In this document: piece by piece, positions 1-64,000 of the stretch | Position numbering within the stretch: position 1 is the stretch's first letter | Layout of the letters: each line of letters starts with the position of its first letter | Assembly (NCBI GenBank): GCA_949289045.1 | Contig: CASEMN010000010.1 | Span: 20,835-84,834 of the forward strand | DNA: 64,000 bases | DNA from: an uncultured Oscillospiraceae bacterium | GTDB lineage: Bacteria; Bacillota; Clostridia; Oscillospirales; Acutalibacteraceae | Reading direction: 5' to 3' | Notes under the pieces: generated by a model | Told to the model about the DNA's origin: nothing | The model's database searches: none | Seen by the model: only the letters and a program-made list of their open reading frames with translations | Made by a program: the position numbers and the translations under genes

Positions 1-1
1 G

Positions 2-643
2 GGATACTCTCTTGCAGATATAGCAACTCTTGTAATACTTGGCAAGAGCCTTAAAGAGCAGGGCTTTACTGAGCTTTATCCCGCAGAAAAGAAGAGATGG
101 TATGTAAAAGCGCCTGCATTCTCTTTCTCAAAGCTCAGCGGACTTGACGCATATCTCTCTCCTGAAATGAAGTCAACGGGAGAGGCAATCGGATATGACA
201 ATAAGCTTACCCGTGCCCTTTATAAAGCCCTTCAGGCTTCGGGAGTTAAGATTCAGAATTACGGAACAGTATTTGCCACAATAGCCGATGACGATAAGGA
301 AGAGGCTCTTCCTCTTATCAGACGTTTCTATAACCTTGGCTTCAACATTGAAGCAACTGAGGGAACTGCGAATTTCCTGAAGGAACACGGTATAAGAACA
401 AGAATAAGAAAGAAGATAAGCGAAGGTTCAACGGATATTCTTGATTCTATCCGTCAGGGTTACGTAACTTATGTTATTAATACCAGAGACGTGATGTCGG
501 AAAATAAAATAACCGATGGAGGAGCAATCCGTAGCTGTGCCGTTCAGAACAACGTAACAGTATTTACAGCACTTGACACTGTGCGAGTGCTGCTGGAAGT
601 TCTGGAGGAAATCACTCTGGGAATTTCTACAATTGATGCATAA
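2..643 (+). CDS. carB: Carbamoyl-phosphate synthase large subunit, C-terminal part (partial)
   Basis: The reading frame is open from base 2, so the gene starts upstream of the window. Only about 213 of an expected ~1,070 residues are present. The visible part holds the end of the second ATP-grasp unit, with the typical FSFSKLSGLD and PEMKSTGE motifs, then the C-terminal MGS-like domain that binds allosteric effectors. The enzyme makes carbamoyl phosphate from glutamine nitrogen, bicarbonate and two ATP for pyrimidine and arginine synthesis. It stops 18 bases before dapF, so the two genes may be cotranscribed. The pairing with dapF has no obvious metabolic link. The identification is firm; whether the gene belongs to a pyr or a carAB operon cannot be seen here. 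Confidence 0.95.
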   Translation, partial: GYSLADIATLVILGKSLKEQGFTELYPAEKKRWYVKAPAFSFSKLSGLDAYLSPEMKSTGEAIGYDNKLTRALYKALQASGVKIQNYGTVFATIADDDKEEALPLIRRFYNLGFNIEATEGTANFLKEHGIRTRIRKKISEGSTDILDSIRQGYVTYVINTRDVMSENKITDGGAIRSCAVQNNVTVFTALDTVRVLLEVLEEITLGISTIDA

Positions 644-661
644 AAAATAGGGGGATGAAAA

Positions 662-1450
662 ATGCGCTTTACAAAAATGCAGGGACTTGGAAATGACTAT
701 TTATATATTTACGGCGAACCGAAAAATCCTGAGGAGCTTTCAATAAAGCTTTCAGACCGTCATTTCGGAGCGGGTTCTGACGGAATTATTTTAATTCTGC
801 CTTCTGAAATTGCAGATTTTAAAATGCGCATTTTCAATGCGGACGGCAGCGAAGCCAAAATGTGCGGCAACGGCATACGCTGCGTCGGAAAATATGTTTA
901 TGATAAAGGATATACCGACAAGACCAACCTGAAAATTGAAACCCTGTCAGGTATACGTACCTTGGAGCTTTTCACGGAAAACGGAAAGGTCAAAAAAGCT
1001 TCCGTAGATATGGGTAAGGTTGAGGTAAGCCCTGAGCTTATTTTGGATGTAAACGGAGCGGCAGTAACCTGTACCCCAGTTTCGGTGGGCAATCCTCACG
1101 CCGTGATTTTTGTTGAGGATATCGAAAAAGCTCCCCTTACCACTTCCGGACCTATTATAGAGCACCACGAGGCTTTCCCGGGAGGAGTAAACGTGGAATT
1201 TGTCCAGGTTCTCAGCAAAAGCTCTCTGCGTATGCGTGTATGGGAGAGAGGAAGCGGCGTTACCATGGCCTGCGGAACTGGAGCCTGTGCCAGCGCTGCT
1301 GCGGCAGTAAGCAAGGGCTATTGTCCCAAAGAGGAGAAAATATCCGTTATTCTTGACGGCGGAACTTTGGAAATTGAAGTTCAAAAGGATGGCACAGTTA
1401 TTATGACAGGCCCCGCAGAAACTGTTTATGAAGGAGAGGTAAATATATGA
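662..1450 (+). CDS. dapF: Diaminopimelate epimerase
   Basis: This 262-aa protein has the normal length for DapF. It interconverts LL- and meso-diaminopimelate, the last step before lysine and the source of the peptidoglycan cross-linking residue. Both catalytic cysteines are visible, the first in the motif ADGSEAKMCGNGIRC near residue 70 and the second in MACGTGACA near residue 200. A GGGGGATG ribosome site lies directly before the ATG. The stop overlaps the start of dapL in an ATGA, so the two genes should be translationally coupled. Together they form the end of the aminotransferase branch of lysine synthesis, which needs no succinylated or acetylated intermediates. Confidence 0.97.
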   Translation: MRFTKMQGLGNDYLYIYGEPKNPEELSIKLSDRHFGAGSDGIILILPSEIADFKMRIFNADGSEAKMCGNGIRCVGKYVYDKGYTDKTNLKIETLSGIRTLELFTENGKVKKASVDMGKVEVSPELILDVNGAAVTCTPVSVGNPHAVIFVEDIEKAPLTTSGPIIEHHEAFPGGVNVEFVQVLSKSSLRMRVWERGSGVTMACGTGACASAAAAVSKGYCPKEEKISVILDGGTLEIEVQKDGTVIMTGPAETVYEGEVNI

Positions 1451-2631
1451 CGGTACCAAAGAAAAGCTATGGCGATTTACAGGATTCATATCTGTTTTAT
1501 AACATTGCTCAAAAGACAAAGGCATACCTTGAAAAGAATCCCGATAAAAAGCTTTATCGAATGGGAATAGGAGATGTGTCACTTCCTCTTTGCGACGCAG
1601 TTATAAAAGCTCTTCACTCTGCCGTAGATGACCAGTCGAAAGCAGACTCCTTTCATGGCTATATGCCGGAGTGCGGAGCGGAGTTTTTAAGAGAGGCAAT
1701 TGCCGATTATTATGGTAAAAGAGGCGTAAAGCTTGACGCAGATGAGGTTTTTGTCTCAAGCGGCGCCAGCGACGAGCTGGGAGATATTTTAGATTTATTT
1801 GATCAGAGCAACACCGCTTTAGTAATAGAACCCGCTTATCCCGCTTATGTGGATGCAAACGTAATGGCCCGAAGAAAGATAATTCACCTTGCCTCAGGCA
1901 GGGAAAACGGCTTTTTACCTCTTCCTGACGACAGCTCAAATGCAGATATAATTTACCTTTGCTCTCCCAATAATCCTACGGGAGCTGTCTTTAACCGTGA
2001 ACAGCTTCAGAAATGGGTGGATTTTGCAAATAAAAACGGTTCTATTATTCTCTTTGACGCTGCATATGAAGCCTTTATCGAAGAGAACGAGCTTCCCCAC
2101 AGTATTTTTGAGCTGGAAGGGGCAAGAACCTGTGCGATCGAAATCTGTTCTCTTTCAAAGACAGCGGGCTTTACTGGTACACGCTGCGGATATACGATTA
2201 TTCCAAAAGACCTTGAGCGATGCGGCATGAACTTAAATAGTATGTGGGTGAGAAACCGCACCACAAAGACAAACGGTGTTTCCTATATTATCCAAAAGGG
2301 AGCGGCGGCAGTATTTACCGACGAGGGAATGGAACAGATCCATGAGAATATAAAGGTTTATAAAAACAACGGAAAATGTCTCATGGAAGCTCTTGATAAA
2401 TTAGGTATCTGGTATTGCGGCGGCAAAAATGCGCCTTATATCTGGCTTAAATGTCCCAAGGGCATGGACAGCTGGCAGTTCTTCGACTACTTGCTCAATG
2501 AAATTCAGGTAGTTGGAACTCCCGGCGAAGGCTTCGGAGCCTGCGGAGAGGGATATTTCCGTTTTTCAACCTTCGGCAGTCCCGAGGATACAAAAGAGGC
2601 CGCAAGGCGTCTGGTTGAGCTTTTAGGATAA
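1447..2631 (+). CDS. dapL: LL-diaminopimelate aminotransferase
   Basis: This 394-aa fold-type I PLP aminotransferase converts tetrahydrodipicolinate plus glutamate directly to LL-diaminopimelate. The PLP lysine is in the motif SLSKTAGFTGTRCGY near residue 236, and the substrate-binding SPNNPTG motif lies near residue 175. The start overlaps the dapF stop by four bases, and the dapF partner supports the DapL assignment over a generic aspartate aminotransferase. The N-terminus matches DapL proteins, including YRMGIGDVSLPL. A strong hairpin follows the stop. No odd features were seen. Confidence 0.93.
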   Translation: MTVPKKSYGDLQDSYLFYNIAQKTKAYLEKNPDKKLYRMGIGDVSLPLCDAVIKALHSAVDDQSKADSFHGYMPECGAEFLREAIADYYGKRGVKLDADEVFVSSGASDELGDILDLFDQSNTALVIEPAYPAYVDANVMARRKIIHLASGRENGFLPLPDDSSNADIIYLCSPNNPTGAVFNREQLQKWVDFANKNGSIILFDAAYEAFIEENELPHSIFELEGARTCAIEICSLSKTAGFTGTRCGYTIIPKDLERCGMNLNSMWVRNRTTKTNGVSYIIQKGAAAVFTDEGMEQIHENIKVYKNNGKCLMEALDKLGIWYCGGKNAPYIWLKCPKGMDSWQFFDYLLNEIQVVGTPGEGFGACGEGYFRFSTFGSPEDTKEAARRLVELLG

Positions 2632-2654
2632 TTTAAAATCTGTTTTGTTTAAAA

Positions 2655-2704
2655 ATAAAAATCACCGGACTTCGTTTTTGACGTATCCGGTGATTTTCTT
2701 TTTA
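2655..2704. terminator. Bidirectional terminator between dapL and the MATE gene
   Basis: A hairpin with arms AAAATCACCGGA and TCCGGTGATTTT around a ~20-nt loop is flanked by A-rich sequence on the left and a T-run on the right. It sits between converging genes and can serve both strands. Confidence 0.85.
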
Positions 2705-2780
2705 TAATTTTTGACTGTTTTTGCAGGGAAACAGAAAATAGTGCCTGAGGCGAAATTTAATATGAGAAATGAGTTAGGTT

Positions 2781-4112
2781 TTACGCATATTTATATTTTT
2801 TTCTTTTTGCCACAAAGAAAATAATGCTTACAATAAGGGCTAAAAGTTCCGCAGCCACAATTGCAAACCAAATTCCGTCGATGCCTAAAAGTACTGGAAG
2901 TACAAGTATTGCTATTAGCTGAAAAACAAGGGTTCTCATGAAAGCTATTGCCGCTGAAACAGCGCCGTTATTAAGAGCTGTAAAGAAAGCAGAACTGAAA
3001 ACATTAAAGCCGCTTATTAAAAAGGATATGGCATATACTCTGAATCCGTGAGCGGTAAGCTCAAAAAGTTCGGCGTCATAGCCTACAAACCAGCTGGCAA
3101 GGGGAGAAGCTAAAAGCTGAGAAAAGGTCACCATTAAAAATCCGAACAAACCGGTAATAATAAGACTTTTACGGAACAAATTTTTAAGTTCATCAGTGTT
3201 AGCGGCTCCGTAATTAAAGCTTACAACTGGTGCGCTGCCGATAGCATATCCAAAGTATACGGCGGAAAAGATGAAGTTTACGTACATAATTATACCGTAT
3301 GCGGCAACGCCGTTTTCCCCGGCAAGCTTCATAAGCTGAAAATTGTAGAGAATGTTTACAAGAGAGGCCGAAAGATTTGTCATAAGCTCAGAAGAGCCGT
3401 TGGTGCAGACTTTAATAAGAACCCGCATATTGAGCCTTGCCTTTGTAAGACGGAGCAGGCTGTTATTTTTTCTGGCAAAATAGATAATTGGTACAACGGC
3501 GCCTACAAGCTGGCTTATTACCGTTGCCGCCGCAGCTCCTGCTATACCCCATGTAAAAACAGCTACGAAAAGTGTGTCCAAAATAATATTTGTAACACCT
3601 GCGGCGACTGTTACGAATAAACCGAGTTTTGGCTTTTCTGCGGCAACCAAAAAACTTTGGAAAGCACACTGGAGCATAAATGCGGTTTGGAAGGATATTA
3701 AAATTCTGCCGTAAAGCACGCAGTCCTCAAGCATCTGACCGGAAGCTCCCAAAAGTTCAGAAATGGGACGTATAAATATTAAAGCAATAACGGTCAACAA
3801 AATTCCTACTGCAATTGTTACATAAACTAACATGGAAAAATAGCTGTTTGCTTTATCTCTTTTGCCTTCTCCGAGGGTTTTGGAAACAACTGCGCTGCCG
3901 CCGGTTCCGATAAGAAAGCCCACTGTGCCCATACCCATCAATACCGGCATTATAAGGTTTACCGCTGCGAAAGCCGTCTTACCTGCGAAATTTGAGACAA
4001 AAAGACCGTCTACAACGCTGTAAATAGAAGTGAATACCATCATAATAATTGATGGAAATACAAATCGCAGAAGTTTGTTATATGTAAAATGGTCGGATAA
4101 CTGAATTCTCAT
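2781..4112 (-). CDS. MATE family efflux transporter
   Basis: This 443-aa membrane protein has about twelve hydrophobic segments in two repeated halves, as in the MATE (MepA/NorM) family of cation-coupled drug exporters. The N-terminal half carries the family pattern SVVDGLFVSNFAGKTAFAAVNL. An AAAGGAA ribosome site precedes the ATG. The gene lies 26 bases or more downstream of a MarR repressor on the same strand and is almost certainly cotranscribed with it. That arrangement points to repressor-controlled drug or toxic-metabolite export, as with MepR and MepA. The substrate cannot be read from the sequence. Confidence 0.93.
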   Translation of the reverse strand: MRIQLSDHFTYNKLLRFVFPSIIMMVFTSIYSVVDGLFVSNFAGKTAFAAVNLIMPVLMGMGTVGFLIGTGGSAVVSKTLGEGKRDKANSYFSMLVYVTIAVGILLTVIALIFIRPISELLGASGQMLEDCVLYGRILISFQTAFMLQCAFQSFLVAAEKPKLGLFVTVAAGVTNIILDTLFVAVFTWGIAGAAAATVISQLVGAVVPIIYFARKNNSLLRLTKARLNMRVLIKVCTNGSSELMTNLSASLVNILYNFQLMKLAGENGVAAYGIIMYVNFIFSAVYFGYAIGSAPVVSFNYGAANTDELKNLFRKSLIITGLFGFLMVTFSQLLASPLASWFVGYDAELFELTAHGFRVYAISFLISGFNVFSSAFFTALNNGAVSAAIAFMRTLVFQLIAILVLPVLLGIDGIWFAIVAAELLALIVSIIFFVAKRKKYKYA

Positions 4113-4138
4113 TTCTATTCCTTTCCTGTTCTAAAATT

Positions 4139-4591
4139 TTAATCTGAATTTTCTTCGTATTCCTTACGAAGAAGCACGGCGTATTTTTCGCTCAGTGAAA
4201 GAAAAAGCTGAAGTTCGTTTTCGGAAAATTGCCTGAGAACTTTTATTTCCGCTTTCAAAACCATATCAGCACTGTTTTTGGCAAGCCCTTCACCTTTTTC
4301 AGTTAAAACAAGTATTTTGCTTTTTTTGTTATTTTCTACGGGAGTAAGACTGATGTACCCTTCGCTTTGCAGATTTTTAAGGGCGGAGTTTACAGTTTGT
4401 CTCGGCAAAGAGAGCATATTACATATTTCTGCCTGAGTGTACTGTGTATCGGTTTCACGCAGAAGGTAGAGAATCCAAAAAGCACAGTCGGATAAACCAT
4501 AGCTTTTAGCGAAATTGTGATAAATTTTATCGGTATCTTTAAAAATACGGTTGTAGCGTATCAAAATATCATGTAAATACTGAGTTTCCAT
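4139..4591 (-). CDS. MarR family transcriptional repressor
   Basis: The protein is 150 aa with the MarR winged helix: a recognition region around NMLSLPRQTVNSALKNL and a basic wing with ENNKKSK. A GTG nine bases upstream would add MKF. The motif AAAGGTGA sits five bases before the ATG ending at 4591 and would overlap that GTG, so I prefer the ATG. The gene is first in an operon with the MATE exporter. A large inverted repeat overlaps its promoter, so it probably represses both genes until a ligand, perhaps an exported compound, releases it. MarR-type function is clear; the ligand is unknown. Confidence 0.9.
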   Translation of the reverse strand: METQYLHDILIRYNRIFKDTDKIYHNFAKSYGLSDCAFWILYLLRETDTQYTQAEICNMLSLPRQTVNSALKNLQSEGYISLTPVENNKKSKILVLTEKGEGLAKNSADMVLKAEIKVLRQFSENELQLFLSLSEKYAVLLRKEYEENSD

Positions 4592-4611
4592 AAACTTCAC
4601 CTTTGTTAATT

Positions 4612-4665
4612 TTTGTCCGAAATCGGACTACTGCGTATTATAATCCGATTTAGGACAAAAGTCAA
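4612..4665 (-). promoter_or_regulatory. Promoter and MarR operator of the MarR-MATE operon
   Basis: Read on the minus strand, a TTGACT-17-TATAAT promoter has its -35 at 4660-4665 and its -10 at 4637-4642. TTTGTCCTAAATCGGA fills the spacer, and its near-perfect inverted copy TCCGATTTCGGACAAA lies just downstream of the -10 (15 of 16 positions match). The repeat arms are at 4612-4627 and 4644-4659. A dimeric repressor bound there would block polymerase, which fits autoregulation by the adjacent MarR protein. Confidence 0.85.
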
Positions 4666-4690
4666 CTGAAACGCGATCAGAAAATCAAAA

Positions 4691-4742
4691 AAATAAAGCT
4701 CTGTACATTCACCCTTAGAGGTGCGGTACAGAGCTTTGCTTT
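4691..4742 (-). terminator. Terminator of the PHP gene
   Basis: On the minus strand the arms AAAGCTCTGTAC and GTACAGAGCTTT are followed by ATTTTTTT. A smaller CACCTCTAAGGGTG hairpin lies in the loop. Confidence 0.85.
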
Positions 4743-4747
4743 ATTAT

Positions 4748-6070
4748 TTATTCAAAATAAATGGGATTGCTTATGCATTTTGCGAAGGGAGGAATGGGAA
4801 GTCCCGCATCGGGCGGGAAAATAAATTTTATCACCTGTTTGTAAGCCGCTTTTTTAATAGATTTATATTCGCTGACTATTTCGGCTCTTATAAATCCTTT
4901 TTCACTTACTTTAATTTCGGCGCAGTGACTTTCGGGCTTTGAGGCTTTGTATTTGTAAACAATTCTGTCGTTTTCATAAACTATAACAGTATCATTTCTT
5001 TTTAGTTTTTCAGCCTCAATTTTCACTTTAAGTCCCTGCCGGAATTTTACCGTATCGCCCTGAATAGAATCTGAGCACCTTAAAATAAGGGATGGGCCGT
5101 TGACCGATGAAGTTATGTAGGAGTTTCCCTTTTTAAGAGCCATTAAAATATCGTCGGAAGTGCAGAAATCGGCGCATACAACAGTTGTTGGTACAGCTAA
5201 AAGGTCTGTTACATAATAGTCCCTGTGATAGTCGCTGCCGCCCACTGCGGAGATTTTTTTACCCTGGAGTAAAAGTGAATGCCACCATTTTAAAGCTTCC
5301 ATATTATCTATTCTCTGCGGGCCGTTCCAGACCTCCACGCAGTCAAAGTCAAAGCCTTCTCTCGGCATATGCCAGCCGCAGTTTTTGCATTCGGGATGGT
5401 TTAAAGAAATTACGGCACCGTTTTCTTTAGCCTGATTGTAAATCGGTAAAAAATTCTCAAAGGTATTCACACAGTAGGGGAGGGTAAAGGGACGCTTTAC
5501 ACCCCAGAAATTTATATGGCCGCTGAAAGCTGTAAGTTCGCAGCCCTTAATTACCAGTATATCTTTATAATTATAATCGTTGTAAGCTGCAACACTGTTA
5601 TTGTGGTCTGTGATTATAATATAATCAAGATTTTTCTTTACGGCTTTTTCAATAAGCTCTGTTGGAGTGCATTTACCGTCGCTGTTAACGGTATGAAGGT
5701 GAGTATCGCCTTTAAGCCAGCGCTTTTCCTTTTTCTTAAAGCTTATATTGTATATTGCCTTTAACCCGTCTGCGGTTCGGTCAACGCCCACTATGATTTT
5801 CCATTTCCCAGCTTTTGGAGTACATTTATCATATCCGGGAGTGGAATATTTTTCGCTTATAGTAACATCCTGTTTTACGTTGCCTGAGGCTCCTACCTGT
5901 ATTCCGTCAGGGCCAATAAGACCGAAATCCAAATTGCCCTCTTCTTTAGGCAGCCATGAATGGGTGATTCGCAGAACTTCAGTGTTTTCAGGTACTTCGA
6001 AGTCAATGCAAAAACATTTCTTTAAAAGAGATTTGTCAATTGTTTTTTCAATAATTAAATCGCTTTTCAT
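4748..6070 (-). CDS. PHP-domain metallohydrolase, CehA/McbA-like
   Basis: This 440-aa protein has an N-terminal beta-rich region (residues 1-110) resembling a small binding domain, then a PHP (polymerase and histidinol phosphatase) metal-dependent hydrolase domain. The PHP motif GDTHLHTVNSDG gives His124 and His126. TDHNN, LNHPE and GGSDYH supply the later metal ligands. This matches the CehA/McbA group, which includes carbamate and other ester or phosphoester hydrolases. The start has a clean AGGAGA site. It is transcribed away from a sugar transporter and deacetylase, so a role in sugar-ester or sugar-phosphate breakdown is possible but unproven. No signal peptide is seen, so it should be cytoplasmic. 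Confidence 0.82.
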   Translation of the reverse strand: MKSDLIIEKTIDKSLLKKCFCIDFEVPENTEVLRITHSWLPKEEGNLDFGLIGPDGIQVGASGNVKQDVTISEKYSTPGYDKCTPKAGKWKIIVGVDRTADGLKAIYNISFKKKEKRWLKGDTHLHTVNSDGKCTPTELIEKAVKKNLDYIIITDHNNSVAAYNDYNYKDILVIKGCELTAFSGHINFWGVKRPFTLPYCVNTFENFLPIYNQAKENGAVISLNHPECKNCGWHMPREGFDFDCVEVWNGPQRIDNMEALKWWHSLLLQGKKISAVGGSDYHRDYYVTDLLAVPTTVVCADFCTSDDILMALKKGNSYITSSVNGPSLILRCSDSIQGDTVKFRQGLKVKIEAEKLKRNDTVIVYENDRIVYKYKASKPESHCAEIKVSEKGFIRAEIVSEYKSIKKAAYKQVIKFIFPPDAGLPIPPFAKCISNPIYFE

Positions 6071-6139
6071 ATAATTCTCCTAATACATAATTCTTTGTGA
6101 TAATCATACATTATTTTGTTTAATAAGTCAAAAAATATA

Positions 6140-6168
6140 TTGCAAATGATGATGCGGTATGCTATATT
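6140..6168 (+). promoter_or_regulatory. Sigma-A promoter of the GPH transporter operon
   Basis: TTGCAA, a 17-nt spacer and TATATT, ending 32 bases before the ATG. It lies in the 130-bp divergent region shared with the PHP gene. Confidence 0.75.
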
Positions 6169-6200
6169 TTGATTACAAAAATAAAAAGTGAGGGGTAAAA

Positions 6201-7511
6201 ATGGAAAAAGAGAGCAGTCTTGCTGCTAAGTCAGTAAAAAGAACTTCGCCGTTCCGTTACGGAATAGGTATGTTCGGAACGTCAATTCCCATTAATATGT
6301 TTAAGTCCTTTGCAGCAATATTCTATGTGGATATGCTGGGACTTGACATGAAAAAGTATTCCTTCGTGCTGTTCCTTTACACTTTCGTTGACGCTATCGA
6401 CAATCCAGTTTACGGATTTCTTTCGGATAGAACCCGTACAAAATGGGGCCGCAGAAGGCCATGGCTTGTTATAGGTGTGCCGCTGTTGATTTTATGTTTT
6501 ATAATGTTCTTTAATGTGCCGTCTTTTATAAGCGCCGACAGCAATATGCTGTTTATTTATATGCTGCTTATGTACATATTGACCGGTACTCTCGATTCGC
6601 TGATGAATGCAAACTACGGAGCCTTGTTCCCGGAGCTTTTTCATGAGGATACGGAGAGAGCTAAGACAAACGCCATAAGGCAGGCTTTCCAGCTTGTAGC
6701 TATGGTAATAAGTATCGCTCTTACTCCTATGATAACAAACGCCATAGGTTACAGCAAAACCTCGATAATTTACGGCGTAGTAGCTCTTATTGTCATAATG
6801 TACTGTACTTTTGGCTGTAAGGAAGACCCAAATTCCTGGTCCACTGAAAAGCCGAAAATATTTTCCAGTATATGGGATCTTCTCAAAAACAAAAAGTTCT
6901 GGATTTTCGGTTTTACGGGAGCTTTCTATTCCGCAGCTTTCGCACTTATATCTCAGGCGGTACCATTCTATGTAAAATATACCCTAAAACTTGAAAGTGA
7001 TAAGACTACTATAATGCTTGCGGCAGTTTTTGCCGTTGCACTTATAGGTATTCTTATTTGGACACAGATAATAAAGCACGTATATATAGTTAAGGCGTGG
7101 AGAATTTCCTTTGTGGTTATGGCCATTGGTATAATTCCCATGTATTTTACCTCAGATCTTATTACAGCGGTATGCATTGCTGGTGTAGTAGGTCTTGGAG
7201 TTGCAGGATGCCTTACAACTATGGACTGCATCGGAGCAAAGATCATGGACGAAGACTATAAATTGCACGGCGTCAAGCGTGAGGGAATAATTTCAAGCTG
7301 TTTAGGTGTTATGAACAGACTTAACGGACTGTTTACCTCTGCGGCGTTTTATGTTGTTGCAACTTTTTTCGGATTTGAAAACGGCGATAATCCCGGTACA
7401 AATCCCGCAGTTGCCTCAAAAATGCTCCTTATAGTTTTCCCGGCTGTTGCCGTAGCTCTTGCCGCTGTTTTCTCAATGTTCCTGCACTTTGAGGATGAAA
7501 AGAAAAAATGA
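6201..7511 (+). CDS. GPH-type MFS sugar:cation symporter
   Basis: This 436-aa, twelve-helix transporter belongs to the glycoside-pentoside-hexuronide:cation symporter group (MelB/XynB type). The family loop between helices 2 and 3, GFLSDRTRTKWGRRRPW, is intact near residues 72-90. A GAGGGG ribosome site precedes the ATG. The stop overlaps the start of the following deacetylase gene in ATGA, so the two are coupled. This suggests uptake of an acetylated or amino-sugar-containing saccharide that the partner then deacetylates. The exact sugar and coupling ion cannot be read from the sequence. Confidence 0.9.
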   Translation: MEKESSLAAKSVKRTSPFRYGIGMFGTSIPINMFKSFAAIFYVDMLGLDMKKYSFVLFLYTFVDAIDNPVYGFLSDRTRTKWGRRRPWLVIGVPLLILCFIMFFNVPSFISADSNMLFIYMLLMYILTGTLDSLMNANYGALFPELFHEDTERAKTNAIRQAFQLVAMVISIALTPMITNAIGYSKTSIIYGVVALIVIMYCTFGCKEDPNSWSTEKPKIFSSIWDLLKNKKFWIFGFTGAFYSAAFALISQAVPFYVKYTLKLESDKTTIMLAAVFAVALIGILIWTQIIKHVYIVKAWRISFVVMAIGIIPMYFTSDLITAVCIAGVVGLGVAGCLTTMDCIGAKIMDEDYKLHGVKREGIISSCLGVMNRLNGLFTSAAFYVVATFFGFENGDNPGTNPAVASKMLLIVFPAVAVALAAVFSMFLHFEDEKKK

Positions 7512-8347
7512 AATACCTGATTATAAACGCTGATGATTTCGGCTATAATCCCCAGCAGACAAAAGCCATTAAAGAGCTTTATACCGAGGGCTTGATTACT
7601 TCTACCTCTGTTCTTACTGTTGCAGAGGATGCAAAAGAAGCCGCCAAAACTGCCGCTTCTTTAAACATTCCCGTAGGAGTACATTTGACAATTAATTCCG
7701 ACAGTGAGCAAAACAGATGGAAGAGCCTGAGCGGAGGTGAGTCACTTTCCGATGAAAAGGGTTTTTATTCTGACCAGTTAAAGCTTGCTTTTCACGGTAA
7801 ACGCAGTGAAGTGGCTGAGGAGCTGGAAGCACAGTATCGCTTTTTAACCCGAAACGGCTGTACAGTAGACCATGCAGATAATCACTGCGGAACTTTGTAC
7901 GGAATTAACGGCAGAAGATTTTATATTGAAGCTTATGAATTCTGTGCTGCACATTCACTTCCGTACCGATTCCCAAAGACGCCTTATTTTCTGGAGCGTC
8001 AGTTGGGACGAAGTATTCCGAAGTTTTTAATCGCTCTGCAAAAGAAAATTGTCAATGAGGGAGAGAAGCGAGGCGTAAAAATGCTCGACGACCTTGTTTC
8101 AAATCCATATTCCATGGATAAAATCGGCACCTATTATGCTTTGAGAGAATATTATCTCAAAGCGGTGGACAACTGCATAGACGGCGTTACAGAAATGTTT
8201 CTGCATCCTGCGTACCCGATTGACGGGGATAGGGAGTGGGAGAAAAGGGTAATGGAGCTAAAACTTTTAAAGAGCGGCGATATTCTCCAGCGTGCTGAGG
8301 ATAAAGGTGTAAAGGTAGTTTCATGGAGTATATTCAATGAAATTTAA
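7508..8347 (+). CDS. Carbohydrate deacetylase, ChbG/YdjC-like
   Basis: This 279-aa protein belongs to the YdjC/ChbG/HpnK family, which removes N-acetyl groups from sugars such as diacetylchitobiose. The metal and catalytic positions are visible: NADDFGYN at residues 6-13, GVHLTIN near residue 57 and DHADNHCG near residue 120, with a HPAYPIDGDREWE segment near the end. It starts inside the stop of the sugar symporter, so the two should be made together. The natural substrate may be an imported N-acetylated oligosaccharide. A hairpin terminator follows the stop. The family is sure; the substrate is inferred from context only. Confidence 0.88.
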   Translation: MKYLIINADDFGYNPQQTKAIKELYTEGLITSTSVLTVAEDAKEAAKTAASLNIPVGVHLTINSDSEQNRWKSLSGGESLSDEKGFYSDQLKLAFHGKRSEVAEELEAQYRFLTRNGCTVDHADNHCGTLYGINGRRFYIEAYEFCAAHSLPYRFPKTPYFLERQLGRSIPKFLIALQKKIVNEGEKRGVKMLDDLVSNPYSMDKIGTYYALREYYLKAVDNCIDGVTEMFLHPAYPIDGDREWEKRVMELKLLKSGDILQRAEDKGVKVVSWSIFNEI

Positions 8348-8357
8348 ATAATAATAC

Positions 8358-8403
8358 AAAAAACGCATTTGTCTGCGATTAAACAGGCAAATGCGTTTTT
8401 AAT
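8358..8403. terminator. Bidirectional terminator
   Basis: Arms ACGCATTTGTCTG and CAGGCAAATGCGT are flanked by A-run and T-run. It separates the converging deacetylase and cupin genes. Confidence 0.85.
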
Positions 8404-8412
8404 CTTTAATAA

Positions 8413-8760
8413 TCAGTAAGTAAGGATAACGGCAAACAGTTCGGCGGTTTTGTCCGATTTGTTTGCAACGCCGTGCTTTTCTCCGCCGTAGCAGATGCAG
8501 CTGTCACCGGCTGAAAGAGTTGTTTCACTACCGTTGTCGTTATAAACAACATCTCCGCTCATAACGAAGAAGATTTCCTCTTCATTTTCGTGAACGTGTT
8601 CTCCGATTGAGCAGCCGGGTTCAAGGGTGATAACGGCTGTCATTCTGGATTTTCCGTGAATCTCGTCGGCGTTCAGAATATGGCGTATTTTAACGCTGCC
8701 GTCGCCGCCTCTCATGGCTTCGTTTACCACGATATTCATGTCGCTGTTTCTTTTAATCAT
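8413..8760 (-). CDS. Small cupin-domain protein
   Basis: This 115-aa single-cupin protein has both cupin motifs. The first is around HVHENEEEIFFVMSG, near residues 61-75, with metal ligands His, His and Glu. The second is around AGDSCICYGGEKHGV, with the final His. The ribosome site GGAGGTTAAT supports the chosen ATG. Small stand-alone cupins can be metal-dependent enzymes or sugar-binding proteins, and the sequence does not decide between them. The gene is single, convergent with the sugar deacetylase and divergent from the thyX-like gene. Confidence 0.85.
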   Translation of the reverse strand: MIKRNSDMNIVVNEAMRGGDGSVKIRHILNADEIHGKSRMTAVITLEPGCSIGEHVHENEEEIFFVMSGDVVYNDNGSETTLSAGDSCICYGGEKHGVANKSDKTAELFAVILTY

Positions 8761-8850
8761 AAATTAACCTCCGGTTCTTCTCGTCCAAAAAGGACTTATT
8801 TTATCAATTTGATTATATCATCTGTTATCATTTTTTGAAAGACGGATTTA

Positions 8851-8879
8851 TTGCTTAAAAAAAGAAAATATGGTATATT
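8851..8879 (+). promoter_or_regulatory. Sigma-A promoter of the ThyX-like gene
   Basis: TTGCTT, a 17-nt spacer and TATATT, ending 24 bases before the ATG, with an AAGGAGGAG ribosome site in between. Confidence 0.75.
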
Positions 8880-8903
8880 ATCACAAGCAAGGAGGAGTTC
8901 CTA

Positions 8904-10307
8904 ATGGATTATAAATCAGAAGTAAAAATAGTAGGATATTCAAACTGCGGAGAAAGTCTCTGCGCTGCCGGAGGACGTATATCCACCCAGCCGGGAGATG
9001 TTTTTGATATACTTGAAAAGTCAAAGGACGCCGAAAAGAATGCGTCTCTCATACAAAAAGTTACAAAGTCAGGGCACAATTCGGTAATAGAGCATCTGTT
9101 TTTTAATCTGGCTTTCCGCAATGTATCTGTTGTTGTAGAGCAGTTTATGATAGAGTTCCGACTGGCGTCGTTTACAGTTAAGTCGAGAAGATATGTGGAT
9201 TTCGGCGATGCCGGATTTTTTGTTCCGGAATTTTCTTCTGAGTCGGTAAAGGAAAAGTATACTGGGCATATGTCAAAGCTTTTTGATACATACAATAAGC
9301 TTACGGAAAAAGGAGTAGCAAAAGAGGATGCCAGATTTGTGCTTCCCTACTGTTTTTTCAGTAACTTCATCTGCTCAATGAACGCCCGTGAATTCCTCAA
9401 TGTTTTGAGGGCCATGCTTTACGGCAGAGGCAGTAAATATCCGGAGATAAAGAAAATCGGATTGTTACTTTTAGAGCAGGCACAGGAAATTGCTCCCGGA
9501 GTTATGGAAAGCTTTAATAATTTCGGCAAGACTTTTAATGATAAGCCGGATTTCTCTTTCCTTTCCTCAAAGGGCAAGTATGTAAACGAAAAACCTCTTG
9601 TAGAGCTTATTTCATATACCAAAAACAGCGATTTGGCAGTTGCGAAAACAGCTCTCATAAGTGAAACCGCTTTGAATCAGGACGAAGTAAACTCTGTTGT
9701 TTCCGACGAAGAAACAAGAAAGAGGATAATTGACGCCGTTATTGACTGCACCAGACCACGTCCTCTTGAGGCTGCAAGCTATACTTTCAGGCTCAATAAT
9801 GCATCTCTTGCCTGTATTACACATATTGTCCGCCACCGCATCCAGTGCGTAACAGTGCCGGAGCTTACTTCTTCCAATCGAGGAAGATATATAATTCCGC
9901 CTGCTGTAAAAGCTGATGCAGAACTGCTTGAGTTATATACCAACGCTTTTTCAGAAACTGAAAAGCTTTATAACGAGCTTAGAGACATGGGGGAGAGCAA
10001 AGAAAATCTTGTCTATGTTCTTCTCAGCGGAAACACCCTTGACCTGACAATTACAATGAACGCAAGAGAGCTTCTTCTTTTCCTTAAACTCAGAACCTGC
10101 CAGCGTGCCCAGTGGGAGATAAGGGATTACGCCTATCTTATGCTTAAAATGCTTAGAGACAGCGCTCCGGACATTTTCAGAAGATACGGTCCCAGTTGTT
10201 TTGTAACAGGTGTATGCCCTGAAGGCAGGCTTTCCTGCGGAAAAATTTCTGAAATAAAGAACCGTTTTTCTGGGGAGAATTTTTTACCCCAAGACCTTAT
10301 TGATTAA
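8904..10307 (+). CDS. Tandem-domain FAD-dependent thymidylate synthase (ThyX) family protein
   Basis: This 467-aa protein is about twice the length of ordinary ThyX, with two ThyX-like halves (roughly residues 1-235 and 240-467). ThyX makes dTMP from dUMP with methylene-tetrahydrofolate and FAD. Its signature is RHR, seven residues, then Ser. The first half keeps the spacing and the Ser (Arg86 to Ser94, followed by RRY), but the preceding residues are Glu84-Phe85 instead of Arg-His. The second half has Arg310-His311-Arg312, but the spacing to Ser is altered by extra residues. The two halves may act as one composite enzyme or may have another role. The gene stands alone, between its own promoter and a terminator. 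Confidence 0.82.
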   Translation: MDYKSEVKIVGYSNCGESLCAAGGRISTQPGDVFDILEKSKDAEKNASLIQKVTKSGHNSVIEHLFFNLAFRNVSVVVEQFMIEFRLASFTVKSRRYVDFGDAGFFVPEFSSESVKEKYTGHMSKLFDTYNKLTEKGVAKEDARFVLPYCFFSNFICSMNAREFLNVLRAMLYGRGSKYPEIKKIGLLLLEQAQEIAPGVMESFNNFGKTFNDKPDFSFLSSKGKYVNEKPLVELISYTKNSDLAVAKTALISETALNQDEVNSVVSDEETRKRIIDAVIDCTRPRPLEAASYTFRLNNASLACITHIVRHRIQCVTVPELTSSNRGRYIIPPAVKADAELLELYTNAFSETEKLYNELRDMGESKENLVYVLLSGNTLDLTITMNARELLLFLKLRTCQRAQWEIRDYAYLMLKMLRDSAPDIFRRYGPSCFVTGVCPEGRLSCGKISEIKNRFSGENFLPQDLID

Positions 10308-10332
10308 AAAAATAAAAGATGAACTTTAAATT

Positions 10333-10383
10333 AACATCCGCCGGCAGAAAGGCTTTACCTTATGCCGGCGGATGTTGCTTTTT
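10333..10383. terminator. Strong terminator after the ThyX-like gene
   Basis: Fourteen-bp perfect arms AACATCCGCCGGCA and TGCCGGCGGATGTT with a 16-nt loop, then GCTTTTTG. It lies between converging genes and may also end the AraC transcript. Confidence 0.9.
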
Positions 10384-10392
10384 GTATTCGGT

Positions 10393-11244
10393 TCAATAAT
10401 TATTTTGGAATTCATTTGATCTGTCTGTACGTTCATTTCTAAAGAACTTTGGGGATACTCCTACTTTTTTCTTGAAAATTCTCGAAAACTGCAGCACATC
10501 GTCGTAGCCAACCGAGGCGGCAATGGTGCTAACGGAAAAGTCGGTAGACCAAAGAAGAGTTTGTGCTTTTCTTATTCTGCAATCTATCAGATGTGCCTGT
10601 GGGGAGCGGTCGGAATATTTTTTAAAGAGCTTATTCAGATAATGTCTTTCTACGTTTTCTGCGTTGGCAATATCTTCAATGGTAATATGCTTTGAAAAAT
10701 TGTTTGCAATAAATCTGAGAGCGTTTTTAAAATGCTCCTCCGCTCTCGAATATGAAACAGAGGAGAAATTCAGTTCGTCAAAATCCTTGCTGAGTATACT
10801 CATAATGTTATAAAAATAGCTGTTGAGAATAAGATGCTTGTCGTTATATTCCCATTCACCTTCGATAATTTCTTCAAACAAGGCCGATATTTCTTTAATT
10901 CTGGAATATTTAAAGGTTTTCTTTTTTTCAGAAAATCCGACCCTGCTGAACATTTCATCAGAAGCCGTACCGGAAGCGTTCATCCAGTAATAGACCCAAG
11001 GGTTTTCAGGGTTTGACTGATAAACGGCAAGCTGTCCCTGTTTGACTACAAAACCTTCTCCGGCTCTGAGTAGCTGACCTTCGAACCTTCCTTCACCGGA
11101 TATAACAAAATGAATTGTATTGCATTCAAAAACGTGAGTTACAACCGGCTTTTCAGGGAAACAGATTTGCGTGCCTATTTCGTAAATATAAAGCTCTTCG
11201 GACATAGGCGACGTGTTATAAGTTACTCTCATACCCTTTTCCAT
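10393..11244 (-). CDS. AraC family transcriptional regulator
   Basis: The protein is 283 aa from the preferred ATG ending at 11244, which has a strong AGGGAGGT site six bases upstream. A longer frame reaches 11295 without such a site. The N-terminal half is a cupin-like sugar-sensing domain. The C-terminal ~100 residues form two helix-turn-helix motifs, including FRRIF-type DVLQFSRIFKKKVGVSPKFF. It is divergent from the GH127 gene and is the likely activator of the carbohydrate genes to its right, responding to a sugar such as arabinose or galactose. The inducer is inferred only from the neighbouring glycosidases. Confidence 0.9.
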   Translation of the reverse strand: MEKGMRVTYNTSPMSEELYIYEIGTQICFPEKPVVTHVFECNTIHFVISGEGRFEGQLLRAGEGFVVKQGQLAVYQSNPENPWVYYWMNASGTASDEMFSRVGFSEKKKTFKYSRIKEISALFEEIIEGEWEYNDKHLILNSYFYNIMSILSKDFDELNFSSVSYSRAEEHFKNALRFIANNFSKHITIEDIANAENVERHYLNKLFKKYSDRSPQAHLIDCRIRKAQTLLWSTDFSVSTIAASVGYDDVLQFSRIFKKKVGVSPKFFRNERTDRSNEFQNNY

Positions 11245-11433
11245 AGTGTACCTCCCTGATTTTGGATACATTATGCCATATAATGGATTAATCATACTAT
11301 TTTTTTATAATAAAAAACAATGTACAATTTGAATAAAAGAATAAGTGCGATAGATTTTTTTTATACAATGAAGAATATACTGTCCTGCATTTAATAAAAA
11401 ATAAAGACGCAAATAGGAGAAGGAAAAGTTTTT

Positions 11434-13704
11434 ATGGATAAATCAGTAAATAAAAAGTATAAAGTTTTACCTTTAGGTTCTGTAAGACCTACAGGTTATC
11501 TTAAAACTCAGATGCTTTTACAGGCAAAAAATCTTACCGGAAATATGGAGCTCTATGATGAATTCGGCTCAAACAGCGGATGGCTCGGCGGAAGCGGTGA
11601 GGGCTGGGAAAGAGGCCCGTATTACGTAAGAGGGCTTGTAGCTCTTGCCTATGCCTTAAATGATAAGAGTCTCATAAAACGGGCAGCGAAATGGATTGAT
11701 TACGCTGTAGACAATCAAAAGGATAACGGAGATTTCGGAAGCAGTGAAATCTTAAAAAAGGAAATATATTTTAAAAGCCGCCACACAAATGCGGAGCAGT
11801 GGTGGGCGAGAATGCCCATGCTCATGGCAATCAGAGATTACTATGAGGGGGAAATGAACCTTGGTAACGAAGATAAACGTATTCTGCCCTTTTTTGATAA
11901 ATACTTCAGGTTCCAGAAAAAGTACATAAAGCTGTATCCACTTGCAAGCTGGGCAAAACACCGGGGAGCCGATAATATTGAAATTGTTCTGTGGTACCGT
12001 GAAAAGTGCCTTGAAAAAGGTATGTCAGCCCATGAAGTCAGCTGGCTTCTTGACCTTGCGGAGATTCTGCTTAAACAGAGTTTTGACTGGGCGGAGTCTT
12101 TTGAAAAGACAAATACCAGGGAACACGTTGTAAACACCACTCAGGGCTTTAAATATCCTTTTTATAAATATCTGCTTACGGGAGATAAAAGGTATCTCGG
12201 CAGTTTAAAAAAGGGACTTGAAAGAATAGGTTCAGATCACGGTAGAATAGATAATTTGCCAAATGCCGATGAGGGAGCAAAGGATAACAAAGCCACCAAC
12301 GGAACGGAAACCTGCGCCGTTGTTGAAGGAATGTTGTCCTTTGAGCTGGGGGGAGAGATAACAGGCGAAAGTTATCTCTACGACCTTCTGGAAAGCTATT
12401 GCTATAACAATCTTCCCAACTGCTTTGACTATGAAATTTCATCATATAACTATTTTCAGCTTGAAAACAGTGTACTTATGAGCCACGGTCAGCACGGCTT
12501 CTGCAACGACCACGGCGACAGCAACGCCCTTGGAATAAGCGGCTTTGAATGTTGTTTCAGTAATCTCCATATGGGATATCCAAAGTTTGTCCAGAATATG
12601 TGGTTGACGGAAGGCGACATTCTTGTGCTTGCCGCTTACGGCGCAAACGAGTTGGAAACAAAAATAAATGGCAAACGAATTGCCTTTGAAGAAATTACGG
12701 ATTATCCCTACATAGATACAGTGAAACTTCTTTACAAAGGAGAAAAGACCAGATTAAAGCTTAAACTGCGTATTCCTAATTGGAGCCGTGAAACTCACAT
12801 TTATGTTAACGGCGAAGAGACGAAAATTAATGTCTGTGACGGCTATGCCATGATAAACAGGGAGTTCAGTCCATCCGATGTAATCGAAATAGTATTCAGA
12901 AGCGAAATTAAGGTACATGACTTTCACCTTAATACAATGTATGTAAAAAAGGGAGCCGTAATTTACTGTATGCCTGTTGCCGAAGACTGGCGTCAGATTA
13001 AGAACTTTGATTACCGCGGAATAAAATACGACGGAAAGGAAAACACAAAAAACTGGGAGATATATCCCAATGAGCCTTGGAACTTCACTTTCAGAAAAGA
13101 TACTGAAATGAAGTATGAAGAGAACAGTAAATACAGCTTTCTTTTGCCCTCTTCACCCGAAAATATTCCCGGGAAAATCCTTCTTACAATGGAGCGGGCG
13201 AAGAACTGGAACCTCTGCGGCAACATAGCGTCAACAATAGAGGTAGCCGATACCGATGGAAAAGAATATAAAAAATATCTTATTCCCACCGCTTTTACAA
13301 GACTTAAAATATCGGTATTCCCGAAAATATCAGATAAAAAGCTTTCAGATACAGTAATGGATGTAAAAGCCCTTGAAAAAATAAAAGCGTCCCTTGGAAA
13401 GGTTCCTGAATTTAAAACCAATTTGACAAGAGGATACGGTTTAGCTCAGCTTTCCTTTAAGGTGAAACACTCACCAAATTATTCTTACCGTATAATCTGG
13501 GGAGAGCAAAGCGGAGAATATGCGTATATTTCCGATTTGTTTCCCGAAAACCCTTATTCTTATGGTGGAGACCCATACGGAGCAAGAATTGCAAAGGATA
13601 AGATTGCGGTGAGCCTTGAAGAAAATAAAACATATTATCTTCGCATAGTGTGTCTGTGTAAAGGTAAGCCTTTTGAAATCTCTGATGAAGTACGTTTTAA
13701 CTGA
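11434..13704 (+). CDS. GH127-type beta-L-arabinofuranosidase (DUF1680 family)
   Basis: This 756-aa enzyme has an (alpha/alpha)6-barrel core of about 450 residues followed by beta-rich domains. The zinc-thiolate centre known from GH127 (HypBA1) is recognisable: Glu292 and Cys294 in NGTETC, and the adjacent pair Cys373-Cys374 in GFECCFSNLH, of which the first cysteine of the pair is the family nucleophile. No signal peptide is seen, so it should act in the cytoplasm on imported saccharides. The C-terminal ~100 residues look like a fibronectin-type sandwich. The gene leads a plus-strand cluster divergent from an AraC regulator. DUF1680 proteins vary in specificity, so arabinofuranose is likely rather than certain. 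Confidence 0.85.
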   Translation: MDKSVNKKYKVLPLGSVRPTGYLKTQMLLQAKNLTGNMELYDEFGSNSGWLGGSGEGWERGPYYVRGLVALAYALNDKSLIKRAAKWIDYAVDNQKDNGDFGSSEILKKEIYFKSRHTNAEQWWARMPMLMAIRDYYEGEMNLGNEDKRILPFFDKYFRFQKKYIKLYPLASWAKHRGADNIEIVLWYREKCLEKGMSAHEVSWLLDLAEILLKQSFDWAESFEKTNTREHVVNTTQGFKYPFYKYLLTGDKRYLGSLKKGLERIGSDHGRIDNLPNADEGAKDNKATNGTETCAVVEGMLSFELGGEITGESYLYDLLESYCYNNLPNCFDYEISSYNYFQLENSVLMSHGQHGFCNDHGDSNALGISGFECCFSNLHMGYPKFVQNMWLTEGDILVLAAYGANELETKINGKRIAFEEITDYPYIDTVKLLYKGEKTRLKLKLRIPNWSRETHIYVNGEETKINVCDGYAMINREFSPSDVIEIVFRSEIKVHDFHLNTMYVKKGAVIYCMPVAEDWRQIKNFDYRGIKYDGKENTKNWEIYPNEPWNFTFRKDTEMKYEENSKYSFLLPSSPENIPGKILLTMERAKNWNLCGNIASTIEVADTDGKEYKKYLIPTAFTRLKISVFPKISDKKLSDTVMDVKALEKIKASLGKVPEFKTNLTRGYGLAQLSFKVKHSPNYSYRIIWGEQSGEYAYISDLFPENPYSYGGDPYGARIAKDKIAVSLEENKTYYLRIVCLCKGKPFEISDEVRFN

Positions 13705-13747
13705 TTAAGTCAGAAAAATAAATAAAAGAATTTGGAGATGATGAAAT

Positions 13748-15387
13748 TTGCAGGTGTCAAAAAAGATTAGAGAGGGAATGGACTTTGTTAAGCTGCGTTG
13801 GTCCAGGTGAAAAGACGAATCTAAAAGAGTTTATGTCCTACTGTATCGGAACTTTAGGCATATGCGGATTTACCTTTGTGTGCAGCGAAATGGTAGCTTT
13901 TACGGCGGGATATTTCTGCGGTTCCATTATGGAAATAAAGCTGATGGATTTTACAATCATCACTTTTATAGCCCTTGTTGTAAAATATGCTACTCTTTAT
14001 ATTGAGTCTATAAATATGACCATATTTGAAAACCTTGGTCATCTAACCAGCAGTAAGGCCAAAAAGGCCGCTGCGACTTACATAATATGCACTGTTGTAG
14101 GTATTGCCTTTTATTTTGTTCCGTCAGCTCCTTTTGATTCAATAATTAAAGGACTTCCGGGAATTATCGGTAATACTCTTACAGTAATGGGAGCGGGCGG
14201 ACTCGTAAACTGGTATTTAAGAGGCAAGCTCTGTAAAAAGTACGGCAGATATAAGCCATTTATGATGATTTACGGAATACCCGTAACTCTCATTACAATA
14301 GCGATTACTTTTGTTCCCACTACCCTTGATTACACAGTAAAGCTTGTACTTCTTCATTTTCTCTTTACTCTCAGAGGAAGATTTACTTCAATTTACTGTG
14401 ATAACCCCACCGCCATTGTTGCCCTCATAACCCCAAACATGGTTGAAAGACAGAAGTATTATTCCATCGGCGGAATTTTTACAGGAAATCTGCGTTCAAT
14501 CTTCAGAATAATATTCCCAATTCTCATAGTTTCAACAGGCGGATATCTGGCAGTAGAATCATACAGAGTTTTTATTCCGATTCTTTCTGTTATAAGCTTG
14601 CTTATTGGCCTGACTTTTGTTAAAGTAAAGGAAAGAGTGGCAGTAAATCAGGTTGAGATGCCTAAAATCGATTTTAAAAAGAGCGCCAAATCTCTTTTTG
14701 AAAACAAATATTTCTGGATTATCAATCTTGCTAACACCTTTGCTCTTTGGAATGGTCTTGCCGACGGCGTTATAAACTATATATTCATTTACCAGCTTCG
14801 CATGGAGTGGATTGTTGGTGTAATTTCAATAATTGGAGTTACCAGTGCTGTAGGCAATATAATGACTCCATGGCTCATTAAAAGATTTGAAAAACGCACA
14901 TGTATTCTTATAATGAGAAGCGTTTGGATTGCAATGATAGCCCTTTATCCTGTGGCTTTAAAGCTGAGAAGTGTAGCTATGCTCATGGTGATAATTTTCA
15001 TTCGTTCAGCAATTTCCGCTGCCTGTAACGGTATTACAACCAATATGGGCGCCGATGTCCTTGATTATCACCAGTGGAAAACGGGAGAGAGAGCAGACAA
15101 TATTTGCATGGTTTACAACTCCCGTGGCTACTGTTCTGGGACTTGTATCCCCGTGGCTCTTGGAACAATTCGGATACACATCTGACTGGGATGTTCTCTT
15201 TGACACCTCTATTTTCTATAACGTCATGTATGTTTACGTTTTCCTCACTATCGGCGGACTTGTTATTTCGACTATTCCGTATCTGTTCTACAATTTTACA
15301 AAAGCCCAGCATGATAAATGTGTGGAAGAAATAAGGCTTCGTGAAGCTGCCGCTGAACCGGTATTGACCCAGGAGGTGGCAGAGTAA
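13748..15387 (+). pseudogene. GPH-type sugar transporter with apparent frameshifts
   Basis: The main reading frame (13785-15185, opening with TTG) encodes most of a twelve-helix GPH/MFS sugar symporter. Two breaks are visible. Near 15100, after GERAD, the frame runs off into unrelated residues. The +1 frame continues the transporter as IFAWFTTPVATVLG through to a natural end at 15387. Near the 5' end, a frame from 13748 gives MDFVKLRWSR, which resembles the usual N-terminus of this transporter group, and stops at 13810; the main frame then takes over at about the same place. Every other long gene here is intact, so real decay is more likely than poor sequence. A base-call error cannot be excluded. 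An intact version would be about 530-545 aa and would import the substrate of the GH127 and GH36 enzymes. Confidence 0.75.
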
Positions 15388-15388
15388 T

Positions 15389-16222
15389 ATGAAAAAATTC
15401 AGATTTATGCTGCTCATTCTGCCGGTGATGCTTGCTGTAATTTGCTTGTCCGGCTGTACAGCTACAAAAACAGCTGATGGAATAGAATATAAAATTGAAG
15501 ACGGAAAAGCAATAATAACCGGTTATACTGATACAACAACAAGAACTGAAATTATAATTCCCGATGAATTTGAAGGTGTGCCGGTTACTGAAATCGATGA
15601 TTTCGGACTTTTCAACGCTGAATCAGTTGAGAAAATAGTAATAGGCAAAAACGTTCAAAAAATAGGCGGCTGGTCCATGACAAATGAGCAGAAGCTCAGA
15701 GAATTTGAAGTGGACAGCGAAAATCAATATTTTACCGCTGTTGACGGAGTGCTGTTTTCAAAGGATATGAAAACCCTTATTTATTATCCTCCCGCAAAGG
15801 GGATAGAGTTTAACAATCTCGGTCAGGCAAAGGAAATGACCCAGTACGTTATTCCTGACGGAGTTGAAACTATAAGAACCAAAGCTTTTTATAAGTGTTA
15901 CTATGTGGATAAAATAGAAATTCCGGACAGCGTAAAAACTATTGAAGAAAAGGCTTTTCATAGATGCAGCGCTTTAAAAGAGATTAATTTACCCGATTCT
16001 CTTATTACAATCGGTAAGGATGCCTTTGCGTATTGTTCTGAGGAAACATCTGTAACAATTCCGTCAAAGGTTGAAAGTATAGGCGAGTATGCCTTTTTCA
16101 ACTGCCCTAAAATAAAAACGGTAGAGGTATTAAGAAGCGAAGATGAAATCGAGCTTGGAGAAAAATGGTATCCTACCGATAACGGCAGAGAGATAAAAGA
16201 GCTCCAAATAAATTGGAAATAA
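15389..16222 (+). CDS. Leucine-rich-repeat (BspA-type) lipoprotein
   Basis: This 277-aa protein opens with a lipoprotein signal: a basic MKKFRF, a hydrophobic stretch, then a lipobox ending in Cys at residue 23 (CLSGC). It should be anchored to the outer face of the membrane. The rest has four or so LRR_5 repeats of about 23 residues (patterns such as IPDSVKTIEEKAFHRC), as in BspA-like proteins that bind host or plant polymers. An AGGAGGTGG ribosome site lies within the last codons of the transporter and the ATG is one base after that stop, so the genes are coupled. The partner is unknown; a role in glycan contact fits the neighbours but is inference. Confidence 0.88.
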   Translation: MKKFRFMLLILPVMLAVICLSGCTATKTADGIEYKIEDGKAIITGYTDTTTRTEIIIPDEFEGVPVTEIDDFGLFNAESVEKIVIGKNVQKIGGWSMTNEQKLREFEVDSENQYFTAVDGVLFSKDMKTLIYYPPAKGIEFNNLGQAKEMTQYVIPDGVETIRTKAFYKCYYVDKIEIPDSVKTIEEKAFHRCSALKEINLPDSLITIGKDAFAYCSEETSVTIPSKVESIGEYAFFNCPKIKTVEVLRSEDEIELGEKWYPTDNGREIKELQINWK

Positions 16223-16243
16223 ATTTAAAAATGAGGTTGCTTT

Positions 16244-18322
16244 ATGGCGGTTTTTAGAGCTGGAGAAAATATTTTTGTACTTGAAACTGAAAACTATCAA
16301 TATGTTTTAGGTGTAGGCAGCGATGGATTACTGCGTCATCTTCATTGGGGCGAAAAAGTCCAGCCTGGTGATTTTGAAATCAAGGTGTTTGACGACATAA
16401 ATTCTAACCATTCCTATTTAGACACAATATGTCAGGAATATTCGCCTTTCGGCAGTAAGCTTTTCCGTGACTGTGCTTTTAAGTGCCGGTTTGGCGACGG
16501 CGTTCGCGATGCTGTTCTTGTGTTTAAAGACTATGTGATTTCAGAGAACACATTAAAAATTTTTCTCGAGGATATTCATTACCGCCTTGAAGCTGAACTT
16601 TTGTACACCGTTTATGAAGACTGCGATGTTATGGGAAGAAAAGTGATAATACGCAATACAGGTGAAGAGTGTATCGAGTGTGAAAAAGTAATGTCCGCAG
16701 AGCTCAGCTTCCCGGAAAAATGCGAATATGAAATTATAAACACAAACGGAACCTGGTGGGGAGAATATCAGGTTGTTAAAGAACGTCTTTCAGGAGGCAC
16801 ACTTTCCTTTGAAAGCCGAAAGGGAACCTCCGCCCACGGCAACGCTCCATTTTTTATAGCTAAGCCTTGTCTTGATGAAAGGGGCGAAAAAACTCTGTTT
16901 GGAGTTCTCGAATACAGCGGAAGCTTCAAGGTTTCCGTAAGCCGTGACGGCTTTAATGTCACACGTGCAATGGTTGGTGTAAACGACTTCGATTTTATTG
17001 TTTCTCTGAAAAGCGGAGAAGAATTTTCGGCTCCCTGGGTTTATTTCGGATGTACGGAATCTGTGGATGAGGTTTCCCGCATAATGAACCGCTTTGCTTT
17101 GAAGTATGTTTTCCCGGAGCAGTTCAGGGAAAAAACTCTTCCGGTATTATATAATTCATGGGAGGCAACAGGCTTTGACGTGACCGCCGAAAGCCAGAAA
17201 AGGCTTGCGGAAAGGGCGGCGAAAACAGGGGCAGAAGTCTTTGTAATGGATGACGGATGGTTCGGAGAGAGAAAGGACGATTTTGCGGGACTTGGTGACT
17301 GGTATGTAAACAAGAAAAAATTCCCTAACGGCCTTTCTGAGCTTATAGATCATGTAAATGAACTGGGAATGGATTTTGGTATCTGGATTGAGCCGGAAAT
17401 GGTAAATCCCGACAGCGACCTTTACAGAGAGCATCCTGACTGGATTTATAATTTTAAAACAAGAACCCCCAGTGAAATGAGAAATCAGCTTGTACTGAAT
17501 CTTACAAAGCCCCAGGTCAAGGAATTTGTCTTTGATTTTATAGATAAACTTCTTTCTGAAAACAATATCAAATACATAAAATGGGATATGAACCGTCCTA
17601 TTTCCGAGCCGGGTGCTGAGAACCTTCGGGACGGCAGAGAGCTTTGGTTCAGGCATACAATGGCAGTTTATGAAATTGTGGATAAGCTGAAAGAAAAGTA
17701 TCCCGAAACACAGTTTGAAGCCTGTGCTTCCGGCGGAGGAAGATGTGATTACGGCGCATTCCGTCACTTTGATGAAATATGGACCAGTGACAACACAAAG
17801 CCGATTGACAGAATAGAAATACAAAACGGCTATGCTCTTATAAATCCCACCAAGGCAATGAGAGCGTGGGTTACAGACAGCTCCGATGCACCTTTGTCCT
17901 TTAAATTCAATATATCTATGCAGGGAGCTTTAGGTCTCGGAATGAATTTGCTTGACTCAAGTGAAGAAGAGCTTGCCTGTATGAAGAAGTATGTAGAAAT
18001 ATATAAGGAGAACCGAGAAGTAATACAGTTTGGCGACCGCTATGGCCTTATGAATTTAAAAGACCATATGCTTAATGCAAATGAGTTTGTAAATGTAAAG
18101 AAAAGTAAAGCAATTATTTTTGCGGCCTGTGTTAACACTAAGTTTTTGCATCGCAGTTTCAAAATTAAGCTAAAAGGTCTCGAGGCAAACAGCAGGTACA
18201 ATGTTGAAATAGGTGAAGATAGATTTGAAAAAAGCGGTTCATATTTAATGAATGTCGGTATTGAAAGGGACTTTGGCGGGGATTATAAAAATGAAATTTG
18301 GACTGTAAATAAAATCAATTAA
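16244..18322 (+). CDS. Alpha-galactosidase, GH36
   Basis: This 692-aa GH36 enzyme has an N-terminal beta-sandwich (residues 1-300), a TIM barrel (about 305-600) and a C-terminal beta domain. It releases alpha-linked galactose from melibiose, raffinose and galactomannan side chains. The nucleophile is Asp448 in KWDMN and the acid/base is Asp516 in WTSDNT. The barrel entry VMDDGWFGER is also typical. It is slightly shorter than the usual ~730 residues, with no domain obviously missing. No signal peptide is present, so it acts inside the cell. It follows the LRR lipoprotein by 21 bases with a GAGGTTG site. Confidence 0.94.
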   Translation: MAVFRAGENIFVLETENYQYVLGVGSDGLLRHLHWGEKVQPGDFEIKVFDDINSNHSYLDTICQEYSPFGSKLFRDCAFKCRFGDGVRDAVLVFKDYVISENTLKIFLEDIHYRLEAELLYTVYEDCDVMGRKVIIRNTGEECIECEKVMSAELSFPEKCEYEIINTNGTWWGEYQVVKERLSGGTLSFESRKGTSAHGNAPFFIAKPCLDERGEKTLFGVLEYSGSFKVSVSRDGFNVTRAMVGVNDFDFIVSLKSGEEFSAPWVYFGCTESVDEVSRIMNRFALKYVFPEQFREKTLPVLYNSWEATGFDVTAESQKRLAERAAKTGAEVFVMDDGWFGERKDDFAGLGDWYVNKKKFPNGLSELIDHVNELGMDFGIWIEPEMVNPDSDLYREHPDWIYNFKTRTPSEMRNQLVLNLTKPQVKEFVFDFIDKLLSENNIKYIKWDMNRPISEPGAENLRDGRELWFRHTMAVYEIVDKLKEKYPETQFEACASGGGRCDYGAFRHFDEIWTSDNTKPIDRIEIQNGYALINPTKAMRAWVTDSSDAPLSFKFNISMQGALGLGMNLLDSSEEELACMKKYVEIYKENREVIQFGDRYGLMNLKDHMLNANEFVNVKKSKAIIFAACVNTKFLHRSFKIKLKGLEANSRYNVEIGEDRFEKSGSYLMNVGIERDFGGDYKNEIWTVNKIN

Positions 18323-18342
18323 TCTGAAAGGAGAATGTGCAG

Positions 18343-18876
18343 TTGCAGATAAGAGCGGCAAACTGTTCTGATTTGAAAGAGGTAAAAAAGCTTTACCGAA
18401 AGGCGTTTCCAATAATAGAAAGAAAACCGTTTTTTATGATTTGGGAGAAAACACAAACCGGGGAATCGGAAATTCTTGTTTTTTCAGTTGATGGTGAATT
18501 TGCGGGCTTTGCGGTGACGCTGATTTCAGCAGATCTTGTGCTGGTGGATTATTTTGCCGTTAGCGAAAACTACCGAGGCGCCGGTATAGGCAGCGAAGCT
18601 CTTAAAACACTTTTTGCCCGATATAACGGCAAAAGAGTGATGCTTGTAGCTGAGGAAGAAAATCCAAAGGCGTCGAATGCTGCTCAAAGAGCAAAGCGCA
18701 TTAAATTTTACCTTAAAAACTCAATGGTTGACACTATGGTAAAAGTTAGCATTTTCGGTAACCGCTTTCGTCTTTTGTCGTATCCTGGAAAAGTAAGTGC
18801 AAAAGATTATCTGACTGTAAACAATAAAGTTATGGGCAGCTTTTTTACCAAATTTACCGGAACAAAAGTTTATTAA
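18343..18876 (+). CDS. GNAT family N-acetyltransferase
   Basis: This protein is 177 aa from the preferred TTG. A GTG six bases upstream lies only three bases after the AAAGGAG site, too close to be used well. It has the GNAT acetyl-CoA fold, with motif A around VSENYRGAGIGSEALKTL and an acceptor-like second half RIKFYLKNS. The acetyl acceptor is unknown. It is the last gene of the carbohydrate cluster, followed by an imperfect hairpin terminator. Its role with the glycosidases is not evident. Confidence 0.85.
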   Translation: MQIRAANCSDLKEVKKLYRKAFPIIERKPFFMIWEKTQTGESEILVFSVDGEFAGFAVTLISADLVLVDYFAVSENYRGAGIGSEALKTLFARYNGKRVMLVAEEENPKASNAAQRAKRIKFYLKNSMVDTMVKVSIFGNRFRLLSYPGKVSAKDYLTVNNKVMGSFFTKFTGTKVY

Positions 18877-18885
18877 AATACATTC

Positions 18886-18943
18886 CTCAAAAAAACGGAA
18901 ACCTGCGTTTACCTCAAAGGCATCGCAGGCTTTCTGTTTTTAG
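18886..18943 (+). terminator. Terminator of the carbohydrate cluster
   Basis: Imperfect arms GGAAACCTGCG and CGCAGGCTTTC are followed by TGTTTTTAG. The next ~185 bases, to 19128, are very AT-rich and hold nothing I recognise. Confidence 0.65.
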
Positions 18944-19128
18944 TTTATGTTAATAATTATTATATGTTAAATTTTCAATATTTCGCTAAAATTTGAGTTA
19001 AAATTAAAACTTTAAGATTAATAAAGAATTGGAAAAATTAAGGCTCTAGATATAAACTTCGTCAGAAATTCCAAATAAGTATCTTGTATATATTAAAGGA
19101 AAATCTTACTTCAAAACGTGAAGGTTAT

Positions 19129-19296
19129 TTAAAATTCTTTTTTGTTTTTAACTGAAAAAACGTTTTCCTTGAGAAATAATTCGAGCTGTGCTTTGTGTAT
19201 TTCATTTACGCCTCGTATATTATTGGTAAAACAGTTAAGGCAAAAGTTTGCCTCTTCTGGAACAGGAGCTTTGCAGTTAGGACAGATTTTGTTCAT
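19129..19296 (-). CDS. Small zinc-ribbon protein, 55 aa
   Basis: This ORF of 55 codons opens with ATG and MNKICPNCKAPVPEEA. It has two Cys-x2-Cys knuckles (Cys5/Cys8 and Cys19/Cys22) typical of zinc ribbons, then a charged helix-like tail ending NKKEF. A perfect -35 element lies upstream, and a weak AAAGGA ribosome site sits about ten bases before the start. The four cysteines in register make it a credible gene despite its size. The family role could be nucleic-acid or protein binding. It is in the 534-bp gap before spmB, on the same strand as spmAB. The function is unknown. Confidence 0.65.
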   Translation of the reverse strand: MNKICPNCKAPVPEEANFCLNCFTNNIRGVNEIHKAQLELFLKENVFSVKNKKEF

Positions 19297-19343
19297 GTTT
19301 ATACAATCCTTTTGAATTTGATAAAAAACGAATATGCATTAAT

Positions 19344-19372
19344 AGAATATATTCAAACCAAATTATTGTCAA
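19344..19372 (-). promoter_or_regulatory. Sigma-A promoter of the zinc-ribbon ORF
   Basis: On the minus strand, a perfect -35 TTGACA (19367-19372) and TATTCT (19344-19349) are separated by exactly 17 bases. It lies 48 bases upstream of the 55-aa ORF's start. Confidence 0.65.
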
Positions 19373-19410
19373 GTTTAGCTATTATCATTCATCTTTGATT
19401 TATCACTCTT

Positions 19411-19932
19411 TTACTTCCCCATAAACATAGCCACAGAAACAGGAGCGAGTAAAAAGGATACGCAATCGGCCAAAAGTGCAGCCGCAAGAGTAAAGCGTGT
19501 TTTTTTTACTCCTACGGCTCCGTAGTAAACGGTTACCGCATAAAATGTAGTTTCCGTAGAACCCATAATAACTGAGGCAACTCTGCCTGAGAAAGAATCC
19601 GGTCCGGCGGTTTTTAGAAGGGCTTCATACATAGTAAGAGATCCGCTGCCTGAGACAGGGCTCAAAAGCACAAGGGGGAGCACATCTGAGGGAATTCCGG
19701 TAATTGATGCAATTGGTTTCATAAACCAGAGAATGACGTCAAGGCCTCCTGAGGCCTTGAGTACCGATACGGCGGCAACCAGGGCTATAAGAGCCGGGAG
19801 TATACTCAAAAAGGTGCTGAAGCCTTCCTTAGCGCCTTCTATAAAGCAGTCCATCACAGGGGTGCCTTTAATTAAACCGTAAACGATTATAAATACTGCC
19901 GTAATTGGTAAAATCCAGTCCGTAAAGGTCAT
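19411..19932 (-). CDS. spmB: Spore maturation protein B
   Basis: This protein is 173 aa from the ATG ending at 19932, which has an AAAGGAG site inside the end of spmA. Upstream in-frame sequence would overlap spmA and lacks a site. It is a nucleoside-transporter-like membrane protein with five or so hydrophobic segments and the SpmB patterns SPVSGSGSLTMYEAL and IMGSTETTFYAVTVYYG. SpmA and SpmB are needed for full dehydration of the spore core. The start is one base after the spmA stop. Its presence indicates a spore former. Confidence 0.94.
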   Translation of the reverse strand: MTFTDWILPITAVFIIVYGLIKGTPVMDCFIEGAKEGFSTFLSILPALIALVAAVSVLKASGGLDVILWFMKPIASITGIPSDVLPLVLLSPVSGSGSLTMYEALLKTAGPDSFSGRVASVIMGSTETTFYAVTVYYGAVGVKKTRFTLAAALLADCVSFLLAPVSVAMFMGK

Positions 19933-19933
19933 T

Positions 19934-20527
19934 TTAATATATCTCCTTTTTTCGGAAACACACGGATAAAATTTTGGCTGCTGTAATACCGGCTGCAAGG
20001 GCGGCGCAGGAGTTAAACCAGGCGGCGGGCATTATTTCCATGGGGTCAGCACTGCCGTACTGGTTTCGGAGCATGGCGACGGTTGTGGGGATTATGTGCA
20101 TTGCAGCTGTATTCATAACTACAAAAAATATCATGTTGTCCGTTGCGACCAAGGGATTTCTGTTTTCTTGATTCATTAACTTCATGGCTTTTATGCCTAA
20201 GGGCGTTGCAGCATTGCCTAAACCCAGTATATTTGCTGTAAGGTTCATTGAAATTGCGCCTGCGGTCTCTGAATTTTTTTTGAGGCCTGGAAAGATAAAT
20301 TTTAGTATCGGATACATGAAGGCACCGATTTTTTCAGTAAGACCTGACTCAGTTGCAATTCTCATAAGTCCGCTCCACAGGCAGAGCATACCGAGGAGTT
20401 TTATTGCAAGCTCAACGCCGCTGTTTCCCGCTTCAATGAGAGCAGAGGATACAGCTGACATGTTCCCTAAAGCTGCAGCGGCAAAAAAAGAAAAAATGAT
20501 AATTGCGGGCCAAATTATGTTCATCAT
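19934..20527 (-). CDS. spmA: Spore maturation protein A
   Basis: This 197-aa membrane protein has the SpmA patterns LCLWSGLMRIA and NILGLGNAATPLGIKAM. It forms an operon with spmB just downstream and acts with it in spore core dehydration. Two ATGs stand in tandem; a GGGAG site lies eight bases before the first. A perfect AT-rich inverted repeat at 20557-20580 lies upstream, between this gene and the divergent AbrB-type gene, and could be a regulatory site. I could not pick out a clear sporulation-sigma promoter. Confidence 0.94.
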   Translation of the reverse strand: MMNIIWPAIIIFSFFAAAALGNMSAVSSALIEAGNSGVELAIKLLGMLCLWSGLMRIATESGLTEKIGAFMYPILKFIFPGLKKNSETAGAISMNLTANILGLGNAATPLGIKAMKLMNQENRNPLVATDNMIFFVVMNTAAMHIIPTTVAMLRNQYGSADPMEIMPAAWFNSCAALAAGITAAKILSVCFRKKEIY

Positions 20528-20556
20528 AGCGATTACTCCCGGCGATAATTCTGTTT

Positions 20557-20580
20557 TAGAATTTAATATTTTAAATTCTA
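20557..20580. promoter_or_regulatory. Perfect inverted repeat between spmA and the AbrB gene
   Basis: Ten-bp arms TAGAATTTAA and TTAAATTCTA surround a 4-base centre. It lies 30 bases upstream of spmA and 54 bases upstream of the AbrB promoter's -35. It may be an operator, perhaps for the AbrB-type protein; AT-rich palindromes also arise by chance. Confidence 0.45.
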
Positions 20581-20633
20581 CATTTTGCTAAAAAAACGCT
20601 TCCGACTTTTTACGACAGTTTATGTTTCAGATA

Positions 20634-20662
20634 TTGACATTTTTGCCACAAATTGGTATATT
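20634..20662 (+). promoter_or_regulatory. Sigma-A promoter of the AbrB-type gene
   Basis: TTGACA, a 17-nt spacer and TATATT, 36 bases before the ATG, which has an AGGAGTGA ribosome site. Confidence 0.85.
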
Positions 20663-20697
20663 TTAGTAGAAGCAAGCAGAAGAATAGGAGTGAGAAT

Positions 20698-20952
20698 ATG
20701 AAGGCGACAGGAATAGTAAGCACGATTGACGAAGTAGGACGTTTGGTACTTCCTAAAAAGATAAGAAATCAGTTAGACTTAAAGCAGGTAGAAATTTTTA
20801 TTGACGGAGACAGCATTGTATTAAAAAAATATAATCCTTCATGTATATTTTGCGGAAGCGCAGACGCAACTGTTGAGTATCACGGAAAAAAGGTGTGCGC
20901 CGACTGCATAGCAAAACTTGAAAAAATTTCCGATATTGCCGGAGATAACTGA
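20698..20952 (+). CDS. AbrB/SpoVT-type transition-state regulator with a Cys-rich tail
   Basis: The protein is 84 aa from the ATG with the AGGAGTGA site; an upstream frame to 20653 is inside the promoter. The N-terminal 47 residues form a SpoVT/AbrB swapped-hairpin DNA-binding domain (STIDEVGRLVLPKKIR). The C-terminal part has two Cys-x2-Cys pairs (IFCGSAD preceded by Cys, and VCADC), which could bind zinc. Proteins of this shape are common in Clostridia and control the move from growth to stationary phase or sporulation. Its position next to spmAB fits that role. A perfect bidirectional hairpin follows. Confidence 0.9.
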   Translation: MKATGIVSTIDEVGRLVLPKKIRNQLDLKQVEIFIDGDSIVLKKYNPSCIFCGSADATVEYHGKKVCADCIAKLEKISDIAGDN

Positions 20953-20970
20953 TATCCCATCTTAAAAATA

Positions 20971-21008
20971 AAAACCATAGTTCAATTTATGTTTGAACTA
21001 TGGTTTTT
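20971..21008. terminator. Bidirectional terminator
   Basis: Perfect arms AAACCATAGTTCAA and TTGAACTATGGTTT around a 7-nt loop, with A-run on the left and T-run on the right. It ends the AbrB transcript and, on the other strand, the dlt-like operon. Confidence 0.9.
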
Positions 21009-21054
21009 ATTCTTTTAGTGTCTATTTGCAATATAAAGTCAGGGGGGCTGTCCT

Positions 21055-22020
21055 TTATAGTTTTGCGGCATTTTTTTCATATACCTTTAAATCATCGTCC
21101 CAATGTTTAAACTCTTCTTTACCCCGGTTATCGGTTATGGAGAAATTATTTTTTATGTATTCTCCAAGGTAAGCGGTTGCCTTCTGAGCGCCGTAAAAAT
21201 TAAGGTGATCGCCCTTATCATAGGTGTCGTTCTTCCAGTCGATATTAAGTTTATCAACTATGAGGTTCATGTCAAGGTATGTAAGGCCATATTCTTTTGC
21301 CAGCTTATCGACACCGTTATGCTTTTCATATGACCAGTTAGCGGGTGAAGCCGTACTTACAAGTACCAGTTCAATATTCTTTTCTTTGCACAGTTCAGCC
21401 ATCTTTCTGAAATAGTAAGTGCAGACCGGGGGAAGTCTTTTGGCTTTATCGGTTTTCTTCATATATTGAGGGGTACCTTCATAGGGTACTATTTTTCCGT
21501 TTATTCTAAAACCTTTAAGCTCATCACGCCATGTATAGCCTTTGGTTTTATGAAAATCATTGATTCCAAGTCTTTTCCATCTGTTATGATATTCAAAAAC
21601 CGGCATAAATTTTGATGCTGTATTCTGTGCTACTCTGAAAATGTCACCCAGGCGGCCTTCGGCGCGGTACATAAGGTTAGCTTCCAGAAAAACTACCTTA
21701 GGATTCTGGGATTCGGTGAAGCTGACTAAGAAGTTGTATGTATCCTGAACGTATTGGCGAGAAGTGCCGCATACATAAGTTGTATAGCCGTAATCTCTCC
21801 AAATTTGCATGGGAGAAAATGATGTAAAGCTTTCGCTGTCGCCTAAAATAAGGACATCTATTGTATTGGGCTTTTCTCCAAGAAATCCGTTTGCGGTTGT
21901 GTTGTGCATGTTGCGGTTATCTTTAGGCGAAACAATCCATGAAATTCCGCCCAGCATAAGTACAAGAATCATCAGGAAAGAAGTGATTCTGAAAAACTTT
22001 TTCAAAATTCTTTTTGTCAT
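21055..22020 (-). CDS. Membrane-anchored SGNH-type protein, DltD-like, of the dlt-like operon
   Basis: This 321-aa protein has one N-terminal membrane helix (residues 11-32) and an extracellular SGNH-hydrolase-like domain. The block I motif is ILGDSES with Ser62 as candidate nucleophile, and a GDHLNFYGA segment near residue 285 supplies the likely Asp and His. In AlgJ-, PatB- and DltD-type systems such a protein works outside the cell with an MBOAT partner to place an acyl group on a polymer. The gene follows the MBOAT gene by 13 bases with an AAGGAGGG site. It is the last gene of the operon. It is clearly DltD/AlgJ-like in place and shape, though not a close textbook DltD. Confidence 0.78.
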   Translation of the reverse strand: MTKRILKKFFRITSFLMILVLMLGGISWIVSPKDNRNMHNTTANGFLGEKPNTIDVLILGDSESFTSFSPMQIWRDYGYTTYVCGTSRQYVQDTYNFLVSFTESQNPKVVFLEANLMYRAEGRLGDIFRVAQNTASKFMPVFEYHNRWKRLGINDFHKTKGYTWRDELKGFRINGKIVPYEGTPQYMKKTDKAKRLPPVCTYYFRKMAELCKEKNIELVLVSTASPANWSYEKHNGVDKLAKEYGLTYLDMNLIVDKLNIDWKNDTYDKGDHLNFYGAQKATAYLGEYIKNNFSITDNRGKEEFKHWDDDLKVYEKNAAKL

Positions 22021-22033
22021 TTAAAATCCCTCC

Positions 22034-23623
22034 TTAGAAACCGGCGTACATGGGATCAACCGGTGCATATCCCATTCCGTAGGCTCCGAAAACGATTATG
22101 CACAGGATTGCCGCATAATAAACAGACCATCTTACAAAAGTATTTCTTTTGGCGATTTGTGCTCCGGGAGAAATGCCTTTTTCACGCATTACGCTGATGA
22201 CAAAGACAATGGCAACGCCTATTATAACAACTACGAAGTCTTTAATATCCATTCCGAGCTTTAAAAGAGTTGAGCCGGAAAAAGTGCTGAGAGAGAAATC
22301 GGTTACCATTATTTTGAACATGTTAAGACCGGCTCTCAAACCGTTGGCTCGGAAGAAAAGTTCTCCGATATTTATAAGGATGAAGGTTTTGATTATCTGC
22401 ATTATTCTGTAGGGCAGTGCTTCGCGGTTAATGTGCAGTTTACCTGTGATTTTTCTGACAAGGGGCAGAGTAATATTACCCATGGCGATCATGGCAAAGT
22501 GATAAAATCCGAAGAAAATATAGCTCCAGGCCGAACCGTGCCAGAGACCGTTGCAAAGCCATACTACACCTAAAGCCAATGTGCCGGAGATTAGAGGTCC
22601 GTAATAGCTGCCTACTTTTTTTCTTGCGGCAGAGGTAAGTTTTTTAAGAGGTTTAGTAAGTGAAAGGGGATAGTATACATAATCCCTGAACCATGTGCCG
22701 AGAGTGATATGCCATCTTGTCCAAAATTCTGAGATATTTTTTGAAAAGAAGGGCTGGCGGAAGTTTTCCGGTATTTTTACTCCAAATATTTCGCCTATAC
22801 CTATTACTATTTCCATAGTACCTGAGAAATCCATGTAAAGCTGGCAGGTATAGCAGAGCATGGCAACGAAAATAACGGTTCCGTCATAGCTTTCATAACG
22901 GTTAAAGACGGTTTTAACCAATAAATTCAGTCTGTCGGCAATGACAATCTTTTTGAAAAGTCCGAAAAGAATTCTCTGCATTCCGCTTATGAGGTTAGCG
23001 TATACAATTCTTTTTCCTTCAAAAAGTGAATTTGCGGTATCTGAATAGCGGCATATGGGGCCTTCCATTATTACGGGGAAAAAGCTCATAAACAGAGCAA
23101 GCCTGCCGAGGTTTTTATCGGCGCTGATTTTTCCCCTGTAAACGTCAACTATATAAGATACTGCCTGTAAAGTATAGAAAGAAATACCTATTGGCAGAGC
23201 AAATTTAGTTGCGGGGAAAACATCAGGGAGACCAAGAAGAGTTAAAAGGTTATTGACGTTAGTGCCGAAAAAGTTAAGATATTTCAGGCAAAGCAATAAT
23301 CCGATATGTATGCACACCATGAAAACTACGACTGCTCTCTGCTTATTTTTGACGGATGCCTTTATTGCTTTACGTTCTTCCTTTTCGGCTTCCTGAATTT
23401 TCAGTTTGCCGTCTGAGGCGATTGTATTGAGCCACAGTCCGGTGTAATGAATTGAGAATGTCGATAAAAGCAGGTAAATAATAAGCTTTCCGCTGATGCT
23501 CCAAAAGAAAATATAACTGGCAATGAGCAGGATTTTCCAGCGGTGCTTTTGAGGTGTAATAAAGTGCATTCCAATGACCAGCGGCAAGAAAAGCACTAAA
23601 AAGTCAACGGTATGGTATGACAT
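22034..23623 (-). CDS. MBOAT acyltransferase, DltB/AlgI-like
   Basis: This protein is 529 aa from the ATG that shares one base with the carrier-protein stop (TAATG), with GGAGGAGG directly before it. It has about eleven membrane segments and the MBOAT core: PIGISFYTLQAVSYIVDVYRG, a family motif beginning near residue 145, FWTRWHITLGTWFRDYVYYPL near 320, and the catalytic His in GLWHGSAWSYIFFGFYH near 380. DltB/AlgI proteins move acyl groups from a cytoplasmic donor across the membrane to a polymer. Here the donor should be the carrier protein encoded just upstream. It is longer than DltB (~400 aa) and closer to AlgI in length. Confidence 0.88.
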   Translation of the reverse strand: MSYHTVDFLVLFLPLVIGMHFITPQKHRWKILLIASYIFFWSISGKLIIYLLLSTFSIHYTGLWLNTIASDGKLKIQEAEKEERKAIKASVKNKQRAVVVFMVCIHIGLLLCLKYLNFFGTNVNNLLTLLGLPDVFPATKFALPIGISFYTLQAVSYIVDVYRGKISADKNLGRLALFMSFFPVIMEGPICRYSDTANSLFEGKRIVYANLISGMQRILFGLFKKIVIADRLNLLVKTVFNRYESYDGTVIFVAMLCYTCQLYMDFSGTMEIVIGIGEIFGVKIPENFRQPFFSKNISEFWTRWHITLGTWFRDYVYYPLSLTKPLKKLTSAARKKVGSYYGPLISGTLALGVVWLCNGLWHGSAWSYIFFGFYHFAMIAMGNITLPLVRKITGKLHINREALPYRIMQIIKTFILINIGELFFRANGLRAGLNMFKIMVTDFSLSTFSGSTLLKLGMDIKDFVVVIIGVAIVFVISVMREKGISPGAQIAKRNTFVRWSVYYAAILCIIVFGAYGMGYAPVDPMYAGF

Positions 23624-23853
23624 TATTCCTCCTCCTGAAGTCTGAGAATCATGTTCCAAAGACTCTGGGCAGAATTAAAGTTGGACGGGATAATTTCCAC
23701 TGTGGGAACAGTGATATCAAATTCGTCTTCGATTTCCGAAACGATAGAGAGAATTGCAAGTGAATCAAGGCGATGAGCGTCGATAAGGTCTGTGCAGGTT
23801 TCGTAGTCAACGTCGGGCTGAATTTCTTCAAGGATTTCGATTAATCTTTCCAT
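23623..23853 (-). CDS. Acyl/peptidyl carrier protein, DltC-like
   Basis: This protein is 76 aa from the ATG with an AAAGAGGT site; an ATG 18 bases upstream abuts the previous stop and has no site. The carrier motif is HRLDSLAILS, so Ser31 should receive phosphopantetheine. Acidic helix II (IVSEIEDEFDI) is typical of carrier proteins. A downstream NFNSAQSLWNMI segment resembles the DltC ending. The overlap with the MBOAT gene and the upstream adenylation enzyme place it as the shuttle holding an amino acyl thioester. Gene order (ligase, PLP enzyme, carrier, MBOAT, SGNH) differs from classical dltXABCD, where DltB precedes DltC. Confidence 0.88.
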   Translation of the reverse strand: MERLIEILEEIQPDVDYETCTDLIDAHRLDSLAILSIVSEIEDEFDITVPTVEIIPSNFNSAQSLWNMILRLQEEE

Positions 23854-23871
23854 TTTTGTTACCTCTTTCAT

Positions 23872-25044
23872 TTAAATTATAGATGTGTTTAAAAAGTCTG
23901 TGGGAGTTTGCTCACGGATTACGGAAAAGCCCGTTTTCTGTGAATATGTAAGTATCCTCGGTAGGGCTCTTGTAAGGAAAAGGGATATGCCTTCCGTCAT
24001 ACAGTAGGCGCCGGCATTTTTAAATACAAAAACGTCGCCTTTTTGTATTTCGTTTACAGGGTACTGCTTTACCAAAATGTCGTTTACGGTGCAGAGAGCT
24101 CCGCAGATTGTTATATGTTCATTTTCACCGGATCTGTCGGGGATGGTTTCCATATATGGTATTTTCATGGCCATGCTCTGACCGTAATAGCTTATGTGAT
24201 TCATTCCGCCGTCGGTAATGCAGTAAGTTTGCCCGCGGTTTGATTTAATGTCAACCGCTTTTGTAAGGTAAACGCCGCAAGAGGCGGTGATGAAGCGTCC
24301 AAGCTCCAGTGTGAGTTTTCCGTCAAAATTCAGAGAGGCGAGAATGTTTTTAAATTCACACAGGAACTCTTTTTCATTAAATTTTTTGTCCTCTCTAAAA
24401 TAGCTAACTGGAAGTCCCGGACCGTATTCCAGCTCTTTGGGAACAAAATTACATTGGCTTTTAAGTTCCGAAAGGAATTCGTTGATTTTTTCTGCTTCTC
24501 TTGTAAGACGTTTAAGTGACGTTTTCTGTGTGCCCGAAAAATACTGTATTCCGACTATAGAGGCAAATTCATTATTTTCCCTTAGAATTTCTATTATTTC
24601 ATCCTTTGTCATTCCGAACTGATTGCCGGAAGTAAGCCGCAAAAGAACATTTATCTTTCTGCCGTATTCCTCAGAGTATTTTTTAAGTATTTCCCATTGT
24701 GAAACGGATTCGGCAGTGTATGTCCCTATGTCTGGATAGTCCCTGAGCATCATCTGTGTGTCGTCATCATTTTTATATACGCCGGAAATCACAAGTTTTT
24801 CCATGGGTATACCGGATTTTACGCAGACGCTGAATTCTCCGGGAGAGCAGACTTCAAGACGCTCTGTCAGAGCACTCAGCGTCTTTATAATAAACGGATT
24901 TGCTTTCATAGCGAAGCAAATTCCGATATTTTTGCCGATGCTTTCTTTAATGTATTCCACTCGTCTTTTTAAGATATCCAGATCGAATATGTAAGTAGGG
25001 GTACCGTATTTTTTGGCAGCGTATTGTATTGTTTCTCTGTCCAT
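23872..25044 (-). CDS. Fold-type III PLP decarboxylase, LysA-like, in the dlt-like operon
   Basis: This protein is 390 aa from the ATG with an AAGAGGTGA site that overlaps the ligase stop. It is an alanine-racemase/ornithine-decarboxylase-fold PLP enzyme. Lys47 in CFAMKANP binds PLP. The glycine loop YGPGLPVSYF replaces the usual GGGLG form, and ELGR replaces the usual EPGR. Cys318 and Asp322 (CTVND) match the C-x3-D site that decarboxylases supply from the second subunit, and racemases lack this. So a decarboxylase is more likely than a racemase. Candidates are diaminopimelate to lysine, or a carrier-bound acidic amino acid, as BtrK does in butirosin synthesis. It is not obviously the housekeeping lysA. 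Confidence 0.8.
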   Translation of the reverse strand: MDRETIQYAAKKYGTPTYIFDLDILKRRVEYIKESIGKNIGICFAMKANPFIIKTLSALTERLEVCSPGEFSVCVKSGIPMEKLVISGVYKNDDDTQMMLRDYPDIGTYTAESVSQWEILKKYSEEYGRKINVLLRLTSGNQFGMTKDEIIEILRENNEFASIVGIQYFSGTQKTSLKRLTREAEKINEFLSELKSQCNFVPKELEYGPGLPVSYFREDKKFNEKEFLCEFKNILASLNFDGKLTLELGRFITASCGVYLTKAVDIKSNRGQTYCITDGGMNHISYYGQSMAMKIPYMETIPDRSGENEHITICGALCTVNDILVKQYPVNEIQKGDVFVFKNAGAYCMTEGISLFLTRALPRILTYSQKTGFSVIREQTPTDFLNTSII

Positions 25045-25048
25045 ATTT

Positions 25049-26554
25049 TCACCTCTTGAGATGAGCCAGAGCGCCGCGGTCAATTTTTCCGTTTTTGGTT
25101 ATGGGCATACTGTCAAGCTTTGTGTAAGACGTGGGTATCATGTATACGGGGAGAACTTCGGAAAGACTTTTTCTTATTTCTTTACCTGTAGTTTCTCCTG
25201 TGAAAAATGCCAAAAGTTTTGATTTTTCTTTAAGGAAAACGCAGCAGGCTCTTTCAACGCCATCTACTTCCGAAAGAGCTTTTTCAATTTCTTCAAGCTC
25301 TATTCTGTGGCCCATGTATTTAATCTGAAAATCCTTGCGTCCTGCAAAGTAAAGGTTGTCATTGTCACCCCAGTAGGCAAGGTCGCCGGTTCTGTATATG
25401 GGTTCCATATAATTCTTATTTACCGGATTCTGAACAAATCTGAGACTCGTTTGCTCCGGATTATTGTAATAGCCGAGACCTAATGCAGTACCGGATACGC
25501 AAAGTTCTCCCGTTACTCCTTTTTCGGTGACAATGCTGTCGTTATCGCTCAGGAGAAATACACGTTCGTTTGGGAAAGGTTTACCTATTGGCAGTCCGTC
25601 GCTGTAATCCATGCTGCGGTCAACTTTATGGTAAGTGCAGTTGCAGGTGATTTCAGTAGGGCCGTACAGGTTTACGAACTGAGCTTCTTTAAGTGCGTTC
25701 ATCCAGTTCTCAAGATGTTTTTTAGGCATTGTTTCTCCGCTGAAAAGTATTTTGTTTACCTTTTCGGGTACTTTGTAATCAAGTCCGTGAAATGCGCTTA
25801 TAAGGCACAGAGCTGAAACTGCCCAGACCATTGTAGTTACTTCTCTTTCGCATATGTAATCTAAAAGCATTGCAGGGGAGGAGAAAAGTGCTTTCGGTAT
25901 TATTTGAAGAGTGGCACCGGTTTTCATGGCTGAATAAATATCCTTTACGGAAACATCAAAGTCAAAAGGCGCCTGATTTCCGATTACATCGTCTTTTGTG
26001 ATTGAAAAAATCTCAGTAAAGTTGTCAATGAAATCAATAACGGAACGGTGGCTTATTAAAACGCCTTTGGGAACTCCCGTGGAACCGGAGGTGAAATTTG
26101 CATACAGTGGGTCGGTGTCTATCATTTTTTCTCTGATAGATGAAAGCAGTTTTTCATCTGCTTCTTCATTGATAAGCTCTTCAAAAGTGATGATTTTGAT
26201 TTTAGGCAGAGTTTCTTTAAGAGACTGTACCTTTGAGTTTTCTGTAACTGCAATTTCTGCTTCGAGGGTTTCAGCTATATGGCTTATTCTTACGGCAGGA
26301 AGCTCAGGGTTAAGCAGAACATAAAAGCAGCCTGCATAAACTGCACCGAAAAAAAGTTTTAATGTGTTTACGTTTTTATCCATAAATATAGGTACAGGGG
26401 TATTTGGTTTGAAATGTCTGATTAAGGCAGTACCGATTTTTTTGGCATCTCTTCGGAGCTCTGAAAAGCTGCAGAAGCTTATCTCATCCGCTGCGGCAAT
26501 TTTTTCAGGATAGTTAGCTGCCGATTTTTCGAGATATTCAAGAACGTTTTTCAT
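25049..26554 (-). CDS. Amino-acid adenylation enzyme, DltA-like
   Basis: This protein is 501 aa from the ATG with an AGGAGGGTT site; the frame extends upstream without one. It is a stand-alone adenylation domain of the NRPS/DltA class. Motifs include FTSGSTGVPKG near residue 150 (phosphate loop), FDFDVSVKDIYSA (A4), LFSGETMP, NLYGPTEIT (A5), YRTGDLAYW (A7) and NGKID with the catalytic Lys near the end. It should activate an amino acid and load it on the downstream carrier protein. In DltA, as I recall, the LFSGE segment reads FCGE with a Cys linked to D-Ala choice; Ser here suggests another substrate. It is first in the operon. Confidence 0.88.
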   Translation of the reverse strand: MKNVLEYLEKSAANYPEKIAAADEISFCSFSELRRDAKKIGTALIRHFKPNTPVPIFMDKNVNTLKLFFGAVYAGCFYVLLNPELPAVRISHIAETLEAEIAVTENSKVQSLKETLPKIKIITFEELINEEADEKLLSSIREKMIDTDPLYANFTSGSTGVPKGVLISHRSVIDFIDNFTEIFSITKDDVIGNQAPFDFDVSVKDIYSAMKTGATLQIIPKALFSSPAMLLDYICEREVTTMVWAVSALCLISAFHGLDYKVPEKVNKILFSGETMPKKHLENWMNALKEAQFVNLYGPTEITCNCTYHKVDRSMDYSDGLPIGKPFPNERVFLLSDNDSIVTEKGVTGELCVSGTALGLGYYNNPEQTSLRFVQNPVNKNYMEPIYRTGDLAYWGDNDNLYFAGRKDFQIKYMGHRIELEEIEKALSEVDGVERACCVFLKEKSKLLAFFTGETTGKEIRKSLSEVLPVYMIPTSYTKLDSMPITKNGKIDRGALAHLKR

Positions 26555-26622
26555 TGTAACCCTCCTGTCTGTTTTATTGCCTACATGATAAAAGTTAACT
26601 ATAAAATCAACCTTCATTTAAT

Positions 26623-26639
26623 CTTAAGATATCTAAAGA
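26623..26639 (-). promoter_or_regulatory. Candidate response-regulator site upstream of the dlt-like operon
   Basis: On the minus strand, TCTTTAG and TCTTAAG start 10 bases apart, about 70-85 bases before the operon's first ATG. The same two heptamers, in the other order, lie upstream of the two-component genes. The TCTTTAG copy also forms part of the T-rich tail of the kinase terminator, so it may be partly coincidental. Confidence 0.45.
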
Positions 26640-26640
26640 A

Positions 26641-26679
26641 ACCCCGTTTACTGACAAATTCTGTCAATAAACGGGGTTC
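26641..26679 (-). terminator. Terminator of the two-component operon
   Basis: On the minus strand, AACCCCGTTTA and TAAACGGGGTT arms, with an inner TGACA/TGTCA pairing, are followed by TCTTT. It separates the kinase gene from the dlt-like operon. Confidence 0.85.
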
Positions 26680-26688
26680 TTGAAATTT

Positions 26689-28278
26689 TTAATATGCTTT
26701 TGGAATTATGATTTTAAATTCTGTGGAAAGACCTTTTTCCGGTGGATAAATTAGACGAATGTTACCGTGGTGAGCGTCGATTATTTTTTTGACTATGGCC
26801 ATTCCGAGGCCTGTTCCTTTACCTGAGGTTCTAGACATATCTCCTGTTGTAAACGGCTCAAAAATAGCTGTGACCATGTTTTCTGGAATTCCTATTCCGT
26901 AATCGCCAATGGTGATTACAGCGCCGTAGGTTTCGCTGTTTACTTCAAAGAAAATGCAGGTCCCCTTCGGATTATACTTTACAGCGTTTATAATTATATT
27001 TTCAATTACTCTTCGGAATAATGCTCTGTCGATTTTACAGTAAATTGGAGTTTCGGGAATTTCAACCTGAAGGTCAAATCCGGAAATTTCAAGCTCCTGA
27101 TATTTTTCGGCAAGATATTCTTTGCAGAATTCACAGATATCGCACTTTTCGGTATTTGCCGTAAAATCAGGGTGTTCCATTTTGCTGTATTCAAAAAACG
27201 AATCCGTAAGGGCGGACACGGCCTCCGCTTTTTTCTCAATGATTTTAATATATTTATCTTTTGTCTCTTCTGATACCATACCGTCGCAGATTGCCTTTGA
27301 ATATCCTTGTATAACTGTTATGGGAGTTTTTAAATCATGAGAAATATCTGTTAGTATCCTCTGGCGTTCTCTGTCGAGATACTCTCGCTTTTTTTCGCTC
27401 TCTTCAAGCCGCTGCGAAAGGTCGTTGAAGTTTTCCATAATTTCTTTAAATTCATAAGGACCCTTATATTTGTCTAAATCAAAAACTGCACCTCTTGTTA
27501 CGCCTAAAACTGCTTCGTTAACTGGAGCAATATATTTCTTAATTTGACGGCTTATCAGCAACGAAAAAATTAAAAGGATAAGGAAGAAGCAGGGAATAAG
27601 TATCCACCAAAGCTTGTAAACGGAGGTAAGTGCGTCATTATAGTATTCAGCGTTAAGTTCGGGCGTTACCATAATTATTGTTCTTTTTAATCCGTTATCG
27701 TTAGTATAAGTGAATTTTGATATACCATAATTTTTTGCGAATTTGCCTGTTAAAAAATTGAATTCTCTTTCTGTAAGATATTCTTTATCACCGAATAGAG
27801 AGCCTTCTACTATTCTGTAGTTTGCATCTAAAATGCTGAAATCGTTAACAAATTTAACGTCGTCTTTGTAAGTTGCCTTTATTACCATATAATAGTATTT
27901 ATTATTTTTAGACATGCCTGAAACTTCAATGAAATCATCGTTATTAAAATCAGGTATTTTATCTATTTCACTTTCAGTAAAAGAGATGCGAGGGGAAACA
28001 TTATCGCTTTTAATAATAATGTTATTGTTTTCGTCTAAAATTAAAATTCTGGTATCCTTGTAGCGGTTAATGGGTATAGAATTAAAATCATCCTGCTTCA
28101 ATTCGTCAAGATGGTTCGTTATGTTACTCATAGTAGGTACATTTACAATATTGTAGATGCTGAATTCCATGATCAAATACACCATCATGAACAAACCGAT
28201 TATCGAAATGGTAAAAAGCATGAGCCATCTAAGATAAATTGATGTAACGCTGTTCTTTCTAAATTTTTTAAACCGCAT
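26689..28278 (-). CDS. Sensor histidine kinase
   Basis: This 529-aa kinase has two membrane helices (residues ~18-42 and ~222-244) around a ~180-residue extracellular sensor. A linker follows, then the dimerisation domain with phospho-acceptor His314 in ISHDLKTP, and the ATPase domain with IENIIINAVKYNP (N box), GDYGIGIP (G1) and GKGTGLGMAI (G2). It overlaps the response-regulator stop by 11 bases, so the pair is coupled. Its large extracellular domain suggests an envelope or external chemical signal. The adjacent dlt-like operon and ABC exporter are plausible targets. Confidence 0.93.
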   Translation of the reverse strand: MRFKKFRKNSVTSIYLRWLMLFTISIIGLFMMVYLIMEFSIYNIVNVPTMSNITNHLDELKQDDFNSIPINRYKDTRILILDENNNIIIKSDNVSPRISFTESEIDKIPDFNNDDFIEVSGMSKNNKYYYMVIKATYKDDVKFVNDFSILDANYRIVEGSLFGDKEYLTEREFNFLTGKFAKNYGISKFTYTNDNGLKRTIIMVTPELNAEYYNDALTSVYKLWWILIPCFFLILLIFSLLISRQIKKYIAPVNEAVLGVTRGAVFDLDKYKGPYEFKEIMENFNDLSQRLEESEKKREYLDRERQRILTDISHDLKTPITVIQGYSKAICDGMVSEETKDKYIKIIEKKAEAVSALTDSFFEYSKMEHPDFTANTEKCDICEFCKEYLAEKYQELEISGFDLQVEIPETPIYCKIDRALFRRVIENIIINAVKYNPKGTCIFFEVNSETYGAVITIGDYGIGIPENMVTAIFEPFTTGDMSRTSGKGTGLGMAIVKKIIDAHHGNIRLIYPPEKGLSTEFKIIIPKAY

Positions 28279-28978
28279 CTATTTTATACCCCAGTCCTCT
28301 TATAGTTTTTATATATTTAGGATTCTTCGGATCATCCTCAATTTTTTCTCTTAAATTTGAGATGTGTACCATCATGGTATTATCGTCGGTTTCAAAAAAC
28401 TCTCCGTTTATACAGGCGTAAAGCTGAGCTTTCGTATATACTCTTCCGGGAGAGCTCATCAGTTTAATAAGAATTTTAAGTTCTGTAGAAGTTAGGGGAA
28501 CAAGGGTGTCTTTTTTTGTTAGCACAAAATTTTCAAGGTCAACGCAAAGTTCACCTATTTTAAGGAATCTTTCTTTTTTACTTTCAGCTGCATCGCTGCC
28601 CAAATGATAAAACCTGCGAAGGCTTGCGTTTATTTGAGCAATAACCTCCATTGGATTAAAGGGCTTTGTTATATATGCGTCAGCACCGATGTTGAGGCCT
28701 AAAATGCGGTCGTTATCGCTACTTTTTGCTGAGAGAATAATTATAGGTACATTGCTGAACTGTCTTACAGCTTTTGTAAGTTCATATCCGTTAATTTTAG
28801 GCATCATTATATCCAGAACCAGTAAATTGAATTTTTCGTTTTGTATTGCGCTTAAAGCCTGGGCTCCGTCGCTGGCAGTTGTAACTTCAAAGTTGCTGCC
28901 CTCAAGATAAAGACGCAAAAGCTCCGAAATGTCAATATCATCTTCAGCTATTAAAATTTTGTATTTCAAATTCTTCAC
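28268..28978 (-). CDS. OmpR/PhoB family response regulator
   Basis: This 236-aa regulator has a receiver domain (residues 1-120) with acidic pocket EDD at 12-14, phospho-acceptor Asp56 in VLDIMMP and Lys in YITKPF near 107. A winged-helix DNA-binding domain follows (140-236, TSTELKILIKLM and MVHISNLREKIEDDP). The frame can start with GTG at 28978 or TTG at 28969; the AAGGA site is very close to the GTG and rather far from the TTG, so the start is uncertain by three residues. It forms one operon with the kinase. A tandem repeat upstream at 29040-29056 could be its own binding site. Confidence 0.93.
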   Translation of the reverse strand: MKNLKYKILIAEDDIDISELLRLYLEGSNFEVTTASDGAQALSAIQNEKFNLLVLDIMMPKINGYELTKAVRQFSNVPIIILSAKSSDNDRILGLNIGADAYITKPFNPMEVIAQINASLRRFYHLGSDAAESKKERFLKIGELCVDLENFVLTKKDTLVPLTSTELKILIKLMSSPGRVYTKAQLYACINGEFFETDDNTMMVHISNLREKIEDDPKNPKYIKTIRGLGYKIDAV

Positions 28979-29039
28979 TTCCTTTTCATCATCCTGTCTA
29001 TTTTATATAGGTCTATAGTAAATATATCATTAATTAAAG

Positions 29040-29056
29040 CTAAAGAAATCTTAAGA
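29040..29056 (-). promoter_or_regulatory. Candidate autoregulatory site of the two-component operon
   Basis: On the minus strand, TCTTAAG and TCTTTAG start 10 bases apart, 62-78 bases upstream of the response-regulator start. OmpR/PhoB proteins typically bind such direct repeats one helical turn apart. The same pair occurs upstream of the dlt-like operon. Confidence 0.45.
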
Positions 29057-29097
29057 TTGCTTTGTTACAGGAAGAAAATACAAAAAATAAAGAAAAA

Positions 29098-29119
29098 GCG
29101 GCAGCTTATAAGCTGCCGC
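29098..29119 (-). terminator. Terminator of the ABC exporter operon
   Basis: On the minus strand, the perfect palindrome GCGGCAGCTT/AAGCTGCCGC is followed by TTTTTCTTTATTTTTT. Confidence 0.9.
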
Positions 29120-29175
29120 CTGTACATTTTATGGCTTTGCCGTCAGCCTGTAAAAGTATAGTAGATAATATTAAA

Positions 29176-31020
29176 TTATTCGGCTGAGGCAAACTGGCTT
29201 TTGTAAAGTTCGGAATAAAATCCGCCTTTATCAAGAAGTTCTTGATGTTTGCCTGTTTCAACAATTTGTCCGTCATTCATAACCAAAATCATATCGGCTT
29301 TTCTGATTGTTGAAAGACGGTGAGCTATAACGAAGCTGGTCTTATTTTTCATCAGCTCTTCCATGGCGTCCTGAATTAAAAGTTCGGTTCTTGTATCAAC
29401 AGAGCTTGTAGCCTCATCGAGAATAAGAACTGCGGGATTTGCCAAAACAGCTCTGGCAATTGTTAAAAGCTGCCTCTGACCCTGAGAGATATTTGTGCCG
29501 TCCTCTTCAAGAGCCATATTGTATCCGTCGGCATAGGTGGAAATAAAGCTGTTGGCTTTTGCGGAAATGGCTGCATTTTTGATATCCTCTTCAGATGCAT
29601 CCATGTTGCCGTAGGCTATATTGTCATGAACTGTTCCTTTGAAAAGCCATGTGTCTTGCAAAACCATACCGAAGGCTTTGCGTAGCTGTGCCCTTGAAAG
29701 CTTTCTTATATCAATTCCATCAACTTTTATGCTTCCCGAATTAATATCGTAAAACCTCATTAATAAGTTAACAATGGTGGTTTTTCCGGCTCCGGTGGGA
29801 CCGACAATAGCTATAAGCTGACCCGGTTTAACGTGAAGGTTGAAGTTGCGTATAAGAGGCTTGTCCGGCGAATAGCTGAACTCAACGTTTTCAAAAGAAA
29901 TTTCTCCTTTGGGTGTGGGAAGATCGTATTCAACCGTTTCTTCAGGTTCATCTTCCTGTTCGAGAAGAATGAACACTCTTTCTGCCGAAGCAAGGGAAGA
30001 CTGTATGTTATTTGCGATATTTCCAAGGTCGGAAATAGGCTGGGTAAACATTTTTGAGTAAGTGATAAAGCTTGTAACGTCGCCGAGAGTAATCAGCCTT
30101 TTGAAAACATAAACGCCTCCGGCAACGCAGATCATAACATAGCCTATGTTGTTGATGAAATTAAGAAAGGGCATAATTGTACCGGAAATAAACTGAGCTT
30201 TTCTGCTTGAAGTATAAAGCTCTTCGTTAATTTCATTAAATTCATCAATTGCCTCTTTTTCGTGGCCGAAAACTTTAACGATATTGTGACCGTTATACAT
30301 TTCTTCAATATGTCCGTTAAGCTCTCCGGTACGATCCCACTGAGCACGGAAATATTTTCTGGAACGCTTTGCAACGAAAAGAGCAACTATGAGACAAGCG
30401 GGAATTACTGAAAGAGTGATAAGGGTCATTTCCCAGCTCACGTAAATCATCATTGCCAAAACGCCTATAAGGGTTGCAGTGGAAGTGATAATTTGAGTAA
30501 AGTTATTCTGCAGGGTGTTGCTGATGTTATCTATGTCGTTCATAATTCGGCTGAGAATTTCGCCTTTTGTGTTACTGTCAAAATACTTCAGGGGTAATTT
30601 TGAAATCTTTTGGTTTATTTTCTCACGCATATCCCTGACAACTGTTTGAGTAATGCCGGCCATTGTGTAATTCTGTACAAAAGTAAAAATTGCACTGCCA
30701 ACGTAAACTGCAAGCAATATTAACAATGTCTTTCCTATTGCACTCATATCAATTTGCTGACCCGAAAGCCTTACCTGAATTTGCTGCTGAATAGCGTCAA
30801 CCGAATCTCCCAAAAGCAAAGGTCCGATAATATTGAGAATGGTCGCCGCAATTCCTCCAAGAAGTGCTATGATGACAGGAAGTTTGTGGTTCGCAAGAAG
30901 CTTTAAAAGCTTTCCGGCTGTCTGCACTGAACTGACTGGTTTTTCACCGGGAGGTCTGTTGCCGGCTTCACGGCTGAAAGCTCTGATTTTTTTAGTAGGA
31001 GACGATTTTGTTTTTTTCAT
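29176..31020 (-). CDS. Heterodimeric ABC exporter, subunit with the canonical Walker B Glu
   Basis: This 614-aa half-transporter has six membrane helices (about residues 50-350) and a C-terminal ATPase domain. Walker A is GPTGAGKTT, and Walker B is VLILDEATSSVD with the catalytic Glu. The signature is ISQGQRQ rather than LSGGQ, so this subunit carries a degenerate signature. An ~45-residue basic, Pro-rich N-terminal extension precedes the first helix. It overlaps its partner gene in ATGA. Such pairs (BmrCD, LmrCD, TM287/288) export drugs, lipids or peptides. The nearby two-component system may control it, but a terminator separates them. Confidence 0.93.
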   Translation of the reverse strand: MKKTKSSPTKKIRAFSREAGNRPPGEKPVSSVQTAGKLLKLLANHKLPVIIALLGGIAATILNIIGPLLLGDSVDAIQQQIQVRLSGQQIDMSAIGKTLLILLAVYVGSAIFTFVQNYTMAGITQTVVRDMREKINQKISKLPLKYFDSNTKGEILSRIMNDIDNISNTLQNNFTQIITSTATLIGVLAMMIYVSWEMTLITLSVIPACLIVALFVAKRSRKYFRAQWDRTGELNGHIEEMYNGHNIVKVFGHEKEAIDEFNEINEELYTSSRKAQFISGTIMPFLNFINNIGYVMICVAGGVYVFKRLITLGDVTSFITYSKMFTQPISDLGNIANNIQSSLASAERVFILLEQEDEPEETVEYDLPTPKGEISFENVEFSYSPDKPLIRNFNLHVKPGQLIAIVGPTGAGKTTIVNLLMRFYDINSGSIKVDGIDIRKLSRAQLRKAFGMVLQDTWLFKGTVHDNIAYGNMDASEEDIKNAAISAKANSFISTYADGYNMALEEDGTNISQGQRQLLTIARAVLANPAVLILDEATSSVDTRTELLIQDAMEELMKNKTSFVIAHRLSTIRKADMILVMNDGQIVETGKHQELLDKGGFYSELYKSQFASAE

Positions 31021-32771
31021 TCTATCTCCTCCTTTGAAAGCTGTGATTCAACAATTTCTCTGTATACTTTACAGGTTTTAAGAAGCTCTTTATGAGTTCC
31101 CTGACCGGCAATCTCTCCGTCGTCAAGTACAATAATTTTGTCAGCGTTTAAAATTGTGCCAACTCTCTGAGCTACTATTATCTGTGTAGAATCAGCAAAA
31201 TTTTTTTGTATAGCTGCTCTGAGCAATGCATCTGTTTTAAAATCCAAAGCTGAAAAACTGTCGTCAAAAATATAAATTTCTGCGTTCCTAATAAGTGCAC
31301 GGGCGATGGAAATACGCTGTTTTTGTCCGCCGGAAAGATTTGTGGCGTTCTGTGAAAGTCTGCTTTCGAGCTTTTTGGGAAGCTGGTTTACAAAGTTTGC
31401 CGCTTGTGCGGTTTCAAGAGCCTTCCACATCTCTTCTTCAGTTGCGTCTTCCTTGCCGTAACGCAGGTTATCTGCAACAGTACCGCTGAAAAGCAATACC
31501 TTTTGGGGCACATAGCCGATTTTTTTATATAGGTCGGATAAAGCCATATCTTTAATATTTGTTCCGTCAACAAGTATCTCGCCGGAGCTTACGTCGTAAA
31601 AGCGGGAGATAAGATTTATAAGAGTTGTTTTTCCGCAGCCGGTGCCGCCGATAATAGCGGTGACTTCTCCCGGATTTGCGGTGAAACTTACATTATTTAT
31701 AACATTTCTCTCTGCTCCATCGTAACCGAAAGAAACATTTTTAAACTCAACTTTTCCCTGGCCGCCGATGGAAACCGCAGGAGTAAGTGGTTCTTTAATC
31801 ATGGGTTCCATGTCAAGAATTGCACATATACGTCTTGCTGAAATTGCAGCACGAGGAACCATTACAAACATGGAAGCGGCAAGTCCTACGGCAAAAACAA
31901 TCATAATAAGATACATCATAAAAGCCTGAAGGTTGCCTATAGTTCCGGCAATTTCCTGTGCCTGAGTGGTAACATCCATGTTGTTTACCTGTCTGCTGCC
32001 AAGCCAAATGAGAGCGATTATCATAGAGTACATTAAAAACATTGCAAGAGGAATAAGAGAAGCGAAGAGTCGGTTTGTTTTTAATGCTATTTCAGTCAGT
32101 TCAAAATTAGCTTTTCTGAAGCGTTCCTGCTCATGCTTTTGTCTGTTAAAAGCCCTTATAACTCGAACGCCGCCTAAACGCTCACGTACAACCTGATTTA
32201 AAGCGTCGGTTTTCTTCTGCATTTGCTCGAACCAGGGAAGTACTCTTTTAACGACAAAAAGAGCAATAAGAGCGATTATCGGTATTACTGTAAAAATAAC
32301 CAACGACAGAGTTTTGTTCATTGTGAAAGCCATAATGGCGCCGCCGACCATCATTATCGGAGCGCTGATAATCATTCTCATACTGACAAGCACAAGGTTT
32401 TGAATTTGTGTAATATCATTAGTAGAACGTGTTATCATTGACGATACGCCGATTTTATCTATATCGCATTGAGATAAACTTTCGGCTTTAAGAAAAACCG
32501 CACGGCGCAGCTCTTTACCGAATCCGGTTGAAGCTTTGCTTGAAAAATAACTGGAAAGTACAGCCGCAAAGACACCGAAAATCGAGGCAATTATCATAAA
32601 AAAGCCCATGATGTAAATATAAACGAGCTTGCCTCCTGCAATGCCGTTGTTCATTATATCCGCCATCATAGATGGAAGAACCAACTGCATTGCACTGTTG
32701 ATAAGAATGAAAATTGTGGCAAAAATTGCCGACCACTTATAATTTTTGAGGTAGCTGAGAACTTTCAGCAA
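31017..32771 (-). CDS. Heterodimeric ABC exporter, subunit with degenerate Walker B
   Basis: This protein is about 584 aa from TTG at 32771, which has GGGGGTGG six bases upstream. ATGs at 32786 and 32840 are in frame but lack a site. It has six membrane helices, then an ATPase domain with Walker A GGTGCGKTT and a perfect LSGGQKQR signature. Walker B is IYIFDDSFSALD, with Asp in place of the catalytic Glu. Together with the partner's ISQGQ signature this gives one working and one degenerate ATP site, the usual layout of heterodimeric exporters. It is first in the two-gene operon, behind a strong promoter. Confidence 0.92.
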   Translation of the reverse strand: MLKVLSYLKNYKWSAIFATIFILINSAMQLVLPSMMADIMNNGIAGGKLVYIYIMGFFMIIASIFGVFAAVLSSYFSSKASTGFGKELRRAVFLKAESLSQCDIDKIGVSSMITRSTNDITQIQNLVLVSMRMIISAPIMMVGGAIMAFTMNKTLSLVIFTVIPIIALIALFVVKRVLPWFEQMQKKTDALNQVVRERLGGVRVIRAFNRQKHEQERFRKANFELTEIALKTNRLFASLIPLAMFLMYSMIIALIWLGSRQVNNMDVTTQAQEIAGTIGNLQAFMMYLIMIVFAVGLAASMFVMVPRAAISARRICAILDMEPMIKEPLTPAVSIGGQGKVEFKNVSFGYDGAERNVINNVSFTANPGEVTAIIGGTGCGKTTLINLISRFYDVSSGEILVDGTNIKDMALSDLYKKIGYVPQKVLLFSGTVADNLRYGKEDATEEEMWKALETAQAANFVNQLPKKLESRLSQNATNLSGGQKQRISIARALIRNAEIYIFDDSFSALDFKTDALLRAAIQKNFADSTQIIVAQRVGTILNADKIIVLDDGEIAGQGTHKELLKTCKVYREIVESQLSKEEIE

Positions 32772-32875
32772 GTGATCCACCCCCATAAACATTTTAAAAT
32801 TAATGGTTGATAAAGGCCGCCTAACGGTCTTTAAATTCAAAACATATAAAATAATAGCAAAGAATTACAACAGAA

Positions 32876-32904
32876 GTGTTAAGCAAAAATTAAATTGCTT
32901 ACAC
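32876..32904 (-). promoter_or_regulatory. Inverted repeat near the start of the ABC exporter transcript
   Basis: Arms GTGTTAAGCAA and TTGCTTACAC, with one bulged base, lie right after the -10 element in a ~135-base leader. It could be an operator for an unlinked repressor or an RNA hairpin. Confidence 0.5.
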
Positions 32905-32914
32905 AATCAGCATA

Positions 32915-32943
32915 ATTATATCATTACTTAACTAATTTTGCAA
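32915..32943 (-). promoter_or_regulatory. Sigma-A promoter of the ABC exporter operon
   Basis: On the minus strand, TTGCAA (32938-32943), a 17-nt spacer and a perfect TATAAT (32915-32920). Confidence 0.8.
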
Positions 32944-33000
32944 AGATTTAATAGGAATATATTTAATTCGAGCTTTTTCTTCATTTGTCATAAAAATAAT

Positions 33001-33029
33001 TTGAAAGTAAAGTGAATTTATGATAAAAT
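33001..33029 (+). promoter_or_regulatory. Sigma-A promoter of the fucosidase operon
   Basis: TTGAAA, a 17-nt spacer and TAAAAT with a TG one base before it (extended -10), 36 bases ahead of the ATG. Confidence 0.8.
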
Positions 33030-33065
33030 TTCTATAAATTTATTTGTTTTTCGCGGAGGAGCGGT

Positions 33066-34487
33066 ATGGAAAAAGATATAATTGTAAAAGCGGCAAATAC
33101 TGTGCCTAGTGAAAGGCAGTACAACTGGCAACAGATGGAATTTTATGCATTTGCCCATTTTGGAATTAATACATTTACAAATCGGGAGTGGGGAAAAGGT
33201 GATGAATCCCCGGCTCTTTTTAACCCTACGGATTTTGACGCAGATCAGTGGGTTGAAGCTATTAAGTCTGCCGGGATGACAGGACTTATTTTAACCGCCA
33301 AGCATCATGACGGATTTTGTCTCTGGCCGAGTGCTTATACAGAGCATAGTGTTAAAAATAGTCCATGGAAAGACGGTAAGGGTGACGTTGTAAAAGAGGT
33401 GTCAGAGGCCTGTAAAAAGGGCGGTATAAAATTCGGAATATATCTTTCGCCTTGGGACAGACATGAACCAACATACGGAAGCGGTGAGGAATATAATACC
33501 TTTTATAAAAACCAGCTTCGTGAGCTTATGACTAATTACGGGGAGCTTTTCTGTCTGTGGTTTGACGGAGCCTGCGGAGAAGGCAAAAACGGTAAGAAGC
33601 AGGAATATGACTGGGAAGGTTATTACGCTTTAATTAGAGAGCTTCAGCCTAATGCTGTAATAAATATCTGTGGACCTGATGTTCGTTGGTGCGGAAACGA
33701 AGCAGGAAAATGCCGTGAATCCGAATGGAGCGTTGTACCTTCATCTATGGTAGACAATGAAAGGACAGCGGAAAAATCCCAGCAGGAAGATGACGCTTCT
33801 TTTGCGAAAAAAGTTGACAGTACCGACGAAGACCTTGGAAGCAGAAGAGTAATTGAGCAGGCAAACGACTGTGTATGGTATCCCTGCGAGGTAGATACCT
33901 CCATAAGACCGGGTTGGTTTTATCATAAAAATCAGGACAGGAAAGTTAAAAGTTTAAAGAAATTAATTAAAATATATGAAAGCTCTGTAGGCGGAAACGC
34001 AAGCCTTCTTCTTAATATTCCTCCCGATAAAAAAGGACGTATCGCTAAAGCCGATGTTAAACGGCTGAAAGAATTTGGCAGCTATCTCAGAAATACATAT
34101 TCTGAAAATCTTGCAACAGGAGCTAAGGCGAAGGCCAGTGAATGTGAGAATGATAAAGTGTCTGCAGATATGGCGCTTACTGCAGATAAAAAAGAATTCT
34201 GGAAGCCCTGCGACGGTACGGAAAAGTCAGAATTTACAGTTGATTTCGGAAAAACTGTTCAGTTTAGCCGAATTGTTTTAGGTGAACAGATTTTAGTAGG
34301 CCAGCGTGTCGAAAAATTCAGTATTTACGCCGATAAGAAAGGAAACTGGAAAAAGGTTTTCGACGGAACAGTAATCGGATATAAGAAAATTTGTAAATTC
34401 CGTAAGACAAAAACTTCAAAGATAAAAATTATATTTGAACAGTCAAGAGTTTGTCCCACTCTTACAAAGCTGGAGGTGTACCGCTGA
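33066..34487 (+). CDS. Alpha-L-fucosidase, GH29
   Basis: This 473-aa enzyme has a GH29 TIM barrel (residues 15-345) followed by a C-terminal galactose-binding-like (F5/8 type) domain of about 125 residues. It releases alpha-linked L-fucose. The nucleophile is Asp167 in LWFDGACG. Typical motifs include LILTAKHHDGFCLWPSAYT, an aromatic-rich site segment near residue 80, and GIYLSPWDRH near 140. No signal peptide is seen, so it acts in the cytoplasm on imported fucosides. GGAGGAG precedes the ATG. It is cotranscribed with a TIM-barrel isomerase and DUF6054. Mucin- or plant-derived fucose is the likely substrate source, by inference. Confidence 0.93.
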   Translation: MEKDIIVKAANTVPSERQYNWQQMEFYAFAHFGINTFTNREWGKGDESPALFNPTDFDADQWVEAIKSAGMTGLILTAKHHDGFCLWPSAYTEHSVKNSPWKDGKGDVVKEVSEACKKGGIKFGIYLSPWDRHEPTYGSGEEYNTFYKNQLRELMTNYGELFCLWFDGACGEGKNGKKQEYDWEGYYALIRELQPNAVINICGPDVRWCGNEAGKCRESEWSVVPSSMVDNERTAEKSQQEDDASFAKKVDSTDEDLGSRRVIEQANDCVWYPCEVDTSIRPGWFYHKNQDRKVKSLKKLIKIYESSVGGNASLLLNIPPDKKGRIAKADVKRLKEFGSYLRNTYSENLATGAKAKASECENDKVSADMALTADKKEFWKPCDGTEKSEFTVDFGKTVQFSRIVLGEQILVGQRVEKFSIYADKKGNWKKVFDGTVIGYKKICKFRKTKTSKIKIIFEQSRVCPTLTKLEVYR

Positions 34488-34488
34488 T

Positions 34489-35274
34489 ATGGATTTCGGA
34501 ATGCCGACCCTTATAGAATACGACAGTATTGAGGAAAATGCGGTTTTGTGCCGAAAGCTGGGACTGAGCTTTCTTGAACTTAATATGAACCTGCCTTTTT
34601 GTCAGACGTTTGGAGATAAAGACATTGTGCGGTTAAATAAAATTTCTCAGGAAAACGGAATATATTTTACGCTGCACCTTGATGAAAATGCAGATTTCTG
34701 TAATTTTAATCCTGTAATAAAGGCCGGCTGGCAGCGAGTGCTTAAAGACACCTTATCTGCGGCAGCAGAGCTTAAAATCCCGCTTGTGAATATGCATTTA
34801 AATAGAGGCGTTTGGTTTACTCTGCCCGATAAAAAAGTTTTTCTTTATGAAAAATATGCTTCTCACTATGAAAGATCCCTGAATGAATTCAAAGGGATAT
34901 GTGCTGATTTTTTGGGTAAAGTTAAGGTTTCGATTGAAAATACAAACGGTTTTCTATCTTTTGAAAAAGAAGCCATTGAAAACCTTATCAAGGAAGAAAA
35001 TATTGGTGTTACGTGGGATATAGGTCACTGTGAATCTGCTGGCAATAAAGATGAAAGCTTTATGCTGAAAAACCGCAATAAGCTTTATCATATGCATGTT
35101 CATGATGCTTTTGAAAAAAAGGATCATCTGCCCTTAGGCGATGGAAAAATAAACCTTAGCGAAAGGCTTAAAATTGCCGAAGAAGCAGGATGTCGTTGTG
35201 TAGTGGAGGTGAAAACCTCTCAATCTCTTTGTGATTCGGTTCTCTGGCTTAGAGAAAATAAATATATGAAATGA
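34489..35274 (+). CDS. Sugar-phosphate isomerase/epimerase-like TIM barrel protein
   Basis: This protein is 261 aa from the ATG just after the fucosidase stop, with GGAGGTG ten bases upstream inside the fucosidase's last codons. It is a xylose-isomerase-like TIM barrel (AP-endonuclease family 2). Candidate metal and active-site segments are SIENTNG near residue 145, VTWDIGHCES near 172, LYHMHVHDA near 197 and CVVEVK near 240. These proteins isomerise or epimerise sugars and inositols, and some are nucleases. Coupling to a fucosidase suggests handling of the released sugar, but no substrate can be named. Confidence 0.85.
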   Translation: MDFGMPTLIEYDSIEENAVLCRKLGLSFLELNMNLPFCQTFGDKDIVRLNKISQENGIYFTLHLDENADFCNFNPVIKAGWQRVLKDTLSAAAELKIPLVNMHLNRGVWFTLPDKKVFLYEKYASHYERSLNEFKGICADFLGKVKVSIENTNGFLSFEKEAIENLIKEENIGVTWDIGHCESAGNKDESFMLKNRNKLYHMHVHDAFEKKDHLPLGDGKINLSERLKIAEEAGCRCVVEVKTSQSLCDSVLWLRENKYMK

Positions 35275-35283
35275 GGGGAGAAT

Positions 35284-35631
35284 ATGGCAAAATACGAAGT
35301 TACGTTAAAGGGAACCTGCCAGGAAGTGTTGTCTGTAGTTGAAGATGCTGTCAGCAACAGTGTTTCCGCTACCTGTGAGGATTCCAGCGATTACTGTGTA
35401 GGCGATGTCAAGTGCGCTGTAAGAGTTTATGAACGTTACAGCTGGAGCGGTAGTAACCGTGTAAGTCTTAGCGTGACGGTTCTCGAACATGATGGTGAAG
35501 TGTTTTTGACAGCCATAACTTCCGGCGGCAGCCAAGCTATGTTTTTTAAAGTAAACACCATTGGTGAAGAGGCCTTTCTTGATGAAATTTCCGCAGCTAT
35601 TGAGAATTACAAAAGCGGAACGGAACAATAA
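35284..35631 (+). CDS. DUF6054 family protein
   Basis: This 115-aa protein matches, from memory, the small clostridial family DUF6054: MAKYEVTLKG start, GDVKCAVRVYERYSWSG middle and TSGGSQAMFFKVNTIGEEAFLD end. It has no signal peptide, membrane segment or known catalytic motif. The sequence alternates beta-like strands with a final helix. It follows the TIM-barrel gene by nine bases, with a GAGGGGAG site, and is last in the fucosidase operon before a terminator. The function is not known; the fixed core suggests a structural or binding role. Confidence 0.75.
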   Translation: MAKYEVTLKGTCQEVLSVVEDAVSNSVSATCEDSSDYCVGDVKCAVRVYERYSWSGSNRVSLSVTVLEHDGEVFLTAITSGGSQAMFFKVNTIGEEAFLDEISAAIENYKSGTEQ

Positions 35632-35677
35632 TTTTAGAGCAAAAGCTTTTATGTTACTACTCATATCGTGTAAAATC

Positions 35678-35712
35678 AAAGGCGACCATCCTCTGGGATG
35701 GCCGCCTTTTGA
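35678..35712. terminator. Bidirectional terminator
   Basis: Arms AAAGGCGACCATCC and GGATGGCCGCCTTT (one mismatch) with a 4-nt loop, between converging genes. Confidence 0.88.
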
Positions 35713-35731
35713 ATGCTATCTATAATGCCAA

Positions 35732-36046
35732 TCAAAATTCAAAATCAGCAGGTATGTTGCTGTGAAAAATAATTTTTTTATTTAATTTTTTAGCGTATTC
35801 AATTTCCTTTTTAACTGAACTGCCTATATATCCGTCAATATCTACTACATATATAATATCGCTCATTTTTATTTTTTCGTAATGTGCTTTTTTTAGATTT
35901 TCCAGCATTTCCGGCGTGATCTCTGTTTCTTGTTCATTATAAGTGCATTGCAGAACATTAAAACCTTTTTTGCTTTCAAGCAGAAATGCTATATTTATCA
36001 TTTCATTTGAAAATTTCATGCTCCCGCAAACGGTAATTATTTTCAT
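35732..36046 (-). CDS. Nucleoside 2-deoxyribosyltransferase-like small protein
   Basis: This 104-aa Rossmann-like protein opens with KIITVCGSMKFSNEM and has SDIIYVVDIDGYIGSSVKKEIEYAKKL near residues 62-90. That is the pattern of nucleoside 2-deoxyribosyltransferase and related DUF4406 proteins: a glycine-serine nucleotide site and a Glu-x3-A helix. A clean AGGAGA site precedes the ATG. It is a single gene. It may hydrolyse or exchange nucleoside bases. Small members also occur as nucleotide-sensing proteins, and no neighbour helps to decide. The 120 bases upstream hold only a likely promoter region and the next gene's terminator. Confidence 0.72.
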   Translation of the reverse strand: MKIITVCGSMKFSNEMINIAFLLESKKGFNVLQCTYNEQETEITPEMLENLKKAHYEKIKMSDIIYVVDIDGYIGSSVKKEIEYAKKLNKKIIFHSNIPADFEF

Positions 36047-36140
36047 TATTTTTCTCCTGTATTAGCATTTGGTTTCATTTTTTAAGTTGAAGCTCTTAGG
36101 TAATTTTTACCGTTTTATTAAAGAAAACTATCTTTGATTA

Positions 36141-36178
36141 AAATTACGGTATGGATTAACAGCCATACCGTAATTTGA
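36141..36178 (-). terminator. Terminator of the second MATE gene
   Basis: Perfect arms AAATTACGGTATGG and CCATACCGTAATTT around an 8-nt loop, with a T-rich tail on the minus strand. Confidence 0.88.
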
Positions 36179-36184
36179 TGATTA

Positions 36185-37576
36185 TTAAACCTGCGCTGTT
36201 TCAGCTTCTGAAATCTGATTAGTTACTTTGCCATTGTTATTTTTGATTTTCTTAAAGAAAACTATGAAACAGATAAGATGTGCCGCAAAAGTTATTCCCC
36301 ATGTGACGGGATAGGATATATATAACGTTGTAAGAGTTCGGTTAAGAGCGAAGATAGTGTAAATCCAAACTATTCTTAGTCCGCATGCACCTATAAGCGA
36401 AACAACGGTCGGTACAACTGAATATCCCAAACCTCTTATTGAACCGCAGCATACGTCCATCATGCCACATAAATAATAAGTAAGGCAAACTACCACCATT
36501 CGGTTAAGTCCATATTGAATAACTTGTAGGTCTTTAGAGTAAATTCCCAGCAGCTGGTTACCGAAAATGTAAGCGCCTCCGCCTAAAACTGCACCAACTA
36601 CAAATACCATTATGAGACTTCTCAAAAGAATAGGAACAATACGATTGTATTTTTTAGCTCCCATATTCTGGCTTGTGAAGCTCAGGGATGCCTGATAAAG
36701 GGAGTTCATCGAGGTATAGACGAAGCCTTCAATATTTGAAGCGGCGGTATTACCGGCTACTGCGATTGAACCGAAGGAGTTTATTGATGACTGAATGAGA
36801 ACGTTTGAAATTGAGAAAACTGCACCCTGAACTCCGGCGGGAAGACCTACCTTAATAATTTCAAAGAGTTTATCCTTGTGTATTTTGAGCTGCTTAATGT
36901 AAAGTTTGTAGTTTCCAGGGCTTTGCATAAGACACCAAACGACAAGAAGTGCAGAGACAAACTGCGAGATAATTGTAGCTATTGCAACGCCTGAAACTCC
37001 CATTTCAAAAACAATTACAAAGAAAAGGTTAAGTGCAACATTTATAAGTCCTGAAATAGTTAAAAAGATAAGAGGACGTTTTGTGTCTCCTACGGCACGC
37101 AGAATAGCTGCACCAAAGTTATATACCATAAGCAAAGGCATACCGCAGAAAATAATTCTCATATAGAGAACCGACTGGTCAATAACATTTTCCGGTGTGC
37201 CTGTAAGAAGCAGCAAAGGCTTTGCAAGGGCGATGCCGGCAAAAATAAGAAAGATTCCTGAAATAAAACTTAAAAGGATTGATGTATGTACAACGTCGCT
37301 TACGTTTTTCCAATCCTGTGCGCCGTAATATCTTGCCATAACAACACTGCTGCCGATGGAAAGACCGATAAATATATTTACTATAAGGTTATTGAGGGCG
37401 CTTGTTGCGCCTACCGCAGCCAAAGCGTCGCTTCCGGTGTAGCGTCCTACTACGATGATATCAGCGGCGTTAAAAAGCAGCTGCAAAACACCCGAAAGCA
37501 TAAGCGGTATTGCAAACTGAATAAGCTTGCCCAAAATCGGTCCGTTACACATATCGATTTCATATGAACGCTTCAA
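36185..37576 (-). CDS. MATE family efflux transporter
   Basis: This 463-aa, twelve-helix MATE transporter of the NorM/DinF/VmrA type has the family opening LGKLIQFAIPLMLSGVLQ, LFNAADIIVVGRYTG near residue 35 and VGDTKRPL near 165. The start is TTG at 37576 with GGGAGGGAG seven bases upstream. The next ATG, eight codons in, has no site. It is a single gene with its own terminator and is only distantly like the MarR-linked MATE at 2781. Drug or metabolite export is likely; the substrate is unknown. Confidence 0.92.
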   Translation of the reverse strand: MKRSYEIDMCNGPILGKLIQFAIPLMLSGVLQLLFNAADIIVVGRYTGSDALAAVGATSALNNLIVNIFIGLSIGSSVVMARYYGAQDWKNVSDVVHTSILLSFISGIFLIFAGIALAKPLLLLTGTPENVIDQSVLYMRIIFCGMPLLMVYNFGAAILRAVGDTKRPLIFLTISGLINVALNLFFVIVFEMGVSGVAIATIISQFVSALLVVWCLMQSPGNYKLYIKQLKIHKDKLFEIIKVGLPAGVQGAVFSISNVLIQSSINSFGSIAVAGNTAASNIEGFVYTSMNSLYQASLSFTSQNMGAKKYNRIVPILLRSLIMVFVVGAVLGGGAYIFGNQLLGIYSKDLQVIQYGLNRMVVVCLTYYLCGMMDVCCGSIRGLGYSVVPTVVSLIGACGLRIVWIYTIFALNRTLTTLYISYPVTWGITFAAHLICFIVFFKKIKNNNGKVTNQISEAETAQV

Positions 37577-37780
37577 ATTTTACTCCCTCCCGTAACTAAT
37601 AAAAACCTGTCTGTATATTCTATATCTCTTTTATACTTATTACAACAATTTAAAAGTTTTTTGTTCGATTATATAAAAAAGACTTTAATAGCAGCTTTGG
37701 TTTTGACGTTTTGAAAATTAACGATGGCGAATATAAGCAAATAAATAGAAGATTGCAATAACTGAGAATAAGGTAATGTA

Positions 37781-37830
37781 TTGCCCGCCTTGAAAAAGGC
37801 AAAAATTAAAAGTATAATGGTAGGCGGCAA
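37781..37830 (+). promoter_or_regulatory. Promoter of the M42 operon with flanking inverted repeat
   Basis: TTGAAA (37790-37795), a 17-nt spacer and TATAAT (37813-37818). The core is bracketed by TTGCCCGCCT (37781-37790) and AGGCGGCAA (37822-37830), inverted copies with one base missing. A repressor bound to both could control the operon. The rest of the 270-bp gap back to 37577 shows only AT-rich sequence. Confidence 0.65.
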
Positions 37831-37849
37831 AAAACGGAGGTGTATATAT

Positions 37850-38875
37850 ATGGATATAGAAAAAACAGTAAAACTTCTTACCTTTAACGGTGGTGTGTCT
37901 GGTAAGGAAAAAGAAATGTTTTCGGTTTTGAAAGATTTACTCTCAGAAAACGGAGAAATTACGACTGACAATCTCGGCAATTTTTTCTGTACCATAAATA
38001 AAGGCGCTAAGGGAAAGAAAATCCTTCTGGATGCCCATATAGATAAAATAGGACTTATTGTTAAATTTATTGATGAAAACGGATTCGTGAAGTGCGATTC
38101 CTGCGGCGGAATGGATTGGCGTGTTCTTGCCGGCGAGGAAGTTGTCATTATGGGCAAAGAGTCTGTAAAGGGAATTGTGTGCAGTGTTCCTCCACATCTT
38201 TCCTCGGGAGATGAAAGCAAGGCGCTGGACAGTGATTCATTGTATATTGATACAGGCTTTGACGGCGAAGCTTTAAAGAAAAAGATTGCTTTAGGCGATA
38301 GGGTATGTGTGGAGAAACCCTTTGCAAAGCTTCTTTCAGGATGTATTACTGCTCCCGCTCTCGATAATCGAGCCGGTGCGGCGGCGATAATTGCCGCTTT
38401 GAAGCTTCTTTGCGAAAGAGGGCATAAAGGAGAAGTTACCTGTGCTTTGACAGTTCAGGAGGAAGTTGGCACAAGAGGAGCAGGACCGGCTGTATTCAAA
38501 GTGAAGCCGGACGAAGCGATTGTTGTAGATGTGAGCTTTGGCCTTTCTCCGGGACTTAAAGATGAAGAATGCGGAAAGCTCGGTAAAGGTCCTATGATAG
38601 GTGTATCTCCGACCCTTGATGAAAATATTACAAACACTCTTATAAAAGTTTGCGAAGAAGAAAACATTCCGTTCCAGCGTGAGGTAATGGGAGGCAGAAC
38701 CGGAACAAATGCGGATGTGGTAAGTGTAAATTCCGGTGGAATAAAAACGGGACTTGTCTCCGTACCTCTCAGATATATGCATACCGCCGCCGAGGTTGTA
38801 GATACAGCGGATATTGAAAATACTGCGAAGCTTATAGCCTGTTATATTGAGAAAGGAGGCTGCTGTGATGACTGA
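37850..38875 (+). CDS. M42 family metallopeptidase (first of a tandem pair)
   Basis: This protein is 341 aa from the ATG with a GGAGGTG site; an upstream frame lies in the promoter. It is an M42 (TET/glutamyl-aminopeptidase-like) zinc or cobalt aminopeptidase. The metal and catalytic residues are visible: His63 and Asp65 in AHIDKIG, Asp in ALDNRAG near residue 175, the catalytic Glu pair in VQEEVGTRGA near 206, and His in RYMHT near 310. It should trim short peptides in the cytoplasm. It overlaps the next M42 gene by eight bases. M42 enzymes form 12-mers, so the two products may mix. Confidence 0.9.
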   Translation: MDIEKTVKLLTFNGGVSGKEKEMFSVLKDLLSENGEITTDNLGNFFCTINKGAKGKKILLDAHIDKIGLIVKFIDENGFVKCDSCGGMDWRVLAGEEVVIMGKESVKGIVCSVPPHLSSGDESKALDSDSLYIDTGFDGEALKKKIALGDRVCVEKPFAKLLSGCITAPALDNRAGAAAIIAALKLLCERGHKGEVTCALTVQEEVGTRGAGPAVFKVKPDEAIVVDVSFGLSPGLKDEECGKLGKGPMIGVSPTLDENITNTLIKVCEEENIPFQREVMGGRTGTNADVVSVNSGGIKTGLVSVPLRYMHTAAEVVDTADIENTAKLIACYIEKGGCCDD

Positions 38876-39887
38876 AATCCTTAAAAACCTCTGCAATGCA
38901 AATGGCATTTCCGGCAGGGAAGATGAAGTAAGAAAGCTGATTCTTTCGGAAATTAAGCCTTTTGCACAGTGTAGAGTAGATGCTCTGGGAAATATAATCG
39001 CTTTCAAAAAAGGTAAAAACTCGGCGGCTTCAAAAATAATGCTTGCAGCATATATGGATGAAGTAGGCTTTATGGTAAACTACATTACCGAAAGCGGATA
39101 TGTAAAGATTACTCCTGTGGGAGGAATTGACCAGCGTGTAGTTTACGGCAGAAGAGTAATAATAGGCAAAAACAAAATAACCGGTGTGATTGGTGCAAAA
39201 GCTGTGCACCTTCTCAGCGGCGACGAAAAGAACAAGGTTCCTGACTTTTCCGAAATGTATGTGGATATAGGAGTCGAAAGCCGTGAAGAGGCTGAGAAAT
39301 ACGTAAGCCTTGGAGACAGTGTTTATTTTGATTCGGATATTTATCCTTTCGGTGACGGATTTATTAAAGGCAAAGCAATTGATGACAGAGCAGGATGCGC
39401 CATACTTATCGACATGATAAAGCAGGAGCAGCCTTATGATCTGTATTTTGTCTTTACCGTTCAGGAGGAAGTGGGTACAAGAGGAGCCAAGGCGGCAGCC
39501 TTTTCCGTAATGCCAGATAAAGCGATTGTTGTTGAAACAACCACTGCCGCAGATATTGCGGGAGTCAGCGGAGAAAAAAGAGTCTGCGAGCTTGGCAAAG
39601 GTCCCGTTGTGTCCTTTATGGACAGAGGCACAGTTTATGATAGTGAACTTTATTCTCTGGCTTTTAATATTGCTGAAAGAGAAAATATTCCCTGCCAGAC
39701 AAAAACTCTTGTGGCGGGCGGAAACGACAGCTCAGCTATTCATGTGAGCGGTGAAGGAGTTAAAACTGTAGCTGTATCTCTGCCTTGCCGTTATCTTCAT
39801 TCGCCCTCATGTGTAATATATGAAAAGGATTATGAAAATGCGCAGAAGCTCATACCGCTCCTTGCCGGGGAGATGGCGTCTTGCTGA
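38868..39887 (+). CDS. M42 family peptidase homolog lacking the first metal-ligand His
   Basis: This protein is 339 aa from the ATG with AAAGGAGG eight bases upstream. It is clearly M42, with AIDDRAG, VQEEVGTRGA and RYLHSPS. The conserved His-x-Asp pair, however, reads Tyr62-Met-Asp64 (AYMDEVG), a change of one base from CAT to TAT. In M42 structures that His binds one of the two metals, so this protein may be inactive, one-metal, or a regulatory subunit of the first M42 enzyme. It overlaps both neighbours, so it is cotranscribed and probably made in similar amounts. The rest of the fold looks whole. Confidence 0.88.
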   Translation: MTEILKNLCNANGISGREDEVRKLILSEIKPFAQCRVDALGNIIAFKKGKNSAASKIMLAAYMDEVGFMVNYITESGYVKITPVGGIDQRVVYGRRVIIGKNKITGVIGAKAVHLLSGDEKNKVPDFSEMYVDIGVESREEAEKYVSLGDSVYFDSDIYPFGDGFIKGKAIDDRAGCAILIDMIKQEQPYDLYFVFTVQEEVGTRGAKAAAFSVMPDKAIVVETTTAADIAGVSGEKRVCELGKGPVVSFMDRGTVYDSELYSLAFNIAERENIPCQTKTLVAGGNDSSAIHVSGEGVKTVAVSLPCRYLHSPSCVIYEKDYENAQKLIPLLAGEMASC

Positions 39888-40648
39888 GACTGCTGGAAAG
39901 TAAAACGAAACTGCCTTTTCCGGCAAACCCAATGGCTATAGAAATTGAAGCTCTCATAAAAACCTATGGGTTCAATACATCTTTTGTCATGTTCTGGATT
40001 CAGGAGCTTGATGGCAAAATAACCGCTGCTGTTTCAAAGGTGGATTCCCATGTGACTGTTGCAGCTCAAAAGGATTTTGACTCTCAGGAGCTTAATGAAT
40101 TTTTGAATGTTATCGGTTTTTCATCTCTTTTAGGTGAAAAATGGGTTTTGGATGATTTAGGCTTTAAAATTTCCGAAAAAGGCATTATAATGAAATACAA
40201 ACCCACAATGAGCTCAGATGAAAAAAACGAGCCTATGACTTTTGAATGTGAACCGCCCTATAGAAAAATTTATAATCTTCTGAAAGAGCCTGATGCTTTC
40301 GGTGAAAGTATTTCCTCTTATGAAGACTGGCTTTGTGATTTATCTGCAAGGGTGCGAAATAACTGCGCCAGAGTTTTGTTCCGTGAAAGGGAAGACAAAT
40401 GTATTTCCTGCGGAATGTTCACTTTTGAAAGCGACAGCGGAGCGGTAATAGGCGCAGTGGCAACACATAAAGATTTTCGTAGTAAAGGCTATGCATCCGA
40501 TATTGTAAAAGAGCTTTGCACAGCTGCACAAAAAGAAAAAAAGGACGTTTTTCTTATGTGCAGAGAAGATAAGGTATCTTTTTATAAAAAACTTGAATTT
40601 AAAATAACGGGAGAATTTTCTCTTTGTCAGGGAGTATATAATGAATAA
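39881..40648 (+). CDS. GNAT family protein with an extra N-terminal domain
   Basis: This 255-aa protein starts at TTG, seven bases inside the upstream stop, with GGGGAG nine bases before it. The C-terminal half (about residues 150-255) is a GNAT acetyltransferase domain with motif A ATHKDFRSKGYASDIVKEL. The N-terminal 145 residues form a second, degenerate GNAT-like or novel module. The acceptor is unknown. It sits in a tightly packed operon between peptidases and a PLP lyase, overlapping the lyase by eight bases. That suggests amino-acid or peptide chemistry, but this is context only. Confidence 0.82.
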   Translation: MLRLLESKTKLPFPANPMAIEIEALIKTYGFNTSFVMFWIQELDGKITAAVSKVDSHVTVAAQKDFDSQELNEFLNVIGFSSLLGEKWVLDDLGFKISEKGIIMKYKPTMSSDEKNEPMTFECEPPYRKIYNLLKEPDAFGESISSYEDWLCDLSARVRNNCARVLFREREDKCISCGMFTFESDSGAVIGAVATHKDFRSKGYASDIVKELCTAAQKEKKDVFLMCREDKVSFYKKLEFKITGEFSLCQGVYNE

Positions 40649-41906
40649 CTTTTTTAAAATTGACAAAAAAATAATTGAGGCTTCTGAAAAGGCAATGGAG
40701 CAATCAGAAAAAGCCTTTAAAAGAATAGACAGTATAACAGAATATAATCAGCAAAAAGTTCTTGCCGCTTTTATTGATAATAAGGTAAGCGAAAATCATC
40801 TTGGAATCTCCACAGGCTACGGTTACGGTGATCCGGGAAGAGAAACCCTCGATAAAGTAGTAGCTCAGGTCTTCGGCGGTGAAGATGCGGTAATGCGTCA
40901 TACCTTTACCTGTGGCACTCATACCCTTGCAACGGCTCTTTTCGGAATACTCCGTCCAGGAGATACAATGCTCTGTGCTACGGGTCTTCCATATGATACA
41001 ATTCAGCCGGCGATCGGTATAACAGGCACTCCCGGTCAGGGTTCTTTGAAAGATTTAGGCGTAAAATATATTCAGGCAGATTTAGATGAAAAAGGCGAGC
41101 CCGATATTGAAAAAATCGTATCTCTTTTAGACAGCTCTGTTAAAATGGTATATATTCAGCGTTCAAGAGGATACAGTCTGCGTCCGAGTTTGTCAGTTGC
41201 CAAAATCGGAGAGATAGCAAAGGCTGTAAAGGCGGTCAGTGATGCTGTAATAATGGTAGATAACTGTTACGGTGAGTTCGTAGAGGAAACAGAGCCCCTT
41301 CAGGTTGGAGCAGATCTTATTGCCGGTTCACTTATAAAGAATCCAGGCGGTGGAATAGCTCCCTGCGGAGGATATATAGCCGGTAAAAAGGAATATGTAG
41401 AGCTTTGTACATACCGCATGACTACTCCCGGTCTCGGCAGAGAAGTGGGAGCCACACTGGGACAAAATCGCAATTTGTTTATGGGATTTTTCTCAGCACC
41501 CCATGTTACTGGTGAAGCTCTTAAAACCGCTGAGTTTACTGCTTCACTTTTCAATATTTTAGGCTATGATGTTACCCCGAAGCCGGGAGAAGTGAGGGCG
41601 GATATAATTCAGAGCGTACTGCTTAAAAATGAGGAAGCCCTCATTGCCTTTTGTCAGGGAATGCAGAAAGGCGCACCTGTTGACTCCTACGTTACTCCTG
41701 AGCCCTGGGATATGCCCGGATATGACAGTAAGGTTATTATGGCAGCGGGAGCTTTTACATTAGGTTCTTCAATTGAGCTGTCTGCCGATGCTCCTCTTCG
41801 CGAGCCTTATGCGGCGTGGATGCAGGGAGGACTTAATTTCCACAGCGGAAAGACGGGAGTAATGCTTGCCGCTCAGGCGATGTTTGAAAAAGGACTTATC
41901 GTTTAA
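40641..41906 (+). CDS. Methionine gamma-lyase family / aluminium-resistance-type PLP protein
   Basis: This 421-aa fold-type I PLP enzyme belongs to the family once called aluminium resistance protein (Met_gamma_lyase). Typical parts are GYGYGDPGRETLD near residue 57, FTCGTHTLATALFG near 88, VDNCYGEFVE near 205 and the PLP lysine in GSLIKNPGGG near 233. Members are annotated as cystathionine- or methionine-cleaving enzymes, but the true reaction is poorly known. It overlaps the GNAT gene and is followed after 12 bases by DUF2461. The family often lies near miaA, hflX or hfq in Firmicutes; here the partners are peptidases. Confidence 0.9.
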   Translation: MNNFFKIDKKIIEASEKAMEQSEKAFKRIDSITEYNQQKVLAAFIDNKVSENHLGISTGYGYGDPGRETLDKVVAQVFGGEDAVMRHTFTCGTHTLATALFGILRPGDTMLCATGLPYDTIQPAIGITGTPGQGSLKDLGVKYIQADLDEKGEPDIEKIVSLLDSSVKMVYIQRSRGYSLRPSLSVAKIGEIAKAVKAVSDAVIMVDNCYGEFVEETEPLQVGADLIAGSLIKNPGGGIAPCGGYIAGKKEYVELCTYRMTTPGLGREVGATLGQNRNLFMGFFSAPHVTGEALKTAEFTASLFNILGYDVTPKPGEVRADIIQSVLLKNEEALIAFCQGMQKGAPVDSYVTPEPWDMPGYDSKVIMAAGAFTLGSSIELSADAPLREPYAAWMQGGLNFHSGKTGVMLAAQAMFEKGLIV

Positions 41907-41918
41907 GGAGGAACAGCC

Positions 41919-42620
41919 ATGTACGAGTTTGACGGAATTACACCTCAGGCGCTTTTTCTCCTTGCTGATAATAAATTCAATGACAGCAAACCTTTCTATG
42001 AGGAGCATAAAGCTGAAATTAATCGTCTTGCGGTAAAGCCAATGCGTCAGATAGGAGTGCTTCTTTCGGAGGATATGGCAGAGCTGGATGATAAAATGGT
42101 ATTAAACCCAGTGAGAATGGTTTCAAGGATAAGACGTGATACAAGGTTTTCAAAAAACAAAGCTCTTTACAGGGATAATATCTGGATTATGTTTATGCGT
42201 TCAAAGCAGGACTATAAATTTCTTCCCTGTATGTGGTTTGAGGTAACTCAGAATTTTTATTCAAGTGGAATTGCCCTTTTCCGTTCTTTGCCGTTTCTTA
42301 TGGAGGTTTACCGAAAAGAAATATCGGAGCATCCTGATGAATTTCGAAAAGCAGTTAAAAGCGCAGAGAAAGCGGGATATGTATTTACAGGTGAAGCTTA
42401 CGCCAGAGAAAAACCGGGCCTTTGTCCCGAGGACCTTAAAGTCTACTATAACGCAAAGGACTGTGCTTTTATCAGAATGAGTAAAAACTTTGAGGTTATA
42501 GGCGACGACAGAATAATTGATGAGCTTAAACAGGGATTCAAAGCGTTGAGTCCTTTATATAAATTCCTGCTTCGTGCTTCGGAGCGGGCAGAACAGGAGG
42601 AAAATTATGGCAGCAGATAA
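41919..42620 (+). CDS. DUF2461 family protein
   Basis: This 233-aa protein matches the DUF2461 pattern: an LNPVRMVSRIRRDTRFSKNKALYR core near residue 62, a 20-plus-residue conserved stretch with several Arg and Asp, then IWIMF and FYSSGIA. There is no signal peptide or membrane helix. The function of the family is unknown; the dense charged core suggests nucleic-acid or phosphate binding. TAAGGAGGA precedes the ATG. Its last 14 bases overlap the phosphohexomutase gene, so it is part of the coupled operon. Confidence 0.85.
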   Translation: MYEFDGITPQALFLLADNKFNDSKPFYEEHKAEINRLAVKPMRQIGVLLSEDMAELDDKMVLNPVRMVSRIRRDTRFSKNKALYRDNIWIMFMRSKQDYKFLPCMWFEVTQNFYSSGIALFRSLPFLMEVYRKEISEHPDEFRKAVKSAEKAGYVFTGEAYAREKPGLCPEDLKVYYNAKDCAFIRMSKNFEVIGDDRIIDELKQGFKALSPLYKFLLRASERAEQEENYGSR

Positions 42621-44130
42621 ATTCTGGTCACACTTTAAAAGCGGAACAGATATAAGAGGTGTAGCTGTTGACGGCGTAGAGGGAGAGCCTCTTGATTTAA
42701 CCGATGAGGTAATAGAAAAGATAACAAAGGCCTTTGCTTGTTTCATTTACGAAAAGGCGGGAAAGAACGGGCTGAGCGTTGCAGTGGGACACGATTCGAG
42801 AATATCAGCCGAGCGTATAAAAGCGGCTGTAATAAAAGCCCTTGTAAAAAGCGGTATGAACGTTATAGATTGTGGACTTTCTTCCACTCCTGCAATGTTT
42901 ATGACAACCGTTGACCTTAAATGTGATGCATCTATTCAGATAACCGCAAGCCATCATCCCTATCACCGAAACGGTCTTAAATTCTTTCTTCCCACAGGAG
43001 GACTTGAAGGCAAGGATATTTCAGTGCTTCTTGATTACGCTGAAAGAGAGCATTTTATAATTTCTTCTAAAGAAGGAACAGTTAAAACAGAAAACTACAT
43101 GGAGCGTTACAGCAAAAATCTCTGCGATATGATTAAAAAAGGCGTAAACGCAGATGACTACGATCATCCCCTTAAAGGCTATAAAATCGTAGTTGACGCA
43201 GGTAACGGTGCAGGCGGATTTTATGCGGAAAAGGTTCTCAAAGTTCTTGGCGCTGATACTGAGGGCAGTCGCTATCTTGAGCCGGATGGAATGTTCCCCA
43301 ATCACATTCCAAATCCCGAAAATGAAAAGGCCATGGAATCGATTTGTGAAGCGGTTAAAGAAAGCCATGCTGATTTCGGTGTAATTTTTGATACTGACGT
43401 TGACAGAGCGGGATGTGTTGACAGCTTCGGCAATGAAATAAACCGTAACAGACTTATTGCTTTGGCATCAGCTATCGCTCTTGAGGGCAATGAGGGCGGC
43501 ACAATAGTTACCGACTCAGTAACCTCTTCGGGACTTAAAGAGTTTATAGAAAAAGATTTGGGCGGAGTTCATCACCGCTTCAAGAGAGGCTATAAAAACG
43601 TCATAAATGAGTCCATAAGACTTAACAATGAGGGAATAAATTCACCCCTCGCCATAGAAACCTCCGGTCATGCGGCTTTGAGAGAAAACTATTTTCTCGA
43701 TGACGGAGCGTATCTTATAACTAAAATCATTATAAAGCTTGCCTGTCTCGGTAAAGAGGGAAAAACCCTTACGGAGCTTACCTCCGCTCTTAAAGAACCT
43801 GTGGAGAGCAAAGAAATCAGAATGAAAATTCTTGAAGAAGATTTTGCTGCCTGCGGCAACGGAATTATTTCTGCTCTTGAGGAGTATGCCGAGAGCAAAT
43901 CTGACTGGCATATTGCTCCCGATAACCGTGAGGGAATAAGAGTTTCCTTTGATAAGGAGAACGGCGATGGCTGGTTCCTTCTGCGCCTGAGTGTACACGA
44001 TCCCATAATGCCCCTCAATATTGAAAGTGACAGTGTGGGCGGGGTAAAGAAAATTGCCAAAAAGCTTTTTGAATTCCTCAAAACTGTTCAGGGACTTGAT
44101 ATATCTCCCTTTGAGGATTTTGTAAAATAA
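42607..44130 (+). CDS. Phosphomannomutase/phosphoglucomutase family enzyme
   Basis: This protein is 507 aa from the ATG with a GGAGGA site. It has the four domains of the alpha-D-phosphohexomutase family. The phospho-Ser is in TASHHPYHRNG near residue 120, the metal loop is DTDVDRAG near 265, the sugar loop is ETSGH near 360 and the phosphate site is near 450. An N-terminal GTDIRG is also present. It moves phosphate between C1 and C6 of glucose or mannose for nucleotide-sugar supply. It is last in the operon that begins with the M42 peptidases. The sugar preference is not certain. Confidence 0.9.
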   Translation: MAADKFWSHFKSGTDIRGVAVDGVEGEPLDLTDEVIEKITKAFACFIYEKAGKNGLSVAVGHDSRISAERIKAAVIKALVKSGMNVIDCGLSSTPAMFMTTVDLKCDASIQITASHHPYHRNGLKFFLPTGGLEGKDISVLLDYAEREHFIISSKEGTVKTENYMERYSKNLCDMIKKGVNADDYDHPLKGYKIVVDAGNGAGGFYAEKVLKVLGADTEGSRYLEPDGMFPNHIPNPENEKAMESICEAVKESHADFGVIFDTDVDRAGCVDSFGNEINRNRLIALASAIALEGNEGGTIVTDSVTSSGLKEFIEKDLGGVHHRFKRGYKNVINESIRLNNEGINSPLAIETSGHAALRENYFLDDGAYLITKIIIKLACLGKEGKTLTELTSALKEPVESKEIRMKILEEDFAACGNGIISALEEYAESKSDWHIAPDNREGIRVSFDKENGDGWFLLRLSVHDPIMPLNIESDSVGGVKKIAKKLFEFLKTVQGLDISPFEDFVK

Positions 44131-44154
44131 TTTAAGATTTAAGTTTTTTAATGA

Positions 44155-44192
44155 AAAGAGCCGCTGTACTTTTTATGTATAGCGGCTCTTTA
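44155..44192 (+). terminator. Terminator of the M42-phosphohexomutase operon
   Basis: Arms AAGAGCCGCTGTAC and GTATAGCGGCTCTT (one G-T pair) with a T-rich loop and tail. Confidence 0.88.
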
Positions 44193-44234
44193 GGCTAAAT
44201 TTATTTTATTATTTTATATAATTCAAAAATTTTA

Positions 44235-44263
44235 TTGACATTTTTGCATATAAGCCTTATATT
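44235..44263 (+). promoter_or_regulatory. Sigma-A promoter of the phosphoesterase gene
   Basis: TTGACA, a 17-nt spacer and TATATT, ending 31 bases before the ATG. Confidence 0.82.
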
Positions 44264-44294
44264 TTCTTTGTGAGGTAAAAGAGGGGAGCAGAAG

Positions 44295-45512
44295 ATGAAA
44301 TTAAAAAAGATATTTTTAACAATATTTTTGGCGGCTTTTGGTTTAATGGTTTTGAGTTTTTCGTCTTCCGCTTACGAAAAGACTGAACTTAAATTTAACA
44401 GTGACGGAAAGTTTACAATTCTTCTTTTCACTGATATTGAAGAAACTGAACTTCCTATGAGTGATTCCGTTAAGTTATGGAATGCGGCTATTGAAAAAGT
44501 AAAACCGGATCTTATTGTTTATAACGGAGATAATCAAAAAGTCCAGCAGAGTACCGACGCTTTTGAAAACGTGAAACAGGCGATTACCGAGATAACGAAA
44601 CCTGCGTCAGAAAATTCAATTCCCTTTGCGGTAATATTCGGTTCAAACGATGCTAATTGTGGAGTTTCAAAGGATAAACAGCTTGGAATATATAAAAGTA
44701 TATCCGGCTGTCTTAATGGCAGCGAGAATACAAGCTCTTCGGGAAGCGGAGCTTTCAATATAACCATAAAAAGCAGCACTAACGAGAGTGATGCTTTCAG
44801 TCTTTGGTTTTTTGATACATGTACTCCATTAGGTGATGATGATACGCCCTTTAAGCCTTCGGCACAAAAGCAGGCTGAAAGTCAAAATCAATGGTACGAA
44901 AAGAAAAGCGAATTGCTGAAGGAAGAAAATGACGGAAAGCCGCTGCCGTCTCTTGTTTTTCAGCATGAGCCAGTTCCCGAAATATACAATTTACTTAAAA
45001 AAACAGATTCTAAGTCTTCTGATTCCGTAAAAGGACAGGGAGATAACTCTTCAAATTATTACATAAAGTCAGATGAAACGTCAGGTACACTGAACAAAGG
45101 TCCTTATTTTTCGTCTTACATGGATGGCAGATTTGATTTGTGGAAACAGCAGGGCGATGTAATCGGAGCGTTTTTCGGTCATGACCACAGAAACGATATT
45201 GGAGGAACTGTTGACGGCATTTATCTGTCACAGACTTTTAAATCAGGAGTCAGAGGCTACGGAGAAGCGAAGTATTCAGGAGTAAGAGTAATAACTCTCG
45301 ATGAAAACGATACTTCTACGTTTGATACATATTCTCTTTCTTTACCTGATTTAATCGGAATACCCACTAATTTGTTTACGGTGTTCAGAACCTCATATGC
45401 TGTAACTGTAAAAATAGCTGCTTTTGGAGGTATAGGTTCTGCTCTTGTTGTTTTAGCTGTGGCTGCGATTAAGCGGATTTTAACCAGAAGAAAAAATTTA
45501 AATGGATTGTAA
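44295..45512 (+). CDS. Membrane-anchored extracellular metallophosphoesterase
   Basis: This 405-aa protein has a signal peptide (residues 1-26, ending SSSA), a calcineurin-like phosphoesterase domain, and a C-terminal membrane helix (~370-392) followed by a basic KRILTRRK tail. It should be anchored outside the cell by that helix. The metal motifs are TDIEE near residue 46, VYNGDNQ near 77, FGSNDAN near 115, and FGHDHRND near 296. The usual DxH of the first motif is DIE here, a small deviation. Substrates may be nucleotides, phospholipids or envelope phosphoesters. It is a single gene between its own promoter and terminator. Confidence 0.85.
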   Translation: MKLKKIFLTIFLAAFGLMVLSFSSSAYEKTELKFNSDGKFTILLFTDIEETELPMSDSVKLWNAAIEKVKPDLIVYNGDNQKVQQSTDAFENVKQAITEITKPASENSIPFAVIFGSNDANCGVSKDKQLGIYKSISGCLNGSENTSSSGSGAFNITIKSSTNESDAFSLWFFDTCTPLGDDDTPFKPSAQKQAESQNQWYEKKSELLKEENDGKPLPSLVFQHEPVPEIYNLLKKTDSKSSDSVKGQGDNSSNYYIKSDETSGTLNKGPYFSSYMDGRFDLWKQQGDVIGAFFGHDHRNDIGGTVDGIYLSQTFKSGVRGYGEAKYSGVRVITLDENDTSTFDTYSLSLPDLIGIPTNLFTVFRTSYAVTVKIAAFGGIGSALVVLAVAAIKRILTRRKNLNGL

Positions 45513-45519
45513 ATAGCTC

Positions 45520-45553
45520 ATGGATACTGATATAATATCAGTATCCATTTTAC
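45520..45553 (+). terminator. Terminator of the phosphoesterase gene
   Basis: Near-perfect palindrome TGGATACTGAT/ATCAGTATCCA with a very short loop, then TTTTAC. Confidence 0.75.
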
Positions 45554-45579
45554 TTTTCTGATAAAAGCAGGTGATTTTT

Positions 45580-48500
45580 TTGCTGAGATTTATTTTGGGA
45601 CGTGCGGGAAGCGGAAAGACCCATTATATAAGAAATACTTTGGCAAACCTTGCCTTGAACGGCGTAAACGATATTATTCTAATAATTCCGGAGCAGTTTT
45701 CCTTTGAAAGTGAAAAAGCCATGTTGGAGCTGCTCGGAGAAAGCAAAGCGCAAAAAGTTGAAATACTCAGCTTTTCTCGCCTTGCTGATTCCGTTTTCAG
45801 GGAATACGGCGGAGTCAGCGGCGAGACAATAGGCGACGGTGGTAAAGCGGTTTTAATGAGCCTTGCCCTTGAAAGCGTAAGTGATAAACTTACTTTGTAT
45901 AGAAAACACAGCAAAAACACCGCTGTAATTGCAGATTTTTTAAATCTTCGCAGGGAGTTTAAAAAGGGCAGCGTTACAACCGATATGCTCATGGCAGCTT
46001 CCGAAGGTATGGAAAAATCGCTCCTGAAAGCTAAAACCGAAGAGATGTCTCTCGTTTTTGCCGCATACGACGCACTTTTAAAGCTGAATTTTTTAGATGA
46101 AGATGATGTGCTCACCCGTATGTGTGATACTCTCGATACCCATAACTTTTTTGCCGGGAAAACCGTTGCAATAGACTCATTTAAGGGCTTTACGGCTCAG
46201 GAAATGCGAGTAATAGAAAAAATCATCGCCCAAAGCGACGACTGCTATATCAGTCTTTGCTGCGATACTTTAAACGATGATAAAAACGGCGCCGGTACCT
46301 TTTCTCTTATTCAGAGAACCAGTATGAAAATCAGGGAAATTGCGAAAAAGAGCGGCAAAAAAATTGCAGTTCCCGTTGTTTTAAGTGAGGGGAAAAGATT
46401 TAAGGATGAAGCTCTTTCTGCTTTGGAAAAAGGCATTTATGAACCCTCATCACTTTCTTACAGCGGAGACGGAAAAAATATATGTGTCTGCCGCTGCCGT
46501 GATATTCACGATGAGTGTGATTATGTTGCCTGTGAAATAAAGCGGCTTATGAGGGAAGAAAACTTCCGCTGCCGTGATATTGCAGTTGTTGCAAGAGATA
46601 TTAATTTATACAAAGCGGAGCTCCAGGGGGCTTTTGAAAGATATTCGGTACCATTTTACCGTGACGACAGAAAGCCCATATCCTCACAGCCGCTGGTTGC
46701 CCTTGTAAGAAATATTCTTGACTGTGCCAACAGCAGTTTTTCTACTTCAAGTATTATTAATGTCTTAAAAACAGGACTTGCAGGATTTTCTCCTTCTGAA
46801 ACGGGAGAACTGGAAAATTATGTGCTGATGTGGAGCATCAGCGGGAAAAGATGGCTTTACGACTTTACACAAAATCCCTTTGGACTTACTGAAGATACAA
46901 CAGATAAATCAGAAAAAGAACTTGAAAAAATAAATAGCCTGAGAAAGCGGATTGCAGTGCCTGTGGGAAAATTTGCAGAGCAAGCGAAAAAAGGCGGCGG
47001 TGAGAACATCTCCAAGGCCATATATGATTTCCTTATGAAAATCAAAGCGGGAGAGCACTTAAAGGAATATGCAAAAGAGCTTGAAGCTGACGGTGAAACG
47101 GCTCTTGCCGCAGAGCAGGGAAGAATATGGGATATGCTTATGGGTGTCCTTAACGAATGTGCAGTTACCATGGGCGAAAATCCCGTTACATTAAAGCGTT
47201 ACAGCGAGCTGTTTGAAATTATGCTTGCCTCCTGCGATATGGGAAGTCTGCCACAGGGACTCGATGTGGTAAATGCCGGCAGCGCCGACAGAATAAGAAT
47301 GGATTCTCCAAGAGCGGTATTTGTAATGGGAGCCTGTGACGGAGTATTTCCCTTGCAGATAACCTCTTCGGGACTTCTCACCGATGCTGACAGAAGAGTC
47401 CTTTTAAACCTCGGTATGGAGATTTCGGAGCCAGGTGAATACAAAGCTGTGGATGAGCAGTTTTTGGCTTATAACACCGTCTGTTCGGCTCGTGAAAAGC
47501 TTTATGTAACCTGTGCTGACAAGCTGTCTGACGGTACAGCTGCGTCTCAGTCCTCAATTATTACCGAAATTCAGCGCATAGTACCAAACTGCATTAAAAC
47601 CGACACATCACTTCGCAACGAAATAGAAAAAATAGAGAGTGTCCGTTCCGCTTTTGAGCTTTACCCCGACGCTTTTAAAAAACAGGATGAGTTTTCCCAG
47701 ACTCTTAAAGAATTTCTTTCTCAAAGGGATGAGTATTCGCAGAAACTTAAAGGAGTAAAGCGTGCGGTAGAGAATAAACCAGCGGAATTTGAAAATCCGG
47801 AAATATCGAAAAAGCTTTTTGGAGAAAATATGTATTTCTCCGCTTCTGCTATAGAAAGCTTTTATTCCTGCCGTTTTAAATATTTCTGTCAGCGCGGGCT
47901 GCGCCTTTCGGAAGATAAAAAAGCAGAGCTTGACCCCATGAGCAGAGGTACGGTAATACACTATGTTCTTGAAAACCTACTTAAAAAATATCCTGGCAAA
48001 GCTTTATCAGAGCTAAGTGAAAAAGAGAGAGAAGAAGAGGTAACAAAGCTTTTAGAAGAATACCTTTCAATGCATATGGGCGGCGAAGAAGAAAAGACAA
48101 GCCGTTTTCTCTTCCTCTATCGTCAGCTCAAAAGAGTTCTTGTCTCAGTTGTTGAGAGGATAGCAGAAGAATATCTTGTGTGCAAATTTATGCCTGTTGA
48201 TTTTGAGCTTAAAATGGATAAAGACGGTGACATACCGCCATATGAGCTTAAACTTAAAGATGGAGGGAAAATAGTAATCCGCGGCAGTGTTGACCGTGTT
48301 GACCTTATGGAAGAGAACGGTGTTTCATACATAAGGGTTGTGGATTATAAATCCGGCGGCAAAAAATTTGCTCTTTCCGACGTCTTGCAGGGACTAAATA
48401 TGCAGATGCTCATTTATCTTATGAATATAGCTAAAAACGGCTCTGAAAGGTACGGCGAAATAGTGCCATCAGGAGTTCTCTATATGAGTGCCGCCCTTCC

Positions 48501-48945
48501 CTCTGAAAGCGCCGCTTCAAGAGATGATGAAAAAGCGCTTGAGGAAAAGCGAGACAGTGTTTACCGCATGAACGGTATTGTTTTAAGAGATATGAAAGTA
48601 ATTCAGGGCATGGAAGAGAATATGGCAGGACGCTTTATTGATGTTAAATATAATTCCAAAAACGAGCTTACGGGAACTCTCATTACCCTTGAGGAAATGG
48701 GCAAGCTCTTTAACAAAATGGATAAAATCATTGAGGATATGGCTGAATATCTCCATGAGGGAAAAGTTGAGGCTCTTCCCAGTGAGGGAGCAAACTATAA
48801 AAATATATGTCAGTGGTGCAGCTATTCCTATGTATGCGGAAGAGAAAAGGATTCGCCTGTAAGAAATCTTGCAAAGTTTTCAAATGATGATGCCCTTAAA
48901 GAGCTTAGAAAGGAGGCAAAAGAGGATGAGCAGAAACTGGACTGA
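45580..48945 (+). CDS. addB: Helicase-exonuclease subunit AddB
   Basis: This protein is 1,121 aa from TTG at 45580, five bases after AGGTGA; a GTG three codons earlier overlaps that site. AddB has an N-terminal Walker A (GRAGSGKTHYI), a superfamily 1-like core, and a C-terminal RecB-type nuclease with VVDYKSGGKKF near residue 920. Cys in YSCRFKYFC and the later CQWCSYSYVC supply the four ligands of the iron-sulphur cluster. With AddA it resects double-strand breaks and stops at Chi. It overlaps addA by 20 bases. All key motifs are present and the length is normal. Confidence 0.95.
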   Translation: MLRFILGRAGSGKTHYIRNTLANLALNGVNDIILIIPEQFSFESEKAMLELLGESKAQKVEILSFSRLADSVFREYGGVSGETIGDGGKAVLMSLALESVSDKLTLYRKHSKNTAVIADFLNLRREFKKGSVTTDMLMAASEGMEKSLLKAKTEEMSLVFAAYDALLKLNFLDEDDVLTRMCDTLDTHNFFAGKTVAIDSFKGFTAQEMRVIEKIIAQSDDCYISLCCDTLNDDKNGAGTFSLIQRTSMKIREIAKKSGKKIAVPVVLSEGKRFKDEALSALEKGIYEPSSLSYSGDGKNICVCRCRDIHDECDYVACEIKRLMREENFRCRDIAVVARDINLYKAELQGAFERYSVPFYRDDRKPISSQPLVALVRNILDCANSSFSTSSIINVLKTGLAGFSPSETGELENYVLMWSISGKRWLYDFTQNPFGLTEDTTDKSEKELEKINSLRKRIAVPVGKFAEQAKKGGGENISKAIYDFLMKIKAGEHLKEYAKELEADGETALAAEQGRIWDMLMGVLNECAVTMGENPVTLKRYSELFEIMLASCDMGSLPQGLDVVNAGSADRIRMDSPRAVFVMGACDGVFPLQITSSGLLTDADRRVLLNLGMEISEPGEYKAVDEQFLAYNTVCSAREKLYVTCADKLSDGTAASQSSIITEIQRIVPNCIKTDTSLRNEIEKIESVRSAFELYPDAFKKQDEFSQTLKEFLSQRDEYSQKLKGVKRAVENKPAEFENPEISKKLFGENMYFSASAIESFYSCRFKYFCQRGLRLSEDKKAELDPMSRGTVIHYVLENLLKKYPGKALSELSEKEREEEVTKLLEEYLSMHMGGEEEKTSRFLFLYRQLKRVLVSVVERIAEEYLVCKFMPVDFELKMDKDGDIPPYELKLKDGGKIVIRGSVDRVDLMEENGVSYIRVVDYKSGGKKFALSDVLQGLNMQMLIYLMNIAKNGSERYGEIVPSGVLYMSAALPSESAASRDDEKALEEKRDSVYRMNGIVLRDMKVIQGMEENMAGRFIDVKYNSKNELTGTLITLEEMGKLFNKMDKIIEDMAEYLHEGKVEALPSEGANYKNICQWCSYSYVCGREKDSPVRNLAKFSNDDALKELRKEAKEDEQKLD

Positions 48946-51900
48946 TGCCCAGAAGGCGGCAATTGATGCAAGAGGCGGAACAGTGCTGGTTTCCGCTGCG
49001 GCAGGTTCCGGAAAAACTGCAGTACTGGTTGAAAGGGTTATTTCAAGACTTACGGGAGAAAATCCTTGCAGTGCCGACAGCCTTTTAATAGTGACCTTTA
49101 CAAAAGCGGCGGCTAATGAGATGCGTTCGAGAATAAGCGCAGCTATTGAAAGCCGTCTTGCCGAAGATCCTGCAAATCAGCTTCTTTTAAGGCAGAAGCT
49201 TCTTCTTCACAGTGCAAAAATTTGTACAATAGACAGCTTCTGCGGAGATTTTGTAAGAGAAAACTTTCACGCTGCAGGAGTGTCTCCCGATTACAGAATA
49301 CTCGATTCCAGCGAAAGCGGAATTATAGGAAATTCAATTCTTGCCGATATCTTTGAGGAGCAGTATGCTTCCGGGAATACCGACTTTGAAAATCTTAATC
49401 TGCTTTTCGGAAAAAACGGAAACGATGAAGCTTTGGCAAATCAGATACTTAAAATTTACAATTATGTCTGCGCCTGTGCATTTCCTGAAAAATGGTATGA
49501 GGATATTTTAAGTTTATATAATCCTGACTGTGAGATAGATAACCATCCGTGGATTTGTGAGATTCTCAGAAAAGTAAAAGAGACCGCTGATTATTGCCGT
49601 AAAATAATAAATAATTCTCTTTCTCTTATGGAGGGCGATGACCTATACGATAAATATTCCCTGTCTCATTTTACTGTTTTGTCCTATCTTCAAAAAATAG
49701 AAGAATCCTGCGATAAGGGATGGGACGAAACTCTGAAAATAATAAAGGCGTTTAAAGCTCCGTCCATAGGAAGAGCTCCTACGGGATATGACGGACCATT
49801 AAAGGAAAGGGTTTCCGTAAACTATAAAGCCGTTAAGGATTTAATAGGCGGTCTTATAAAATATATGCCCGTTACTGCCCAAGAGTTTAAGGAAGATCTT
49901 GCCGCACAGCGTCCCTTTGCTAAGCTTCTTATATCTCTGACAAAAGATTATGCCAATCGTTTATTCCTTGCTAAGAAAGAAAAGGAAGCCTATGATTTCA
50001 GCGATATCGAGCATCTTGCCATAAAGCTTTTAGTTGAGGAAAAGAATGGCGAAATATGCAAAACTCAGCTGGCGGAAGAGTACGGGAATAAATTTACTGA
50101 GATAATGCTCGATGAGTACCAGGATACAAACAGTGCTCAAGATATGATTTTCAGAGCTATTTCTAAAAATGGAGAAAACCTCTTTATGGTTGGTGACGTA
50201 AAGCAGAGTATTTACCGTTTTAGGCAGGCAATGCCCGAAATATTCATAAACCTTAAAGAAAAATTTACCCCTTATAACGGTAAAGATTATCCCGCTAAAA
50301 TTATCCTGGACAGAAACTTTAGAAGCAGAGCGGGTGTTACCGAAAGCATAAATCTTGTTTTCAAAAAGCTTATGAGCCGTGAGGCAGGAGAGCTTGATTA
50401 CGGCGAGGAAGAATCCCTGAAAGCGGGAGCGGAATATCCCGAAACCGATAACGCCCAGTGCGAGCTGCACCTTTTGGAGCGAAAGGGCAGGGCGAGCACT
50501 GCGCCTATGGAGGCTGAATATATAGCCGAATACATAAAAGATGCCGTAGAAAAGGGAGAAACCTATGTAACTGAAAAAGGTGTTATCCGCAAGGCAAGAT
50601 ACGGAGATTTCTGCATTTTAATGAGAAGCACCAAAAAGAATGGAGCTGTTTACAGCGAGCGTCTGAAAAATAAAGGAATCCCCGTTTACGTTGACCTGAA
50701 AGGCGGGCTTTTTGAAACACGCGAGGTAGCAGATGTAGTATCATATTTAAAGGCAATAGATAACCCTGTAAAGGATATTCCTCTCGCAGCGGTTATGATG
50801 TCTCCAATTTACGGATTTACTCCCGATGAGATGGCGGAAATCAGAATGACAGAAAAATATGCTCCTCTTTATACAGCGGTGCTGAAAGCCTCAGAAGCGG
50901 GATTTAAAAAAGCACAGGAGTTTACCTCCGATCTTAGAAAATTCCGCCGTCTTGCCGCCGCTTCTCCGTCAGACGATTTAATCAGAACAATCCTCGAAAC
51001 CACCGGATACATGACTGCCGTAAAAGCCATAAGCGGCGGAGAACAAAGGTGTGCAAATCTCTTAATGCTCATTTCCTATGCGGAAAAATTTGAAAAGTCA
51101 GGATATAAGGGCGTATCGGGCTTTGTAAGATTTATAGAATCCATTAAGGAAAGCGATTCCGATTTTTCAGCTGCGTCCACAATTTCTGAAAATGCCGATG
51201 TAGTAAGGATTATGACAATCCACGGCAGTAAAGGTTTGGAATTCCCTATATGTATTCTTGCAAACTGCGGCGCTGCATTCGGCGGAAACAATTCTGATCC
51301 TGTGGTTTTAAGTTCTGCTTTAGGAATTGGAATGAAAATGCGAGACTCACAAAGAGGAATGATTTTTGACACTGCCGGATATGAGGCAGTGCGTCTTGCC
51401 AATAAACGTGCCGATGTAGCTGAGGAGATGAGGGTGCTCTATGTCGCAATGACAAGAGCTAAAGAAAAGCTTGTAATTACGGGAACTGTATCAAATATAG
51501 AAAAAGCGGTTTTGTCGGCCACCGTTTCAGGAGAAAGTGAAGCGAAGCTTCCCGTTCAGGGCGTTATTAACTCAGGAAACTTTTTAAGCTGGATTATCCC
51601 GCCTTTGGCATTTCATCCGGACTGCGGCGAATTACGCAAAATGGCATGTTTTTCAAACAGGTGTATTGATTCCGATTTTTCCGTAAAGCTCTTTACATCC
51701 TATGAGAGCGAAGAAGCCGATGAACAGACGGAACAGGAAGAAGAGTGCGCAGGCGTATCCTCCAAAATAATGGAAGAGATTAAAAAGCGTGCCGAATATG
51801 AGTATCCCTTTGAAGCGCTGTCAAAAGTCGCTGTAAAGCTTTCTGCTTCTCATCTTGAAGAGGAAAAGCCGGACTATGATTTTTTCTGCTCTTCGCGTCC

Positions 51901-52438
51901 CGCTTTTCTTGAGAAAAAGGGTCTTACTCCCGCACAGAAGGGAACTGCGACACATAAATTTATGCAGTTCTGCAATTTTGAAAGGGCTAAGGAAAATGTT
52001 TCTGAGGAAATACTGCGGCTTAAATCGAGAGGATATTTAAGTGAAGCGGAAAGCGAAGCAGTTGAGACCGAAAAGATTGAGAAATTCTTTGAGGGGAATC
52101 TTGCGAAGCGTATTTTTGATTCCGATACTCTTATGCGAGAATATAAGTTTGTAACTGAGGTAAGTGCAGGAGAATATAACCCCGAACTTTCCCAAAATCT
52201 GAAAGATGAGAAAATTGTTATTCAGGGAATTGCTGACTGTGTGTTTGTTGAAAATGGCAAAGGGGTTTTGGTTGACTATAAAACCGATAGGATTTCTTCG
52301 CCCAAAAAACTTATAGAGCTTTATAGAAATCAGCTGAAAGTTTATAAGCGGGCGATTGAAAAAAGCCTCGAGACTCCTGTAAAGGAAGTACTTCTTTACT
52401 CATTCCATTTAGGCAGGGAGATAGAAGTAAATATATAA
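48926..52438 (+). CDS. addA: ATP-dependent helicase/nuclease subunit AddA
   Basis: This protein is 1,170 aa from the ATG with AAAGGAGG upstream inside addB. It is a UvrD-like superfamily 1 helicase: Walker A SAAAGSGKTAVLVERV near residue 22, DEYQDTN (motif II) near 395, GDVKQSIYRFR (III) near 428, MTIHGSKGLEFP (V) near 765 and YVAMTRAKEKL (VI) near 845. A C-terminal nuclease follows with DCVF and VDYKTDR near 1,120. It supplies the motor and one of the two nuclease sites of AddAB for break repair. No clear terminator follows; the ~60 bases before the L31 promoter are AT-rich. Confidence 0.95.
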   Translation: MSRNWTDAQKAAIDARGGTVLVSAAAGSGKTAVLVERVISRLTGENPCSADSLLIVTFTKAAANEMRSRISAAIESRLAEDPANQLLLRQKLLLHSAKICTIDSFCGDFVRENFHAAGVSPDYRILDSSESGIIGNSILADIFEEQYASGNTDFENLNLLFGKNGNDEALANQILKIYNYVCACAFPEKWYEDILSLYNPDCEIDNHPWICEILRKVKETADYCRKIINNSLSLMEGDDLYDKYSLSHFTVLSYLQKIEESCDKGWDETLKIIKAFKAPSIGRAPTGYDGPLKERVSVNYKAVKDLIGGLIKYMPVTAQEFKEDLAAQRPFAKLLISLTKDYANRLFLAKKEKEAYDFSDIEHLAIKLLVEEKNGEICKTQLAEEYGNKFTEIMLDEYQDTNSAQDMIFRAISKNGENLFMVGDVKQSIYRFRQAMPEIFINLKEKFTPYNGKDYPAKIILDRNFRSRAGVTESINLVFKKLMSREAGELDYGEEESLKAGAEYPETDNAQCELHLLERKGRASTAPMEAEYIAEYIKDAVEKGETYVTEKGVIRKARYGDFCILMRSTKKNGAVYSERLKNKGIPVYVDLKGGLFETREVADVVSYLKAIDNPVKDIPLAAVMMSPIYGFTPDEMAEIRMTEKYAPLYTAVLKASEAGFKKAQEFTSDLRKFRRLAAASPSDDLIRTILETTGYMTAVKAISGGEQRCANLLMLISYAEKFEKSGYKGVSGFVRFIESIKESDSDFSAASTISENADVVRIMTIHGSKGLEFPICILANCGAAFGGNNSDPVVLSSALGIGMKMRDSQRGMIFDTAGYEAVRLANKRADVAEEMRVLYVAMTRAKEKLVITGTVSNIEKAVLSATVSGESEAKLPVQGVINSGNFLSWIIPPLAFHPDCGELRKMACFSNRCIDSDFSVKLFTSYESEEADEQTEQEEECAGVSSKIMEEIKKRAEYEYPFEALSKVAVKLSASHLEEEKPDYDFFCSSRPAFLEKKGLTPAQKGTATHKFMQFCNFERAKENVSEEILRLKSRGYLSEAESEAVETEKIEKFFEGNLAKRIFDSDTLMREYKFVTEVSAGEYNPELSQNLKDEKIVIQGIADCVFVENGKGVLVDYKTDRISSPKKLIELYRNQLKVYKRAIEKSLETPVKEVLLYSFHLGREIEVNI

Positions 52439-52504
52439 TTTAATTGCTTTTGAGAGTAAAAAATTTAATTTTTAAATAAATTTAATTTATTTGTCAAATA
52501 GCAG

Positions 52505-52533
52505 TTGCATTTTTATTTAGGTTGTGATAAAAT
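52505..52533 (+). promoter_or_regulatory. Sigma-A promoter of rpmE
   Basis: TTGCAT, a 17-nt spacer and TAAAAT with a preceding TG, 52 bases before the ATG. Confidence 0.75.
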
Positions 52534-52585
52534 TCTATAACGATATATGTGCAATTTAGTGTGCAGTCGAAAGAGGTGACATACA

Positions 52586-52789
52586 ATGAAAAAAGGAATT
52601 CATCCCGATTATCAGCCCACAGAAATAAAGTGTGCATGCGGCGAAGTTATTGCAACATCTTCCACAAAGCAGAATATGCGTGTAGATATTTGCTCAAAGT
52701 GCCATCCGTTCTTCACCGGCAAGCAGAAGCTTGTTGACACAGGCGGACGTGTTGACCGCTTCAATAAGCGTTATAACACTGGCAAATAA
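52586..52789 (+). CDS. rpmE: 50S ribosomal protein L31, zinc-binding type
   Basis: This 67-aa protein is the C+ form of L31. The opening [10 protein letters not shown] is typical, and Cys16, Cys18, Cys36 and Cys39 (KCACGE and CSKC) form the zinc site. The end [14 protein letters not shown] binds rRNA. A ribosome site AAAGAGGTGA precedes the ATG. The zinc form is normally used when zinc is plentiful; no C- paralogue is seen in the window. It has its own promoter and a hairpin terminator. Confidence 0.97.
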
Positions 52790-52803
52790 GACAGTCGAAA
52801 AAC

Positions 52804-52836
52804 AAGGCGGTGCAAAAGAGCATCGCCTTATTTTTT
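52804..52836 (+). terminator. Terminator of rpmE
   Basis: Arms AAGGCGGTGC and GCATCGCCTT (one G-T pair), then ATTTTTT. Confidence 0.82.
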
Positions 52837-52862
52837 GCCACTTTATTTCGGACGGTGGAAAA

Positions 52863-53483
52863 ATGGATAGTTATAAAACGGTAGCTTCAAGAGGAAGCGA
52901 TGAATTTATAGTTAAAAAGTCAAGGTTTATCGGCCATGTGTGTCCCGTAAAAACACCAGAGGAAGCGATAGAATTTATAAATGAGATGAAATCTCAGCAC
53001 CGTGAGGCAACTCACAATGTGTATGCCTACTCTTTAAGGCAGGGACAGCTTCGCCGTTATTCCGATGACGGAGAACCGCAGGGAACAGCCGGTATGCCGG
53101 TGCTTGACGTTATCTTAAAGGAAAATCTTGTGGATGTGGCAGTAGTTGTGACAAGATATTTCGGTGGTATACTGCTTGGAACCGGAGGACTCGTTAGAGC
53201 ATATTCCCATGGTTCGAAAATAGCCCTTGAGAGCGGCGAAATAATAACAATGGCCATGTGTACTTTGGGTGAAGTTCGCTGTGACTACAATTTTTACGGA
53301 CGACTTGCAGCACTTCTTCCCGAAAAAGAGGCTATTGTAGAGGATACGATTTTTGAAAGCGATGTTCTTGTAAAGTTCAGAATTTCTGAGGATAAATTTG
53401 AAGGACTTAATGCCGCCGTTATTGATTTAAGTAACGGACGCTTTCACTGCGATGAAAAAGAAAAAATTTTTTGCAGACTTTAA
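52863..53483 (+). CDS. YigZ/IMPACT family protein
   Basis: This protein is 206 aa from the ATG. A longer frame to 52731 runs back into rpmE and its terminator and is rejected. The N-terminal domain (residues 1-120) has the UPF0029/IMPACT motifs: KKSRFIGH, HNVYAYSL, SDDGEPQGTAG and VVTRYFGGILLGTGGLVRAY, a 20-residue signature near 95. The C-terminal domain is DUF1949-like. Bacterial members are linked to translation or proline-peptide processing, but the role is unsettled. A weak GGTGG site lies before the ATG. It is probably a single gene. Confidence 0.9.
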   Translation: MDSYKTVASRGSDEFIVKKSRFIGHVCPVKTPEEAIEFINEMKSQHREATHNVYAYSLRQGQLRRYSDDGEPQGTAGMPVLDVILKENLVDVAVVVTRYFGGILLGTGGLVRAYSHGSKIALESGEIITMAMCTLGEVRCDYNFYGRLAALLPEKEAIVEDTIFESDVLVKFRISEDKFEGLNAAVIDLSNGRFHCDEKEKIFCRL

Positions 53484-53587
53484 AATTAAATAAAGGGAAA
53501 AGAGCGATTTTTGCGTATATATTAAACGAACCGAAAAAATTAGGTACAGCTTTTGTGCAGTTATGTGCTTTTTGGGAGGTATAGGCA

Positions 53588-54586
53588 ATGAACGTAAGGG
53601 AAAAGACTCTCGAAATTGAGGAAAGAACTCTTTCGCCTTACGGAATGCTGTGTCAAAACACAAAAGGACGGGTAAGGCCGGAGGAAGAGTGTCCGGTAAG
53701 AACTGCTTACCAACGTGACAGGGACAGGATTATTCACTGTAACGCCTTTTTGCGTTTAAAGCAAAAAACACAGGTTTTTCTTTCTCCCGTAGGAGATCAC
53801 TATCGTACAAGGCTTACACATACCTTTGAGGTTTCACAAATAGCTCGAACAATTGCAAGAGGACTCAGGCTCAACGAGGATTTAACCGAGGCTATCTCCT
53901 TAGGCCATGATTTAGGTCATACGCCTTTCGGCCACGCAGGAGAACGTGCTCTCAATGAGATTTTTCCCGGTGGCTTCAAGCATTACAAACAAAGTCTACG
54001 TGTTGTAGATGTTATAGAAAAAAACGGCAAAGGACTTAATCTTACATATGAAGTGAGAAACGGAATAGTTTGCCATACAACTGGCACTGAGGCATCAACT
54101 CTTGAGGGCAGAGTGGTAAAGCTTGCCGATAAAATCGCCTATATTAATCACGATATAGAGGACGCTGTCAGAGCTGGAGTAATGAAGGAAACCGATATTC
54201 CCGAAGAAATTTTAAAAGTGCTTGGACGTTCAAAGTCTGATAGAATTAATACGCTTGTTATATCTGTTATAGAAAACAGCGGTAGAGATATAACACTCGA
54301 TATGGATACTGAAATTGCTTTTGAAAAGCTTCACTCCTTTATGTTTGCAAACGTTTACACTAACCCCATATGCAAAAGCGAAGAGAGTAAAGCTATGGAT
54401 ACGATAAAAAGACTGTATGAATATTTCACTGCAAATCCTGAGACTCTTCCCGGTGAATACGCTGTTATAAGAGACAGGGACGGTGCAGAACGTGCGGCTT
54501 GTGATTATATAGCAGGAATGACCGATCACTATGCAGTCAAAACCTATACCAATCTGTTTGTTCCCAATTCATGGACAATGCTGTAA
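53588..54586 (+). CDS. dgt: Deoxyguanosinetriphosphate triphosphohydrolase-like protein
   Basis: This 332-aa HD-domain protein splits dNTPs to the nucleoside and triphosphate, or acts on related nucleotides. The metal ligands are in RLTHTFEVSQIA near residue 75, SLGHDLGHTPFGH near 102 and ADKIAYINHD near 188. TGGGAGGT precedes the ATG. It is first in an operon with dnaG and rpoD, an order known from other Firmicutes where dgt takes the place of rpsU in the macromolecular synthesis operon. It has the normal length of the short, 330-aa class. Confidence 0.92.
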   Translation: MNVREKTLEIEERTLSPYGMLCQNTKGRVRPEEECPVRTAYQRDRDRIIHCNAFLRLKQKTQVFLSPVGDHYRTRLTHTFEVSQIARTIARGLRLNEDLTEAISLGHDLGHTPFGHAGERALNEIFPGGFKHYKQSLRVVDVIEKNGKGLNLTYEVRNGIVCHTTGTEASTLEGRVVKLADKIAYINHDIEDAVRAGVMKETDIPEEILKVLGRSKSDRINTLVISVIENSGRDITLDMDTEIAFEKLHSFMFANVYTNPICKSEESKAMDTIKRLYEYFTANPETLPGEYAVIRDRDGAERAACDYIAGMTDHYAVKTYTNLFVPNSWTML

Positions 54587-54641
54587 AGGTATAATTGAAA
54601 GTCAATAAGGATAATATTTAAAGGCGAAAGGAGGCGGAGAG

Positions 54642-56408
54642 ATGGCCCTTGGAGAAGAATTTTTATCAGAACTGAGAATGAGAACTGATATAGAAAACCT
54701 TATTTCCTCTTATGTGGTATTAAAGCGCAGAGGTAAAACGCTTGTTGGACTTTGCCCCTTTCATAATGAAAAGACGCCGTCTTTTACTGTTTATCCCGAA
54801 AGCCAGTCCTTTTACTGTTTCGGCTGCGGCTCCGGCGGAGATGCAGTTACCTTTCTGAGAAAAATAGAAAATCTTGATTATATAGATGCAATAAAAGCCC
54901 TTGCTGATAAAGTAGGTATGACAATGCCCGATGAGGGCGGATATGATAAAACTATCAGCGATAAAAGAAGACGCATTTTAGAGGCTAACCGTGCCGCTGC
55001 AAGATATTTTCATTCGTGCCTTATGGCGCCGGAAGGACGAGAAGCTCTCGAATATCTTCTAAGGCGTGGCCTTACAAAAAAGACAATTGCTTCTTTCGGT
55101 TTGGGCTTTGCCCCTAACAGCTGGCACAGTCTCATAGATCATATGCGTTCTCTCGGTTTTACAAGACAGGAACTTGTCTCTGCTAACCTTGCCAATGAAA
55201 GCATAAAGAATGACAGGAAAAATGTATACGACAATTTTCGAAACAGACTGATGTTTCCGGTTATAGATATAAGAGGCAATGTTGTGGCTTTCGGTGGACG
55301 TGTTCTGGACGATTCAAAACCTAAGTATATCAACACATCTGATACTCTCGTTTATAAAAAAGGTCAGGGTATCTTTGCTCTTAATCTTGCCAAAAATGGA
55401 AACAGCGAAAGAAAGCTGATTTTAGCAGAAGGCTATATGGATGTAATCGCACTCCATCAGGCAGGATTTACCAATGCTGTTGCCTGTCTCGGAACCGCTC
55501 TTACAAAGGAGCAGGCGGGAATTATAGCACGATATGCCGATGAAGTAATCCTTTCATATGATAACGACGGAGCCGGACAGGCAGCCGCAAACAGAGCAAT
55601 ACAGATTTTTTCAAAAACAGGAATAAAAATCAGAGTGTTGTCTCTAAGCGGCGGCAAAGATCCGGATGAGATAATTAAAAATCATGGTCCTGAAAGATTC
55701 CGTGCTTTGCTTCAGGGTGCGGCAAACGATACAGAATATAAAATATTAAAGGCGAGAAATAAATACGATGTTTCAACGGACGACGGAAAGGTAAGCTTTC
55801 TTAATGAGGCTACCGATGTTCTTTCATTTATTTCTAATTCAATAGAACGTGAAGTGTATGCCTCAAGACTTTCAGGTGAGCTAAATATTTCCAAAGAAGC
55901 AATTCTTCGTGAAGCTGAGAGAAAGTATAAAGCAAACCGAAGAAAAAGCGAAAAGGCACAGTTTAGGCAAATCCAAAGAGATTCACAGCCATCAAATGAC
56001 CCTGTAAATCCGGACAGGGCAAAATCGCCTTTGGGAGCAAAAGCAGAAGATGTGCTTTTGGCGACTATAATGAAAAATCCAGATTTTCTTGAAAAAATAG
56101 ACGATATACAGCCGGAGGAATTTATAACCTCCTTTAACGCCCGTGTTTTTGCTTTTTTGCGGGACAGAATAAAACAGAATCTTCCCTTAGATTTAAGTTA
56201 CTTTTCCGGTTCATTTACTCCGGAGGAAATGGGAAGAATCGCACTTTTGCAGACGATGTCTTTTACAGTCAGCAACACCGTTGCCGAGTGCAGCGATTGC
56301 ATAAAAACAATCCGACGGGAAAAAGCCAATATGATCAAAGTCGATCCCGCAGGGGCCAGCGACGAAGAATTTTTGAAGCTTTTTCAGAATAAAACAAAGG
56401 ATACATAA
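54642..56408 (+). CDS. dnaG: DNA primase
   Basis: This 588-aa protein has a CHC2 zinc finger (Cys38, His41, Cys59, Cys62), an RNA-polymerase core with TOPRIM motifs (LAEGYMDVIALHQ near residue 265 and SYDNDGAGQ near 307), and a C-terminal helicase-binding domain (about 455-588). It makes the RNA primers for lagging-strand synthesis. AAAGGAGG lies before the ATG. It follows dgt by 55 bases and is 17 bases ahead of rpoD, so all three should share a transcript. No key residues are missing. Confidence 0.97.
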   Translation: MALGEEFLSELRMRTDIENLISSYVVLKRRGKTLVGLCPFHNEKTPSFTVYPESQSFYCFGCGSGGDAVTFLRKIENLDYIDAIKALADKVGMTMPDEGGYDKTISDKRRRILEANRAAARYFHSCLMAPEGREALEYLLRRGLTKKTIASFGLGFAPNSWHSLIDHMRSLGFTRQELVSANLANESIKNDRKNVYDNFRNRLMFPVIDIRGNVVAFGGRVLDDSKPKYINTSDTLVYKKGQGIFALNLAKNGNSERKLILAEGYMDVIALHQAGFTNAVACLGTALTKEQAGIIARYADEVILSYDNDGAGQAAANRAIQIFSKTGIKIRVLSLSGGKDPDEIIKNHGPERFRALLQGAANDTEYKILKARNKYDVSTDDGKVSFLNEATDVLSFISNSIEREVYASRLSGELNISKEAILREAERKYKANRRKSEKAQFRQIQRDSQPSNDPVNPDRAKSPLGAKAEDVLLATIMKNPDFLEKIDDIQPEEFITSFNARVFAFLRDRIKQNLPLDLSYFSGSFTPEEMGRIALLQTMSFTVSNTVAECSDCIKTIRREKANMIKVDPAGASDEEFLKLFQNKTKDT

Positions 56409-56425
56409 CGTAAGGAGAAAGTAAA

Positions 56426-57532
56426 ATGGAAAATGTGGACAAGAAACCAAGCGTTAAATCCCTGATAGACAAAGGCAAGCAGAGCGGCCGTTTGACAACA
56501 AACGAAATCGATGCAGCCATTGTCGAAATGGATTTGGATATCGAAGAGCTTGACAAGCTCTACGATACAATAGAGGGGCAAAATATTGAAATAATCGACG
56601 ATTTTGGTGATGGAATCATCGACGGAGATCTTTTTGACGGAGCTTCTTCCGCTTCAAAAAGTGCAGAGCAGGATGCGGCAATCGCAATTGATGCCAAGAA
56701 CCTTGCTATGGATGACCCGGTAAAGGTTTATCTTAAAGAGATTGGTACAGTGCCCCTTCTTACTCCCGAGGAGGAAATTGAGCTCGCTATCCGTATTACC
56801 GAAAATGATGAGGCCGCTAAAAAGCGTCTTGCCGAGGCGAACCTTCGTCTTGTTGTAAGTATCGCTAAAAAGTATGTGGGCAGAGGAATGCAGTTCCTTG
56901 ACCTTATACAGGAGGGTAATTTAGGCCTTATCAAAGCTGTTGATAAGTTCGATTATACAAAGGGCTTTAAATTTTCAACCTATGCCACATGGTGGATAAG
57001 ACAGGCTATTACAAGAGCTATTGCAGACCAGGCAAGAACCATAAGAATTCCTGTCCATATGGTTGAGACTATCAATAAGGTTAAAAAGACAAATAGCCAG
57101 TTGCTCCATAAAAACGGCAGAGATCCGACCGCTGAGGAGATTGCCGCTGAGCTTGATATGCCCGTTGATAAAGTTCGTGAAATTCTCCGTGTTGCTCAGG
57201 AGCCGGTTTCTCTTGAAACACCCATTGGTGAGGAGGAAGACAGCCATCTTGGAGACTTCATTCCCGACGATGAGGCTCTTGCTCCAGCTGATGCTGCTTC
57301 AATGCTTCTTCTTAAAGAGCAGCTTGGTGAGGTTCTCAAAACTCTTACTCCCAGAGAAGCAAAGGTTCTCTCTCTTCGCTTCGGTCTTGAGGATGGACAT
57401 CCCAGAACTCTTGAAGAGGTCGGTAAGGAATTTAAAGTTACAAGAGAGCGTATCAGACAGATTGAGGCAAAGGCTCTGCGTAAGCTTCGCCATCCCAGCA
57501 GAAGCAAAAGACTTAAAGATTTCCTTGATTAA
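56426..57532 (+). CDS. rpoD: Housekeeping RNA polymerase sigma factor (sigma-A)
   Basis: This 368-aa primary sigma factor has region 1.1 (residues 1-75, acidic), region 1.2 ([12 protein letters not shown]), region 2 (with the core-binding [13 protein letters not shown] and the -10 contact segment [17 protein letters not shown]), region 3 ([10 protein letters not shown] in the 3.2 loop) and region 4.2 ([16 protein letters not shown]). It directs the TTGACA/TATAAT promoters seen throughout the window. TAAGGAGAAAG precedes the ATG. It ends the dgt-dnaG-rpoD operon and is followed by a bidirectional hairpin. Confidence 0.98.
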
Positions 57533-57560
57533 TTCTTAAAATTTTACAACTTATAAAAAC

Positions 57561-57602
57561 AAATCCGCTTTGTTCGTTTGGTAGAGCAAAGCGGATTTAT
57601 CA
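57561..57602. terminator. Bidirectional terminator after rpoD
   Basis: Perfect arms AAATCCGCTTTG and CAAAGCGGATTT between converging genes. Confidence 0.85.
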
Positions 57603-57619
57603 TTAGGGGATTTTACTTT

Positions 57620-58375
57620 TTAAAATTTGAGATAGTTCAAAAATAAATAAGGTTTACCTATGAGCTTTGATTTGTAGCTATGTATCCACGCAGGATAATA
57701 ACCTGAAGCGATAGCTGTTTTTTGAGAAGGAAGATTGCTGTTATCAGTAAAATAATAGGGTATTAGTCCTCGATTTAAAAGCTCTGATGTAAGTCGGCTT
57801 ACCCCCGCCGAAGCGATACCTTGATGTCTGTATTCGGGGAGAATATCTACCCCTATTTGGCACATTTTCTCGCAGTCAGCGGTAGCACATGCAATACCTG
57901 CAAGTGTATCTCCGTCAAAAACGGCAATCCCAAGTATTTCCGGTGACAGGCTTTCAGTATTATATTGTAAAGCGTTGTTTAAGTTTTTATATTTATAATA
58001 ATTATGAATTTCTTTCTGCTCTAAAATTTTAAAAGTATAATTTCCATTTATATCAATTATTTTGATTTTTTCAACATCAGGCAGATAGTAATGGCATAAA
58101 CCGTAAATAAAAGAAGCGTTTATAACTTCATATTTTGACTTGCCGTTAAGGCGCTTTTTCACAAATGGCATTACGTCTTTTGATGCGTTGACAATAACTC
58201 CGTTTCCCATACTGATAATTTCGCACCGTGGAGTGCGAAATGGTAAAGCTCTTCTGCCGGGAAGCTTTTCCGCTTGTGTAAAAATAATATCGTTTTTCAA
58301 AAAATCATCAGGGGAGCAGTTGTAATCTATTGCAAGCTGATTTTTAACTATTTCCATTATCTGATTGTTATCCAT
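57620..58375 (-). CDS. GNAT family N-acetyltransferase
   Basis: This 251-aa protein has an N-terminal region of ~130 residues without a clear family and a C-terminal GNAT domain. Motif A is VDILPEYRHQGIASAGVSRL near residue 190, and a PYYFTDNSNLPSQKTAIASGY acceptor-side segment follows near 217, as in the GNAT_acetyltran group. The start has a GGTGAAAAT site. The gene is single and convergent with rpoD. The substrate is unknown. Codon use matches the neighbours. Confidence 0.85.
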   Translation of the reverse strand: MDNNQIMEIVKNQLAIDYNCSPDDFLKNDIIFTQAEKLPGRRALPFRTPRCEIISMGNGVIVNASKDVMPFVKKRLNGKSKYEVINASFIYGLCHYYLPDVEKIKIIDINGNYTFKILEQKEIHNYYKYKNLNNALQYNTESLSPEILGIAVFDGDTLAGIACATADCEKMCQIGVDILPEYRHQGIASAGVSRLTSELLNRGLIPYYFTDNSNLPSQKTAIASGYYPAWIHSYKSKLIGKPYLFLNYLKF

Positions 58376-58459
58376 ATTTTCACCGTACTTTCTCTATGAT
58401 ATTATAGTTTATATCGCAGAGATTAAAAAGTCCATATTTACGGTAAATGACAATCAGCG

Positions 58460-58609
58460 TTATTTACGTTTTCGGTATTCTTTTATAAAATTCAGCTGTT
58501 GCTCGTCATCAACCATTCTGTCAAATTCAGTTGAATTGGAGTTTACTGAAAAAACAATTATAAGAAAAATTAGTAATATGATTATTGCTATAAGAATTAA
58601 TATTTTCAT
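58460..58609 (-). CDS. Small single-pass membrane protein, 49 aa
   Basis: This ORF of 49 codons starts with ATG, eight bases after a GGAG site (TGGAGTGATTAT). Residues 2-22 form one very hydrophobic Ile/Leu-rich helix. A polar tail follows (DRMVDDEQQ, then FIKEYRKRK). The layout, one helix plus a short charged tail rich in Asp/Glu-Gln then Lys/Arg, resembles small membrane proteins common in Clostridia. The function is unknown. It lies in the ~520-bp gap between the GNAT and XRE genes, and nothing else in that gap is recognisable apart from the XRE promoter. Confidence 0.62.
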   Translation of the reverse strand: MKILILIAIIILLIFLIIVFSVNSNSTEFDRMVDDEQQLNFIKEYRKRK

Positions 58610-58862
58610 ATAATCACTCCATGTTGCTGTGCTTGGTGTTTATACTGAAGTTTAAGCCTATTATTGCAAAGAAAAATTAGTATATTATAACTTTAATGTA
58701 AACAAAATTTTGCCTTGCTACTTCATTATATGCAGATACACGATTAATGTATTTAATTCGTATAAAATTATCATCATGACAATATAACCATCAATAACAG
58801 ATTTAAGTTAAATTAATCAGAATGTAGCCTGAAACAGATTAAAAATCAATAACCTGAATCAT

Positions 58863-58887
58863 GGTATAATATAATTGCTCCGGAGGT
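58863..58887 (+). promoter_or_regulatory. Extended -10 promoter and ribosome site of the XRE gene
   Basis: TGGTATAAT (an extended -10 with perfect TATAAT at 58865-58870) has no good -35. GGAGGT follows at 58882-58887, seven bases before the GTG start, so the leader is very short. Confidence 0.65.
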
Positions 58888-58894
58888 ATATTGT

Positions 58895-59107
58895 GTGTAT
58901 AAAAGAATACGGGACCTCATGGATAAGCACGACATGAATCAAACACAGGTTGCAAAATTTTTAGGTATGTCGCAGACAGGATATTCAAAATATGAAACAG
59001 GTGAAAACGACTTGCCTACTGCGGTGTTAATTAAACTTGTGAGGCTTTACAATACAAGCATTGATTATCTGCTCGGAGAAACGGATGAAATAAAGCGATA
59101 TCCGTAA
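58895..59107 (+). CDS. XRE family helix-turn-helix regulator
   Basis: This 70-aa protein starts at GTG with GGAGGT seven bases before it. It is a single HTH_3 (Cro/C1-type) domain. The recognition helices are NQTQVAKFLGMSQTGYSKYE near residues 15-34, and the closing segment IDYLLGETDE is typical of stand-alone XRE proteins. Such minimal regulators usually act as dimers at operators near their own gene. It has a short leader with an extended -10 and a perfect hairpin right after. Its targets are not evident. Confidence 0.9.
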   Translation: MYKRIRDLMDKHDMNQTQVAKFLGMSQTGYSKYETGENDLPTAVLIKLVRLYNTSIDYLLGETDEIKRYP

Positions 59108-59124
59108 TTAAATGTAATTTACGG

Positions 59125-59160
59125 AAAAGGAGAACTGATTTTAATCAGTTCTCCTTTTAA
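59125..59160. terminator. Bidirectional terminator after the XRE gene
   Basis: Perfect 16-bp arms AAAAGGAGAACTGATT and AATCAGTTCTCCTTTT with a 2-base centre, between converging genes. Confidence 0.85.
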
Positions 59161-59169
59161 AATGTTTAA

Positions 59170-59841
59170 TTATAATACATACACTCCGGAAGATAATACT
59201 ACAATTTCAAAATTTTTAAATTGCAGATATTTAAAAACAGGTTCTTTAAATCTGCAATATTCATCAACCTCAAAAGTTTTAAGGTCAATTGTTTTTATTG
59301 CGTTTAGACCTGGACAGGATACAAAAAGTTCATTTGCGTATTTTGAAACATGGTATGGAACAAAAAAGGCAAGAGAATCTTTGGAACCGAGTCTGAAAGC
59401 GAAGCGTCTTGTGGAAGGTGAATATTTCAGAACAGCATTTCTTTTTCTTACAACGCACCAAAAGTTTGAACCTTCGGCGGCAGCGCAGCTGACAGGAGCA
59501 CCGTCATATATGAGATCTCCCGTCCAAATAAGTTTTCCAGCTTTGTCAAAAATTCCAGCTTCGCCGTTGTTGTAAATAACTGCCGTTCTTTTTCCGGAAA
59601 GTTCAGCCGCCGAGCACCCTATTGGATCTGCGAGCTGTTCGGATATCTCTTTAAAAGCATCTCCGAATTTATTCATATAATATGTGCTTTTAGTTAATGT
59701 AGTAATTTCTCTTGTGTCAAAATTGCATCCGAGAATACGCAGTTTGGTACCGGCGTTTTCTATATTAATTTTTTGAATAAAAATTAAACCCTTGGAATAG
59801 GGGATTATATCAACAGGAACAAAGTCCAGTAATTTTTTCAT
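59170..59841 (-). CDS. Protein of unknown function, beta-propeller-like
   Basis: I do not recognise this 223-aa protein. It has no signal peptide or membrane helix. The sequence alternates short beta strands with turns, in repeated forms such as KLRILGCNFDTREITTL, KAGKLIWTGDLIY, RNAVLKYSPSTRRFAFRLG and GLNAIKTIDLKTFEVDEYC. That is the rhythm of a small beta-propeller or similar repeat of strand-turn-strand units. It is a single gene, convergent with the XRE regulator. The ribosome site (GGGTG) is weak. The 265 bases upstream, to 60106, are about three-quarters A+T and hold nothing recognisable. Confidence 0.7.
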   Translation of the reverse strand: MKKLLDFVPVDIIPYSKGLIFIQKINIENAGTKLRILGCNFDTREITTLTKSTYYMNKFGDAFKEISEQLADPIGCSAAELSGKRTAVIYNNGEAGIFDKAGKLIWTGDLIYDGAPVSCAAAEGSNFWCVVRKRNAVLKYSPSTRRFAFRLGSKDSLAFFVPYHVSKYANELFVSCPGLNAIKTIDLKTFEVDEYCRFKEPVFKYLQFKNFEIVVLSSGVYVL

Positions 59842-60106
59842 GAAGTATACACCCGATTATCAGTGAAAATTAGTCTGTAATTGTGTTTTGAGATAAAGAA
59901 TACCTTTGCCGTTTTAATAAAAACAACAAAAGCTTTAGGATTCATTTAATTTGAATTTGGACTAAATCATTTAATTATTAAACGTAGATATTAAACTTTA
60001 AATATACTTGTATCTATAATGATAAAAAGTAAAAAACAACACAATAATTTTACTTCATTATGTAGGTCTGGTCAAGATAAATATAAATTTTTTAAAAAGA
60101 AAGGAA

Positions 60107-61075
60107 TTAAAAATTAATTTTACCGTTTTTGAAATCTTCGGCAAACCAGACGGAAGGCACTTCAAAGCTTTTGCCGTCAAGATACTGAAGAATGTCAGCA
60201 GGGGTAGTGAAATTGAAAATAAGTTTATATGAATAAAGCGCTTGCTTTTTGTATCCGCTGCCTTTATTATAGCTGTTTCTGCCATATTTACCGTCTCCTA
60301 AAAGGGGATGACCAATGGATGCCATATGCGCTCTGATTTGGTGAGTGCGTCCTGTGAGTAAATCAATTTCCAAAAGGCTTAAACCGTTTTTAAAACCTAA
60401 AACTGTATACTTGGTTTTGATGTATTTTGAGCCCTTTGAAGGTGTGCCGGAGATAAATACCATGTTCTTTTTCTCATCCTTGAAAAGGTATCCGTCAATA
60501 ACATCTTCTTTTTTGGGAAGTTTGCCGTGAACAATGCACAGATAAAGCTTTGTAAGTTCACGGTCCTTTATTTTTTGGTTGAGAATTCTCAGAGATTGTG
60601 CATTTTTAGCGGCAATAACAATTCCGCCTGTGTTTCGGTCGATTCTGTTGGCAAGGGCAGGAGCAAAGGAATTTTCGTTTTCGGGGTTGTATTCGCCCTT
60701 TTCGTAAAGATACCTTTTTACTCTTGAAATAAGTGTGTCTCCGTATTCGCCCTCGTTGGGATGAGAAAGTATGCCTACTTTTTTGTCAAGGAGCATAATG
60801 TTTTCATCCTCGTAGATAATATCAAGATTTTTTGAAGCGGTCATAAAGTCATATTTTTTAGGCGGAGCCACAAAAAATTCGTCGTTTATGTAAAGGTCAA
60901 TAACATCACCTACTGAAAGGCGTGTTGAAATCTCTCCACGTTTACGGTTAACTTTAATTCGTTTTGTTCTGATATATTTGTACATCAAAGATTGAGGCAG
61001 CGCAGGAACTGCCTTGGAAAGGAATTTATCAAGACGCTGTCCTGCATCGTTCTGTTCTATGGTAAAGCTTTTCAC
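60107..61075 (-). CDS. RluA family 23S rRNA/tRNA pseudouridine synthase
   Basis: This protein is 322 aa from GTG at 61075, with AGGGAGA seven bases upstream; an ATG at 61132 has no site and lies in the promoter region. It has an N-terminal S4 RNA-binding domain (residues 1-75) and an RluA catalytic domain. The catalytic Asp is in NRIDRNTGG near residue 147, and LTGRTHQIRAH near 235 is the family's second signature. It changes uridine to pseudouridine in rRNA or tRNA; RluC, RluD or a clostridial type cannot be told apart here. It is divergent from radC. Confidence 0.9.
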   Translation of the reverse strand: MKSFTIEQNDAGQRLDKFLSKAVPALPQSLMYKYIRTKRIKVNRKRGEISTRLSVGDVIDLYINDEFFVAPPKKYDFMTASKNLDIIYEDENIMLLDKKVGILSHPNEGEYGDTLISRVKRYLYEKGEYNPENENSFAPALANRIDRNTGGIVIAAKNAQSLRILNQKIKDRELTKLYLCIVHGKLPKKEDVIDGYLFKDEKKNMVFISGTPSKGSKYIKTKYTVLGFKNGLSLLEIDLLTGRTHQIRAHMASIGHPLLGDGKYGRNSYNKGSGYKKQALYSYKLIFNFTTPADILQYLDGKSFEVPSVWFAEDFKNGKINF

Positions 61076-61207
61076 GAAAATCTCCCTATAGCGTAATTTT
61101 ATTTTAAATAATATTATATCATTTTTTGTCACTTTTCAAAAGTAGTAAAATGATATATAATGATAATAAATTTTCATTTTTTTGATTAATGAAGGGAAGT
61201 GTAAAGA

Positions 61208-61888
61208 ATGCATGAAGGGCACAGAAAACGTCTGAGAGAAAATTTTCTGAAAAACGGACTTGATAATTTTCAGTCTCACAATGTCCTTGAAATGCTTCTT
61301 TTTTACACAATTCCCAGAAGTGATACAAACGAGACTGCTCACAGACTTATTGATAGATTCGGATCACTTTCGGCGGTGCTGGAGGCTCCAGTTGAAGAGC
61401 TGATGAAAGTAAAGGGAGTAGGTGAGCGCACAGCGACGTTTTTGCATCTTATCCCTGAGATCACAAGAGTATATCTGAAGGATAAACAGGAAAATGTAAA
61501 AATTTTAGATACTCCCGAAAAGGTTGCTGCATATCTCTTGCCGTACTTTGTTGGAAAGACGAAAGAAAATGTTGTGGTACTGTGTCTCGATAACAAGTGC
61601 GCTGTTAAAAATTGTTCAATTATGGCAGAAGGTTCGGTCAGCATGGGAGACATTAACAACAGAAATTTAATTGAGCTTGTTATACGCAGCAATGCAACAT
61701 CTGTTGTCATTGCTCATAATCATCCGAACGGAGTACCGGCTCCATCAAAAGAGGATGTAGAAACTACTTATATGCTTGCCTCGCTTTTTAAAAGTATAGA
61801 CGTAGTATTGTCAGACCATATTATTGTTGCCGGCGGAGAATGGTGTTCCATGGCATCAAGCGCAAAATTTGCGCCTATTTTTAATTGA
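61208..61888 (+). CDS. radC: RadC family JAB-domain protein
   Basis: This 226-aa protein has an N-terminal helix-hairpin-helix region ([10 protein letters not shown] near residue 70) and a C-terminal JAB/MPN metal domain. The metal motif is [20 protein letters not shown] near residues 165-184, where the His-x-His and Asp are typical. RadC was once linked to DNA repair; its real activity is unsettled. GAAGGGAAG precedes the ATG. It stops 14 bases before uvrB, whose ribosome site overlaps its end, so the two are coupled. Confidence 0.92.
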
Positions 61889-61902
61889 GAGGAGGAAGGT
61901 TT

Positions 61903-63864
61903 ATGGATAAATTTAAGCTTGTAGCTCCATATAAACCGATGGGAGATCAGCCGGAGGCAATATCACAACTTGTTGACGGACTCAATCAGGGATTTAAGGA
62001 GCAGACTCTTCTCGGTGTTACTGGTTCAGGTAAGACCTTTACAATGGCAAATATTATCGCTGAGGTTAACCGTCCGACACTTGTTCTTGCTCATAATAAA
62101 ACCCTTGCCGCACAGCTTTGCTCTGAGTTCCGTGAATTTTTTCCCGAGAATGCCGTTGAATATTTTGTTTCCTATTACGACTATTATCAGCCGGAAGCCT
62201 ATATTCCTACAACTGATACCTATATAGAAAAAGACTCTGCAATCAACGATGAAATCGATAAACTCCGTCACTCAGCAACATCGGCTTTGTCTGAAAGACG
62301 TGATGTAATAATAGTTGCCAGTGTTTCGTGTATTTACAGTCTTGGTGACCCAATAGATTACCGAAGCATGGTAATATCACTTCGTCCGGGAATGGAAAAA
62401 AGCCGTGACGAGCTTATAGAAAAGCTTGTGGATATTCAGTATGAGCGAAACGATATAAATTTCATCCGAAATAAGTTCCGTGTCCGTGGAGATGTAGTTG
62501 AGATTTTCCCGGCATATTCAAACGAGAACGCCATAAGAGTTGAATTTTTTGGCGATGAAATCGAGAGAATCAGCGAAATAAAGGCTCTGACAGGCGAAGT
62601 TAAAGGCGTATTGTCCCATGCAGCTATTTATCCTGCATCCCACTATGTTGTTTCCGGGGAGAAGATGGAAAAGGCTATTGAAGAAATAAACGTCGAAATG
62701 GAAGAAAGATGCCGTGAATTTGAGAGTAAAGGAAAACTTCTTGAAGCTCAGCGAATAAGACAGCGCACTACCTATGATATGGAAATGCTTCGTGAAACGG
62801 GCTTTTGCAAAGGTATTGAAAACTATTCGAGAGTTATGTCCGGCAGAGAGCCGGGAGCGGCTCCCTGTACGCTTCTCGATTATTTCCCTGAGGATTTTGT
62901 GCTCTTTGTGGATGAATCCCACGTTACACTGCCCCAGGTAAGAGCTATGTACGGTGGCGATCGTTCAAGAAAGGAAACCCTTGTAGAATTCGGTTTCCGT
63001 CTGCCCTCGGCGTTTGATAACAGACCTCTTACCTTTGATGAGTTTTACAAAAAAGTTGGACAGAAGATTTTTGTAAGTGCAACTCCCGGTCCCTTTGAGC
63101 GTGAGAGAAGCAGCCGTATTGCAGAGCAGGTTATCAGACCTACGGGACTTCTTGACCCTGAAATCATAGTTAAACCTACTGAGGGACAGATTGACGATAT
63201 AATTTCTCAGATAAATATCAGAACTCAGAAACAGGAACGTGTCCTCATTACCACTCTCACAAAGAAAATGGCGGAGGATTTAACGGATTATCTCGAAAAT
63301 CTCGGAATCAAAGTCAGATATATGCATCACGACGTTGATACAATTGAGAGAATGGAGATTATCCGTGATTTAAGACTGGGTGAGTTTGATGTACTTGTGG
63401 GAATTAACCTTCTTCGTGAAGGACTGGATATTCCCGAAGTATCCCTTGTAATCATTCTCGATGCCGATAAAGAGGGCTTCCTGCGTTCAGGGACTTCTCT
63501 TATTCAGACTGTGGGAAGAGCGGCGAGAAATGCCGAAGGCGAGGTTATAATGTATGCCGACAGCGTAACTCCGTCAATGGAAGCAGCTATAAAGGAAACA
63601 TTCCGACGCCGCGAAAAGCAGATGAAATATAATGAGGAACATTCAATAACACCTCAGACTATAAAGAAAGATGTAAGAGATGTCATTGAGATTACCTCTA
63701 AATCCTCTGACGGCAAAAAACCTGACAGCAAGCTCAGCCGCAAGGAGAGAGAAGCTCTTATTGTACGTCTTACAGCTGAAATGAAGGCTGCCGCTAAGAT
63801 TCTTGAGTTTGAGCACGCTGCATATCTGCGTGACAGAATAGAAAAACTCAGAAAAGGCAAATAA
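61903..63864 (+). CDS. uvrB: Excinuclease ABC subunit B
   Basis: This protein is 653 aa from the ATG with GGAGGAAGG; a frame six codons longer lacks a site. UvrB is the damage-checking helicase-like subunit of nucleotide excision repair. Walker A is [11 protein letters not shown] near residue 40. The strand-separating beta-hairpin is [12 protein letters not shown] near 95. DESHV (motif II) lies near 338, VGRAARN (VI) near 540, and the UvrC-binding UVR domain is at the end. It follows radC and is terminated by a hairpin. Nothing is missing. Confidence 0.97.
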
Positions 63865-63917
63865 ATATCTATATTATGACATTAGTAAAACCGGCCGCAG
63901 CTGTGAAGTGGTATAAA

Positions 63918-63955
63918 GATAGGAGACACAAAAAAACGTGTCTCCTATCTTTTGT
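63918..63955 (+). terminator. Terminator of uvrB
   Basis: Perfect arms GATAGGAGACAC and GTGTCTCCTATC around AAAAAAAC, then TTTTGTTG. Confidence 0.88.
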
Positions 63956-63983
63956 TGTATAATGAAGAAAAGGCGGTGAAAAA

Positions 63984-64000
63984 ATGCGAAAAGAATATAC
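63984..64000 (+). CDS. Start of a gene cut off by the window end
   Basis: An ATG follows AGGCGGTGA by five bases, and the first residues are MRKEY. A TATAAT at 63957-63962 may be its -10. In many Firmicutes uvrA follows uvrB and begins in a similar way, but five residues are too few to identify it. Confidence 0.45.

Follow-up and report, generated by a model that had tools for sequence, protein, structure and literature searches.

A conserved five-gene operon with a LysA-fold PLP enzyme, a candidate Dlt-like pathway for surface aminoacylation in Clostridia

A five-gene operon on the minus strand of the window (the whole 64,000-nucleotide stretch of DNA analysed, from an uncultured Oscillospiraceae bacterium) occupies positions 26554-21055; its products are an adenylation enzyme, a PLP enzyme with the LysA fold, a carrier protein, an MBOAT acyltransferase and an SGNH protein. 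The operon is probably a Dlt-like aminoacylation pathway, which would make an aminoacyl group on the carrier and deliver it to a surface polymer; we put the probability of this reading at about 0.6. The features that point to it, as far as they can be read from sequence, are the identity of the five proteins and the conservation of their company, the ligase pocket residues, the loss of LysA substrate features in the PLP enzyme and a Tyr-x-x-Phe at the C terminus of the MBOAT protein.

Organization and conservation of the operon

The window belongs to a 98%-complete genome of 2.5 Mb in 31 contigs. The operon and the features upstream of it are as follows.

25049..26554, minus strand: adenylation enzyme (stand-alone DltA-like ligase), 501 aa; family scores, pocket residues, ligase tree
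23872..25044, minus strand: fold-III PLP enzyme, 390 aa; family scores, alignment, model
23623..23853, minus strand: carrier protein, 76 aa; PF00550, predicted phosphopantetheine site Ser31
22034..23623, minus strand: MBOAT acyltransferase, 529 aa; PF03062, His362, C-terminal PMYAGF
21055..22020, minus strand: SGNH protein, 321 aa; modelled SGNH fold, Ser62, His272
26636..26681, minus strand: intrinsic-terminator-like hairpin separating the sensor-kinase gene from the operon
26689..28278, minus strand: sensor histidine kinase (VanS/WalK-like); sub-cut-off family scores
28268..28978, minus strand: response regulator (VanR-like); sub-cut-off family scores

The intergenic gaps from the ligase to the SGNH gene are 4, 18, -1 and 13 bases. 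Each of the five starts is preceded by a GAGG that resembles a ribosome-binding site. An alternative earlier start of the carrier gene at 23871 is possible. The hairpin has a stability of -28 kcal/mol (z -7.3, with 0 of 200 shuffles equally stable) and a T-rich 3' end; it is absent from the list given by a consensus terminator scan. Four of the operon proteins are near known families yet score under the equivalog cut-offs (the DltA, lysA, DltC and DltB models), and the SGNH protein has no Pfam or NCBIfam match.

Conservation was counted at the best 80 of 563 confirmed loci, which came from a scan of named genomes with a PLP alignment, made of the window protein and 23 of the 120 homologs listed out of 7,107, and whose neighbouring genes were called with HMMs grown from the window's proteins. 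The PLP gene is present at all 80 loci by construction, and the finding is the presence of the other four genes. All five genes occur together at 74 of these best 80 loci, and the remaining six end at contig edges (L013, L015, L030, L041, L063 and L073). The ligase is present at 80/80 and the carrier at 77/80, the other three being cut by contig ends. The five-gene company of the PLP gene exceeds chance. The initial annotation had described five coupled dlt-like genes, a description borne out by the coordinates, the families and these loci; the search that it proposed for the same gene order elsewhere finds the plain order at 65 of the best 80 loci. Two MBOAT-SGNH pairs, with the carrier ahead of the second pair, are seen at four loci (L016, L023, L036 and L064), and an extra or split gene copy at five (L021, L042, L045, L052 and L087). 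The SGNH match is weak (43-62 bits) at L049, L068 and L090.

Most carriers of the set are Clostridia; the taxa represented are Oscillospiraceae, Lachnospiraceae, Agathobaculum, Erysipelotrichaceae, Acetobacterium, Bacilli and, from the Actinomycetota, Enorma (L045). The PLP family was found in 9 of 243 genomes of the class (matches above 350 bits), with weaker matches (below 200 bits) in five more, and in 24 of 395 genomes of the order, the window's genome being included in both counts. A plasmid search with the PLP family gave 199 matching records, and the 10 listed are all below 29% identity, seven of them named lysA or type III PLP enzyme and the others without a name; plasmid-borne members of the family were rejected on these listed matches. 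Every match of the ligase on plasmids is below 60%.

The PLP enzyme and the ligase

The PLP enzyme passes PF00278 and PF02784. Lys47 is the expected PLP lysine, and Cys318 and Asp322 form the decarboxylase pair, as the initial annotation stated. The best reading of these features is a predicted decarboxylase of a carrier-bound amino acid. The enzyme scores under the cut-off of the lysA model TIGR01048 (180.6 vs. 297.9) and far under that of the alr model TIGR00492 (17.6 vs. 168). The alanine racemase N-terminal domain PF01168 is barely passed (25.3 vs. 24.1); no alanine racemase C-terminal domain is reported for the enzyme, and its C-terminal match is the decarboxylase sheet domain PF00278. 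At other loci the genome encodes its own LysA (483.5 vs. 297.9), NspC (485.6 vs. 409.05) and Alr (399.9 vs. 168). LysA is defined by motifs of the types HIGSQ, CESGD, EPGR and RPxLY, a set that the PLP family does not match; the segment at the place of RPxLY has G[R/Q]SM in common with BtrK. Judged by its sequence, the enzyme has lost the substrate features of LysA. On the model scores, the motifs and the separate LysA and Alr genes, both the LysA and the alanine racemase readings were rejected, and as far as sequence can tell the operon protein is neither the LysA of its genome nor its alanine racemase, in agreement with the initial annotation.

The profile of the PLP family gives its top score among solved structures to BtrK, whereas the single PLP sequence scores slightly higher with diaminopimelate (DAP) decarboxylase than with BtrK (108 vs. 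103.7 bits). BtrK is 22-24% identical to the model of the PLP enzyme. A loop of 14-15 residues, present in both BtrK and LysA, is missing from the PLP family; together with the preference of the profile for BtrK, the missing loop suggests a fit to a bulky conjugate as the substrate. In the PLP tree the family forms a clade of its own (95/90), and the tree does not settle whether it is nearer to BtrK or to LysA. Residues 284-289 and 350-354, close to where the specificity segment is expected, are the least certain parts of the model.

The ligase passes the general adenylation model TIGR01733 (328.2 vs. 317.4) and fails the DltA model TIGR01734 (286.6 vs. 559.85), the cut-off of which is strict, being passed in just 2 of 243 class genomes. 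It is the sole match in its genome to the DltA model at E 1e-60. The noted exchange of Cys for Ser in FCGE is confirmed, with FSGE in its place and Ser in 79/79 aligned ligases. GrsA served as the reference for the pocket positions, and its known code was recovered correctly; the residues of the window ligase are D200, V201, K204, S272, C304, N305 and K490. The code of the PLP-type ligases, D-V-K-[I/V/T]-[L/M/I/F]-S-[L/V]-C-N-K, is found in 87/87 rows (79 aligned and 8 fetched) and in none of 38 sister ligases. The same mapping gives DLMTMCTVAK for the DltA of B. subtilis; the comparison with DltA proposed in the initial annotation thus shows that the pocket, DVK[IVT]xS[LV]CNK, is not that of DltA. 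There is no Arg at any of the ten code positions (compare VinN Arg331, used by AfcQ).

Of the fetched regions, 40 have ligases and lack the PLP family, 8 are of the PLP type and 11 are true dlt loci. The sister ligases include a no-tailoring group of 20, of which 19 have the code DAKCAGLGMK. The carrier, MBOAT and SGNH genes directly follow the ligase at 18 of these 20 loci; they precede it at L113, and at L130 the ligase is alone in its stretch. A GNAT gene lies between the ligase and the carrier in four sister operons (L101, L117, L124 and L127). Two of 14 other sister ligases have Ser for Asp235 (L102 and L104), and seven more ligases in the fetched regions are NRPS-like. Across the related operons, the slot between the ligase and the carrier holds a PLP enzyme, a GNAT protein or nothing. 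The Lys at GrsA position 239 (K239) is also found in 19 of the 20 no-tailoring ligases (the 20th has Arg) and in three of the four GNAT-type ligases. It was rejected as a marker of the PLP type since these sister ligases occur without a PLP gene, and by itself it thus gives no link of an acidic substrate to decarboxylation.

The 89-row ligase tree combines the fetched ligases with 25 of the 79 family rows, 24 of which were a random draw. The PLP-type ligases, the no-tailoring ligases and the 11 true DltA proteins form three separate clades, each with an SH-aLRT support of 100. When the tree is rooted on DltA, the seven NRPS-like rows diverge ahead of the sister clade. The PLP family is present in 9 of the 243 class genomes and a DltA-like ligase above 480 bits in 11, with none having both; about 0.4 shared genomes would be expected by chance, and mutual exclusion with dlt is therefore not claimed.

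Acyl transfer and the acceptor polymer

The carrier, the MBOAT protein and the SGNH protein are encoded together. The carrier passes PF00550 (23.4 vs. 20.8) and fails the DltC model (29.6 vs. 68), and the MBOAT protein passes PF03062 (61.9 vs. 27) and fails the DltB model TIGR04091 (164.8 vs. 375). The MBOAT protein has a catalytic-type His362 in NGxWHG, of which WHG is conserved, and ends in the acyl-shuttle-like PMYAGF, which contains Tyr526. At the PLP-type loci a C-terminal Y..F is present in 86 of 88 MBOAT frames; the full F.Y..F is present in 5 of 88, the first Phe being mostly replaced by Pro or Leu. The meaning given here to the C-terminal shuttle motif of MBOAT-SGNH systems follows passages of PMC12148441. 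The MBOAT protein carries the shuttle-type tyrosine in cis, as PatA does, and not on a DltX microprotein. A pattern search found a DltX-like ORF in 10 of 11 dlt loci; the same pattern gave 6 matches at the 88 PLP-type loci, which look chance-like by eye, and the one match in the window is ~16 kb away from the operon. The SGNH protein models as an SGNH fold with an N-terminal helix resembling a membrane anchor, and its Ser62 and His272 are invariant in 55/55 rows.

A teichoic acid acceptor, which the initial annotation had suggested, is now less supported. The 98%-complete genome has no PF04464 protein (TagB/F) and no clear LtaS among its three PF00884 proteins, two of which resemble soluble sulfatases. 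In the third (L163, 679 aa) the N-terminal part is hydrophobic, as in LtaS, but the protein is read as a sulfatase because its best family is arylsulfatase, under the cut-off (107.7 vs. 481), and a radical-SAM-like gene follows it. As all three read best as sulfatases, an LtaS in this genome was rejected, although a remote LtaS may be present. Thus, a teichoic acid or poly(glycerol phosphate) acceptor is doubtful, and the acceptor polymer is probably not poly(glycerol phosphate). Inspection by eye of the families present at no fewer than 5 of the 88 PLP-type loci recognised no polymer-synthesis family beside the operon, and a conserved polymer locus adjoining it was rejected.

Proposed pathway, alternatives and known systems

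In the proposed pathway, the ligase would load an acidic amino acid onto the carrier through its side-chain carboxyl group, and the PLP enzyme would strip the alpha-carboxyl group from the carrier-bound substrate. The MBOAT protein would move the acyl group from the carrier to Tyr526, from which it could pass to Ser62 of the SGNH protein and on to a hydroxyl group on an envelope polymer, probably other than poly(glycerol phosphate). The surface would thereby gain an amine that is flexible and strongly basic. Passages of PMC12186527 describe that AfcQ activates and loads L-Asp, via the side chain by the authors' reasoning, that beta-Ala is not activated by AfcQ, and that AfcP takes the alpha-carboxyl group off the carrier-bound substrate. 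According to passages of PMC11284099, VinN accepts 3-methylaspartate but does not take the decarboxylated form, while VinO works on the loaded carrier. By analogy with this chemistry, on-carrier decarboxylation of Asp to beta-alanyl would be favoured, followed by that of Glu to GABA and that of DAP to lysyl. Asp is placed ahead of Glu for two reasons: beta-alanine is made from Asp in the nearest reconstituted logic, that of AfcQ-AfcK-AfcP, and GABA thioesters or esters are prone to cyclise to the lactam.

The same operon would also serve if the PLP enzyme decarboxylated free Asp or Glu and the ligase then loaded the finished beta-alanine or GABA, as the order of the steps is not fixed by sequence; LysA, the nearest housekeeping relative, takes a free amino acid. 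However, the deleted loop and the BtrK preference of the profile suit a bulky conjugate, VinN and AfcQ of the analogous sets refuse the decarboxylated amino acid in the passages cited, and the ligase pocket has an extra basic residue, though one common to the sister ligases, which together make this order unlikely. Still less likely is a route in which the carrier is loaded with meso-diaminopimelate and on-carrier decarboxylation yields lysyl, giving a polymer with lysine esters. The LysA ancestry of the PLP enzyme would agree with this, and DAP should be available in a genome with its own LysA. The Arg and Tyr of RPxLY in DAP decarboxylase bind the far carboxylate, and the absence of this motif from the family, with the BtrK-like segment in its place, argues against DAP; however, the far carboxylate would here be the thioester, so the missing motif is not decisive.

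Trios of a ligase, a PLP decarboxylase and a carrier are known from natural-product clusters, which, with no polymer-synthesis family recognised beside the operon, would fit the production of a small diffusible metabolite or lipid in place of a polymer modification. Such a product is improbable, since an MBOAT protein with a shuttle-type end and an SGNH protein are conserved alongside, an arrangement tied in passages of PMC12148441 to acyl export to envelope polymers. The least probable alternative is a dlt operon that includes an alanine racemase of its own and yields a D-alanyl ester. The name alanine racemase is attached to 4 of the 120 relatives listed (of 7,107 homologs), PF01168 lies just above its cut-off, and DltA, DltB and DltC are among the closest curated names. 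The N-terminal domain PF01168 is, however, common to related folds, and the alr score, the decarboxylase-type C-terminal domain and the full Alr elsewhere in the genome all stand against a racemase, while the ligase code, its clade apart from the true DltA proteins and the lack of a DltX seen at the PLP-type loci stand against dlt.

The on-carrier, Dlt-like reading can tentatively be extended, at somewhat below even odds, to an unnamed envelope pathway widespread in Clostridia, in which Asp would be converted on the carrier to beta-alanyl and placed as an ester on a non-teichoic polymer by an MBOAT tyrosine relay, with a swappable slot and a two-component system of its own. The operon resembles Dlt (DltA-DltB-DltC-DltD with DltX) in having a stand-alone ligase, a carrier, an MBOAT protein and an SGNH protein in one operon, with the MBOAT protein fed by the carrier. 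It differs in the extra PLP enzyme and the order ligase-PLP-carrier-MBOAT-SGNH, in the 529-aa MBOAT protein with its tyrosine in cis and no DltX seen, and in the code and the separate clade of the ligase. PatA-PatB and other MBOAT-SGNH acetyltransferases likewise combine an SGNH partner with an MBOAT protein to whose C terminus the shuttle motif is fused, but use acyl-CoA without a carrier protein (passages of PMC12148441), whereas a carrier and a ligase are present here.

AfcQ-AfcK-AfcP of AFC-BC11 and VinN-VinL-VinO of vicenistatin share, as described in the passages cited above, a ligase, a stand-alone carrier and a PLP decarboxylase acting on the loaded amino acid; by the same descriptions they are natural-product pathways with VinN-type ligases, and no MBOAT or SGNH protein is named. 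BtrJ-BtrI-BtrK of butirosin, in which carrier-bound glutamate is converted to GABA, contains BtrK, the solved structure that the PLP-family profile scores highest, but this enzyme is of low identity, retains the deleted loop and belongs to an antibiotic pathway. The exosortase A-associated ligase (TIGR03098) and decarboxylase (TIGR03099) also combine a ligase and a LysA-like enzyme in one NCBIfam system, but the scores here are under the cut-offs (194.7 vs. 592.35 and 176.4 vs. 478.45, respectively). The Afc and Vin precedents, the cis shuttle tyrosine, the GNAT and empty variants of the slot and the linked two-component system go beyond the initial annotation.

A combined-term search of the open PMC literature, of a kind that could miss two-term papers, found no paper joining MBOAT-SGNH with a PLP decarboxylase. 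The parts are of known kinds, and their combination, spread and swappable slot appear new. The set would join two mechanisms known separately, the carrier-fed one of Dlt and the tyrosine-in-cis one of Pat. D-alanylation is the textbook means by which Gram-positive bacteria lower their surface charge and resist cationic peptides. If the proposed pathway holds, many Clostridia, gut ones included, use another carrier-made aminoacyl group on another polymer. Compared with alpha-aminoacyl esters, those of beta- or gamma-amino acids should have higher basicity and stability, so the encounter of these bacteria with host peptides would be altered. The swappable tailoring slot would allow the chemistry of the surface group to be exchanged, and the names alanine racemase and diaminopimelate decarboxylase on relatives would need correction. 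Each step is testable with the five proteins.

The sensor kinase and the response regulator are VanS/VanR-like and score under the cut-offs of all 25 families listed. At 30 of the 70 PLP-type loci that have at least 3 kb upstream, relatives of both are found no farther than 3 and 5 kb ahead of the ligase; the other 18 of 88 loci are too short. The kinase matches at these 30 loci are strong (above 200 bits) at 25 and weak (41-54 bits) at 5. The pair is found upstream of the ligase at none of the 20 no-tailoring, 11 dlt and 13 other loci. The commonest neighbours among the families present at 5 or more of the 88 loci are the sensor kinase, at 30, and the regulator, at 22. The linked two-component system is likely the regulator of the operon. 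At some loci the kinase-regulator pair is divergent.

Tailoring slot and ligase pockets of the sister operons

Four of the sister operons, the relatives without the PLP family, carry a GNAT acetyltransferase gene between the ligase and the carrier, which is the slot of the PLP gene in the window. The ligase codes of these GNAT-type operons (ten pocket positions mapped on GrsA, e.g. DSKDMCIVDK) resemble a glutamate code. Two sister ligases, both adjoined by carrier, MBOAT and SGNH genes, have a Ser residue replacing Asp235. Because Asp235 is the amino-binding residue (GrsA numbering), these two ligases probably load a substrate other than an amino acid.

Features of the sister operons (locus:positions)
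L101:7195-7989, GNAT gene
L117:7299-8096, GNAT gene
L124:7192-7962, GNAT gene
L127:4951-5751, GNAT gene
L102:5949-7463, ligase with Ser replacing Asp235
L104:2346-3839, ligase with Ser replacing Asp235

Repeated genes and a plasmid-borne ligase

The operons at L103, L106, L107 and L108 contain two or three tandem ligase genes with a single carrier, and their MBOAT proteins are of DltB size without the Y..F end, the shuttle-type tyrosine at the C terminus. Four PLP-type operons (L016, L023, L036 and L064) contain two MBOAT-SGNH pairs, the second of which is preceded by the carrier gene, an arrangement that reads as if a single aminoacyl carrier served two acceptors. On a megaplasmid of Paenibacillus cellulosilyticus (L167:6968-9588), three consecutive genes encode a ligase of the sister type (471 bits), a protein of 270 aa and a carrier (83 bits); no MBOAT match was found at this locus.

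PLP-family relatives in other settings

BtrK-like PLP enzymes at five loci in genomes of the same class (L157-L161) score 198-214 bits against the PLP family profile. Inspection by eye showed thioesterase-, carrier- or synthase-like genes adjoining the enzyme at four of the five, and the surroundings are possibly natural-product clusters. A PLP protein with 45% identity is encoded at 11255-12388 of MT836540.1, an unannotated 15-kb "Bacteriophage sp." record of faecal origin, which may be bacterial DNA deposited as phage. The PLP gene of one member of the order (G546:C28:22829-24004) has an in-frame TAG.

Neighbours of the operon and a second MBOAT

Genes near the operon, assigned by eye
window 19411-20527 and 20653-20952, two SpmA/SpmB-like (spore-maturation) genes and a small AbrB-like regulator
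window 29176-32840, paired ABC exporter half-transporter genes

The SpmA/SpmB-like and AbrB-like genes lie immediately past the operon's end, and the half-transporter pair adjoins the linked two-component genes. An exporter-like family occurs at 9 of the 88 PLP-type loci. A further MBOAT protein encoded in the same genome as the window (L004:1072-2529) has the canonical C-terminal end FIYMNF, so an ordinary MBOAT system is probably present here as a second one.
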